A DNA stretch of 39,022 bases, taken from the NCBI GenBank assembly GCA_028278645.1, contig JANQDZ010000026.1, positions 1 to 39,022 of the forward strand, in the 5' to 3' direction. A model generated the notes under the pieces. It was given only the letters and a program-made list of their open reading frames with translations. It was not told the origin of the DNA and did not search any database. Each line of letters opens with the position of its first letter. Within the stretch, counting starts at the first letter, position 1. Below are positions 1 to 39,022 of this stretch, one piece after another. Position numbers and translations under genes: made by a program. The DNA is from Longimicrobiales bacterium (lineage in GTDB: Bacteria; Gemmatimonadota; Gemmatimonadetes; Longimicrobiales; Gaopeijiaceae).

Positions 1-1
1 C

Positions 2-898
2 GGCCCCTCGGAGGAATCCGCTGCCGGAGGGACCGATCCCCAGCCCGACTCGCCGGAAGCCCCCCGAAACTTCCAGGGCCGGAGCTACGAAAGGCATATC
101 GTGTTCCTTACCTTCCAGGGCGACAGCACCTTGCTCGTGCCTTGGTCTTTTTCAGCCAGGACGGAACCTGATGGAGTCGACCGAGAGGTTCGAGGATGGC
201 TGGCCCGGAGTGAGACCTGGGATCCGTTTCTCACCGATCGGTGGGGAGCCCCTCCGAGCTCAGCCCCCTGGCGAATCCTGCCACACGGTCCGGTGCGGCT
301 GGTGGTAGGACTGGAAGACGCTCTGGAGACCATCCTCTTTCAGGACGGCGGTCGTAATCTGGAGGTGAACCTGGGAGAGCTGCTGGTCGAATGGTCCGGA
401 CAGAGGGCCCAGACCTTCCGGGTCCACGAGGGGACGGTCGTTCTCTCGGACCAAACGGTGGAAGGCCATATCCTGGACATGAGCCGCGCCTGGGCCGACG
501 GCGACAGTCCTCCAGGGGATTGGGGTGTGCTCCTCTCCGGGGATACGCTTCAGGTCGTTCTGGAGAACCTGGACCAGGAATCCAGCCAGGACGGTGGTGA
601 CTACACCCTCCGGGCTCGGATCGAGTTCCTGACCCGACAGTGGCAGGGCGTCAGCCTCCGCTGGTCCGCAGTCCGTGCGTATGAGCCGGCCAGGCGCGAC
701 GTTCCCATGAGCTGGGAGATTCGGTCGCCGGAAGGAGATCTCGAAGGCACGTTGGAGGCAGTCGCCCCATTCTTCGAGGCGACCGAAGGTGAAGGGCCCA
801 TGCTTCCGGTTGACGCACTGATCGAAGTCACCGGTAACCTTACCTTGGGTGGGGAAGAGTTCCCTGTCCGAGGCCTCATCCGTCACTCACAGCGCTAA
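2..898 (+). CDS. Unknown protein, 5'-truncated by window edge
   Basis: The frame is open from base 2 to the TAA at 896-898 with no stop, so the gene begins before the window; 298 residues are visible. The first 25 or so visible residues are rich in Ser, Glu, Gly, Pro and Asp, like the linker after a lipoprotein or secretion signal. A folded, beta-rich region follows (starting near the residues RSYERHIVFLTF), with many acidic and aromatic residues and no membrane segment. I do not recognise the family. The stop lies 2 nt before the GTG of the DUF445 gene, so the two are probably co-transcribed and translationally coupled. An extracytoplasmic protein is my inference from the linker alone. Confidence 0.7.
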   Translation, partial: GPSEESAAGGTDPQPDSPEAPRNFQGRSYERHIVFLTFQGDSTLLVPWSFSARTEPDGVDREVRGWLARSETWDPFLTDRWGAPPSSAPWRILPHGPVRLVVGLEDALETILFQDGGRNLEVNLGELLVEWSGQRAQTFRVHEGTVVLSDQTVEGHILDMSRAWADGDSPPGDWGVLLSGDTLQVVLENLDQESSQDGGDYTLRARIEFLTRQWQGVSLRWSAVRAYEPARRDVPMSWEIRSPEGDLEGTLEAVAPFFEATEGEGPMLPVDALIEVTGNLTLGGEEFPVRGLIRHSQR

Positions 899-900
899 CC

Positions 901-2469
901 GTGTCCGAACAAGTCCTACAAGCTGTTCTGACTGTGGTGTTTGGAGCCCTTGCCGGAGGCCTCACGAACACGGTGGCGGTGTGGATGCTCTTCCATCCTT
1001 ACGAGCCCCCGAGACTCTTCGGGAAACGGCTGACACTCTTCCAGGGAGCCATCCCAAAAAACCAAGCCAGATTGGCCTCCGCCGTGGGACGAACGGTGGG
1101 CAACCGCCTTCTCACCGAGGATGATCTGACCCAAACCTTTGCCGACAGGGAGTTCCGAGGGGCGTTTGATGATCGCCTCTCGCATTTCCTGGAAGCGGTC
1201 CTCCAGCAGGAGCGAGGGTCGGTCCGGGACATGCTGCCCGAACATGTGATGGGTGAGTTGGAGACCATCCTGGATGATGCGGTGGGCATGGGGATGGAGC
1301 GGTTTCAGGAATACCTCGCCTCCGAGTCCTTCGAAGAATTCATGGAAGAGAAGGCCAGGACCCTCCTGGAAGCTGTCGCCGACGAGCCGGTGGCGGGGCT
1401 TCTTACTCCGGCCCGGGAGGCCGCCCTCACGGAAACCGTGGAGGGATGGCTGGAAGGCGCCGTCGAGAGCGATGGCTTCGAAGGAACGGTCCAGGACTAC
1501 GTGGAGCGTGCAACGCAAAGTCTCCTGGAGCCGGAAAAGACCTTCGAACAGGTGTTGCCCCTTGGGCTCGTGGGATCTGTGGAGAAGGCCATCTCCTCCT
1601 ACCTCCCGTTGGCTCTGAAACGACTCGGGCGGGTCTTGGAGGATCCCGAAGCCCGTACCCGGTTCGAGAAAACCCTCCACGATCTCTTCAGCCGTTTCCT
1701 GCGGGACCTGGACTTTTTCCAGCGTGTGGTCGCAAGGCTCATCGTCACTGAGGACACCCTGAATCGGGTCTTGGACACGATCGAACAAGAAGGGGCGGAG
1801 CGGCTCTCGGGGATGCTCAGAGAGCAGGCCATACAGGACGCCATGGCGAGGGGCGTGAATGACGCCATTGTCGACTTCCTCCGGCGCCCGGTGAACTCCG
1901 TGCTTGGCGACCCGGACGATCCCAACGTCAAAGAGGCTCAGGAGACGCTCACGGGATGGGCCGTAGGCGTGGCGAGGGATCCGGCCACCAGGGGGTTCCT
2001 GGTGGAAAAAGTCGAGAAGACCCTGGACAAGCTGGGAACTCGAACCTGGGGTGAACTCCTGGAGAAGGTGCCCCCCGACACCCTATCCCGCTGGCTGGTG
2101 TCGGCGGCCCGGAGCGAAGCGGCCCAATCCATGTTCAGGGGGTGGGCTGATCGGATCGCCTGGACCCTCCTGGACCGTCCCATCGGGAAGCCCGCCGACT
2201 GGCTCCCGCCCGAGGCCCCACAGCGCATCGAAGCGGCCATCGGCGACCCGCTCTGGGGATGGCTCCAAACCCAGGTGCCAGATGTAGTCCATCGTATCAA
2301 TGTCGCGGGCCGGGTGGAGGAGAAGGTTCTGAACTTCCCCATGGAGAAGATGGAAGAGATCGTCAAACGGGTGACCGATCGAGAGATGAAGCTGATCGTG
2401 CGCCTGGGTTATGTCCTCGGAGCCTTCGTGGGGAGCATCCTCCTGGTCATGCGCTGGGTTTGGAGCTAG
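901..2469 (+). CDS. DUF445 family membrane protein
   Basis: 522 residues starting at a GTG two bases after the previous stop; no clear Shine-Dalgarno, so coupling is likely. The N-terminus carries a hydrophobic helix with the family-typical stretch GALAGGLTNTVAVWMLF, then an amphipathic segment PRLFGKRLTLFQGAIPKNQ that matches the start of DUF445 (YheB/YjiN-like) proteins. The long middle part (about residues 60-490) is charged and helical. A second hydrophobic segment lies at the extreme C-terminus (GYVLGAFVGSILLVMRW). This N- and C-terminal anchoring with a large helical soluble part is the usual DUF445 layout. The molecular role of the family is not established. Membership is confident; function is unknown. 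Confidence 0.85.
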   Translation: MSEQVLQAVLTVVFGALAGGLTNTVAVWMLFHPYEPPRLFGKRLTLFQGAIPKNQARLASAVGRTVGNRLLTEDDLTQTFADREFRGAFDDRLSHFLEAVLQQERGSVRDMLPEHVMGELETILDDAVGMGMERFQEYLASESFEEFMEEKARTLLEAVADEPVAGLLTPAREAALTETVEGWLEGAVESDGFEGTVQDYVERATQSLLEPEKTFEQVLPLGLVGSVEKAISSYLPLALKRLGRVLEDPEARTRFEKTLHDLFSRFLRDLDFFQRVVARLIVTEDTLNRVLDTIEQEGAERLSGMLREQAIQDAMARGVNDAIVDFLRRPVNSVLGDPDDPNVKEAQETLTGWAVGVARDPATRGFLVEKVEKTLDKLGTRTWGELLEKVPPDTLSRWLVSAARSEAAQSMFRGWADRIAWTLLDRPIGKPADWLPPEAPQRIEAAIGDPLWGWLQTQVPDVVHRINVAGRVEEKVLNFPMEKMEEIVKRVTDREMKLIVRLGYVLGAFVGSILLVMRWVWS

Positions 2470-2596
2470 CCGGATCTCCCGACTCCCTCGATCCCGTTAC
2501 CATCCCCCCTGGATCGCCCGGGAGCGACTCAAGGTCCATATTGCCCCCCGAAAGCACTCCATGCTGGAGGCTACCCGAACCCTCGAGGCCCCGACC

Positions 2597-4138
2597 ATGC
2601 GCCCTCTACCCTTCCGCCCTTCCCGAACGCAGTTCCTGTCCTTCCTGAACCTGGCCCTGGTTGTGGGCCTTTTCGGGTGCTCCCAACCCCCGATCTCCAC
2701 CCCCTTGGAGCTCGCGGAGGGAGACGTCCTCACCTCTCACGGCGACATGATGGGATTCCTGGCCGATCTCCAGTCGGAGACGAACGGGTTCACCATGGAC
2801 ACCATCGGAGAGTCTCTGGAAGGCCGGCCGCTCGTCGCCCTGCATTTTGGAGAAGTCGGGGAAGGTGAAGACCCGAGCTCGGGAAGGCTCAAGGTACTCA
2901 TCTACGCCCAGCAGCACGGGAATGAGCCATCCGGGAAGGAGGCCGCCATCGCGCTGGCCCGGGACCTGGCCACGGGAGCCGACCCAGACCTGTTGGAGGG
3001 CATCGACTTCTATCTGGTGCCTCAAGTGAACCCCGACGGCTCTGAAAAGGAACAGAGGAGGAATGCCGGGGACATGGATCTCAACCGGGACCACCTTCCC
3101 CTGTCTACCCCCGAGGTAGCTGCCCTCCACACTCTTTACAATGAGCTTTTACCCCACGTGACCCTGGACGTACACGAATACGGCTTTGCCGGATCGACAT
3201 GGGTGGAGGCCGGGCTCCACAAAAACTTCGGCCAACAGATCGGAGCCCTCTCGAACGCGAACATGTCGATGGCCTTGAGAACGTATGCGTGGGATAGAGT
3301 GATCCCCCAGATGAAGGAGGCTTTGGCCGAGAAGGACGTCTTCCTTCGAAGGTATCTCGTGACCGACGGACCCGATGCCCGCTTCCGCTACAGCACGACG
3401 GCGTTGAACGATGGGCGAAACAGCATGGGCATCTACCATTCCCTTTCGTTCCTGATCGAAGGGAGGAACGGCCTCACGGTCGAGTCGGACATTCGAGAAC
3501 GCACCCGCCAACAGCTGGAGACCATCAAATCCTTCATGCGTTTTTTTGGTGAAAACGCAGGGGAGGTCGCAACCCTGGTGGACCGGGAACGTGCGGTCCT
3601 CCTGGGTGAGGCCCCACCCAAAGAGGTGGCCTTGGTCATGGATTACGTGCCGGACCCCGACGGGCCTGGACTCTCGGTGGGAGTAATCGAGATCGAAACC
3701 GGTGAAGAGAGGGACCTCACGATCGATGCTTTTGCGCCCAAGGTAGAGGCCACGGTTTTTATAGACCGTCCCGTGGGTTACGTGATTCCATCGGAGATGC
3801 GTCAGGTAATCGGCGTGTTGGAGCGGCACCAGATCGAGTTCCAGCCGATGGATCAGCCCGCCGCGGCCACCCTGGAGTCCTACCGGATCGTGTCGGTGAC
3901 TCCCACCTCGAAGGAGGACAAGGAATTCCTGGACGTTCGGGTGACGGCATCCCGCGAGGAAGGAACCATCGAGGCGGGCGACATCGTGGTATGGTGCGAC
4001 CAATTGGCTACCAACCTCATCGTCTCCCTCCTGGAGCCCCAGTCGCAGTGGGGCTTGGCACCCCTCCCGGACTTTGTCGAGCTACTGGACGTAGGCTCCG
4101 AGTACCCCATCAGGAGGGTACTGGCTATACAAGACTGA
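2597..4138 (+). CDS. M14-family zinc carboxypeptidase, lipoprotein
   Basis: 513 residues. The start at 2597 is chosen over in-frame upstream ATGs (2411, 2561) because GAGG sits 8 nt before it and a lipoprotein signal follows directly: basic n-region, hydrophobic core and lipobox LFGC with Cys28. M14 zinc ligands are visible as H107 and E110 (HGNE) and H193 (LDVHEYG). The substrate-side region PDGSEKEQRRN/DLNRDH follows the usual carboxypeptidase pattern, and Glu288 in FLIEGRNG fits the catalytic Glu. The roughly 170 residues after the catalytic domain form an extra C-terminal region seen in bacterial M14 relatives. It probably trims peptides in the periplasm or at the outer membrane. The exact specificity cannot be told. 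Confidence 0.88.
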   Translation: MRPLPFRPSRTQFLSFLNLALVVGLFGCSQPPISTPLELAEGDVLTSHGDMMGFLADLQSETNGFTMDTIGESLEGRPLVALHFGEVGEGEDPSSGRLKVLIYAQQHGNEPSGKEAAIALARDLATGADPDLLEGIDFYLVPQVNPDGSEKEQRRNAGDMDLNRDHLPLSTPEVAALHTLYNELLPHVTLDVHEYGFAGSTWVEAGLHKNFGQQIGALSNANMSMALRTYAWDRVIPQMKEALAEKDVFLRRYLVTDGPDARFRYSTTALNDGRNSMGIYHSLSFLIEGRNGLTVESDIRERTRQQLETIKSFMRFFGENAGEVATLVDRERAVLLGEAPPKEVALVMDYVPDPDGPGLSVGVIEIETGEERDLTIDAFAPKVEATVFIDRPVGYVIPSEMRQVIGVLERHQIEFQPMDQPAAATLESYRIVSVTPTSKEDKEFLDVRVTASREEGTIEAGDIVVWCDQLATNLIVSLLEPQSQWGLAPLPDFVELLDVGSEYPIRRVLAIQD

Positions 4139-4167
4139 TCGGCTTGCCAACGGGTCGCCGGATTTGA

Positions 4168-4434
4168 TTAATCCTTCTTCGAATCCGGGGAAGAGAGGTT
4201 AAAAAGTCCAGTGGAGGCGCCTCGGGACCGGCGCCTAAGGTGGGATGAGCGCTGTTGGGTGTTCCGGAGCCATCCCAGGGGAGTGAAGTGTGTCCTGGTT
4301 TTCCTGCTGTACCCACCCTCGTCCAGGGCTTTGTCGATCTCTTCGGGGTCTGGTCGATAGCGGCCAGCCGAGCCCAGATAAAGGCCGATTCCGAGGGCCG
4401 CCACCCCGCCGAGAATCTTGAGGAATAACACCAC
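4168..4434 (-). CDS. Small membrane protein, unknown
   Basis: 88 residues with a GTG start preceded by GAGGGG at 5 nt, a good ribosome binding site. Residues 2-22 form a single hydrophobic helix (LFLKILGGVAALGIGLYLG); the rest is soluble, with an acidic PDPEEIDKALDEGG stretch followed by a basic tail. It begins 9 nt after the stop of the 49-residue membrane protein and ends 29 nt from the convergent M14 gene. No family recognised. The strong SD, the membrane helix and the spacing argue that it is real; the overlapping 118-codon frame on the same strand is a shadow. Confidence 0.6.
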   Translation of the reverse strand: MVLFLKILGGVAALGIGLYLGSAGRYRPDPEEIDKALDEGGYSRKTRTHFTPLGWLRNTQQRSSHLRRRSRGASTGLFNLSSPDSKKD

Positions 4435-4443
4435 GGTGACCCC

Positions 4444-4593
4444 TCAGGCCCGCTGGATGGTCTCCAGGACCATCGTACCAAGGCCGATCATCAGGATGAT
4501 TGCTACCGCGTTGGTCCCGACGGCCACCATGCCAACGACCGTCCAGAAGACCAGGTGAGTGAATACGTAACCACCGGGGACCAGGTTGCTCAT
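4444..4593 (-). CDS. 49-residue membrane protein, unknown
   Basis: This short frame starts ATG-AGC-AAC-CTG at 4593 and stops with TGA at 4444-4446. The product is almost entirely hydrophobic, with two likely helices: about residues 11-27 (FTHLVFWTVVGMVAVG) and 29-45 (AVAIILMIGLGTMVLET). It lies between the TerB-like gene (34 nt upstream) and the 88-residue membrane protein (9 nt downstream), all on the same strand and apparently one transcript. I do not recognise it. A partner or assembly subunit of the neighbouring small membrane protein is possible, but that is inference from position only. Confidence 0.55.
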   Translation of the reverse strand: MSNLVPGGYVFTHLVFWTVVGMVAVGTNAVAIILMIGLGTMVLETIQRA

Positions 4594-4627
4594 GAACTCC
4601 TCTTGTAAGCCATTCGTTTCTGCAGGA

Positions 4628-5119
4628 TCAGTCTGACTCCGGCGGACGGTTTTTTTGGGGAGGTCGGTGCTCCTCCACCCGTTTCCTCGCTTCCGCTAAA
4701 TACCCCGGCTCCAATCGAAGGAGCCCTGAGATTTTCCGCATCAGGTAGTCTTCACGGCTTGCCAACTCCCCATCGGAGTAGACCAAGCCCCACATGGCCT
4801 CTGCTAGAACCATTTTCTGGCCGAGGGAATAGTGTTCAGCCACGAGGTTGGTGAAGGTCCAGAGATCGACGGCCTCGGCTCGCTGCTCCTCTGCCAACTT
4901 GATGAGCTCGGTGGCTTGGCCCTCATCAAGGCCGAACTGACGTCGAACCGCCGCCTCCAGATGGTCTTGCTCTTCGTTTGTGAACTCGTCGTCGGCGTAC
5001 GCCAGCTCCAGGAGGAGAGCGCACGCTGCCAGGCGGAGGTCCGCCGGTGCGGCTTCGTCCTCGGTTGAGTCCGGTTCGGCCATGTTGGACAGAAAGAATT
5101 GTCGAATTGATTCCATCAT
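4628..5119 (-). CDS. TerB-like (tellurite-resistance B fold) protein
   Basis: 163 residues. The start at 5119 is supported by GGAGGAG 8 nt upstream; the longer frame has an implausible basic extension. After an acidic stretch (about residues 14-25), the segment ACALLLELAYADDEFTNEEQDHL and the later EAMWGLVYSDGELASREDYLM are the two alpha-helical repeats with an acidic D-x-E/F-x-x-x-E pattern typical of TerB/DjlA-N-like all-helical domains, which are thought to bind metal. The C-terminal tail is basic and proline-rich. It is cytosolic, with no signal or membrane segment. It sits downstream of the ABC exporter genes and upstream of two small membrane proteins. Its role is unknown; a link to tellurite is not implied. 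Confidence 0.7.
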   Translation of the reverse strand: MMESIRQFFLSNMAEPDSTEDEAAPADLRLAACALLLELAYADDEFTNEEQDHLEAAVRRQFGLDEGQATELIKLAEEQRAEAVDLWTFTNLVAEHYSLGQKMVLAEAMWGLVYSDGELASREDYLMRKISGLLRLEPGYLAEARKRVEEHRPPQKNRPPESD

Positions 5120-5228
5120 GATCGGCGCTCCTCCAGCGCCATGCCGATCCAGGAGTTTTTGTCCATTTGAGTCTTTCCCACCCTTTCGCCTTGGAGCCCC
5201 CAGGCCCCGCACCATCTTCTCACCTGTG

Positions 5229-6938
5229 TCATTGGAAGTCCAGGGTCCCCACCTTCCGGATCCCGGCCCTTAATGGCACGACGATGGCCACGACCGAAAG
5301 TGCCGTGGCCCCGGCGATCCCCAATACGAGAGGGAGGGTCAGGAAGTTACGGACCGGCTCTCCCCGAAGGTTGGCGGAGAGAAAGGAATACACGGGCCAA
5401 GCTTCCAGCAGGATCACACACGCCAGGTATCCAACGGCCGACATCATGAAGAGAAGGCCCCCGAAAGAGGTAGGGATCTCGGCCACGTTGTCAGTCTCAT
5501 AGTTCGGATACAGGGCGCCGAAGGCCAAGGCCAGGGCGGTAAGGGTGAACGTGGCCACGACCATGGTGCCAGTGGAAAGGGCGAAGATGAGGGGTGATAC
5601 CTCGAGGATCCAATTCGTGACAACGATGAGGGGAACGGCGATCATCAGCAGAGGGAGAGTCCCAACCCAGTATTTCGACCAAAAGAGCGCCCTCACATCC
5701 AGCGGGGACGACCTCAAGAGCCACATCATTCTGCCCTCGAGTGACATGGCCGGATAAACGAATCGGGCCGCGATGGCAGCCACGACAAATCCCGCCAACC
5801 CCAGATTCAGAAAGGAAACCACATTGATCAGCAGGAAGGACACCTGTTCCCCTGTGTAGAGGGGAAGGACCTTCACGTTGTAGACGTAGACGACCACCAG
5901 GACACCCAAAAGGAAGAGTTGAGACCACTGGGTCGAGTCCCTGAAGAACACCCGGATCTCCTTGGCCACCAAGACTCGTGTCCGAGCCGGGAATCGGCTG
6001 AAGACAACCTCGACCCATCGCGACCGAGAACGGTGTTCCCTCCTTGTCGCTCCCTCCTGGGCCCGGCTGAAACCCGTCGAATAGAACCGAAGGTGGAGCC
6101 AGGATCCCATCACGAGGAAAGCCGCAGCGGTGGAGAGGAGGAGGAGGAGGGGGAACGGATCGAAGAAACCGTTCAAAAACGACATCAAGGCGCCGGACGC
6201 CCACTCGTTGGGCAGCCATACCGACGAGGGGGTCCGAAGAATTGCCAGGAAATCCACCAGGTCTCTGAACTCTTCCGGCCGAACCAGCCGCTCGGGTCTC
6301 AGGAACCGAAATACGGCCACGATCCCGGCGGCAGCCAGGAGCCCAATAAGAGCGAGAAGGTCCCGGGTCCTTCTTGCCGGAAACACGTTCACCAGAATGA
6401 GGGTGACAGCAATTCCCACCACGGCCGGAAGGACCAGAAACGGCGCCATCACCAGGAGAGCCAGGGCATAGAAGGCCGCTCCGGCGTCGTACGCAAATCC
6501 GTATGCGACGAATAGGGGAACCGCCAACAGAGCGACCATCCAAGAAGAGTTCACGATGGTCTCCACCAATCGAGCCCCATACACCTTCAGGATGTCGGTG
6601 GGGGAGGCCATCAGGAGCTCCAGGTCCTGCGCCAGAAAGAACGTGGACAGGGAGGTGATGACATTGGAAAGCAGGAGAATCCCCATGAACACGAGGAGGG
6701 CGAGCCCCAGGAGCTTTCCGGCCAGGAGGTCCCCCACTCCCTGTGTGTTCCGGAAATAGAGGAGCATCCTCCAAATCACTCCGAAGATCACCCCCCAGAA
6801 GAACAGCCCCACAAGGCCCAAAACGATGGCTTTGAAGAACCGCCCTTGGTCCTTCTTGGCCTTGGCAAGTTTCGCGGAAAGCTTCGGGCGGAGAAGCCAG
6901 GAAATGCCGGCTGTGCGCGGTTGGGCCCCGTCCATCAC
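5229..6938 (-). CDS. ABC exporter permease (PF16949-like)
   Basis: 569 residues (GTG at 6938, or ATG at 6935) overlapping the end of the ATPase gene, so translation is coupled. Many hydrophobic helices are visible, roughly two sets of six separated by a soluble region around residues 290-330 (rich in Arg, with REHRSRSRW). The pattern, including a cytoplasmic basic N-terminus (LLRPKLSAKLAKAKKDQGR) and the FLAQDLELLMASPTD loop, matches the large putative ABC exporter permeases of PF16949. The substrate is unknown. Together with the ATPase it would form an export system, and the transglutaminase-like gene upstream is probably in the same transcript. Confidence 0.8.
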   Translation of the reverse strand: MMDGAQPRTAGISWLLRPKLSAKLAKAKKDQGRFFKAIVLGLVGLFFWGVIFGVIWRMLLYFRNTQGVGDLLAGKLLGLALLVFMGILLLSNVITSLSTFFLAQDLELLMASPTDILKVYGARLVETIVNSSWMVALLAVPLFVAYGFAYDAGAAFYALALLVMAPFLVLPAVVGIAVTLILVNVFPARRTRDLLALIGLLAAAGIVAVFRFLRPERLVRPEEFRDLVDFLAILRTPSSVWLPNEWASGALMSFLNGFFDPFPLLLLLSTAAAFLVMGSWLHLRFYSTGFSRAQEGATRREHRSRSRWVEVVFSRFPARTRVLVAKEIRVFFRDSTQWSQLFLLGVLVVVYVYNVKVLPLYTGEQVSFLLINVVSFLNLGLAGFVVAAIAARFVYPAMSLEGRMMWLLRSSPLDVRALFWSKYWVGTLPLLMIAVPLIVVTNWILEVSPLIFALSTGTMVVATFTLTALALAFGALYPNYETDNVAEIPTSFGGLLFMMSAVGYLACVILLEAWPVYSFLSANLRGEPVRNFLTLPLVLGIAGATALSVVAIVVPLRAGIRKVGTLDFQ

Positions 6939-7702
6939 ACCTCTTCTTCCTGAAGGGTCGCGACTACTTCGGCCAGCTCGTCGCCACCTGTGACCTTCAG
7001 GAAGATCTCCTCCAGGCCGACCTGGCCCGCCTCGGCCTGTTCCCGAAGCTCCTCCATGGTACCCCTGGCGATGACGCTCCCTTCGTGGATGATGGCCAGG
7101 ACGTCGCAGAGGACTTCCACCACCTCCAGCGTATGGGACGACAGGAAAACCGTCCCCCCGTTTTCGACATAGGTTCTGAAAAGGTCTTTCAGGATCCGCG
7201 CCGCCTTCGGATCCAGTCCCACCATGGGCTCATCGACGACTATGAGCTCGGGCTGATGGATGAGAGCCGAGCTGATGAGGAGCTTTTGGCGCATGCCGTG
7301 GGAGTAGCTCTCGACCAGTTCGTTGCTCCATTGGTCCAGACTGAAGAGCTCCATCAGCCGATGGGCCCTCGCCTCGGACTCGTCCCCGTCCTTCCCCCAT
7401 AGGCCGGCAACAAATCGAAGGAACTCCCCGCCGGTGAGCTTCTCGTAGAGGTAAGGCCGGTCGGGAATGTATCCGATGCGCGATTTCGCCCTCTCTGGGA
7501 ACTGGGCGAGATCGTCTCCACCCACCTTGATCCGGCCGGATGACGGAAGGAGAACACCAGAGATCATCCGGATCGTGGTGGTCTTCCCAGCCCCGTTCGG
7601 TCCAAGGAACCCAAAGATTGCGCCGCGAGGTACCTGGAGGTCCAACTCCGTCACCGCCGTGAACCTACCGTATCGCTTCGTCACTGCCCTGAGATCCAAC
7701 AT
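6935..7702 (-). CDS. ABC transporter ATP-binding protein
   Basis: 255 residues from ATG 7702. The frame extends to a GTG at 7798 right after the transglutaminase stop, but the extra 32 residues do not look like ABC sequence, and MLDLRAVTKRYG is the normal domain start. Walker A GPNGAGKT is at residues 34-41. The Q-loop region reads GYIPDRPYLY, with Asp where many families have Gln or Glu. The signature is YSHGMRQK, Walker B LIVVDEPMVGLD, and the switch His is in LSSHTLEV. The form is that of the ABC-2 or exporter-type single-domain ATPases. Its partner is the permease encoded directly downstream. Confidence 0.92.
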   Translation of the reverse strand: MLDLRAVTKRYGRFTAVTELDLQVPRGAIFGFLGPNGAGKTTTIRMISGVLLPSSGRIKVGGDDLAQFPERAKSRIGYIPDRPYLYEKLTGGEFLRFVAGLWGKDGDESEARAHRLMELFSLDQWSNELVESYSHGMRQKLLISSALIHQPELIVVDEPMVGLDPKAARILKDLFRTYVENGGTVFLSSHTLEVVEVLCDVLAIIHEGSVIARGTMEELREQAEAGQVGLEEIFLKVTGGDELAEVVATLQEEEV

Positions 7703-7798
7703 CGGCCCGTGGCCCCCTTGGCGGCGGGGCGTCAGATCCGCGGAGAGGTGCGAAGTCCGATTGAGGCGCTGTCGCCCGGAAAGCTCATCCGTCCCCAC

Positions 7799-9376
7799 CT
7801 AGCTACCCTCCCGTTCTGCAGGGTCAGGTCGAACGACCTCGATATCCAGGTTCCCGATCAGGCGAACGATCTCTACCTGTTGGGCCAAACCGCCGATGAC
7901 GAACCTCAGATGTGCCGCGTCCGCCGGGTATTGCCCGAAGGTGGGATCAACGGCGACCCATTCACCCAACCACACCTCCGGCCAGGCATGGTAGAAAAAC
8001 GCCTCGTTCATGTAGACCAGCCCTACGGCAGTCCTGGCGGGAAGGCCGAGTGCCCGGGCCATGGCGACGAAGAGGACCGTGTGCTCGTTGCAATCGCCTC
8101 TCCCGGCCTCCAGAACCTGGACGGCGTTTGGAATCGAGAAGGTGATCTCCTTTTCAAGGAAATCGTGGACGCCCGCTGTGAGGCGGCGGGTGATCTGTTT
8201 CGGATCGTTGTTCCCGAAGTTTCTCCAGCGGGCCACGGCCTCGGCGGCGGCCACAATTCTTTCGTCGTCGCTCTGGATCAGGGGCTCGGGTTGGAGATAC
8301 TGGTTGAAGTCCATCCTGGGGTAGGGGAGCTCGTCATAATCCGGCCGGATCTCCGCCCAGGCCTCCTGCCGGACGATCAGTGTGTCACCCTGGAGGCGCT
8401 GCCGGCCTCCCTCCAGTTGAAATCCCTCCAGATCGACGCCCGAGAGGACGAACCGCAGCTCCTGGTAGTTCTCTACCGCCCCGAGATCCACGTTACTCTG
8501 GATAGCCGTGGATAGAATCACGTCCTCGTCGATGGGGGAATCGGCCTGACCCCGAGCATCTTCCTGGGCCTGGCGAGCGAGTTCGTATTCTGTTTTCTCC
8601 ATGGAGAATCCCAGGGGGCTGGAAGCCTGGACAATCCTTCCATCGCCGTCAATCCAACTCTCTACCTGAATCCCTCCGTACGCCTCCACCACCCTCCACG
8701 ACGGCACCGAGTCGAAGTGGGCCGGCGTCCAACGGCCCGTTTCATAGTCGAGCTCCGCACTATCGGCAACCAACAAGGTGTCGTGCTGCATCACCTGGAC
8801 CTCCACCGCTCGGGTGGAGAGGGAGGAGGGATCAAAAACCGGAAGACGAAGGCGGTCCCCCACCTCCAATCCTTCCCCGACAGCCACCCGGATGGGGAGA
8901 ACCGCAGCGAAGATGGGAGGCTGAGAAAGCCGGTGCGTGACCGTCTGCTCCGATCCACCGGCGTCTACCTGGACGTGGAGGAGAGTATCCCCCTCCACAG
9001 AGCCCGTCGCCTGGTATCTACCCACCTCCGAGTCGAGTGCGAAGGAGAAGTCCCTCATCGTCAGGGACGGGGAGAGGTTCACCCGAGTCCTTACCACGGC
9101 GGTGCCGGTTTGACCCAAAGCCGGGAGCTCGAGAGAGAGGAAATCATCCAGTAGAAAGCCATCGGGCACTGTGTCGAGGCGGGAGGTCGCCAACCCGACT
9201 ACCCTGTCGCCCATCCGAAGGGAGTAGAAGTTGACGCCAGGGGCGAGGGTGAGGGCTGCTTCCGCAAGACGAGCCAGCTCGGGCTGGAAATACTCCCGCT
9301 TGACCTGCCAACCCACCATCCCGAACCAAACCAAAAGAATGCCACCTCCGAGGAGGCGGCGACGGGTAAGCTTCAT
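7799..9376 (-). CDS. Transglutaminase-like cysteine hydrolase domain protein, membrane-anchored
   Basis: 525 residues. The N-terminus has a basic patch and one hydrophobic helix (LLGGGILLVWFGMVGWQV), then about 370 residues of beta-rich, unrecognised sequence. The C-terminal part is a transglutaminase/protease-like core with catalytic Cys429 (GDCNEH), His463 (YHAWPEVW) and Asp477 (VDPTFGQ), all in the right order and spacing. The active domain probably faces the periplasm. It follows the macro-domain gene by 32 nt and precedes the ABC ATPase, so it is likely part of the long minus-strand operon. The substrate is unknown; bacterial members of this fold may act as peptidases, transamidases or peptide-processing enzymes. 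Confidence 0.85.
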   Translation of the reverse strand: MKLTRRRLLGGGILLVWFGMVGWQVKREYFQPELARLAEAALTLAPGVNFYSLRMGDRVVGLATSRLDTVPDGFLLDDFLSLELPALGQTGTAVVRTRVNLSPSLTMRDFSFALDSEVGRYQATGSVEGDTLLHVQVDAGGSEQTVTHRLSQPPIFAAVLPIRVAVGEGLEVGDRLRLPVFDPSSLSTRAVEVQVMQHDTLLVADSAELDYETGRWTPAHFDSVPSWRVVEAYGGIQVESWIDGDGRIVQASSPLGFSMEKTEYELARQAQEDARGQADSPIDEDVILSTAIQSNVDLGAVENYQELRFVLSGVDLEGFQLEGGRQRLQGDTLIVRQEAWAEIRPDYDELPYPRMDFNQYLQPEPLIQSDDERIVAAAEAVARWRNFGNNDPKQITRRLTAGVHDFLEKEITFSIPNAVQVLEAGRGDCNEHTVLFVAMARALGLPARTAVGLVYMNEAFFYHAWPEVWLGEWVAVDPTFGQYPADAAHLRFVIGGLAQQVEIVRLIGNLDIEVVRPDPAEREGS

Positions 9377-9408
9377 CGGTGGAGGGATCCGTTCATATCA
9401 ACAGCGCT

Positions 9409-9933
9409 CTAGCCACGGGCTTCCGCCCCCTTCCCCTCGAGCCACTGGAGGGACCGCGAGAAGACCTCTTCCTCATACGCCGTCCCGGCAAGAATCAGGA
9501 CTTCCCTCAAGCTCCCCGACAAGGCCAAGTGGTCCCGGACGAGGGGAATCATGACCGTGGCGGCTTCCTCGGCTTCCAGATTCCCGGCTCCAATGCCGAG
9601 GGGAGGGAGAGCGATGGATTCCAGACCCCACTCCTCCGCCCGACGCAGGCCGTTCTTCAAGGCCAACCGAAGGCCATCGGATGTAACCGGCTCATCGGCG
9701 GACTGGAGAACCACATGGATCAGGAAACGGCCGGAAAGCTCCCCACCCGGCGTAATCACTGCGGCACCCACCGGAAGGTCACCCATGTCCAGGAGGCGTT
9801 CAGAAACGGCCGTTCCCGCCATGATTTCCAGCGCCCGGCTGAAAGGAGTATCGGCTTCCAGGTTGGCCGAGACCGACCTGAGGATGGCCTCCGATTCCAC
9901 CTCTCGAGGTCCGGCTCGAACCACGCGAATCAT
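9409..9933 (-). CDS. Macro-domain protein, divergent
   Basis: 174 residues. The macro (ADP-ribose binding) fold is suggested by the core segments GAAVITPGGELSGRFLIHVV, then LKNGLRRAEEWGLESIALPPLGIGAGNL, and AATVMIPLV, which match the central strand, helix and Gly-rich loop of the family. The usual N-terminal loop with the paired Asn of the VVNAAN motif is not conserved here (the region reads ILRSVSANLEADTPFSRAL), so ADP-ribose hydrolysis may be lost or altered. Its ATG overlaps the TGA of the TPR gene by 4 nt. It may bind or process ADP-ribose, or another nucleotide ligand; which is not shown. Confidence 0.7.
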   Translation of the reverse strand: MIRVVRAGPREVESEAILRSVSANLEADTPFSRALEIMAGTAVSERLLDMGDLPVGAAVITPGGELSGRFLIHVVLQSADEPVTSDGLRLALKNGLRRAEEWGLESIALPPLGIGAGNLEAEEAATVMIPLVRDHLALSGSLREVLILAGTAYEEEVFSRSLQWLEGKGAEARG

Positions 9934-10856
9934 GATCCGGTCAGCTCCCTGGCTTTCCGGTACATGACAGCTGCTTTATCGGGGATGTTCTTCTTGTCGA
10001 AAAGGACACCGAGGGTGTAGTAGGCTTTGGGGTTCTGGGGAATCAGCTCCGTCACGCGCTCGAGAGCTTCAATCGCCTCATCGACCCGCCCGAGGCGGTT
10101 CAGCGCTTCGCCTTTATAAAAGAAGGGGAGGCCTTCTTCGGGCCTCGCGGCGCAGACCGGATCGAGTTCCATGACGGCCTCCTCATAAAGCCCGCGGCGG
10201 AATAGGAGTATCCCCAGATTCGCCCGGATCTGGAGGTCTGTCGGGTCGGTGCGATATGCGTTTCTCAACACCTCCTCGGCTTCGACATACCTCCCCAATG
10301 CACCGAGGGCGGCGCCGAGATTCCCTACGACTTCCCGGTTCAACGGATCGATGCGTCGGGCCGTTCGAAGCTGTTCCACAGCACCCTCTGCATCGCCCAT
10401 CTCATCCAGGAGGACCCCGAGGTTATTCAGTGCCCGAACGTTGAGAGGGTCCTCGGCAACCAGTTCCCGGTAGAGCTCCTCCGCCTCCTCCAGCCGCCCG
10501 TCCCTGGCTCTGGCTTTCGCCCATGCCATCTTTTGTTCCCAGGGCGAATCGGGGATCTCGTCCCCCTCCGAACCCGCACCGTCGGCCGGATCGGTTCCCG
10601 GCTCCTCCCCCTCCCCGCTGGAAGTAGCCTCCTGCTTCGCGTCTTCCCCGGAGTCGGCGGTTCCGCCGTCAGTCCCGGTCTTGGGCTCATCCTCCTCGCC
10701 GGCCGATCCGACTCCTGCGGGTCCGGTGGTCGGCTCCTCACCGAAGGAGAACAGTCCGGTCACCGCGTCGGCCAGTAGGTCGCCCTGTTCCTCCCTACTA
10801 ACCGGTGGAGTCCGCCGACGGCCCGCGCCTCTCTCGTTGTCTTTTTCTTCCGTCAT
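9930..10856 (-). CDS. TPR-repeat protein with acidic disordered N-terminus
   Basis: 308 residues. Residues 1-105 are highly acidic and low-complexity (Glu, Asp, Gly, Ser, Pro, Thr). From about residue 110 to 308 there are roughly five to six tetratricopeptide repeats, for example ALNNLGVLLDEMGDAEGAVEQL and IRANLGILLFRRGLYEEAV. There is no signal peptide or catalytic motif, so it is most likely a cytosolic scaffold. It overlaps CutA upstream and the macro gene downstream by 4 nt each (ATGA), implying tight co-expression. The partner is not known. The charged N-terminus might be a flexible linker or an interaction tail. Confidence 0.85.
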   Translation of the reverse strand: MTEEKDNERGAGRRRTPPVSREEQGDLLADAVTGLFSFGEEPTTGPAGVGSAGEEDEPKTGTDGGTADSGEDAKQEATSSGEGEEPGTDPADGAGSEGDEIPDSPWEQKMAWAKARARDGRLEEAEELYRELVAEDPLNVRALNNLGVLLDEMGDAEGAVEQLRTARRIDPLNREVVGNLGAALGALGRYVEAEEVLRNAYRTDPTDLQIRANLGILLFRRGLYEEAVMELDPVCAARPEEGLPFFYKGEALNRLGRVDEAIEALERVTELIPQNPKAYYTLGVLFDKKNIPDKAAVMYRKARELTGS

Positions 10857-11215
10857 TTGGGCATCCCGGGCCCGCCCACTTCTCCCTCCACCCAGCGGAG
10901 GTAAGGCTCGTGGCCATCTGTAACTGGAACTGCTAGGAATTCCGGAACCTCGTACGGATGCAGCTCAGTCACCCTCTTTCTCAGGGCCGCCACCACATCC
11001 CTGGTGGTCTTGAAGATCACGAGGGCCTCGCTGTCCTCCTGAATCTCCCCATCCCAACGATACACCGATATCAGCCCAGGGATCACGTTTCCGCACGCCG
11101 CCAGGTGTTCCTGGACAACCCGTCGTGAGAGGGTCATGCCTGTGTCCAGATCCGGAACGGTAACCAGGACGACACACACCTCCGTCCCGCCTGAGTAGGT
11201 TCCAGCAACCATCAC
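10853..11215 (-). CDS. cutA: Divalent-cation tolerance protein CutA
   Basis: 120 residues, the normal length for this trimeric signal-protein-like family. The family core is clear: VVLVTVPD near the start, LAACGNVIPG with SVYRWDGEIQ, then EALVIFKT and ELHPYEVPEFLAVPV with a final YLRWV. CutA was named for copper and divalent metal tolerance in Escherichia coli, but its biochemical role is not settled. Both ends overlap neighbours by 4 nt (the acyl-CoA ligase gene upstream and the TPR gene downstream), so it sits inside a translationally coupled operon. Confidence 0.95.
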   Translation of the reverse strand: MMVAGTYSGGTEVCVVLVTVPDLDTGMTLSRRVVQEHLAACGNVIPGLISVYRWDGEIQEDSEALVIFKTTRDVVAALRKRVTELHPYEVPEFLAVPVTDGHEPYLRWVEGEVGGPGMPK

Positions 11216-13065
11216 TCAACCTCCACAAAGACATCGACCTCCAGGTTGGCGGGGTCATAGAACCGCTCGATGAGTGCCCCATACCGTTCTCGGACCACCC
11301 TCCTCTTCACCTTCTGGTTCGGGGTGAGGATCCCCCCTTCGATTGTAAACTCCTCTTCGATAATTCCGATCTTTTTCGGCCGCTCGTAACGCGCGAGGTC
11401 ACCGAGCAGCCCGAAGATCTCGGCACTCAAGTGCTCCTGTACCTTCCTCTGCGTCAGCAGCTCGCGGCGGTTCTCGGTCGCGAGGCCAGCTGACTTTGCC
11501 CAACCCTCCAGACAAGGAAAATCGGGCACCACGAGCAGCGCGGGGAAATGCCTTTGATCTCCAATCATCACTACCTGGTCAACGAAGCGATTCCCCTTCA
11601 CGAGGTTCTCGATGGGGCCTGGCGCGATGTTCTTCCCCCCTGCAGTGACCAAGAGGTTCTTTTTCCGATCAGTGATACAGAGGTGTCCGTTCTCATTGAT
11701 TTCGCCAATGTCCCCTGTGCGGAACCACTGGTCGTCGTCGAATGCTGCGGCGGTATCCTCCGGCCGATTGAAATACTCCTTCATCACCTGCGGCCCCCGA
11801 ACCAGGACCTCTCCATCTTCCGCGATACGGATTTCTGTCCCCGGGATGGGCGGTCCTACCGTCCCGATCTGGAAGTTGTCCGGTGAGTTGTGGGTCACGC
11901 CCGGGGAGGTCTCCGTTAGCCCATAGGCCTCGAGAATCAGGATGCCGGCGGAAAAGAAGAACTTGTTGATGTGCGGGGCCAAAGGTGCTCCGCCGCTCAC
12001 GAAGAACACCATGCGGCCGCCCAGGGCCTCATGGATTTTCCTGAAGAGGAGAGCGTGAGCGAGGCGATAAACGCCTCGCAGAACCAGGGTCGGCCGACGT
12101 CCCGAAAGTGTCTCTTCTGCCCAAGCTTCTCCCACCTCCCGCGCCCACCGCACCACGAACTTCTTCGCGCCTGACTGATCCATCACCGCCTGGTAGAACT
12201 TCTCGAAAACCCTCGGAGCTCCCACCACCTTGGTGGGTTTTGTGATCTTCAAGTCTTCCGCGATGGTCTTCACTCCCCGTCCGTAAGTGATGGTGGCCCC
12301 CTTTGCGAAGAAGACCAGGTCCACCATCCGCTGGAGGATATGGGAGAGGGGCAGGAAGCTCAGCGTCACGTCGGTTTCGTCGACGGGGATCACCTTCGTG
12401 AGGGCCGTCGCATTGGAGAACAGGTTGTTGTGGGCAAGGACCACCCCCTTCGGATCTCCCGTGGTCCCCGAGGTATAGAGGATCGTGGCCGTGTCCTCCG
12501 GTTCGGCTGAGAGGGCCTCGCCGCGAAACTCCTCGGCTGATCTTTTTTCGGCCTCCTGGTGCCCCTTTTCCAAGAACCCCTGCCAGGTCAGGACGCCCTG
12601 GGGCAACCCCTCGATGGGATCGAGGACCACCACCACCGGAGCCGATTCGAGGGCCTGGATTGCCTCATTGGCTTTCTGAAGCTGTTCCTCGGTGGAGACA
12701 AAAACCGCCTTTGCCCCTGAATCGCCGAGGATATAAGCGATCTGCGCCGAGGTGAGAGTGGTGTGAATCGGAACAAGGGGGACGCCGGCACAGAGGGCGC
12801 CGTAGTCGGTTTGGGACCACTCGAAGCGATTCTCGGAAAGGATTGCGCATCTGTCCCCCCTTTTAAGCCCCAGAAAGGCGAGGCCGCCGGCGATATCCCT
12901 GATCCGGGGCAGGACCTCCCCGAAGGTCAGTTCCTCGAACCCGGAATCGGTGATGGTCCGGAATGCAATTCTCTCCTCGAACCGGTCAACAGAATCGAAG
13001 AAGAGTTGCGTGACCGTTCCTTCAGGGACCGGTATCCGGTTGGCCAGGTAGTCGCGAGTCCCCAC
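11212..13065 (-). CDS. Long-chain acyl-CoA synthetase (AMP-forming)
   Basis: 617 residues from GTG 13065, preferred over the GTG at 13071 because AAGGAG then lies 7 nt upstream rather than 1. The adenylate-forming signature ILYTSGTTGDPKGVVL is followed by EAYGLTETSPG, WFRTGDIGEI and CITDRKKNLLVTAGGKNIAP, which cover the ATP, AMP and hinge motifs of the family. Length and order fit the FadD15-like (membrane-associated long-chain) ligases that make acyl-CoA from fatty acid, ATP and CoA. It is the first gene of a chain of 4-nt overlaps with CutA, the TPR gene and the macro gene. Substrate chain length is not fixed by the sequence. Confidence 0.92.
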   Translation of the reverse strand: MGTRDYLANRIPVPEGTVTQLFFDSVDRFEERIAFRTITDSGFEELTFGEVLPRIRDIAGGLAFLGLKRGDRCAILSENRFEWSQTDYGALCAGVPLVPIHTTLTSAQIAYILGDSGAKAVFVSTEEQLQKANEAIQALESAPVVVVLDPIEGLPQGVLTWQGFLEKGHQEAEKRSAEEFRGEALSAEPEDTATILYTSGTTGDPKGVVLAHNNLFSNATALTKVIPVDETDVTLSFLPLSHILQRMVDLVFFAKGATITYGRGVKTIAEDLKITKPTKVVGAPRVFEKFYQAVMDQSGAKKFVVRWAREVGEAWAEETLSGRRPTLVLRGVYRLAHALLFRKIHEALGGRMVFFVSGGAPLAPHINKFFFSAGILILEAYGLTETSPGVTHNSPDNFQIGTVGPPIPGTEIRIAEDGEVLVRGPQVMKEYFNRPEDTAAAFDDDQWFRTGDIGEINENGHLCITDRKKNLLVTAGGKNIAPGPIENLVKGNRFVDQVVMIGDQRHFPALLVVPDFPCLEGWAKSAGLATENRRELLTQRKVQEHLSAEIFGLLGDLARYERPKKIGIIEEEFTIEGGILTPNQKVKRRVVRERYGALIERFYDPANLEVDVFVEVE

Positions 13066-13158
13066 TGCCACTCTCCTTCCTCGTCTCGTGGGTGCGGGAC
13101 ACCCCTGGTTCAGAGTCCTACCGCGGCACGCGAACGGCAGAAAAGCCTGCTTCGATCC

Positions 13159-13590
13159 TCAGTGGGTTTGGATATCGATATCGATATCGATGTCCGTCCG
13201 GAGGGAGTGCAAAACGCTACAAAACTTGTCCCGGGAAAGCTCCACGGCCCGTTCCACCTTCCCCTGGTGACCCGCCTCGGGGCCCTCCAAGTGGTAAACC
13301 AACCGCAGGTGTGTATAGCGCTTCGGATGAGTCGGAGCTCGATCTCCCTCTACTTCCACCCGTAATCCCGTCAGCGGAACCCGAGATCGTTCGAGGATCA
13401 CCTGTACATCGACGGCCATGCAGCCCGCCACGGCCAAGAGGAGGGCATCCATCGGCCCAGGTCCCTTCAGGGATTTTCCGTCAAAGATGGCCGAAGGGCC
13501 GTCCTCGGCCCCTCCTTCATACTCCATCCCCTCTCCGTTCCAGCGAAGCCAAACTTTCTTAGTCGGTATCGGATTCGGTTGGGTTGTCAT
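13159..13590 (-). CDS. OsmC/Ohr-family thiol peroxidase-like protein
   Basis: 143 residues. The two redox Cys of the family are present: Cys57 in LAVAGCMAVDV and Cys124 in DKFCSVLHSL. OsmC proteins reduce organic hydroperoxides, although for YhfA-like members the role is less clear. The ATG overlaps the TPR gene by 32 nt. The last residues are an Asp-Ile run encoded by a hexanucleotide repeat (13171-13194), which is unusual for the family and probably a flexible tail. The gene lies downstream of the small TPR gene and ahead of the acyl-CoA ligase, on the same strand. Confidence 0.85.
   Translation of the reverse strand: MTTQPNPIPTKKVWLRWNGEGMEYEGGAEDGPSAIFDGKSLKGPGPMDALLLAVAGCMAVDVQVILERSRVPLTGLRVEVEGDRAPTHPKRYTHLRLVYHLEGPEAGHQGKVERAVELSRDKFCSVLHSLRTDIDIDIDIQTH
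13171..13194 (+). repeat. Hexanucleotide tandem repeat (GATATC units)
   Basis: Three perfect GATATC units followed by a fourth with one change (GATGTC) lie inside the 3' end of the OsmC gene. Read on the minus strand they encode Asp-Ile four times, just before the terminal Gln-Thr-His. Because the unit is 6 nt, gains or losses would stay in frame and only change tail length. Confidence 0.85.
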
Positions 13591-14005
13591 GGGTAAGGCC
13601 GGTGAGCTGGGCCAGGGTGGCTTCGGCGTGGGCGATGTGTTGGTTTGCGGCGGTACCCGTGGGAGGGTCGGCCAGGAATGCCTTTAAGTGTGGAACCGCA
13701 TCCTGCATCTGCCCCGATCGGATCAGGAGAAAAGCCAATCCGTAGTGGGCGCCGGAAGCTTTGGGGTCTTTTTGGAGGACGTGCCTGTACGTCTTGGCGG
13801 CCTCATCGGTCATGCCAATGCGAGTATAGGCGATGGCGATTTGCTGGAGCACCACCGGATCCCCGGGCTGCTCCTTCAGGGCGAGTCGAAGGGAAGTAAG
13901 AGCTTCGTGGAACTTCCCCTCTGTGAGGAGTTCCATGCCCTCATCGTAGTAATCGACCCGCCCCTCCTCATCGTCGCCACCAAAAAACTTCTTCCAAACT
14001 GACAT
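13559..14005 (-). CDS. Small TPR-repeat protein
   Basis: 148 residues, starting at MSVWKKFFGG. The frame extends upstream to 14134, but that part overlaps the MITE-like element and is not conserved-looking; no clear Shine-Dalgarno is present at 14005, so the start rests on sequence character. About three tetratricopeptide repeats are visible: YDEGMELLTEGKFHEALTSL, VLQQIAIAYTRIGMTDEAAK and AHYGLAFLLIRSGQMQDAVP. The N-terminus has an amphipathic segment (WKKFFGGDDEEGRVDYY). It is predicted to be a cytosolic adaptor. The 3' end overlaps the OsmC start by 32 nt, which suggests co-transcription. Confidence 0.75.
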   Translation of the reverse strand: MSVWKKFFGGDDEEGRVDYYDEGMELLTEGKFHEALTSLRLALKEQPGDPVVLQQIAIAYTRIGMTDEAAKTYRHVLQKDPKASGAHYGLAFLLIRSGQMQDAVPHLKAFLADPPTGTAANQHIAHAEATLAQLTGLTHDNPTESDTD

Positions 14006-14049
14006 CGAGAAGGAACCGCTGTTCGAGACGCCAAAATGCCGGATCTTGC

Positions 14050-14328
14050 TAAAAGGGTGTTGCGAAAAGGGGACGAGCCCCGTTACGAACGCCACGGGGC
14101 CATTTGCAAGGCGGGGCTTCGATGGCATAGCCATGCGCTACGTCGAGAAGTTCCAACGAAGCAGATGGTCCCGTGCCGTCGTAACCCGAAGGGCATAGGG
14201 AGGTTGCGGCACTATACCGCGTCAGAACTCCTCCCCGATGCTTCAGCATCGCATTCGTCGTCCTTCCTTGTCTAGCAACCGCAAGCTCCCTATGCGGGGC
14301 CGCACCCCCTTTTCGCAACACCCTTTTA
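14050..14328. mobile_element. MITE-like element with 23-nt terminal inverted repeats
   Basis: The 279 bp are bounded by a perfect inverted repeat: 14050-14072 starts TAAAAGGGTGTTGCGAAAA, and 14306-14328 is its exact reverse complement. The outermost bases are TA at both ends, as expected for a TA target duplication of IS630/Tc1-type insertion, although TA is self-complementary and could equally be part of the repeat. Inside is a second inverted repeat of 17 nt with one mismatch (14193-14209 with 14279-14295) and several small hairpins (for example 14236-14251). No transposase or convincing gene is present. It fills most of the 336-bp gap between the small TPR gene and the zinc-ribbon gene. 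Whether other copies exist decides if it is mobile; a structured RNA is the alternative. Confidence 0.55.
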
Positions 14329-14341
14329 ACGTAGGCGGGCT

Positions 14342-15013
14342 TCAAATGCCTCGCAACGTCACAAGTGGCAGGGAACCTGGTCCTCCCTTTTTTATCACCA
14401 GGGTGTCTCCATCCTCAAGGAGGACCTCCATCTCCAGTCCTGAAACCCCCTGGATGGCATCCGAGATCCCGTCCAAAAGCACGAGTCGCCCGCCGGGCCT
14501 CAAGACACGGGCTGCTTCCCCTACCTCGGCTTCTTCCATCTTTCCGCTGATGACCACGCCAAGAAAAGTGTCCGAGTAAAAAGGCATCTCGGATCCGGTC
14601 ACGATCCGGCTTACGCCGTGGCGCTCCCCGGACCCGCCGAGATTTTCACTCGACCCGACCACCTCGATCCCCTCGATCAGGTCTGCTAGGCCCTGGGCAT
14701 GTTCCGCTGCGGGTCCCCAAAGGAGCACCGTACCTGGTCCCTCGGTTACACCGAGGAGAGCCCCGAGCCGGATGGTGTCCTCCGGTCCGACGGGGGCGGG
14801 ATCAGGGATCTCGGACGAGCTCGGGAGAGGTTCTCGCGGCGGGAGCCTGAGGTCGGCAAAACCCTCTACAACCGGGTATCGCTCACTGCATTTCGGGCAC
14901 CCGAGGATACCCTCGTGAACCCGCCGGTCCCTAACGTCCCTGGCCAGGAGGACCAGCCCGAAGCCCAGGCCACACCGGGTGCATACGAGTCTGTCGGTGA
15001 GTGCTAGGTGCAT
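14342..15013 (-). CDS. Trm112-like zinc-ribbon plus degenerate methyltransferase-like protein
   Basis: 223 residues. The N-terminal 45 or so residues contain two CxxC pairs (Cys11/Cys14 and Cys39/Cys42) with the spacing and ERYPVVEG context of Trm112-like ribbons. After a proline-rich linker, the C-terminal part resembles a Rossmann SAM methyltransferase core, best seen in EAARVLRPGGRLVLLDG, but the first glycine-rich SAM-binding motif is weak (TVLLWGPAAEHAQ). It may therefore be a non-catalytic relative. It follows QueD by 30 nt on the same strand and ends 14 nt from the MITE-like element. Function is not known. Confidence 0.65.
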   Translation of the reverse strand: MHLALTDRLVCTRCGLGFGLVLLARDVRDRRVHEGILGCPKCSERYPVVEGFADLRLPPREPLPSSSEIPDPAPVGPEDTIRLGALLGVTEGPGTVLLWGPAAEHAQGLADLIEGIEVVGSSENLGGSGERHGVSRIVTGSEMPFYSDTFLGVVISGKMEEAEVGEAARVLRPGGRLVLLDGISDAIQGVSGLEMEVLLEDGDTLVIKKGGPGSLPLVTLRGI

Positions 15014-15043
15014 GGCCCGATACGCTGGAAGGCTGACAAACCC

Positions 15044-15415
15044 TCAGGGGCCATATTGGGCCCACTGCCCTGGGCTTTCTGACACCCGGGCGTACAACAG
15101 GCCCTCCGATAGCTCCGGAGGTAGCCGCTTCTTCATCTCGTCGTAGAAGAACCGAGCCTGGTTCTCGGCCGTGCTCTCGATCTCCGTGAAGGGCGAGACG
15201 TCGTTCAGATTCACGTGGTCGAACCGCTCGGCCAGCTCCTTCAGGTGCTTCTTGAGATCGGTGAAGTCGTACACCATCCCCTGTTCGCCCACGTCCGGCG
15301 CACGAACCGCAACCTCCACGTGGTAACGATGGCCGTGCAGGTGGGCACACTTCCCTTCGTAATTCCTCAGGAGGTGGGCGGCATCGTAATGGGCCTGGAC
15401 GGAGATCGTGTACAT
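15044..15415 (-). CDS. queD: 6-carboxytetrahydropterin synthase / PTPS family (QueD)
   Basis: 123 residues, typical for bacterial QueD. Zinc ligands His14, His27 and His29 and the catalytic Cys23 (KCAHLHGHRYHVEV) match the family in order and spacing. The segments MVYDFTDLK, FDHVNLND and STAENQARF and the final Glu region are also standard. It converts dihydroneopterin triphosphate to 6-carboxytetrahydropterin, the second step of queuosine and deazapurine synthesis. FolE, which makes the substrate, is encoded 46 nt upstream in the same direction, a coherent pair. A biopterin-type PTPS role cannot be excluded from sequence alone, but the length and motif fit QueD. Confidence 0.9.
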   Translation of the reverse strand: MYTISVQAHYDAAHLLRNYEGKCAHLHGHRYHVEVAVRAPDVGEQGMVYDFTDLKKHLKELAERFDHVNLNDVSPFTEIESTAENQARFFYDEMKKRLPPELSEGLLYARVSESPGQWAQYGP

Positions 15416-15461
15416 GAGCTTCGCTCTGGGTCTGGGTGTCGGTTCTCGGCCTCGGGGACGG

Positions 15462-16070
15462 TTAAGAAAGAAGGACGTGTCCCGCCATCGACAACCGAAG
15501 GAACTCGTCCCGGGTCTTCTTATCGCTCAGGAAAACTCCCCTCATGGCAGAGGTGAGGGTTTTGGAATTCTGCTTCTCGACACCCCTCATCATCATGCAG
15601 AGATGGTACGCCTCCACCACCACCCCCACGCCCATGGGCTGGATCGTATCCCACACGGCTTGGGCCACTTGCTCGGTCAGGCGTTCCTGAACCTGAAACC
15701 GGCGAGAGAAGACCTCGACCAACCGGGCCGCTTTGGACAACCCCATGATCTGGCCATCCGGTATGTAGGCGACGTGGGCCTTCCCGAAGAACGGGAGCAG
15801 GTGGTGCTCACACATGGAATAGAGCTCGATGTCCTTTACGAGAACCATGTTGTGGTGCCGTTCCTCGAAAATGCCGTCCCCAATCACGTCCTCAGGCGTC
15901 ATCCCGTAGCCCTGCGTCAGGAACTTCATCGCTTTTGCGACACGCTCCGGGGTCCGGTCCATCCCTTCACGGTTTGGATCAGGATCCAACCGGGCGATCA
16001 TCTCTCGGACCAGCGACTCGAACGGTACGCTGGAAAGGTCGGCTTCGTGGCTTTTTCCGTCGCCTGACAT
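15462..16070 (-). CDS. folE: GTP cyclohydrolase I (FolE)
   Basis: 202 residues from ATG 16070; the frame runs upstream to 16193, but that extension lacks family character. The zinc ligands are clear: Cys87 and His90 (YSMCEHH) and Cys158 (YHLCMMMRG). The GTP-binding region [22 protein letters not shown] and the conserved [12 protein letters not shown] are present, as is the C-terminal TRDEFLRL. It converts GTP to dihydroneopterin triphosphate, feeding folate and, with QueD downstream, queuosine synthesis. The upstream gap contains a terminator hairpin and a structured RNA candidate, so folE may have its own promoter between 16071 and 16190; I could not pick one confidently. Confidence 0.95.
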
Positions 16071-16189
16071 GGGTTCACTCGAGATTCGGAACAGGTGTTG
16101 GGCCCCGGTACATCCTGAGGCATTAAAAGATGCCTCCGTTACACCGGAATCACCACCCGGGTCCGGGTGGGGACGAGGAGGATCAGGGT

Positions 16190-16225
16190 ACAAATAAAGG
16201 CCGGCATCACATGGATGCCGGCCTT
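16190..16225 (-). terminator. Rho-independent terminator
   Basis: A perfect 12-bp stem (AAGGCCGGCATC, 16197-16208, with 16214-16225) encloses a 5-nt loop. On the minus strand it is followed by TTTATTTG, a good U-tract, which sets the direction. It ends the candidate RNA that begins near 16382, and may also stop read-through from nfo. Confidence 0.85.
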
Positions 16226-16382
16226 AGATACGTACCGGAAGGCAGTTATTGAAGCCCGGGTCATAACATCTGGTGACTTCCCTAGGCATTCGCAGTCCCC
16301 CGAAAGGGCAGGACGTCCGCCGTTGGAGTCAGTCCCGGCTTCATCTGTGTTGGCTCAGTAACGAAGCCTTCCGACACGCTCC
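16190..16382 (-). ncRNA. Structured small RNA candidate (possible 6S RNA)
   Basis: No gene fits this part of the 373-bp gap between nfo and folE. Read on the minus strand, 16366-16379 pairs with 16230-16243 to close a rod about 150 nt long: a central GGAAGGC/GCCTTCC with flanking wobble and Watson-Crick pairs. Inside, GAAGCCGGG (around 16334-16342) pairs with CCCGGGCTTC (16251-16260), TGACT pairs with AGTCA, and an apical GTCC/GGAC hairpin caps the rod. An unpaired stretch containing CUGAGCC lies between the closing stem and the inner stem. An end-paired rod of 150-190 nt with a large internal bubble, its own promoter and a terminator is the 6S RNA layout. A leader or attenuator of folE is the alternative. 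The fold was drawn by hand. Confidence 0.45.
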
Positions 16383-16388
16383 ACCCGC

Positions 16389-16418
16389 AATATAGGGTGG
16401 TCCGGGGCCTGGCGTCTA
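16389..16418 (-). promoter_or_regulatory. Candidate sigma70-type promoter for the ncRNA
   Basis: On the minus strand, TAGACG (16413-16418) and TATATT (16389-16394) are separated by 18 nt, matching 4 of 6 and 5 of 6 consensus bases. The predicted start is the GG at about 16381-16382, exactly at the base of the closing stem of the RNA. It lies just after the nfo stop codon. Confidence 0.5.
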
Positions 16419-16443
16419 GGATTCTTTCACCGGGAAAACAAAT

Positions 16444-17325
16444 CTATGGATTTTCCCGGAACCCTCGGAGGAACTCCAAGTTCTTCAGATCATTCCCGAT
16501 CGGGTCCGGTTCCTTCGGCGTTTCAAGGACTTTGGGGATCTCGAAGAAGCGGGGATCCTGGACGATGCGGCGGAACGGATCGGCCCCGAGGCTCCCCTCG
16601 CCCAGGTGTTCGTGCCTGTCCTTTCGAGATCCGAACGGGTTTTTCGAGTCGTTCATGTGGAATAGGCCCAACCGGTCCAGGCCCAGGATGTCGGAGAACG
16701 CTGTCCAAACTCCGTCATAGTCCTTCACCAGATCGTATCCGGCGGAGTAGGCGTGGCAGGTGTCGAAGCAGATACCCAATCGGTGATGGAGATCCCGAGG
16801 GATTCGGGAGAGAATCGCCGCCAGATCCTGGAAGGATCCTCCTACCGTGGTCCCTCCCCCGGCTGTGAGCTCCAGGAGAACCCGGGTTGGCCCATCGACG
16901 CCCTCCAGAGCTCTGGTCACCCCCTCGGCATTCCTGGAGATCCCGCTCTCGTGGTCACCGTCTGTGGCATTCCCTGGATGGGTAACAAGGAATTGAAGGC
17001 CCAGGATCGAACACCGTTCCAACTCTTCTTTAAAAGAGGAAAGGGACCTATCCCAGAGTTCGCTTTTCGGTGAGGCCAGGTTGATGAGGTAGGAGTCATG
17101 GGATCCGGCCACCCCGATCTCGTGGGCTTCCATCTCGGCCTGGAAAACAGCCTTTGTTTCCAAGGTCACCTCCGGCTCGGCCCAGCGGTTGGGCTGCTTG
17201 GTGAACAGCTGGAGGCAGGTCGAATTGATCTCCCGGGCCCTTCCTGGGGCCGTTTGAACCCCTCCCGCGGTGGAAACGTGGGCGCCGAATTCATCAAAAG
17301 GTGGCTTTTTCAAGGTTTTTCCCAT
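16444..17325 (-). CDS. nfo: Endonuclease IV (AP endonuclease)
   Basis: 293 residues from ATG 17325, with AAAGGA 6 nt upstream; the longer frame has no family match. Motifs of the TIM-barrel EndoIV family appear in order: FGAHVSTAGG, GSHDSYLINLASP, LVTHPG, LELTAGGG (usual form LENTAGQG), GICFDTCHAYSAGYD, LFHMNDSKNPFGSRKDRHEHLGEG and LETPKE near the end. The zinc-binding His, Glu and Asp residues of the trinuclear site are therefore present. It cleaves DNA 5' of abasic sites in base excision repair. The gene has no close same-strand partner; the candidate RNA promoter begins right after its stop. Confidence 0.95.
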   Translation of the reverse strand: MGKTLKKPPFDEFGAHVSTAGGVQTAPGRAREINSTCLQLFTKQPNRWAEPEVTLETKAVFQAEMEAHEIGVAGSHDSYLINLASPKSELWDRSLSSFKEELERCSILGLQFLVTHPGNATDGDHESGISRNAEGVTRALEGVDGPTRVLLELTAGGGTTVGGSFQDLAAILSRIPRDLHHRLGICFDTCHAYSAGYDLVKDYDGVWTAFSDILGLDRLGLFHMNDSKNPFGSRKDRHEHLGEGSLGADPFRRIVQDPRFFEIPKVLETPKEPDPIGNDLKNLEFLRGFRENP

Positions 17326-17482
17326 GTGAAGTCCTTTCGGGTCCCAGGGGTTTCCGAAGCAAAGGAACGATTGTCCTTCCCGCCGTCCATGATCCGGAAC
17401 TTTCTTCCGTCCCGCCGGAAAAAGATCCGCAATCGAGCTCCAGGCCACCCCAGTCAGGAAGCTCGTGAAAATCCTTTAAGGC

Positions 17483-17488
17483 TATACT
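17483..17488 (+). promoter_or_regulatory. Candidate -10 element upstream of unknown gene
   Basis: TATACT (5 of 6 consensus) occurs in an AT-richer patch of the 297-bp divergent gap between nfo and the plus-strand unknown gene. No convincing -35 lies 16-18 nt upstream. It would leave a leader of about 128 nt. The rest of the gap shows no gene. Confidence 0.3.
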
Positions 17489-17622
17489 TTGCATCCTCTT
17501 ACGGGATTCCGTCCGAAAAAAAGACGTCTCCGGGACCCCGGGCATGCCTCTTGAGAGTCAGGACCGCCAGAACGCAGGTCCACCCACGGACCCAGACTCA
17601 CGACGGCGGAGGCCAGACTAGA

Positions 17623-18078
17623 ATGAGGATCAGCACCGACGGGTTCATCGACATTCGGACAACGGTAAAGGTCCGTACCCCTGGATTCCACGATGTCAAA
17701 ATCGAACCCATGCCCGAAGCCGAGGCAATGGCGTTCCTCCTCTCCCATAGCTTCCCTGGACACCGTCGAATCGCCCGGCCCCTCACTCCCCGTGAGCGGA
17801 TCAAACTGAAGAAGGCCTCCTGGGCCGACTCAGTGAATGAGCGGATGTGTTTGGTGGACCGAGTTTGGCGGGATATTACTGCCCCTGTCCAATCTCCTCT
17901 GGACCCGGAAGAACCCGAGCTGGTTCAGATCGTCAGCGTCGAGGGGGGATGGTCCTATCCGATATACCTGGCCGGGGTCGAGACCCGGGTCATGCCCACG
18001 GGCGGGGTGCCACTCTCTGAGCTCAGGAAAAAGCTCGGCGCCCCACTCCTGGACTTGAGCGGTCAAAAGGCGAGTTAA
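17623..18078 (+). CDS. Unknown protein, 151 residues
   Basis: The start at ATG 17623 (MRISTDGFIDIRTTVKVRTPGF) is the first Met outside the antisense overlap with nfo; GGAGG lies about 12 nt upstream, a little far. The product is a small soluble alpha/beta protein with no signal or membrane segment. The sequence is basic around residues 47-68 (HRRIARPLTPRERIKLKK) and ends with an ELRKKLG helix. I do not recognise the family. A strong hairpin terminator follows 30 nt after the stop and is shared with the convergent fumC. The open frame going further upstream is antisense to nfo and is rejected. Confidence 0.65.
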   Translation: MRISTDGFIDIRTTVKVRTPGFHDVKIEPMPEAEAMAFLLSHSFPGHRRIARPLTPRERIKLKKASWADSVNERMCLVDRVWRDITAPVQSPLDPEEPELVQIVSVEGGWSYPIYLAGVETRVMPTGGVPLSELRKKLGAPLLDLSGQKAS

Positions 18079-18107
18079 CAACAAGGTGCCTCCTCGCCTT
18101 CAAAAGA

Positions 18108-18138
18108 AGGCCCCGGTGCTCAGTTGAGCCCGGGGCCT
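18108..18138. terminator. Bidirectional terminator between convergent genes
   Basis: The stem AGGCCCCGG...CCGGGGCCT (18108-18116 with 18130-18138) continues inward as GCTCA/TGAGC with one bulged T. CTTTCTTT follows on the plus strand and CTTCTTTTG on the minus strand. It can end both the unknown plus-strand gene and fumC. Confidence 0.85.
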
Positions 18139-18168
18139 CTTTCTTTCCTGGATGGCCAGATTCGCCGC

Positions 18169-19572
18169 TTAGCCTGACCTGGAATCCAACCCCCCTTCCG
18201 TCATCCCTCGTACGTTCAAGAGCTCGTCCAGCTCATCCTCGGGAATCAGCCCACGGCGCAGCACGACCTCCCGAACGCTCGCTCTTTCGCGGACAGCTTC
18301 CTTGGCGATCTCAGCTGCCTTCTCGTACCCGAGCCGAAGATTGAGGGCTGTGGCAACCGCCGGGTTCATTTCGAGCAGCTCGCGACACCGATCCGAATCA
18401 GCCTCGATCCCAACGACACACCGGTCAGTGAAAACACGGCAGCCGCGAGTCAGGAGCTCGATTGATTCCAGCAGGGCCATGGCCATGACCGGCATCATCG
18501 TGTTGAGTTCCAGATTCCCCCTGCTTCCCGCGATGGTGACGGTGGCATGATTCCCCATCACCCGGGCCGCCACCATCATCAGAGCTTCTGAGAGAACCGG
18601 GTTGACTTTTCCGGGCATGATGGAGCTACCCGGTTGAATGGCCGGGAGAAGGATCTCGCCGATCCCCGAGGTTGGACCGCTGGATAGCAACCGGATGTCG
18701 TCCGCCACTTTCATCAGGCTGGTAGCGACGGTGTTCAGGGCCCCGGATGCAGCGACTGCTGCGTCCTTCGCCCCCTGGGCTTCGAAATGGTCAGCGGCCT
18801 CCCGAAAGGAGCATCCAGTGGCGGCGCTGATCTTCTCGATGGTCCGGGGTGAAAACTCCTCGTGTGTGTTGATGCCGGTACCCGTGGCGGTTCCCCCCAA
18901 GGCCAGCTCGGACAACTCTTCCGCAGCGGCCTCAATCCGGCTGATTCCCAATTCCACCTGCCGAGCCCAGCCGCCGAACTCCTGCCCGAGCCTGATGGGG
19001 GTAGCGTCCATCAAGTGCGTGCGCCCGGATTTGAGAATGCCGTCGAAAGCCCGGCCCTTCTCCCGGAGGGCGGTTTCGAGCCCCTCCAGTGCAGGCACCA
19101 GATCCTCCAGGAGAGAGGTCCTCGCGGACACGTGAAGGGCCGTTGGGATCACGTCGTTGGAGGACTGGCCGAAGTTCACGTGGTCGTTGGGATGGACATC
19201 GAGCGCTCCTCCCACCACCAACTGTTCCGCCCTTTTTGCGATAACCTCGTTCGCGTTCATGTTGGTGGACGTGCCAGACCCGGTCTGATAGACATCAAGA
19301 GGGAACTGATCGTCCCAGGTTCCCTCCTCGACCTCCAATGCCGCGTTGGCAATGGCATCTGCCATTTCCTCATCGAGGAGCCCGAGCTCTCCGTTGGTGA
19401 GGGCCGCCGCCCTCTTCACCAACCCGAGGGCCCTGATGAACGCCCGTGGAAAGCGTTGACCGCTGATGGAGAAATTCTCCAAGGCCCGCTGCGTTTGGGC
19501 TCCATAGAGAGCATCCGACGGGACCCGCACCTCGCCGAGGGAGTCCCGCTCGATCCGGACATCCTCAGACAT
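18169..19572 (-). CDS. fumC: Fumarate hydratase class II
   Basis: 467 residues, the standard length. The fumarase/aspartase superfamily signature GSSIMPGKVNP is at residues 315-325. TGSGTSTNMNANEVIA, HPNDHVNFGQSSND and SGRTHLMDATPIRLGQEF are also typical of the class II enzymes. It interconverts fumarate and malate in the TCA cycle, as an oxygen-stable cytosolic homotetramer. It is the last gene of a minus-strand set (FNR, trxB, SDR, fumC), starting 12 nt after the SDR stop. Confidence 0.95.
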   Translation of the reverse strand: MSEDVRIERDSLGEVRVPSDALYGAQTQRALENFSISGQRFPRAFIRALGLVKRAAALTNGELGLLDEEMADAIANAALEVEEGTWDDQFPLDVYQTGSGTSTNMNANEVIAKRAEQLVVGGALDVHPNDHVNFGQSSNDVIPTALHVSARTSLLEDLVPALEGLETALREKGRAFDGILKSGRTHLMDATPIRLGQEFGGWARQVELGISRIEAAAEELSELALGGTATGTGINTHEEFSPRTIEKISAATGCSFREAADHFEAQGAKDAAVAASGALNTVATSLMKVADDIRLLSSGPTSGIGEILLPAIQPGSSIMPGKVNPVLSEALMMVAARVMGNHATVTIAGSRGNLELNTMMPVMAMALLESIELLTRGCRVFTDRCVVGIEADSDRCRELLEMNPAVATALNLRLGYEKAAEIAKEAVRERASVREVVLRRGLIPEDELDELLNVRGMTEGGLDSRSG

Positions 19573-19584
19573 GATCTTCCCCCC

Positions 19585-20313
19585 TCAGGTTTTTCGGGGT
19601 GGCTGACTCGGGCGGAGCTCGACCCGGCTCGGAAGAGCATTCCCCGGGTATCGGAGCAAGTCCAAAACGGCCCTGGCCACGTCTTCAGGGGTCAGAGCCC
19701 ATCCTTCTTTCTGCCCGGCAGGCCGGTCTCCGAAGCCGGTATCGACACTACCGGGCATGATGTGACTGACCCTGATCCCTTCGTATCTGAGGTCCAGCAT
19801 CATGGCCTCGGTCATCCCGAGGAGCCCGAACTTGCTTGCGTTGTATGCCACCCCTCCAGCGAAGGTGTTCCTGCCGGCCAGGGACCCGATGTTCAGGATC
19901 CAGGCGTCTCCTGACTTTTTGAGGGTAGGGATCGCAGCCCGCGAGAGATAAAAAACACCGCTCAGGTTGGTGTCGATCTGGACGTGCCAGTCCTCGAGGG
20001 ACATCTCCTGAATCGGCGCGAACCTCCCGACGCCTGCGTTGTTCACCAACAGGTCCAAGCCGCCAAACCGCTCGACGACCTCTTGAACGACGGATCCGCA
20101 GGAATCCGGGTCACGCACGTCAGCCGGCAAGCCCAGCACACGGCGGCCACCGTCCCGCGAGAAGTCCTCCGAAGCCGCCTGGATGTCGCTCCGGGTCCTT
20201 GCGGTAAAGGCCACGTTGAAACCAACAGAGAGCAAGTCCCTGACGATGGCTTCTCCGATCCCCTTCGTCCCTCCGGTGACCAGGGCGGTTTTTCCCTCGA
20301 ACTCCCTTGTCAT
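19585..20313 (-). CDS. Short-chain dehydrogenase/reductase
   Basis: 242 residues from ATG 20313, which overlaps the trxB stop by 4 nt (ATGA); the longer frame to 20358 runs into trxB and is not needed. A classical [11 protein letters not shown] cofactor loop at residues 13-20, NNAG at 91-94, catalytic Ser144 (NIGSLAG), Tyr157 and Lys161 (YNASK), and PGSVDTGF after it. It uses NAD(P)H to reduce or oxidise a carbonyl or hydroxyl group. The substrate cannot be predicted. Arg39 and Arg41 after the second strand (TARTR) suggest NADP preference, as inference. Confidence 0.9.
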
Positions 20314-21275
20314 TCGTTTTCCACCAGCCATTGCTCGGCCTCCAACGCAGCCATGCACCCTGTTCCTGCCGCCGTCACCGCCTGCCGGTAGGTGTCATCC
20401 ATTACGTCACCGGCACCAAAGACACCGGGTACACTCGTCCTCGTAGCCCCTGCCTCCACCACCATGTATCCCGTGGGCTTCAAGTGGACGGCATCCCCCA
20501 GGAAGGCGGTGTTGGGGGTATGGCCGATGGCCATGAATACTCCCTTGCACTCCAGGGTTCGCTCCTCCCCGCTGACGGTGTCGGAAAGGCGAACACCGGT
20601 CACGAACTGGTCCCCCAGGATGTCGGATACGGTGGAATTCCATTCCACCCGAACCTTCGGGTTCGCCAGGACCCGGTCGGCCAGCATCTTGGAGGCTCTG
20701 AGCTCGTCTCTCCGGTGGATGATGACGACCTCACTTCCGTATTTCGCCAGGTGCTCTGCTTCGGTCATGGCCGAATCGCCTCCGCCGACCACGACCAGAG
20801 GCTGGTCTCGGAAAGCCGGCAGGGCCCCATCGCAGACCGCGCAAGCCGAGACGCCACCGCCTGACCGAGCCAGGCGGGTTTCGTTTTCCAGCCCGAGCCA
20901 ATTGGCCCTCGCTCCCGTGGCAATGATGACCGCCTTGGCCTGAAATTCCCCGCTGTAGCTGGTCCGGAGCTTCTTCGGTTGGGCGGAAAAATCCACACTT
21001 ACCACATCATCCTGGACGATCCGGGTTCCGTACCGTTCTGCCTGGGCCCTCATCCTCGTCATCAGGTCCTGACCGTCGACCCCTTCAGGGAATCCGGGGA
21101 AGTTCTCCACCTCGGTTGTGAACATGAGCTGGCCACCGGGAATCATCTCGGTCCCGCCCATTCCTTCGATCACCAGGGGGGACAGATTGGCTCTAGCGGC
21201 ATAGATGGCAGCGGTCCAGCCAGCGGGGCCCGAGCCAATTATTATTACGTTCTCTGTTCGCGGATGATCACTCAT
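20310..21275 (-). CDS. trxB: Thioredoxin reductase
   Basis: 321 residues from ATG 21275; an upstream GTG at 21302 is possible but adds nothing typical. It has two FAD/NAD(P)H dinucleotide folds: GSGPAG (14-19) and GGGDSA. The redox pair is Cys145-Ala-Val-Cys148, where most enzymes have CATC, so the variant is worth noting but keeps both Cys. GAGDVMD near the end binds FAD. It reduces thioredoxin with NADPH. The stop overlaps the SDR start, and a related flavoprotein (FNR) lies directly upstream. Confidence 0.94.
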
Positions 21276-21317
21276 TATCTCTAAGCATTCCTTTGGAGCC
21301 ACTCAATCAGTGAGCGA

Positions 21318-22325
21318 CTAGGTCTCTCTGAAGATCTTCAGGTTTGTGGAGTGCCCCGGGTTAACCCTGGCGTTCGGGTCCAGCTTCCGAACCGCTTGGT
21401 TGACGGCGGTGGCCGCCTCTGAAAAGCCGGTCGCGATGAGATCAAGTTTTCCGTCGTACGCAACCAGGTCCCCCACCGCAAACACCCCCTCCAGGTTCGT
21501 CCTCATAAGCCGATCCACGGCCACCCGGTTCCCCTCCAGCTCGAGCCCCCACTCCTTCATGGGCCCCAGGTCCGGTTTAAACCCCAAAAAGGTCAGGATC
21601 CCGTCGACCTCAATGACTGTCTCGTCCCCCGTGCGATTATCGAAGATGACCACCGAGTCCACACGGTCCCCTCCCCGGATTTCCCTTACTTCGTGATGAT
21701 CACGAAATGAGAGCTCCCCCGCTCTGGCTGCCACTCGGAGCTCCGCTACCGAGCGTTCCAACGCCCGGAAGGCCCCTCTTCGGTGAATCAGCAGGAGTTC
21801 CGAGGCTACGTCTTTGAGCGTGAGAGCCCAGTCCAACGCCGAGTCCCCTCCCCCGACGATGAGGAGACGTTTCCCGCGGTAAACGTCCGGATCGGGAACC
21901 GAGAACTCGACTCCCTTCCCACGGAGCTCCTCGTACCCTGGACACCTCAGCTTCATGGGTTCAAAAGCCCCTTTTCCGCCAGCCAAGATGAGCATTCGGG
22001 TCCGGTATTCTCCGTTTTTCCCCTGGAGGAGGATGAGGTCGCCATCCCGGCCGAGCTCCAGCACTTCCTCGTTCAGAACCACCTCGGGGTCGAATTGGAG
22101 TGCCTGCTCGATGAGATACTTACCCAGATCCCGGGCCAGGACCTTCGGGAAGCCCCCGACGTCGTAGATGTACTTCTCCGGGTACAGGGCCATGAGTTGG
22201 CCCCCCAGTTCCGGGAGGGAATCGACGAGGCGTACAGACTTCTCCCTCATCCCGGCATAAAAGGCCGCATACAGCCCCGTCGGGCCGCCACCAATCACGG
22301 TGATATCGGCGGTATCCTGCTTCAT
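21318..22325 (-). CDS. Ferredoxin/flavodoxin-NADP+ reductase, TrxR-like type
   Basis: 335 residues. The fold is that of thioredoxin reductase (FAD motif GGGPTG at about 12-17, NAD(P) motif GGGDSALDWA, terminal GDLVAYDGKLDLIATGFSEAA), but there is no CxxC pair. The combination with IYDVGGFPKVLARDL near residue 55 is the mark of the homodimeric YumC/Chlorobium-type FNR. It passes electrons between NADPH and ferredoxin or flavodoxin. GGAG lies 9 nt before the ATG. The stop is 42 nt before trxB, so they are likely co-expressed. Confidence 0.92.
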   Translation of the reverse strand: MKQDTADITVIGGGPTGLYAAFYAGMREKSVRLVDSLPELGGQLMALYPEKYIYDVGGFPKVLARDLGKYLIEQALQFDPEVVLNEEVLELGRDGDLILLQGKNGEYRTRMLILAGGKGAFEPMKLRCPGYEELRGKGVEFSVPDPDVYRGKRLLIVGGGDSALDWALTLKDVASELLLIHRRGAFRALERSVAELRVAARAGELSFRDHHEVREIRGGDRVDSVVIFDNRTGDETVIEVDGILTFLGFKPDLGPMKEWGLELEGNRVAVDRLMRTNLEGVFAVGDLVAYDGKLDLIATGFSEAATAVNQAVRKLDPNARVNPGHSTNLKIFRET

Positions 22326-22429
22326 TCATGTATCTCCACCGGGGATTGGAAGGCCTCCACAACCGCAAAGGCTCGTTCCCCCGGAAGTGTTATTTGATTT
22401 GGTCCGCTTCCACTCTCACGTCGCGCGGA

Positions 22430-22993
22430 TTAGACGTCAATGGCCGGCGGTTCTTCAGGGCTCAGCGCGATCCTTGCGGCGTCCCGGACCACCTCACGGG
22501 CGTTTTCATAATCCAGAGCGTCAACCGCTTGGAGGAGCGGAACCCAGCGACAGTCGGTGATTCCTTCCGCTTCCTGGGGAACCGGCTCCCCGTCCCTCGA
22601 GACCATGAGAAAGAAGGTGCAGTACTTGTGGATGAGCCTACCCCTCAAGCGAAAGTACCAATCGATGGTTCTGAGCTTTTGTCCCAAGACCAGGTCTTTC
22701 AGACCCGTTTCTTCGGACACTTCCCGTAGTCCAGCTTCAGCGGGGCCTTCGGTACCCTCCAGATGACCCTTGGGAAGTCCCCAATTCCCGTAGGGATCCT
22801 TTATGAGGAGGGCATGGATGCGTCCACCGATCCGGCGGATTACGACCCCACCGGCGCTCCTTTCGGGCCGAGCACCCCGATCCTCCTGAACTCCGGAACG
22901 GGCGCTCTTTAACTGCGGCGGGGCCTTTTCAGGGTTCGCAGGAGAATGGGCCGAGGGGGGGGCATGAGCCTCAGAAGATCGAGAGTCGGACAT
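22430..22993 (-). CDS. Nudix hydrolase
   Basis: 187 residues. The Nudix box runs from Gly76 to Leu98, with the pattern GX5EX7REVXEEXGL and its metal-binding Glu residues intact. It is preceded by the usual WGLPKG. The N-terminal 45 residues are low-complexity (Ser, Pro, Ala), so the true start could be further in. The class hydrolyses nucleoside diphosphates linked to another moiety; the short form resembles diadenosine polyphosphate or (d)NTP hydrolases, but the substrate is open. The start overlaps the mlaD-like stop by 23 nt, placing it at the end of the Mla operon. Confidence 0.88.
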   Translation of the reverse strand: MSDSRSSEAHAPPSAHSPANPEKAPPQLKSARSGVQEDRGARPERSAGGVVIRRIGGRIHALLIKDPYGNWGLPKGHLEGTEGPAEAGLREVSEETGLKDLVLGQKLRTIDWYFRLRGRLIHKYCTFFLMVSRDGEPVPQEAEGITDCRWVPLLQAVDALDYENAREVVRDAARIALSPEEPPAIDV

Positions 22994-23975
22994 ACCGCTG
23001 GGGTCGCTCCTGGAGGTCTCTGAGTAGTGCAGTCAGCTCTCCCAGAACGCCCTGGGCCTGCGCGACCAGAACAGTGTCGCTCATGAGTTGGCCTAGGGCC
23101 CCTTCCCCCGATTCGATCTGGGCCGTCATCCGGTCCAGCCGGGCGAAGGTCGAATCGATCCGAATGATCATGCCTTGAGCGCCCTGAGTCGCTGTGGCAA
23201 GCTCTCCGGACAAGTCCTTGAGGTTCGAGATCGTCGCCCGTGCATCATTCAGGGTGGAATCCGTTCCCGGGGCCCCCAGGAGGGCCTCAGCCCGCTCGAA
23301 GACCAGATGGGCCGTGTGGGCAGCTGTTCCCAATTCCCTTGCCGACTCCTCAAACTCGGACGCCAGCTCCGACACGGCTCCGGCCTGCGCCTCCATCAGC
23401 TGTCGCAGCCGTTCACTCACTTCCTGTACGTTGTCGATGGCCCGGCTGAGGTTTCTGGCTGTTTCCTCCGTAAACGCCTCCTCGACCCGTTCCGTCAGGG
23501 CGGCCATATCCTCGGAGATCCGATCTGCGGCGGCGGTGAGTCGGGAGAACTCGGGAAGGGCATACCCCCCAAGCAGGTCAGGATTATCTGGGTCGTTGGG
23601 GCTGAAAAAGCGGAACTGAGTGTTGGGTTCAACGCTGGGGTCCACGATCTCCGCTTGCCAGTCGCCGAACATGTTCTCGGGAGCCAGGAGAACCGCGCTG
23701 TTCGAAGGGAGTTCGACCTGGTCCCTGATCCTCATCCTGACCCGGACCGCCGCTCCATCTTCTTCCACGCTGATCTCTTCTACCCGGCCAATGTTCACGC
23801 CACGGAACTTCACCGCATTCCCGTCCATCAGCTGGCCGACCTGGGTGAAGAGGGCTTCGATCTCGCGGGTACCCCGACCAAAGCTCGCATCTTGGAGCCA
23901 AAGTGTGCCCAAAACCGCGGCCACCACCCCGGCTACGATGACCACTCCCACCATGATTTCTCTTCGGCGTGTCAT
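22971..23975 (-). CDS. mlaD: MCE-domain lipid transport protein (MlaD-like)
   Basis: 334 residues. A single N-terminal membrane helix (IMVGVVIVAGVVAAVLGTLWL) is followed by an MCE domain (residues about 33-115), recognised by VGQLMDGNAVKFRGVNIGRVEEI. The remainder is long alpha-helical coiled-coil sequence (about 145-330), longer than in E. coli MlaD (about 180 residues) and like the longer MCE proteins of other diderms. It is anchored in the inner membrane and would form the periplasmic ring. GGAGGGAGCAGG lies just before ATG, and the ATG overlaps the ATPase stop by 4 nt. Confidence 0.9.
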   Translation of the reverse strand: MTRRREIMVGVVIVAGVVAAVLGTLWLQDASFGRGTREIEALFTQVGQLMDGNAVKFRGVNIGRVEEISVEEDGAAVRVRMRIRDQVELPSNSAVLLAPENMFGDWQAEIVDPSVEPNTQFRFFSPNDPDNPDLLGGYALPEFSRLTAAADRISEDMAALTERVEEAFTEETARNLSRAIDNVQEVSERLRQLMEAQAGAVSELASEFEESARELGTAAHTAHLVFERAEALLGAPGTDSTLNDARATISNLKDLSGELATATQGAQGMIIRIDSTFARLDRMTAQIESGEGALGQLMSDTVLVAQAQGVLGELTALLRDLQERPQRYVRLSIF

Positions 23976-24721
23976 CCTGCTCCCTCCAGGAGCTCCGGTT
24001 TCCCTTCGATGAACCCCTTCACGATGGGATCCGGACAGGCCTGGATCTCATCGGGGGTACCCAAAAAACGGATCACACCATCGTGAAGCATCCCGACTCG
24101 GTCAGCGACACGGTAAGCGCTCTCCATGTCATGCGTGATCACCACTGACGTGACCTCCAGCTCCTCCCGGGTCCGAATGATGAGGCGGTCGATAACCGTG
24201 GTGGTTACCGGATCCAACCCGGTCGTGGGCTCATCGTAAAGCAGGTACTCGGGCCGCGTAGCGATGGCCCTGGCCAAACCGGCCCGCTTCTTCTGTCCGC
24301 CGGACAGTTGAGACGGATACCTGCTCTCATACCCCTCCAACTCCACCAGTGCCAAACATTCTCGCACCCGCCGCGAGATGGCCTCATCTGTAAGTTCGGG
24401 CATTCGCCGGAGTCCCAAGCCCACGTTCTCCCCGATGGTCAGGGAATCGAAAAGGGCGGCGAACTGGAACACATACCCTACGTTCCTCCGAACCTCATAG
24501 AGACCTTCGAGGTCCATGTCTCCGACATTCTTCCCATCCACCCAAACCTCGCCGCTATCTGGCCTCAACAAACCCACCACATGTTTCAGAGCGACCGACT
24601 TCCCGGTCCCGGATTGACCGACGATGGCTAGAGTCTCACCCGGCTGGACTTCGAGGGAGAACCCCTTGAGGACCCGATTCGATCCGAACGCCTTGTGGAC
24701 GTCTTTCAGGAGAATACTCAC
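23972..24721 (-). CDS. mlaF: Mla-type ABC ATPase (MlaF-like)
   Basis: 249 residues from GTG 24721, which overlaps the TGA of the permease gene (GTGA); the longer frame is antisense-like within mlaE and rejected. Walker A GQSGTGKS is at 35-42, the signature is LSGGQKKR, Walker B YLLYDEPTTGLD, and the switch His is in ITHDMESA. MlaF-type ATPases power lipid movement between inner and outer membranes with MlaE and MlaD. Gene order and coupling (E-F-D) match the family. Confidence 0.94.
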   Translation of the reverse strand: MSILLKDVHKAFGSNRVLKGFSLEVQPGETLAIVGQSGTGKSVALKHVVGLLRPDSGEVWVDGKNVGDMDLEGLYEVRRNVGYVFQFAALFDSLTIGENVGLGLRRMPELTDEAISRRVRECLALVELEGYESRYPSQLSGGQKKRAGLARAIATRPEYLLYDEPTTGLDPVTTTVIDRLIIRTREELEVTSVVITHDMESAYRVADRVGMLHDGVIRFLGTPDEIQACPDPIVKGFIEGKPELLEGAG

Positions 24722-25503
24722 AGCAGGGTCGCCGCCCAGAAGGCGTCCAACACGAGGATCACCATGCTGCTGACCACTACTGCCCTGGTGGTGGACAGGC
24801 CCACACCCTCGGCTCCGCCCCGAGTGGTGAACCCGAAGAAGCACCCGATGGAGGTGATCGTGAGTCCAAAACTCAACGACTTGATCACCGCAAATTTGAC
24901 GTCCCAGTCGTCGAAGAAGAGTCGCAGCCCTTTCATGAACTCCGGGGTAGACATGTCCAAGAGATAAAGGGAGGTTCCCCACCCGGCGGTGATGCCGATG
25001 GCCGTCGCCAGAATCACCACCACGGGAACCATGATGAGCCCTGCAAGGACCCTGGGAACCACCAGGTAGGCGACGGGATCATACGCCAGGGTTTCAAGGG
25101 CATCGATCTGCTCGGTGACCCTCATGGTTCCGAGTTCAGCGGCGATGTTGGCCCCCACGCGCCCCGACAAAGCCAGGCCGGTGAGAACCGGCCCCAGCTC
25201 GAGAATCATGGTTTTCCCAACGAGTGTGCCGACAAAATAGAGAGGGACCGCTCCGGTGAAGGTGTATGATGCCTGGAGCGCCATGACGACGCCGGTGAAG
25301 CTCGCGATGAAAAGCGCAATCGGAACGGAATCCACTCCGATCTTCGCGAGCTGTCCGAGGAGGAGACGGCCCCAGATATCCACCCGCTGGATACCCCGGA
25401 GGGTTTGGAGGCCCAAGCCACCCCACTGCCCGATTTGAGCGGCGGTATCCACAGCCGTTCGGCCAAGCCAACGGAACGGGTCCAGCAAAATGTTTAATCT
25501 CAT
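24718..25503 (-). CDS. mlaE: Mla-type ABC permease (MlaE-like)
   Basis: 261 residues with about five to six membrane helices and an amphipathic N-terminal helix. The family motif MILELGPVLTGLALSGRVGANIAAELGTMRVTEQIDAL (given in part here by its key residues E, G, R and the EQIDAL turn) is clearly present around residues 100-137. It is an integral inner-membrane protein, first gene of the Mla set, followed by mlaF with a 4-nt overlap. No MlaB or MlaC gene is in the window. The direction of lipid transport cannot be derived from sequence. Confidence 0.94.
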   Translation of the reverse strand: MRLNILLDPFRWLGRTAVDTAAQIGQWGGLGLQTLRGIQRVDIWGRLLLGQLAKIGVDSVPIALFIASFTGVVMALQASYTFTGAVPLYFVGTLVGKTMILELGPVLTGLALSGRVGANIAAELGTMRVTEQIDALETLAYDPVAYLVVPRVLAGLIMVPVVVILATAIGITAGWGTSLYLLDMSTPEFMKGLRLFFDDWDVKFAVIKSLSFGLTITSIGCFFGFTTRGGAEGVGLSTTRAVVVSSMVILVLDAFWAATLL

Positions 25504-25590
25504 TTGTGAGAGTATAGCCGAGGGGGGAAGGGCATCGCCACCCTGGCCAGGAGGAGCTGGTAAGGGGTCAGGCCAAGTGGCCTGGAGGGA

Positions 25591-25944
25591 TCATCGCTCC
25601 GGGAGGAGGCCCTCCAAACTGAACTCGACCTCTTCTTCTCGTCGCCCGTCCCGCCCAGGCAACTCATAGACCACCCGGATCCGCCGGACAGCCCGGTTGG
25701 GATCATCGATGGTGACCTCGAAATCGAGCTTTTGCTCCTTGGAGGTGAGGCGAGTGCGGACCCGGTCGCCGGGTTCTGCTTCCCTCACATCGGCTGGGTT
25801 TCGATAAAGAGCCTTGGTGGACTGACGTCCGGTCTCCAGGTCACGGGTGACCTTGACGTAGCGAAGCCAATCAGGTTGAAACCCTATTACGTACTGGTAT
25901 CCCCGCTGATCCACGCCGTACCCGTCCCGGTTGTGCCTCGCCAT
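25591..25944 (-). CDS. Unknown small protein, 117 residues
   Basis: The start at ATG 25944 is chosen because GGAGG sits 5 nt upstream; the longer frame from 26001 is less likely. The product (MARHNRDGYGVDQRGYQYV...) is small, soluble and charged, rich in Arg, Asp and Glu, with a beta-like centre (VRTRLTSKEQKLDFEVTIDD) and no signal. I do not recognise the family. It is 87 nt upstream of mlaE on the same strand and may share its transcript. A candidate promoter with perfect -35 lies about 66 nt upstream of the ATG. Confidence 0.65.
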   Translation of the reverse strand: MARHNRDGYGVDQRGYQYVIGFQPDWLRYVKVTRDLETGRQSTKALYRNPADVREAEPGDRVRTRLTSKEQKLDFEVTIDDPNRAVRRIRVVYELPGRDGRREEEVEFSLEGLLPER

Positions 25945-26310
25945 TCCAACCTCCGGAGAGATGATTCCCGCGCCTAATGGTAAACGAATGTTTTTATTCA
26001 AAAAAACTATGTCAAGCTCTCTATCGTTTTTCGTCGGAAAATCCTTTCTATGGATGCGTTTTTCCGGGAACGCTTCAACCCGGATTTTGGGAGGAATCGG
26101 GATCTCGATTTTGGGCCCTTGCCCGATCCTTCCCCCTTCATTAGCATAGCATTGCTACGGTTGATGAATCGGCCCGAGCCCGGGCTTTCCCCATATCGCC
26201 TCTCTCTATTTTCAGTATTTCAGATAAAAGAAACCATCCGGCGAGCTGCCGAGTTCAATCCTACCTGATCCAGGGAACCCTGGACTGCTCGCCAACCATC
26301 GGAGCCCCTC
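25945..26310. other. Divergent intergenic region upstream of rho
   Basis: 366 bp with no convincing gene, noticeably AT-richer than its surroundings. It separates the small unknown gene (minus) from rho (plus). It holds a TTGACA element for the minus strand (26010-26015). I see no matching strong promoter for rho and no attenuation hairpin, although several short stems are possible. Confidence 0.6.
26010..26015 (-). promoter_or_regulatory. Candidate -35 element of the unknown small gene
   Basis: TTGACA on the minus strand (26010-26015) is a perfect consensus -35. An AT-rich spacer follows; the best -10 at 16 nt is AAACAT, a poor match. It would give a transcript starting near 25980 with a leader of about 35 nt. 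Confidence 0.4.
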
Positions 26311-27564
26311 GTGGACATCGCAGAGTTAAAAAGCAAAAGCGTATCAGACCTCCATGATTTAGCGGAGGAACTGAACATTTCGAACTACTCAGGCCTGCGG
26401 AAGCAGGATCTGATTTTCCGGATCGAGCAGAACCTCCTGGACAGCGACGTCGTCCTCCGAGGAGAAGGGGTCCTTGAAATCCTCCCTGAAGGGTACGGAT
26501 TCCTGCGGTCTCAGGACTGGAACTATCTCTATGGGCCCGACGACATCTATGTCAGTCCGTCCCAGATAAAACGGTTCGACCTGAGGACCGGGGACACCAT
26601 CCTGGGCCAGGTCCGGCCACCGAAGGAGGGAGAGCGGTATCTGGCCCTTCTCAAGGTGGAGAGCGTAAACGGAGACGAGCCGGAAAAGGCGAAACATCGC
26701 ATCGCCTTCGACAACCTCCGGCCGAGGTTCCCCGAGACCCGGCTCCGCTTGGAGAACAGGGTCGGCGACATTTCCATGCGGGTGATGGACCTGGTCACAC
26801 CGGTGGGGATGGGCCAGCGTGGCCTTATCACTTCACCCCCCAAAGCCGGTAAAACCATCCTCCTCCAGAAAATCGCCAACTCCATCACGGAGAATCATCC
26901 CGAAGTCCACATGATCGTCCTCCTCATCGACGAACGGCCTGAGGAGGTTACCGACATGGAAGAGCATGTGGATGCGGAGGTGATTTCCTCCACCTTCGAC
27001 GAGCCGGCGGACCGCCACACTCAGGTCGCAGAAATGGTCCTGGAGAAGGCGAAACGCCTTGTTGAGCACGGGAAGGACGTGGTCATCCTGCTCGACTCCA
27101 TTACCAGGTTGGCCCGTGCTTACAACGTCACGGTCCCCCATTCTGGGAAGATCCTCTCCGGTGGTGTGGACGCGAACGCTTTGCACAAGCCCAAGAGGTT
27201 CTTCGGGGCCGCGCGGAACATCGACTCGGGTGGATCTTTGTCCATTATTGCCACCGCTCTCATCGAAACCGGTAGCCGGATGGACGAGGTGATCTTCGAG
27301 GAGTTCAAAGGCACCGGGAACATGGAGCTCGTTCTGGACCGGCATATCGCCGATAAGCGGATATTCCCCGCCATCGACCTCAACCGCTCCAGCACGCGAA
27401 AGGAAGAACTCCTCCTGTCCGAGCAGGAACTGAACAGGGTCTACCTCCTCAGGAATTTCCTCTCAGACATGCCGTCAGCAGAGGCCATCGAATTTTTGAT
27501 GGAGCGGATGAAGAGGGTGAAGACGAACCAGGAGTTCCTGGACTCCATGGCGGAGGGGGCGTAA
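26311..27564 (+). CDS. rho: Transcription termination factor Rho
   Basis: 417 residues with a GTG start and GGAG 6 nt upstream. The N-terminal helical domain (about 1-45) is followed by an RNA-binding cold-shock-like domain with GYGFLRS and [13 protein letters not shown] (about 50-115). The RecA-type motor has Walker A PPKAGKT at 176-182, the catalytic region [14 protein letters not shown], then [15 protein letters not shown] and [21 protein letters not shown], and the terminal helices. This is the compact Rho form without an inserted loop. It acts as a hexameric RNA helicase at Rho-dependent terminators. A long hairpin follows its stop codon directly. Confidence 0.97.
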
Positions 27565-27648
27565 GGGACGGGGTTCACGCTCCCCCTCCCTCGCTGGCCA
27601 TCCGCTTCGCTCCTGGAGGCTCGTCCGGGGGACGTGAACAACCGTCCC
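27565..27648 (+). terminator. Long imperfect hairpin directly after rho
   Basis: Starting on the base after the rho stop, GGGACGG (27565-27571) pairs with CCGTCCC (27642-27648), GTTCACG (27573-27579) with CGTGAAC (27633-27639), and TCCCCC with GGGGGA, with small internal loops and one bulge. The total is about 20 bp with a 40-nt loop. A pyrimidine-rich stretch (CCTTTTCTCTTCC) follows about 10 nt later. It probably ends or stabilises the rho transcript; the tail is imperfect for an intrinsic terminator. Confidence 0.5.
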
Positions 27649-27857
27649 ATCCCACCGGCCTTTTCTCTTCCGAAACGGTTTCTCATGGGGCCCCGAAAGG
27701 GGCCCAGCCACATCTGACATCGTTGGGGTGATCAGACGGGATCGGGGGATCCTTTGTTCCCCGGGGCGGTATGAAACGTCGGATCAGGCCGTCAATCCCG
27801 GGCACGGGGATCACCGATGATCGGCGCACCACCCATCCCCGCAGTCGGTCGAGACAC

Positions 27858-28715
27858 ATGATGTGTCCGGCGTCTCTTTGCGTTCGAAAGCTCCGCGCTC
27901 CCCTGATCGCCGCCGCCTGCCTGGTCTGCCACTTCTTCTCCGGACCATCTCCCTCTACGGCCCAGGAGATTCGAGGCTCCGTTCGGGACCGGACCACCGG
28001 CGCGCCGCTGGTGAATGTCCTGGTGCGAGTGGATTCCCTGGGAGCGGTTACGCTCACGGACGAGGCGGGGTGGTTTATTCTTCGCCGTATTCCCAAGGGT
28101 GACAGGGTTCTTTCATTCGAGGTCATGGGATATGAACCATCGGAGGTGGCGGTACGCGTGCCCCGGCGGGAATCCCTTGAAATCCTCATGGCCCCGAGCC
28201 CAATTGAGCTCCCGGGCTTCGAGGTCCGAACTTGGCCCGCCACCCGGCAGGTCTCGTACATGTTGAACCAGATGGACCTGCGCCTCGCCCGCCTGCCCGG
28301 GAACAACAGGGTGGTGGGTCCTGAGCAGGTACGCCTGTACGACTCGATCCAGGCTAAGGATCCGTGGAAGTTGCTGTACCGGGAGCTGAGGATCCCATGG
28401 CGGTTCGGCATCCTGGAAAACGAGCTCTATGAGGTCTATGTCGATGACCGCCGAACCTGGCTGGCCAACCTGATCTTCATGCCTAACTCCCTCGTCTGTA
28501 GAATCGAGCAGTACACTCCGCCTCGGATCCCTGGGTACGTGGGTCCCCCCGACCAGCTTCGGGCCTATACCTGCCTCTTTATGGCCGAGGTCGCGGAGGG
28601 AAGACGCCAGATGCGGACGGACCTGAACTGGGGGGACCTGATTGCGGGGCCCGGAAACGGAAAGGGTCCCACCCCCTGGGTAATGTCCGAGGGCCGCGGT
28701 AGGGGGGGAGGTTAG
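27858..28715 (+). CDS. Secreted carboxypeptidase-regulatory-like domain protein
   Basis: 285 residues if started at ATG 27858; an in-frame ATG at 27771 adds a basic 29-residue stretch that would push the signal peptide inward. The N-terminus has a secretion signal (KLRAPLIAAACLVCHFF, cleavage likely after STA-QE). A CarboxypepD_reg-like beta-sandwich follows (about residues 40-115: IRGSVRDRTTGAPLVNVLVRVDS, DEAGWFILRRIPKGDRVLSFEVMGYEP). The rest is unrecognised. Such proteins are outer-membrane or periplasmic beta-sandwich carriers in Gemmatimonadota and Bacteroidota. Start uncertain; no clear SD. Confidence 0.7.
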   Translation: MMCPASLCVRKLRAPLIAAACLVCHFFSGPSPSTAQEIRGSVRDRTTGAPLVNVLVRVDSLGAVTLTDEAGWFILRRIPKGDRVLSFEVMGYEPSEVAVRVPRRESLEILMAPSPIELPGFEVRTWPATRQVSYMLNQMDLRLARLPGNNRVVGPEQVRLYDSIQAKDPWKLLYRELRIPWRFGILENELYEVYVDDRRTWLANLIFMPNSLVCRIEQYTPPRIPGYVGPPDQLRAYTCLFMAEVAEGRRQMRTDLNWGDLIAGPGNGKGPTPWVMSEGRGRGGG

Positions 28716-28734
28716 CTGGGAACCCGGCTCCCTC

Positions 28735-29277
28735 CTATTCCTCCACCACCCCGTCGTAGCGGGGATTCACGACGAGATCTTCGCCCTCAAAGATCTTTCG
28801 GTCCCAGGGGAAGATGATGGTGGCGTCGGTCTGGAGTGCCACATAGTCCGGTTGGAACCCGCCATAGCGGGAGAAGCTCGTGGCCGTCCGAACCTCTGAG
28901 GGGCCCCTGTCCCTTATGGAAGCCAATCCCATCCGGAGGGTTTCACCCGACGAGGTTATCTCGTCTACCAGCAGGATCTTCTTCCCCCGGCATTGGAGGG
29001 GAGCAGCGGAAAGAACAGCGGGCCGATCCCTGACGACCTCGCCTCCTTCACGCCTGGATATGGTGAGGGCATAGAAGTCCTTCCTCAGCACAGAGGCCAC
29101 TACGGCCCCCGGGAATACTCCGGCCCGAGCGATCCCGACAACCAGGTCGGGGTCGAAGCCCCTGGCCACTCGAAGCGCCAAAGCGCGGCAGAGCTCCCCG
29201 AACATCTCCCAAGAGAGATCGAGAAACTCGGTCGGTTGGGGTCCGGCCGGATCCCACGAATGAAATGTGCTGGTCAT
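28735..29277 (-). CDS. Phosphoribosyltransferase-family protein
   Basis: 180 residues. The type I PRTase motif ILLVDEITSSGETL is at about residues 101-114, with the PRPP-binding acidic pair D105/E106, and an earlier GIARAGVFPGAVVA loop is typical for the fold. FPWDRK near the end recalls the guanine/xanthine-type enzymes with a WPWE-like aromatic region. It may salvage a purine base or act as a regulatory relative. The base is not fixed by the sequence. It is convergent with the secreted protein (19 nt between stops) and divergent from the next unknown gene. Confidence 0.82.
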   Translation of the reverse strand: MTSTFHSWDPAGPQPTEFLDLSWEMFGELCRALALRVARGFDPDLVVGIARAGVFPGAVVASVLRKDFYALTISRREGGEVVRDRPAVLSAAPLQCRGKKILLVDEITSSGETLRMGLASIRDRGPSEVRTATSFSRYGGFQPDYVALQTDATIIFPWDRKIFEGEDLVVNPRYDGVVEE

Positions 29278-29390
29278 GAAGTCCTCCCTCCACGGGGGAA
29301 CCGAATACTACCTGGATAAGCCCAAAAACTCCAACCTCACCTTGACGCTTACAGCCTGGATTCTCCATCCTCTCGAGAGGAGGGGATTAA

Positions 29391-29843
29391 ATGGACGATG
29401 CGATTAAGGCCGAGGCAGATCGGGTTTTTTCCGAGGCCTTGGAGAAGACCGGGGCCCGGGATCCGAGGGATTTCTACCGAAAATCCCTGCGAGGCTTACG
29501 TCAGGTCAATCCGGACGGATACAAAAAGGCGGTGGCCCACTACCAGGAGGTGTTGGTCCCATCCATCGCCAACGGCGAGGCGGAGCCCCTTCGTGCTTGG
29601 CGGGAATATGGTAGGCTGATCGCCGAGGTCACGGTCAACGGACGAACCGTTTCAATCGACGAGACGGGGCGCTCCCGACCGTACGAGGAAGACGCTCCCA
29701 TGGACCTGCTGGTCCTCCATCTCCCAGACACCAAAAGCGGCCGGGTCATCCTGGTGTCCCTTCCCCCCGCGCCATCCCAGGCCCAGAGGGCCACGTACGA
29801 GCTCCTTGTAGCCGGAAAACACCGCCTCCCCGAGTCAAGCTAG
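29391..29843 (+). CDS. Unknown protein, 150 residues
   Basis: A strong ribosome binding site (GAGGAGGGG, 5 nt before ATG) supports this start. The soluble, mostly helical N-terminal half (FYRKSLRGLRQVNPDGYKKAVAHYQEVLVPSIA) leads to a more beta-like C-terminal half (DLLVLHLPDTKSGRVILVSLP). There is no signal or membrane segment and I do not recognise the family. The upstream 113-bp gap contains a perfect 12-bp palindrome CCTCTCGAGAGG (29369-29380), touching the SD. Its stop TAG shares the CTAG at 29840-29843 with the stop of the convergent symporter. Confidence 0.7.
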   Translation: MDDAIKAEADRVFSEALEKTGARDPRDFYRKSLRGLRQVNPDGYKKAVAHYQEVLVPSIANGEAEPLRAWREYGRLIAEVTVNGRTVSIDETGRSRPYEEDAPMDLLVLHLPDTKSGRVILVSLPPAPSQAQRATYELLVAGKHRLPESS

Positions 29844-31354
29844 TCTGCGGCGGCACCCCGGTCTTCGGTCATGGCCCTCATAAGGTCGTCCGCCTCCTGG
29901 GGAGGCCTGGTCACTAGACTCACCGTGACCGTGGCGATCAACCCGAGGAAAAAGGCAGGGATCAGCTCATAGAGTAGGGCGTCGAGCCGCGGAGTCAGAG
30001 TCCAGACGAACGTGACCACCGTTCCGGTTATGAGGCCCGCGAAAACCCCGGCCCGGGTCAGGCCCTTCCAGTAGAGGGCGAGGATGGAGGTGGGCCCCAA
30101 CGCCGCCCCCAGGCCGGCCCAGGCAAACAACACCAACCAGAAAACCAGGGTCTCCGCCAGCCACCCGAGAATCAAAGCCACCACCACCAGGAGGGCCACG
30201 GTGATCCGGGAGTAGAGAACCAGCTGGCGCCGGGGAATCTCGGTATCTCTCCGGACCACTCTCTGATAGAAATCCCTTACCAGTGCTGATGCGGCCACCA
30301 GTAGTTGGGAATCGGCGGTGGACATGATGGCGGCAAAGATGGACGCCACCACAATCCCGAAAAGCACCGGGTGAAGGTGCAACTGGGCCAACATGGGATA
30401 GAGGTTCTCCGTATCAGCCGCAAGGAGTTGGTCCACTGCCGGGAAGTAGATCCGGCCGGCCATTCCGACCAGGACTGCCCCCGCTCCCATCACCACGTTC
30501 CAACTCGTTCCGACCCAAGCCGCCCACCTCAGTTGGGCAGGGTCCTTGATGGACATGTAACGGACCAGGATGTGTGGGTTCCCAGGAGACCCGAGCCCGA
30601 TTCCAACGAATCCAACCCAAGCCCCGAAACCCAGGGAAATGGGATCCACAAACGCCGGATCATAGGCTCGGAGGTCGGACATGACCGGTCCCCAACCCCC
30701 GCCCACCGAGATCGCAACGATGGGGAGGATCACGAGGCCCACCATCATGAAAAGAGCCTGGAGTGTGTCGGTGAGGCTTACCGCGAGAAAGCCTCCCATC
30801 ATGGTATATCCCAACACGATGGCGGCGGTCAGGAGCACTCCGGTCCACTGGGTCAGGCCGAAGCTGGCCGCCATGGCCTTCCCACCCCCCACGAACTGGG
30901 ACGCAACGTAGACCACCATGAACGTGAGGATCACCAGGGCGAGGGTGAGGCGGAGTTTCCCGTCATCGTCACCGAAGCGAGCTGCGAAAAAATCCGGGAG
31001 GGTAATGCAGTCGTGTCGCTCGCTGAAGATCCTCAGTCGCTTGGCATACGTGAGGAAAAGAATGAGCTCGGCGGCCGTGTACCCCGACACCGCCCACAGG
31101 GCCGAGGCTCCCATGGCATAGGCCATGCCGGTGACCCCCAGGAGCAACCAAGCGCTTCGCCCTGACACGACCGCAGAAAGGGCCACGACAAACCGGTTCA
31201 TGCGTCGGCCGCCGACAAAAAACTCGCTTATTCCCTCAGAGGAGAAGCGGGAGGAATAAACACCGATGCCCAGAAGCACGAAGAGGTAGGCCAAGAAGGA
31301 TCCTACCGCAGACCCGTCCACCGCGATCTGTGCCGTTATGGCACCTTCTTGCAT
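29840..31354 (-). CDS. Sodium:solute symporter (SSS family)
   Basis: 504 residues with about 13 hydrophobic helices. The layout and motifs (EFFVGGRRMNRFVVALSAVVSGRSAWLLLG, GYTAAELILF, then YTMMGGFLAVSLTDTLQALFM and the ASIFAAIMSTADSQLLVAASAL segment in the later helices) are those of the PutP-type SSS transporters. It is an inner-membrane Na+-coupled uptake protein; the substrate may be proline or another amino acid, which sequence does not fix. It starts 28 nt after the DAK2-DegV stop on the same strand. The 3' end overlaps the convergent gene by 4 nt. Confidence 0.93.
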   Translation of the reverse strand: MQEGAITAQIAVDGSAVGSFLAYLFVLLGIGVYSSRFSSEGISEFFVGGRRMNRFVVALSAVVSGRSAWLLLGVTGMAYAMGASALWAVSGYTAAELILFLTYAKRLRIFSERHDCITLPDFFAARFGDDDGKLRLTLALVILTFMVVYVASQFVGGGKAMAASFGLTQWTGVLLTAAIVLGYTMMGGFLAVSLTDTLQALFMMVGLVILPIVAISVGGGWGPVMSDLRAYDPAFVDPISLGFGAWVGFVGIGLGSPGNPHILVRYMSIKDPAQLRWAAWVGTSWNVVMGAGAVLVGMAGRIYFPAVDQLLAADTENLYPMLAQLHLHPVLFGIVVASIFAAIMSTADSQLLVAASALVRDFYQRVVRRDTEIPRRQLVLYSRITVALLVVVALILGWLAETLVFWLVLFAWAGLGAALGPTSILALYWKGLTRAGVFAGLITGTVVTFVWTLTPRLDALLYELIPAFFLGLIATVTVSLVTRPPQEADDLMRAMTEDRGAAAD

Positions 31355-31382
31355 TGGAGAAGCTCTCCCGGCGGAAGGGGTG

Positions 31383-33203
31383 TCAGTCTTCGAGGAGGAA
31401 CGTGATGGCCCAAGCCCCTATCCCTACGTGGGTGGAGATCACCGGAGTGGCCGCGGCAGACAGGATCTCCACTTCACCGTATTCGGCCCGGAGGGCTGGG
31501 GTGACTTCTTCTACAATTCCCGGGCATCCTACGTGAACGATTCCGAACCGGAGTCGCTTTGCCCCGTCAGGAATCCGCTTTCTGAGGGCGTTCAGCACCG
31601 CAGGCATCATTCTCTTCCTACCGAAGGCTCGCCCAGCCGGTTCGGTGGCGCCACCGTCGTTCGGGACCCAGAGGACCGGTTTCAGCCCCAGGAGGCTAGC
31701 CATCCAAGCTTTCCCCCGGCCCACACGCCCCGAGGCCATGAGCCGGTCGAAGCGATCCACCGTCAGCACGATGCCGGACTGGCTCCTGATCCGATCCAGT
31801 TCCTGAACGATCTTCATGGGGGAGTGGGCCAACTCGGCCAACTCGGCGGCTTTGACCACCAAGAGGCCCTCCAGTAGGGAGGCCCCCAGGCTGTCGACCA
31901 GGTGAACCGGGGCACCGTCGAAGTGGAATGCGGCTGCCTCGGCCGACGCGAACGTCCCCGAAAGGTTGGACCCGGCCATGACTCCCACCACTTCCTCCGC
32001 CTCTTCAGCCGCCCGCCGGTAAGCCTCGATGAAAGCCCCGGGAGCCGGTTGGGACGTGGTCGGGAGCTCCCCCGGTTCCCGCAAAGCCTCGTGGAATTCT
32101 TCAGCTGTGATATCGACGCCGTCCCGGAGGGTTTCCTCCCCCCGGACCAGGATGAGAGGAACCACCTTGATGCCGTGGGCTCGGACGATCTCTTCCGGGA
32201 GATCACATGCACTGTCGGTGACGATTCCCACCGGCCTCCGGACCATGGTCATGTGGCCGTGAGCGGCACGTTCAGCCCGGTCGTGCTGGGCCTGCATGTC
32301 TTCGGCTTTGTGGGTAACCAGCTTCCCGAGGGTTTTGAGGTAGGCAAAAACCCCGTCGGGGTCGTCCGTGTGGACATGTACTTTTAAGACTCCTTCCGAC
32401 CGAATGACGATCAGGGAGTCACCCATTCCCCGGAGCTCATCCCGTACCGCTCTCTGTTCCGGAAGATCATCACCCCGTACCAACGCTTCTGTACAATACC
32501 TGAATCGCTCAGCTTCCGGCGGGTATTCGACCTGACCTACGGCCGGAGCTGTCTCGGTAAAGGGGGCAGGAGGATCCGAGGACACGGCTGACTCACCCTG
32601 AATATACCCGACCACACCTTCCAGAAGGTGGACAAACCCCTTCCCTCCCGCGTCCACGACCCCGGCCTTCTTGAGCACCGGCAGGAGGTCCGGCGTGCGG
32701 TCCAGGGAGGCCCTTGCCCGGTCGGCCAGGTGGCTCATCAACTGTTGGAAGTCGTGCGCCTTTGCTTCCAGGGCAGCCACCGCCGTGTCCCTGATAACCG
32801 TGAGAATGGTCCCTTCTACCGGGCGCTCGAGGGCGTTGTGGAGACGATCCGCGCCGGCGTGGAGGGCCGTTCCGAATTCTCGGGGGCAGATCCGAGCCTT
32901 CCCCCGCGTGTGGGCGGCAAAGCCCAAAAGGAAGTGGGAGAGCATCATCCCTGCGTTCCCACGGGCTCCCAGGACGGCGGCCTGAGCCACCTCGTGGGCG
33001 ACGGCGTGGAATTCCCGGTCCCGGTTCTTCCTCAGGTGGTCGGCGATGGCCTGGACGGTCAGGGAGAGGTTAGTGCCGGTATCCCCATCGGGCACGGGGA
33101 ACACATTAATACGGTTCAACTCCCGGCGCTGCCGCTGAATGTACTCGCATCCCGCCAGGAGGGAGCGGCGGAGCCGAGGGCCGTCGAGATAAGCGATCCG
33201 CAT
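31383..33203 (-). CDS. DAK2-DegV fusion: fatty acid kinase with FakB-like carrier domain
   Basis: 606 residues from ATG 33203; the frame runs far upstream, but that is antisense to the propeller gene. Residues 1-210 are a DAK2 kinase domain: NVFPVPDGDTGTN with Mg/ATP-binding Asp39 and Asp41, ARGNAGMMLSHFLLGF and VEGTILTVIRDTA. A FakA-type middle part follows (RYCTEALV, GDSLIVIRSEGVLKVHVHT). From about residue 325 it becomes a DegV domain (VGIVTDSACDLPEEIV, TSQPAPG, MAGSNLSGTFASA), which binds fatty acid in FakB. FakA phosphorylates FakB-bound fatty acid in Gram-positives. Here both parts share one chain, and the FakA C-terminal domain is replaced by DegV. Followed by the symporter gene. Confidence 0.88.
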   Translation of the reverse strand: MRIAYLDGPRLRRSLLAGCEYIQRQRRELNRINVFPVPDGDTGTNLSLTVQAIADHLRKNRDREFHAVAHEVAQAAVLGARGNAGMMLSHFLLGFAAHTRGKARICPREFGTALHAGADRLHNALERPVEGTILTVIRDTAVAALEAKAHDFQQLMSHLADRARASLDRTPDLLPVLKKAGVVDAGGKGFVHLLEGVVGYIQGESAVSSDPPAPFTETAPAVGQVEYPPEAERFRYCTEALVRGDDLPEQRAVRDELRGMGDSLIVIRSEGVLKVHVHTDDPDGVFAYLKTLGKLVTHKAEDMQAQHDRAERAAHGHMTMVRRPVGIVTDSACDLPEEIVRAHGIKVVPLILVRGEETLRDGVDITAEEFHEALREPGELPTTSQPAPGAFIEAYRRAAEEAEEVVGVMAGSNLSGTFASAEAAAFHFDGAPVHLVDSLGASLLEGLLVVKAAELAELAHSPMKIVQELDRIRSQSGIVLTVDRFDRLMASGRVGRGKAWMASLLGLKPVLWVPNDGGATEPAGRAFGRKRMMPAVLNALRKRIPDGAKRLRFGIVHVGCPGIVEEVTPALRAEYGEVEILSAAATPVISTHVGIGAWAITFLLED

Positions 33204-33317
33204 GGTTTCCGAAGATCTAAGAGAGGAGGCTTTTTGGCAACGAAACCCACGGCTAGGCGGCCGGGAATGGACGCTGCGGATGGGCACGTTTGGGTCGCCC
33301 GGGGCGAGGTAGGCCCT

Positions 33318-33432
33318 CACACTTCGGTGTGGTTGAAGAGTCGAACGCTCTGGTTCGTAGGTTATGCGACGTTGCCTCCAAGAGGCAGACCGGGATTGAG
33401 GTTGCGGTTGAATACCAACCCTCTCTAGAGAG
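33318..33432 (+). other. Array of four small hairpins upstream of the propeller lipoprotein
   Basis: In the gap between the DAK2-DegV and propeller genes four short stems occur in series: 33318-33331 (CACAC-TTCG-GTGTG), 33342-33357 (CGAAC/GTTCG), 33373-33387 (TGCCTC/GAGGCA) and 33406-33420 (GGTTG/CAACC). A perfect 12-bp palindrome CTCTCTAGAGAG (33421-33432) lies just before the ATG. They could form a structured leader. No tRNA cloverleaf or known riboswitch was recognised. Confidence 0.35.
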
Positions 33433-33440
33433 CACAGGCT

Positions 33441-34694
33441 ATGAACAAACGGTCGAAGTTCTTGATCCTCCTCCTCCTCGCTCTGGCCATCCCCCTCCTC
33501 CAAGCCTGTGGGGATGCCGGTGCATGGGAGGGAACGATCACAGACAGCGCGGGGGTGGCGGTAGTCCATAACACAGGCACCCCCATGTGGGGCTCCGGTG
33601 ATGAGTGGACGGTTACAGAGGATTTGAAGATTGGTTCGGTGGCAGGAGAGCGCGAGTACCAGTTCGGGCTCCTCGGGCTTTTTGATGTCGCAGCAGACGG
33701 CACAATCTTCGCTCCAGACGTCCAGGCTCAGGAAGTCCGAGCATACGACCAGGACGGGAATTACCTTCGCACCTTGGGTGGGCCCGGCTCCGGTCCCGGG
33801 GAGTTGGCCCTGGGGGCTGCCTTCGTGTTTGTCGGCCCCGACGGGGAGGTGGTTGTACCAGACCTGGGCAACACCCGAGTCAACCGCTACGCCCCGTCGG
33901 GAGAACCCATTGGCAGCTTCCCGATCCAGATCGAGGCCGGGATCCCGGCTCTGTTCGACCTGGACAGCTCCGGCCGCCTGATCGCTCAACTGAGAGGGCT
34001 GGCCGTACCCGGAGTAGCGGCTCTCGAGGACGGTGATCCGTTGGTGGTGTACGACACGACTGGCGTGGTGGTCGATACCTTGGCGCTGCTGCCTAAGGGG
34101 CAAACAGCGGAAATCGTGGGAGAACAGGTTCGGGCTCGCCTTTTCGCCCCCGAACCGGTATGGGAGTTGGACGCGGCCGGATCGATCTTCTACGCCATGA
34201 ACGACCAGTACAAAATCTTCGTGAACGGACCCGACGGAGAGTTGACCCGGATCATCACCAGGGATGTCGCGGCAAAACCCGTCTCAGAAGCGGACAAAGA
34301 GGCGATTTTTGACCTGATGCGAAGGCAATACGCCCAGCTTGGAATTCCGGCGGCCCAGGTGGAACAGGGGCTTCAAACCATCACCTTTTCCGAAACCTTT
34401 CCGGTCTTCGGGGCAGTTTTTACGGGACCGGAGAACACACTGTGGGTGCAGAGGATCCAAACGGCATCTGACATGGCAGACGAAGCGGAAGAAGGGGTGG
34501 AGTTTGATCCTCAGGACCTCGGGTCCCCAGAGTGGGAGGTCTTCGACGCCGAAGGCCGGTACCTGGGGGTCGTGACCTTCCCCGAGCGCTTCAGTCCCCG
34601 GAGGATGAAGGGCGATCAGATCTACGGCGTATGGCGGGACGAATTCGACGTGCAGTACATCATGCGCGTGAAGCTGACCCAGGGGCCGAGTTGA
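33441..34694 (+). CDS. Six-bladed beta-propeller lipoprotein
   Basis: 417 residues. The N-terminus is a lipoprotein signal (KRSKFLILLLLALAIPLLQAC, lipobox Cys23). The remainder is built of propeller-type repeats like GLFDVAADGTIFAPDVQAQEVRAYDQDG and FVGPDGEVVVPDLGNTRVNRYAPSGE, the NHL-like / 6-bladed propeller pattern with D-x-D-G/N turns and Gly-rich loops. Secreted lipoproteins of this kind are abundant in Gemmatimonadota; they bind ligands or partners, but the ligand is unknown. A perfect hairpin terminator follows 30 nt after the stop. Confidence 0.82.
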   Translation: MNKRSKFLILLLLALAIPLLQACGDAGAWEGTITDSAGVAVVHNTGTPMWGSGDEWTVTEDLKIGSVAGEREYQFGLLGLFDVAADGTIFAPDVQAQEVRAYDQDGNYLRTLGGPGSGPGELALGAAFVFVGPDGEVVVPDLGNTRVNRYAPSGEPIGSFPIQIEAGIPALFDLDSSGRLIAQLRGLAVPGVAALEDGDPLVVYDTTGVVVDTLALLPKGQTAEIVGEQVRARLFAPEPVWELDAAGSIFYAMNDQYKIFVNGPDGELTRIITRDVAAKPVSEADKEAIFDLMRRQYAQLGIPAAQVEQGLQTITFSETFPVFGAVFTGPENTLWVQRIQTASDMADEAEEGVEFDPQDLGSPEWEVFDAEGRYLGVVTFPERFSPRRMKGDQIYGVWRDEFDVQYIMRVKLTQGPS

Positions 34695-34724
34695 ACGAGG
34701 CTCAGCCACCCAGATGGGACAAAC

Positions 34725-34752
34725 AAGGGGGGGCGGATCACCGCCCCCCCTT
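34725..34752. terminator. Bidirectional terminator, perfect 12-bp stem
   Basis: A 12-bp stem (AAGGGGGGGCGG with its complement, 34725-34736 and 34741-34752) closes a 4-nt ATCA loop. On the plus strand it is followed by ATTCATG, and on the minus strand by TTGTTTGTCC, a better T-run. It lies between the convergent propeller and winged-helix genes. Confidence 0.85.
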
Positions 34753-34781
34753 ATTCATGCCAGTGAAAAAACCTTTGGATT

Positions 34782-35000
34782 CTAGATCATGCCCCGACCC
34801 AGTTCTGTGATCTTGTAAAGACCGCCGTCTTCCTCCACCAGACCTTCGGCCGCCAACTCCCGCAGGCTTCCCCGAACCTTAAAAATCGGCTCGCCGACGT
34901 GTTTGGCGATGTCCTCCGGTGGCATGGGTTGCTCCACGAGACCTTTTAGGAGAACAACTCCGGAAGGCAGCAGCGTTCCGTCCCTATCAATGCAGGCCAT
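34782..35000 (-). CDS. Small winged-helix-like protein
   Basis: 72 residues. The start at 35000 has GGAGG 5 nt upstream, an excellent ribosome binding site. The sequence MPPEDIAKHVGEPIFKVRGSLRELAAEGLVEEDGGLYKITELG fits a winged helix-turn-helix: helix, turn and recognition helix (KVRGSLRELAAEGLV), then a wing (DGGLYKITELG). It lies 9 nt downstream of the peroxiredoxin gene, on the same transcript. It may be a DNA-binding regulator, possibly of that operon, but it lacks any visible redox Cys beyond Cys3. Function is inferred. Confidence 0.65.
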   Translation of the reverse strand: MACIDRDGTLLPSGVVLLKGLVEQPMPPEDIAKHVGEPIFKVRGSLRELAAEGLVEEDGGLYKITELGRGMI

Positions 35001-35009
35001 CTCGACCTC

Positions 35010-35675
35010 CTAAAGGTCTTTCTTACAAAAATACCAGTCCGTGCATTCCACGTCCTCTTCCGAAACTCGCAACTCGGCGGCTTCGGCCGATTTCGGTGGG
35101 GGCATGATCACCTTCTTTCCGGGCTCCCAGTTGGCCGGTGTCGCGACGGTGTGCTCGTCTGACGTCTGCATGGCCTTCACCACCCGGAGGATCTCATCCA
35201 TGTTTCGGCCAGTGGTCAGGGGATAATAGATGATGGCCCTCACCACCTGTTCCCCGTCGATGATGAACACAGCCCTGGAGGTCTCCGTCTTGCTCTCACC
35301 GGGGTTGATCATGCCATAGAGGGTGGCGACCTCTTTGTTGAGGTCGGCGATCACCGGAAACGTGATCTCCACGCCCATCTTCTCCTGGATGTTCCTCACC
35401 CATGCGATGTGGGAATATACGCTGTCCACGCTCAAACCCATGAGCTCACAGTTCAGCTCCCGCAACTGCGGGTGGATTTCGGCGAAGGCGATGAACTCTG
35501 TGGTGCAAACCGGAGTGAAATCGGCCGGGTGCGAGAAAAGGATCAGCCAGGAGCCCCGGAAATCTTCCAACTTCAGCGTCCCGAACGTGGTGTCAGCGGT
35601 GAACTGGGGGGCCGGATCTCCAATGCGGGGAAGGCTGGTGGCCGCGGGGGCCTGTGGGTTGGCGACAGGATCCAT
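35010..35675 (-). CDS. Peroxiredoxin, Prx6-like
   Basis: 221 residues with GGAGG 6 nt before ATG. The peroxidatic Cys57 sits in HPADFTPVCTTE, the Prx6 subfamily form. Near the end Cys211 and Cys217 (ECTDWYFCKK) match the extra Cys pair of thermophilic and archaeal-type Prx6 proteins, so a disulphide relay is possible. It reduces peroxides in the cytosol. The small winged-helix gene follows 9 nt later. Electron donors could be thioredoxin; trxB is 14 kb away, so no operon link is visible. Confidence 0.93.
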   Translation of the reverse strand: MDPVANPQAPAATSLPRIGDPAPQFTADTTFGTLKLEDFRGSWLILFSHPADFTPVCTTEFIAFAEIHPQLRELNCELMGLSVDSVYSHIAWVRNIQEKMGVEITFPVIADLNKEVATLYGMINPGESKTETSRAVFIIDGEQVVRAIIYYPLTTGRNMDEILRVVKAMQTSDEHTVATPANWEPGKKVIMPPPKSAEAAELRVSEEDVECTDWYFCKKDL

Positions 35676-35782
35676 CAGTATCCTCCAAACTCGATATGTT
35701 GACCTACATTCTTGCCAGCTAAGAACTACTGGAACTGGGTTTGGTTACCCTCGCAGGTGGAGGGTTGTTCTGCAAGAGGACT

Positions 35783-37498
35783 CTAGTTCCAGCCAGTCCA
35801 CCCCGGCCCTCGCACCACCCTTCCGGGTTTTGCGTCCGTGTGTTCCCCTTCGGCCACCACCTGAGTCCCGTTCACGAAGACGTGGGACACTCCCGTGGCG
35901 TATTGGTGAGGGTCGGCGAAGGTGGCGTTGTCGGTGACCGTAGCGGGATCAAAGACGACCACGTCCGCGAAATATCCTTCCTCCAATCGGCCCCTCCGAC
36001 GGATCCCGAGATTCTCCGCCGGAAAGGTTGCCAGCCTCCTAACGGCCTCCTCCAGGGGGATCACCTGTTCTTCTCTGACGTACTTGCCCAAGAGGCGGGC
36101 GAATGACCCATAAGCCCGAGGGTGGGGGTTGGAGTCCAGGAAAAGCCCCTCAGCCGCCGGCGCACCAGCATCGGAACAGAAGCTCACCCAGGGGAGGGCG
36201 ATTTTTTTCTTCACGTTCTCTTCCGACATGATGAAGTAGACCGTTCCGACCCGGCTCTCGTCCAGGGAGACCAGGTCCATGGCCGTGACTTCGGGCGGAG
36301 TCCCTCGCAGCTCCGACACCTCGGCCAGGGTTTTCCCTGTAAGGTGCTTCAGGGAGTCCTGTTTGAATCCGACCAACAAAACGTTCTCCGGTCCTCCCGC
36401 CGCCAGGAGGAGGTTCTCCCATTCGTCGGTAGGGGTGACGATCTCTTGAGCGATACGGGCCCTTAGCTCTGGGTCCCTGAGGCGGGCATACCAATGCTCC
36501 GGGCCGCCTTCCTGGGCCCACGGGGGCATGGCCGCATCGAGTCCGGTGGCACCGGCGGTATACGTATACATGTCGGCGGTGATCCGCATCCCCTGCGCTC
36601 GGGCCTCCTCTACCCTCCGAATCACTTCGTCCATCTTGGGCCAGTTCTCTTCACCCGCAGCTTTCAGGTGATAGATCTCGGCCGGGACGTCGGCTTCGCC
36701 GGCGATCGTCAGGAATTCTTCGAAGGCTTCGAGCAGCTGGTTCCCCTCACTCCGAAGGTGAGAGATATAAATGCCACCGAACTCTCCGGCCGCTTGGGCC
36801 AGCGCAATGAGCTCTTCGGTGTCGGCATAGGCCCCTGGAGCATAGATGAGAGCAGAGGCTACGCCGAGGGCCCCTTCCCGCATGGCTTCCCTCACCAATT
36901 CCTGCATCTGGACCAGCTCTTCGGGCGAGGGTTTCCGGTCTTCGAACCCCAGGACGTTCACACGGGCCGTGGCCGCACCCATGAAAGAGCTGACGTTGGG
37001 AGAAACCCCCCTTTCCACGAGGTATTCCAGGTATTCGCCGAGGGTGGACCACTCAATGTCGTATTTGATGTCGCCCTGCTGGCTCTCCGCCCAACTCTTG
37101 AGGGAGTCCGGGATGGGCCCCATGGAAGTCCCTTCGCCCATGACCTGGAGGGTCACGCCTTGTAAAACGTCGCTCATGGCCCGGCCATCCTCGATCATCG
37201 TCTCTGTGGCCCAACTCATGAGGTTTACGAAGCCTGGAGTTACAGCCATCCCGGATGCGTCCACCTCTTCCCTGCCCTGGGCCCCTGAAAGATCACCCAG
37301 GGCTACGATGGTATCCCCGGAGATGGCGAGGTCCCCTACTACACCAGGGTCGCCACTTCCGTCGTAGAGCGTTCCACCCCTGATCACCAGATCATACTCC
37401 GGGGCAGGGGCGCAAGCGGGTGCCATGACCCAAAGAGCGGCCAGAGCCACCACCGGTAGCAGAAGACGGAAGCCAACACCAACCACGGAAGACACCAT
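35783..37498 (-). CDS. Amidohydrolase, N-acyl-D-amino-acid deacylase-like lipoprotein lacking HxH
   Basis: 571 residues from ATG 37498, where GGGAGGA lies 5 nt upstream; an alternative ATG at 37516 overlaps the previous stop by 4 nt. The signal is lipoprotein-like (Cys29 in APAC). The fold is the amidohydrolase / D-aminoacylase type: VTPGF near residue 90, ISHLRSEGN, EIYHLKAAGEENW, and the C-terminal EGYFADVVVFDP. The first metal motif, normally HxH after PGF, reads NLMSW, and the usual Cys-Gly metal bridge reads GEG. Similar subgroup members exist, but metal use is thus in doubt. It sits next to a divergent dipeptidase gene, suggesting peptide or D-amino-acid turnover. Confidence 0.82.
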   Translation of the reverse strand: MVSSVVGVGFRLLLPVVALAALWVMAPACAPAPEYDLVIRGGTLYDGSGDPGVVGDLAISGDTIVALGDLSGAQGREEVDASGMAVTPGFVNLMSWATETMIEDGRAMSDVLQGVTLQVMGEGTSMGPIPDSLKSWAESQQGDIKYDIEWSTLGEYLEYLVERGVSPNVSSFMGAATARVNVLGFEDRKPSPEELVQMQELVREAMREGALGVASALIYAPGAYADTEELIALAQAAGEFGGIYISHLRSEGNQLLEAFEEFLTIAGEADVPAEIYHLKAAGEENWPKMDEVIRRVEEARAQGMRITADMYTYTAGATGLDAAMPPWAQEGGPEHWYARLRDPELRARIAQEIVTPTDEWENLLLAAGGPENVLLVGFKQDSLKHLTGKTLAEVSELRGTPPEVTAMDLVSLDESRVGTVYFIMSEENVKKKIALPWVSFCSDAGAPAAEGLFLDSNPHPRAYGSFARLLGKYVREEQVIPLEEAVRRLATFPAENLGIRRRGRLEEGYFADVVVFDPATVTDNATFADPHQYATGVSHVFVNGTQVVAEGEHTDAKPGRVVRGPGWTGWN

Positions 37499-37512
37499 TC
37501 TTTCCTCCCTGC

Positions 37513-37716
37513 TCATTCTGTTTTTCCGCCGGATTCCCTTTTTCTCCGGTACTCCAGCCAAGCTTGATAGGCTTCATCACACTCGGCACAATCTCTGTCG
37601 AGTTCGAAGCAAGGCACCCCATCCGCCTGAGCTTCTCCACACGGCACACCAAGGCCGGTCTCTTTCGCCCAACTGTCGATCCATTCCTGAAAAAGGCGGT
37701 CTCTTGGTTTCTCCAT
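37513..37716 (-). CDS. Unknown 67-residue protein with four Cys
   Basis: The start at ATG 37716 is supported by GGGAGGA 3 nt upstream; an earlier Met in the frame (37773) is less likely. The sequence holds Cys26, Cys36 and the pair Cys43/Cys46 (CX9CX6CXXC), plus many acidic residues, so a zinc- or metal-binding knuckle is possible. There is no signal or membrane segment. Its TGA lies next to the alternative start (37516) of the amidohydrolase gene, suggesting coupling. It precedes that gene on the same strand. Function unknown. Confidence 0.6.
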   Translation of the reverse strand: MEKPRDRLFQEWIDSWAKETGLGVPCGEAQADGVPCFELDRDCAECDEAYQAWLEYRRKRESGGKTE

Positions 37717-37826
37717 TCGTCCTCCCGCGACATACCCCCGGAACGAGTCATCGCCCAGTGCGACAGGTGCCATCGGATTCCGGAGGGTGATCAGCCAAAC
37801 TAGGGACGGGGGCGGCTTCCTGCACA

Positions 37827-37838
37827 GTCACCGGTGAC
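37827..37838. promoter_or_regulatory. Perfect 12-bp palindrome, possible operator
   Basis: GTCACCGGTGAC (37827-37838) is a perfect palindrome in the 216-bp divergent gap between the four-Cys gene (minus) and the dipeptidase gene (plus). Its place between divergent genes suits a dimeric repressor site. No helix-turn-helix gene is directly adjacent. Confidence 0.35.
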
Positions 37839-37932
37839 ACCGAGCCGTTATCAAGCCAGATTGGCCACCGTCCAGAACTCAGAGAGCTTATTCGGAACCA
37901 GGGAATCAGTTCACCTCACTCGGAGAGCCGAG

Positions 37933-39018
37933 ATGCCGAAGTCCAGCGTTGTTCCAGTCTTTGATGGACACAATGACACCATCCTCCATCTCGCCATAAA
38001 AAGACCCGGTTCCGAGGAGGAGTTCTTGACTGGCCGAGATGGTCACATAGACCTCCCGAAGGCAAAGGCGGGAGGCCTTGCCGGTGGTTTGTTCGCAATG
38101 TTCGTCCCGTCGAGGAAGTGGAACAAGGAGTTTCGCTGGCGGGAGATGGGCCCCGACGGACCGGATAAAAAAAAGGGGTGGGACGTGCCCGTTGCCGGAA
38201 GGGTCACCCAACCCGGAGCCCTCAATGCCACGATGGCCATGATGGCCTCCCTTTTCCGGTTGCAAAAGCTCTCCAAGGGAAAGATGAAGGTTGTGACCAC
38301 CCACAGACAGCTCACCTCGGCCATGGAGCGGGGTGTTCTGGCAGCGGTGATGCACATCGAAGGCGTTGAGGCAATCAAGCGCGACCTTGATGCCCTCGGC
38401 GTGCTCTATGAAACCGGCCTTCGGTCCTTGGGACCGGTTTGGAGCCGTCCCAACGCTTTTGGGCATGGGGTACCGTTCAACTTCCCGGATTCCCCCGACA
38501 CCGGGCCGGGCCTCACTCCGGCTGGAAAGGACCTGGTCCGCCTATGCAACGAGTTGGGCATTATGGTGGACCTCTCCCACCTCAACGAGAAGGGATTTTG
38601 GGAGGTCGTCACCCTTTCCCAGGCACCCATCGTGGCTTCCCACTCGGGGGTTTGGAAGCTCTGTCGGTCGACCCGGAACCTGACCGACGACCAGCTCCGA
38701 GCCATCGGGGATTCTGGAGGAATCGTGGGCGTGAACTTCGCTCGGGCATTTCTCCGGCGTGATGGTCTGGAGGACAAACGAACTACCGTCAAAGAGATCG
38801 TGAAGCACGTGGTATACATAGCCGAGAAGATCGGGGTGGACCATGTGGGATTCGGGTCAGATTTCGACGGGACTAAGGTTCCCCAGGACATGAAGGATGC
38901 CTCGGGCTTACCAAAGCTCATTGACGCCCTCAAAGAGACGGGGATCAGCGGAGCGGCTCTGAAAAAGATCGCCCACGGAAACTGGCTCAGGGTCCTGAAG
39001 AAGACCTGGAAGAGGTAG
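37933..39018 (+). CDS. Membrane dipeptidase-type M19 peptidase
   Basis: 361 residues from ATG 37933, with GGAG 9 nt upstream; a longer frame from 37834 is rejected as non-conserved. The M19 (renal dipeptidase) metal ligands appear in order: HxD at His13/Asp15 (FDGHNDTI), Glu in MHIEGVEAI, His in VDLSHLNEKGFWEV, His in IVASHSGVW and Asp in VGFGSDFDGT. It hydrolyses dipeptides, often with D-residues at the C-terminus. No signal peptide is visible, so it is probably cytosolic. The A8 run at 38167-38174 forms the slippery heptamer A-AAA-AAG in frame. Divergent from the amidohydrolase, so the pair may act on related substrates. Confidence 0.92.
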   Translation: MPKSSVVPVFDGHNDTILHLAIKRPGSEEEFLTGRDGHIDLPKAKAGGLAGGLFAMFVPSRKWNKEFRWREMGPDGPDKKKGWDVPVAGRVTQPGALNATMAMMASLFRLQKLSKGKMKVVTTHRQLTSAMERGVLAAVMHIEGVEAIKRDLDALGVLYETGLRSLGPVWSRPNAFGHGVPFNFPDSPDTGPGLTPAGKDLVRLCNELGIMVDLSHLNEKGFWEVVTLSQAPIVASHSGVWKLCRSTRNLTDDQLRAIGDSGGIVGVNFARAFLRRDGLEDKRTTVKEIVKHVVYIAEKIGVDHVGFGSDFDGTKVPQDMKDASGLPKLIDALKETGISGAALKKIAHGNWLRVLKKTWKR

Positions 39019-39022
39019 ACGG

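What the first reader, a model, noticed from the sequence alone, without database searches (positions are those of the whole stretch)
16190..16418. Structured ncRNA between nfo and folE, possibly 6S RNA
A minus-strand transcript unit with a TAGACG-18-TATATT promoter, an end-closing stem (16366-16379 with 16230-16243), an inner stem, an apical hairpin and a terminator with U-tract. The shape and length fit 6S RNA; a folE attenuator is the alternative.
Basis: partly seen in the sequence, partly recalled or inferred. Interest (0 to 1): 0.6.

Follow-up and report, generated by a model that had tools for sequence, protein, structure and literature searches.

The report
Overlooked 6S RNA of Gemmatimonadota
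The stretch between two housekeeping genes encodes 6S RNA, the small RNA that bacteria use to park RNA polymerase when they stop growing; it is a strongly diverged version that the standard RNA library does not recognise in this genome, although almost every genome of this phylum carries it.

Summary
The minus strand of 16190-16418 holds a compact RNA gene: promoter, about 193-nt rod-shaped RNA, terminator. The window sequence has no Rfam match to 6S. A covariance model built from 55 relatives found beside folE finds the RNA in 119 of 121 Gemmatimonadota genomes, nearly always once. All 12 places where Rfam's 6S model rings faintly in that phylum are places of this RNA. One same-class relative (L155) passes Rfam's 6S gathering score (51.4 against 46.4 bits); four more score 35.6-43.0. 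In 5 of 5 relatives fetched from the most distant family the RNA sits directly behind zapA, as ssrS does in E. coli. The helices show heavy compensatory change. The putative template start, aligned to the pRNA start of E. coli 6S, is a pyrimidine in 50 of 50 aligned relatives. The RNA persists where folE is not adjacent, so it is not a folE leader. Expression, RNA polymerase binding and pRNA synthesis were not testable. I call it a divergent new member of the 6S family. One unusual feature is a pair of mutually exclusive helices at the bubble in most relatives of the window's clade.

The parts
16413..16418 (-). -35-like hexamer TAGACG
   Evidence: the 18-nt spacer and -10 fit; less conserved than the -10
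16389..16394 (-). -10 box TATATT
   Evidence: exact in 41 of 65 homologues, A2/T6 kept in 56 of 65
16190..16382 (-). 6S RNA gene, transcript about 193 nt (5' end inferred 7 nt after the -10; 3' end at the terminator T-tract)
   Evidence: model R1 match 16382..16225, 134 bits
16366..16379 (-). closing stem, 5' strand (pairs with 16230-16243)
   Evidence: 9 of 9 modelled pairs of this helix with two-sided changes, 96.1% of cells paired
16230..16243 (-). closing stem, 3' strand
16344..16365 (-). 5' strand of the central bubble, with UGAGCC at 16352-16357 followed by AACA
   Evidence: UG and CC invariant in 50 of 50; aligns with CCUGAGCCGAUA of E. coli 6S
16349..16362 (-). predicted template of a 14-nt pRNA, start at C16349 (aligned to the pRNA start U44 of E. 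coli 6S; that start is recalled)
   Evidence: pyrimidine in 50 of 50 aligned members (40 C, 10 U); pRNA synthesis not tested
16334..16343 (-). helix B, 5' strand (UGAAGCCGGG), pairs with 16250-16260 in the predicted open-bubble state
   Evidence: motif present in 48 of 76 relatives examined
16246..16256 (-). GGCUUCAAUAA: 3' partner of either helix A (with 16352-16361) or helix B; runs into the 3' strand of the bubble (16244-16249)
   Evidence: (helix 2)
16263..16333 (-). internal/apical arm with terminal hairpin (GCCC..GGGG)
   Evidence: helices 4-6
16197..16225 (-). intrinsic terminator, 12-bp hairpin followed by TATTTGT
   Evidence: a hairpin recurs at this place in most homologues
15462..16070 (-). 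folE (GTP cyclohydrolase I), downstream neighbour, not part of the RNA
   Evidence: PF01227, E 4.9e-73
16444..17325 (-). nfo-like AP endonuclease, upstream neighbour, not part of the RNA
   Evidence: PF01261, E 9.3e-45

Best explanation
This is the 6S RNA (ssrS) gene of a Gemmatimonadota bacterium. A sigma-A-type promoter makes a roughly 193-nt RNA, ended by its own terminator, that folds into a rod: closing stem, central bubble, apical arm. Shown here: the gene, its near-universal and mostly single-copy presence in the phylum, the covarying rod, the conserved bubble motif, the chain of homology to Rfam 6S and the zapA neighbourhood shared with E. coli. Inferred from 6S knowledge: the rod mimics an open promoter and traps the housekeeping RNA polymerase holoenzyme when growth stops. 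When nutrients return, the polymerase copies the 5' bubble strand from C16349 into a short pRNA (predicted to begin GUUGGCUCAGUAAC), which refolds the RNA and frees the enzyme.
For: (1) Model R1, built only from homologues in the first-fetched loci (mostly folE neighbourhoods), hits 119 of 121 phylum genomes, one match each except G024 with two. (2) RF00013 over 121 genomes of the phylum rings at E<=1 in 12 places; all 12 overlap R1 matches. (3) Laxer cmscan of 15 relatives against all 4227 Rfam families: at the RNA's place the only family hit is 6S, in 6 of 15. L155 has 51.4 bits, over the 46.4 gathering score and full model length; L141 43.0, L139 42.8, L142 42.3, L140 35.6, L145 26.4. (4) Synteny: in 5 of 5 family-f9 loci and the single f8 locus the order is pheT - zapA - RNA; E. 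coli has zapA - ssrS. (5) Model R2 picks E. coli ssrS as best match of its 801-base locus, full length, 11.4 bits, E 0.0056. (6) Structure: 92.3% of cells paired against 72.4% shuffled; 28 of 35 pairs with two-sided changes; sliding the partners collapses the score. (7) The aligned template-start base is a pyrimidine in 50 of 50. (8) 6S anatomy taken from PMC8876501 and PMC4227106 (passages read).
Against: The window RNA itself has no RF00013 match even at E<=10, nor do 9 of 15 relatives at E<=2. R1 sees E. coli ssrS only at 4.4 bits, E 5.6, and R2's E 0.0056 would not survive a whole-genome search. R2 contains the bridging relatives, so that test is not fully independent of the chain. The window's own neighbours (nfo, folE) are not the E. 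coli ones. No expression, binding or pRNA data exist here. Two of 121 genomes have no match (G134, G039), nor do G001 and G030.
Confidence: 0.93

Rival explanations
1. A cis-acting leader or attenuator of folE: the terminator hairpin and an alternative fold would control read-through into folE in response to pterin or folate supply.
For: In the window the RNA ends about 120 nt before folE, same strand; among 145 loci with the RNA, 107 show a folE match downstream on the same strand (biased, because 80 of the loci were fetched by folE, and some loci overlap).
Against: Among 20 loci fetched by the RNA and not by folE, 10 have no folE match within the roughly 2 kb held. In 5 of 5 f9 loci the RNA lies between zapA and rny. 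In several loci folE begins 1.3-1.9 kb away or queD lies between. 15 folE loci have no RNA within the flank held. The RNA has its own conserved promoter. No riboswitch family matches in Rfam at its gathering score.
Confidence: 0.03
2. [quoted passage not shown]
For: Ms1 looks like 6S in outline and was first taken for 6S (PMC9130861, passages); structure alone cannot tell core from holoenzyme binding.
Against: Ms1 is about 300 nt with two extra end hairpins (PMC9130861); this RNA is about 193 nt without them, apart from the terminator. Rfam's 6S model, not another RNA family, matches the relatives. zapA synteny is that of 6S.
Confidence: 0.03
3. A structured housekeeping RNA of another, undescribed kind that only resembles 6S.
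For: The window sequence matches no Rfam family.
Against: The chain to RF00013 above gathering score in L155, 12 of 12 coincident hits, shared zapA neighbourhood and bubble motif.
Confidence: 0.01

Closest known systems
6S RNA / SsrS (Rfam RF00013; E. coli ssrS)
   Same: Length class, rod with closing stem, bubble and apical arm; UGAGCC motif on the 5' bubble strand pairing with GG(C/G)UUCAA on the 3' side, as in the RF00013 consensus; pyrimidine at the template start; zapA neighbour in distant relatives.
   Different: Sequence too diverged for RF00013 in the window; shorter (R1/R2 have 159 positions against 187); in the window's clade a second helix (GAAGCC with GGCUUC) competes for the same 3' strand; neighbours nfo and folE.
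B. subtilis 6S-1 and Aquifex aeolicus 6S (central bubble collapse helix type)
   Same: Alternative pairing in the bubble region that may serve refolding (PMC8876501, PMC4227106, passages); the A. aeolicus 6S entry in the PMC4227106 table carries pheT, a neighbour also seen here in f9 and f8 loci.
   Different: The competing partners here are two 5'-side segments sharing one 3' strand; no sequence comparison with these two RNAs was run.
Ms1 RNA of Actinobacteria
   Same: RNA polymerase-binding rod with a bubble.
   Different: About 300 nt, extra end hairpins, binds core enzyme (PMC9130861, passages).

Membership tests
6S RNA (RF00013) | The window sequence itself reaches Rfam's 6S gathering score (a detection threshold, not a property of the molecule) | tested here: not met
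   No match at E<=10; best in own genome 14.1 bits elsewhere. PMC4227106 (passage) names 6S RNA among ncRNAs expected to escape detection.
6S RNA (RF00013) | Demonstrable homology to RF00013 through relatives | tested here: met
   L155 51.4 bits, over 46.4; L141, L139, L142, L140 35.6-43.0; same places found by R1; 12 of 12 faint RF00013 places coincide with R1 matches
6S RNA (RF00013) | About 160-200 nt, rod of closing stem, central bubble, apical arm | tested here: met
   193 nt, fold and covariation
6S RNA (RF00013) | 5' bubble strand usable as pRNA template, start opposite a pyrimidine | tested here: met
   Sequence requirement only: C or U in 50 of 50; synthesis itself not testable
6S RNA (RF00013) | Gene neighbourhood known for 6S (zapA / fau in E. 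coli; pheT in the A. aeolicus table) | tested here: met
   In relatives: 5 of 5 f9 loci and 1 f8 locus. Not in the window, whose neighbours are nfo and folE
6S RNA (RF00013) | Binds sigma-70/sigma-A holoenzyme and accumulates in stationary phase | not testable with these tools
   No expression or binding data
Ms1 RNA | About 300 nt with additional 5' and 3' hairpins | tested here: not met
   About 193 nt without them, apart from the terminator; definition from PMC9130861
folE leader/attenuator | Always immediately upstream of folE | tested here: not met
   10 of 20 RNA-fetched loci without folE nearby; zapA-RNA-rny in f9
6S-Flavo (RF01685) | Match to RF01685 | tested here: not met
   No match in own genome at E<=10

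The most novel reading that the evidence does not exclude
In the window's family and its nearest kin, 6S RNA carries a built-in two-state bubble: one 3' strand (GGCUUCAAUAA) can pair either with the pRNA template strand (UUAUUGAGCC, bubble shut) or with a second segment (GAAGCC, bubble open). The pRNA has nearly the sequence of that 3' strand, so its synthesis would lock the open state by strand competition; this would be a release or binding switch unlike the E. coli 3' hairpin.
Probability: 0.3. Interest if true: 0.5.

Novelty: new member of a known kind. Interest (0 to 1): 0.35.

Why it matters
6S RNA is a global transcription regulator, and the standard library leaves it largely unannotated in this phylum. 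The alignment and models here give a way to annotate it, name the exact pRNA to look for, and show the gene in two neighbourhoods within one phylum (zapA in distant families, nfo-folE in the window's). It does not change the picture of how 6S works unless the two-helix bubble proves functional.

Tried and rejected
Direct Rfam identification of the window failed; sub-threshold hits there (Thr_leader, Esr41, rli42 and others) lie on the terminator hairpin or are weak, and were rejected as chance. RF00013 in the own genome gave only a 14.1-bit match elsewhere, with no relation to this RNA.

One search reports 0 of 121 genomes over the RF00013 cut-off; this used stricter filters and understates the case, since the laxer scan puts G126 (locus L155) over the cut-off. 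I therefore do not claim that Rfam misses the whole phylum. I take the 121 genomes to be the same draw; one search does not list its 89 genomes without a match.

R1 on E. coli ssrS was not significant; R2 was marginal. I wanted 6S loci of other phyla for a reciprocal test, but a search centred on E. coli was not accepted and I dropped that test. Fold energies do not settle which bubble helix prevails: among 48 relatives with both, helix A exceeds B in 25. That count left out L044 (motif not found) and has one visibly misregistered row (L149); L146 was dropped as a duplicate of L105.

Papers: Barrick 2005, Wehner 2014 and Beckmann 2012 are not held, so I could not check whether Wehner 2014 lists a Gemmatimonas 6S. 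Searches for 6S RNA with Gemmatimonadetes, Gemmatimonas, Gemmatimonadota, and Gemmatimonad plus small RNA gave 0 papers.

Full report
What is there. On the minus strand between the nfo-like gene (16444-17325) and folE (15462-16070) lies a complete RNA gene. A promoter-like pair TAGACG-18-TATATT starts at 16418; a 12-bp terminator hairpin with a T-rich tail ends the unit at about 16190. The RNA between folds into a rod with z -4.15 against shuffles.

It is conserved as an RNA. DNA similarity is found in 20 of 39 genomes searched, the own one included. Organism names came from a folE-based fetch of 80 loci, most of them titled Gemmatimonadota, Gemmatimonadetes or an order or family of it. A single-sequence profile search over 101 loci gave 72 hits, 65 after removing identical or contained copies. 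In a MAFFT alignment of these 55, made without structure information, RNAalifold gives 35 pairs, 23 of them with at least one compensatory change. The -10 box is exact in 41 of 65 and keeps A2 and T6 in 56 of 65, inside otherwise variable flanks.

It is phylum-wide and mostly single copy. Model R1 from those 55 sequences matches 119 of 121 Gemmatimonadota genomes at E<=0.01, one match each except G024 with two. On a structure-fitted alignment of 50 diverse matches (49 distinct), 92.3% of cells pair against 72.4% in shuffles, 28 of 35 pairs carry changes on both sides, and sliding the partners by 1-3 columns drops the covariation score from 0.592 to 0.154 or less. That alignment leans towards its model; the 55-sequence one does not.

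It is 6S. The window RNA is too diverged for Rfam: no 6S match even at E<=10. Its relatives are not. RF00013 rings at E<=1 in 12 of 121 genomes of the phylum, and all 12 places overlap the R1 matches, although R1 was built without reference to 6S. A laxer scan of 15 relatives against all Rfam families finds 6S at the RNA's place in 6 of 15 and no other family there: L155 at 51.4 bits (gathering score 46.4), L141 43.0, L139 42.8, L142 42.3, L140 35.6, L145 26.4. The other hits in that scan, a tRNA beside the RNA in L156 and a weak P10 match in L150, lie elsewhere. In the five most distant loci fetched (family f9) the RNA follows pheT and zapA and precedes rny; L138 also has a ZapB-like gene between pheT and zapA, with a Pfam match below its cut-off. 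L155 (family f8) has pheT, zapA, the RNA (Pfam for L138 and, for zapA, L142). E. coli has zapA directly before ssrS. The table in PMC4227106 names pheT beside the A. aeolicus 6S RNA (passage). A wider model, R2, places its best match in the E. coli locus exactly on ssrS over its full length, 11.4 bits, E 0.0056 for 801 bases; R1 alone had not been significant.

The bubble. The 5' bubble strand carries UGAGCC followed by N-A-pyrimidine-A. The pyrimidine is C in 40 and U in 10 of 50, and it aligns with the U of E. coli GCCGAU. From recall that U is nucleotide 44, where pRNA starts. The 3' side carries GGCUUCAA, complementary to UUGAGCC; compensations occur (UUGGGCC with GGCUCCAA in L071 and L091; UUGAUCC with GGGUUCAA in some f9 members). 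The same pairing is drawn in the RF00013 consensus. In 48 of 76 relatives a second segment, GAAGCC or a close form, competes for the same 3' strand. Predicted pair probabilities are split, mean 0.48 for helix A and 0.32 for helix B, A above B in 25 of 48. In the window, helix B prevails (0.39 to 0.92 by pair, against about 0.08 for helix A), and blocking the predicted pRNA site leaves closing stem and helix B intact with an open 5' strand. Whether this is a switch is inference.

It is not a folE leader. Of 145 loci with the RNA, 107 show folE downstream on the same strand, but 80 of the loci examined were fetched by folE and some overlap. Of the 20 loci fetched by the RNA, 10 have no folE match nearby. 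15 folE loci have no RNA in the flank held.

Mechanism. From established 6S biology (PMC8876501 and PMC9130861, passages read) I infer that the RNA mimics an open promoter, sequesters sigma-A RNA polymerase when growth slows, and is released when the polymerase copies the 5' bubble strand into pRNA. None of this was measured here.

Novelty. A new, diverged member of a known family. Searches for 6S RNA together with Gemmatimonadetes, Gemmatimonas, Gemmatimonadota or Gemmatimonad found no paper, but the main 6S survey (Wehner 2014) is not held, so an earlier listing of a Gemmatimonas 6S cannot be excluded.

Noticed in passing
G024, G028, G032, G036 (family f3); loci L160, L163, L165, L167, L169-L172: Four of eight genomes of this family carry two diverged copies of the RNA, recalling (from memory) the two 6S genes of Bacillus; one of the eight (G030) has none.
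   Followed up: partly
L025, L050, L060: Contigs filed under Candidatus Kuenenia, Rhodospirillaceae and Gammaproteobacteria carry Gemmatimonadota-like folE (L050 and L060 also the RNA): probably misbinned contigs in public metagenome-assembled genomes.
   Followed up: no
G000:C73:17415-17654 (L173): The own genome keeps a zapA gene, but no copy of the RNA lies in the locus held around it: the RNA gene's place relative to zapA differs within the phylum.
   Followed up: partly
G134, G039, G001, G030: No match to R2, nor (G134, G039) to R1; loss or assembly gap not distinguished.
   Followed up: no
window 15044-16070 and relatives such as L029, L032, L079: The gene order after the RNA varies between RNA-folE-queD and RNA-queD-folE.
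   Followed up: partly

Follow-up and report, generated by a model that had tools for sequence, protein, structure and literature searches.

A Dak2-FakA Middle-DegV Fusion in Gemmatimonadota: A Predicted Single-Chain Version of the Two-Component Fatty-Acid Kinase

Introduction

The fatty-acid kinase (Fak) of Staphylococcus, Streptococcus, and Enterococcus consists of two polypeptides, the kinase FakA and the fatty-acid carrier FakB, and has been described as a Gram-positive strategy (PMC10146087). FakA contains a Dak2 kinase domain, a middle domain with a Cys-His-His site, and a C-terminal domain that is reported to be DegV-like itself. FakB is a DegV protein that holds the fatty-acid carboxylate in a Thr/Ser/His network; several exchangeable FakBs are found, and PlsX and PlsY act downstream. 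Studies of the S. aureus proteins have identified residues that are essential or that contact the fatty acid (PMC9136124, PMC11617999, PMC8892158). In FakA, these include Asp38 and Asp40, which were mutated (PMC11617999), and Cys240, His282, and His284 (PMC9136124), residues that have been linked to a zinc site and a dimer (PMC11617999). In FakB1, Thr62, Ser95, Ser171, and His270 surround the carboxylate, Arg205 takes part in both FakA binding and membrane contact (PMC8892158), and Arg173 is needed for kinase catalysis (PMC9136124). A different arrangement is seen in the glycerone kinase DhaK-DhaL fusion, in which a Dak2 (DhaL) domain is likewise joined to an EDD-fold substrate-binding domain; there, however, that domain is Dak1 instead of DegV and comes first, and the FakA middle domain is absent.

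The protein described here is encoded in a 39,022-nucleotide stretch of a Longimicrobiales genome (the window). It combines the Dak2 kinase, the middle domain with its Cys-His-His set, and a DegV carrier with the carboxylate network and the catalytic arginine, and PlsX and PlsY are encoded in the same genome. Unlike the two-component system, the parts form one polypeptide that lacks a FakA-like C-terminal domain, each kinase has one carrier, and Arg205 of FakB1 is replaced by phenylalanine.

Gene and Domain Architecture

The fusion gene occupies positions 31383..33203 on the minus strand. It is a single 606-codon open reading frame (1821 nt, 606 aa) that opens with an ATG at 33203 and closes at 31383 with its only stop. 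Pfam searches identified the Dak2 (FakA N-terminal kinase) domain at residues 36-197 (32613..33098, 128.8 bits), the FakA-like middle domain (FakA-like_M, PF21645) at residues 234-308 (32280..32504, 75.8 bits), and the DegV (FakB-type fatty-acid-binding) domain at residues 325-603 (31395..32231, 234.9 bits), all on the minus strand, in the same frame, and well over their cut-offs, in agreement with the original prediction of one protein carrying all three. The domains are separated by linkers of residues 198-233 (32505..32612, minus strand) and 309-324 (32232..32279, minus strand). The frame upstream of the ATG is open as far as 34103, but this stretch overlaps another gene (33441-34694, plus strand), and relatives start at the same methionine as the window protein. 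Several long open reading frames overlap the fusion gene on the plus strand (31338-33428), and are probably shadow frames of GC-rich coding sequence.

By NCBIfam models, the N-terminal half belongs with YloV/FakA and the C-terminal half with DegV/FakB. The DegV family model TIGR00762 (EDD domain) was passed with 248.7 bits against a cut-off of 99.7, whereas the equivalog models for FakA (NF038248, 212.8 bits, cut-off 975) and FakB1 (NF038249, 149 bits, cut-off 350) and the YloV subfamily model (314.9 bits, cut-off 396.1) were missed, as was the glycerone kinase model (19.2 bits, cut-off 575).

The FakA-like C-terminal domain (FakA-like_C, PF13684) gave no match, even at E<=1, in any of the 29 aligned Gemmatimonadota members, compared with 294-296 bits in two canonical FakAs. 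The proposal that DegV stands in place of the FakA C-terminal domain thus holds in that a FakB-type DegV domain is present and PF13684 is absent; since FakA_C is itself reported to be DegV-like, the domain exchange is less drastic than it appears.

The original prediction had named a frameshift or assembly join between two genes as the finding that would undo it, and the source genome, at 103 contigs, is a fragmented assembly. When bacterial and archaeal genomes were scanned, 29 relatives were found, all from Gemmatimonadota MAGs (Gemmatimonadetes, Gemmatimonadales, Longimicrobiales). One is cut by a contig end; the remaining 28 are full-length, share 57-88% identity, and have the same architecture, although they come from other assemblies, which rules out such a join. 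The same fusion is carried by three single-contig Gemmatimonadota genomes (G058, G069, and G075). Compared with its nearest relative (L028), the window gene differs at 64, 31, and 314 first, second, and third codon positions, respectively, a pattern that runs through the whole frame and indicates that all of it is under protein-level selection. The probability that a sequencing or assembly error joined two genes is therefore negligible.

Predicted Structure

An AlphaFold2 model built with 29 sequences has a mean pLDDT of 84.8 and a pTM of 0.85, with weak stretches in the two linkers, at residues 207-230 (pLDDT<50) and 316-319. The best PDB matches of the model are FakA_N and FakB1 with bound fatty acids. 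The first domain superimposes on S. aureus FakA_N (Z 34, rmsd 1.2 Å over 206 residues) and, with Z 24, on DhaL structures; the last domain superimposes on palmitate-loaded FakB1 (5uto; Z 33, 2.4 Å over 279 residues). The S. suis FakA chain can be matched domain by domain only, with a TM-score of 0.33 and an rmsd of 29 Å for the whole chain.

Active-Site and Pocket Residues

Conservation of the mapped S. aureus residues was surveyed in 66 Gemmatimonadota fusions, four other fusions, and eight standalone DegV proteins, as well as FakAs. Asp39 and Asp41 of the window protein, which correspond to FakA Asp38 and Asp40, are present in all of the FakAs and fusions surveyed, including 66/66 from Gemmatimonadota. 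Cys237 and His276 (FakA Cys240 and His282) are identical in all 66 Gemmatimonadota fusions, and His278 (FakA His284) in 65 of them. In the DegV domain, Thr383, Ser491, and His592 (FakB1 Thr62, Ser171, and His270) are likewise kept in 66/66, Ser415 (FakB1 Ser95) in 65/66, and Arg493, the equivalent of the catalytic Arg173, in 66/66. The lipid pocket, whose loss would have spoken against a fatty-acid carrier according to the original prediction, is thus retained in 65-66 of the 66 fusions. By alignment, the membrane-inserting helix is also present, with Trp500, Met501, Leu504, and Leu505 at the positions of FakB1 Trp180, Val181, Leu184, and Leu185. Some pocket residues are altered in Firmicute fusions, and the position of His270 is serine in those of Listeria and Enterococcus; a shared architecture therefore need not mean shared chemistry in every case.

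Arg205 has been described as completely conserved among FakBs, and is present in all eight standalone DegVs surveyed. The equivalent residue in the window protein is Phe527. An arginine occupies this position in 30 of the 66 Gemmatimonadota fusions, is lost in the other 36, and is found in none of the four other fusions. Loss of the arginine was considered as a signature of the fusion, since 27 of 29 close relatives lack it, but this was rejected on the basis of the wider set. At least three to five changes at this position are required on the fusion tree, and the loss is kept only as a frequent relaxation. Phe527 is flanked by basic residues (Arg525, Arg529, Lys530, and Arg531), and a positive patch may persist around it.

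Distribution and Evolution

A sample of 150 Gemmatimonadota genomes contained a DegV match in 51 and a Dak2 match in 51, with at most one DegV per genome, and about a third of the sample carries the fusion. Apart from cases at contig ends, the open frames that contain full DegV matches are ~600 aa or longer. In one genome (G143), the DegV and Dak2 parts are on different contigs, the Dak2 part stopping at the contig edge; the partial matches in four others (G049, G077, G017, and G116) are remnants or sit at contig edges. Neither a standalone FakB nor a canonical FakA was found among the 150 genomes: the sampled phylum has the fused form or none at all. A second Dak2 protein in one relative (G128), considered as a candidate FakA, proved to be a glycerone kinase of the DhaK-DhaL type that is carried besides the fusion. 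The gene is missing from two thirds of the phylum, and is therefore not essential there. The single-contig genome G017 lacks Dak2 and retains only a short DegV remnant (C1:2377829-2377996, profile positions 164-218), which suggests that the fusion has decayed.

Occurrence beyond Gemmatimonadota was assessed by searching the proteins of a plasmid collection, in which several entries resemble chromosomes or parts of chromosomes. Proteins in which the three domains follow one another as in the window protein were found in Listeria monocytogenes (WP_077346032.1, 588 aa), Enterococcus raffinosus, and Acetoanaerobium noterae. These Bacillota proteins share ~30% identity with the window protein, and have likewise kept Arg173 and lost Arg205, but differ in some pocket residues and in being scored by PF13684. 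The Listeria strain also has a canonical FakA and a standalone DegV, whereas the window fusion is alone in its genome. Fusobacterium vincentii encodes a four-domain FakA(N-M-C)-DegV protein (845 aa, L047:1995-4529), which resembles the window protein in having kinase and DegV on one chain and phenylalanine at the Arg205 position, but retains FakA-like_C, placed after the middle domain and before DegV. The view of the fusion as a departure from separate FakA and FakB proteins is thus upheld as regards the fusion itself, but it is not unique to this lineage. Literature searches found no paper describing it, although an earlier mention is possible in Kinch et al. 2005 (EDD domain); the Dak2-M-DegV architecture is already deposited in databases, unremarked, the Listeria protein being annotated as "DegV family protein" and nothing more.

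Two further loci from this search bear on gene context. The Listeria fusion gene (L049:2035-6528) lies between DUF2177 and DUF1295 genes, with a photolyase gene adjoining; all share one orientation and may form a cluster for stress responses or lipid modification. On a Thermomicrobium roseum megaplasmid (L052:1-2958), genes for DegV, a glycerol-3-phosphate acyltransferase, and DAK2 are adjacent, providing a genomic link between Fak and PlsY.

In trees of the two protein halves, which have long branches and few outgroups, the Bacillota three-domain proteins adjoin those of Gemmatimonadota, with support of 98/98 for the N-terminal half and 97/90 for DegV, and together they are set apart from canonical FakA or FakB, respectively. 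The DegV domain of the Fusobacterium protein falls among standalone FakBs, so that this is probably a separate fusion. Provisionally, the trees fit an old three-domain fusion that arose once, with the four-domain protein formed in a separate event. It is conceivable, although we advance the idea with some doubt, that Gemmatimonadota and some Bacillota share a tethered lineage of old, single origin, in which covalent linkage replaced FakA_C docking, the C domain disappeared, and the docking arginine was lost repeatedly, leaving a self-contained enzyme that takes fatty acids from membrane to acyl-phosphate and has a single, fixed specificity for them. The Firmicute fusions score 61, 30, and 27 bits with PF13684 (L044, L046, and L049, above the cut-off), whereas the Gemmatimonadota fusions do not score; the Bacillota values may reflect how the Pfam model was built. 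The idea that the fused DegV domain is an intermediate towards FakA_C was rejected, since PF13684 is silent in Gemmatimonadota and a custom FakA_C profile matched no DegV group.

Genome and Neighborhood

In the source genome (4.9 Mb, 95.6% complete), the fusion gene gave the sole DegV match and the sole Dak2 match, so that neither a standalone FakB nor a second FakA was found, and there is one gene each for PlsX and PlsY. The genome further encodes five PF01553 acyltransferases along with eight AMP-binding proteins, which makes conventional activation of fatty acids by ligases likely as well.

The original prediction drew attention to a long-chain acyl-CoA ligase and an Mla lipid transporter in the window. 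Pfam confirmed both, the former as an AMP-binding enzyme (11212-13071) and the latter as MlaE/ABC/MlaD genes (22971-25503); they lie 6-20 kb from the fusion gene. A functional tie between these genes and the fusion was rejected, because they are not conserved beside it: in clustered neighbors of related genomes, no conserved lipid-gene context was found, and the recurrent neighbors are rho and a phosphoribosyltransferase (both Pfam-confirmed), together with rplI/rpsF-like and other housekeeping genes that were named by eye from sequence.

Proposed Function and Alternative Explanations

The window protein is probably a single-chain, self-contained fatty-acid kinase that supplies acyl-phosphate to PlsY and PlsX. 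In the proposed mechanism, the DegV domain would extract a fatty acid from the inner membrane, at its inner leaflet, and bury the acyl tail, while the Dak2 domain would hold ATP and metal. The middle domain, with its Cys-His-His site, would dimerize the chain and complete the active site. The γ-phosphate of ATP would then pass to the carboxylate of the DegV-bound fatty acid, either inside a single chain or between the two chains of the dimer, with the assistance of Arg493, and the acyl-phosphate would be released to the membrane for PlsY or converted to acyl-ACP via PlsX. Flexible linkers would tether the kinase to its carrier throughout. We propose that this tethering is the reason why FakA_C, which holds FakB, is absent and why the docking Arg205 is not strictly kept. 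S. aureus FakA_NL, which has no C domain, still supports Fak activity given a high level of FakB (PMC9136124), making tethering a plausible substitute for docking.

It is unlikely that the DegV domain acts mainly as a sensor or regulator, its bound fatty acid gating a kinase whose substrate is some other small molecule, as dihydroxyacetone is for DhaL. The homology of Dak2 to DhaL, seen in the structural matches and in a weak match to the DhaL model TIGR02365, and the lack of a lipid-gene neighborhood would fit such a role, but the TIGR02365 score (25.6 bits) is far under its cut-off (138.3), the middle domain, which is specific to FakA, is retained with its Cys-His-His set, and the arginine that FakB1 needs for catalysis is invariant. 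It is likewise unlikely that the fusion is only partly self-sufficient, forming acyl-phosphate but also acting as a partner carrier, or depending on one, for example PlsX or ACP. Fak and PlsX belong to one pathway in Firmicutes (PMC10146087) and the single PlsX gene of this genome could provide such a partner; against this, neither the genome nor the sampled phylum has a standalone FakB, so no other DegV carrier is required.

Implications for the Fatty-Acid Kinase Family

How FakB presents the fatty acid to FakA is disputed, with two opposed models and no solved structure of an active complex (PMC11617999). With kinase and carrier fixed at 1:1 and FakA_C absent, the natural fusion lends itself to trapping the FakA-FakB complex, and it allows one to ask what FakA_C and FakB Arg205 do. 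The fusion is real and phylum-wide, and it is probably a single-chain version of the known two-component enzyme. Gemmatimonadota are generally regarded as diderm, and the fusion places a predicted fatty-acid kinase in this phylum, as the only Fak of the genomes that carry it.
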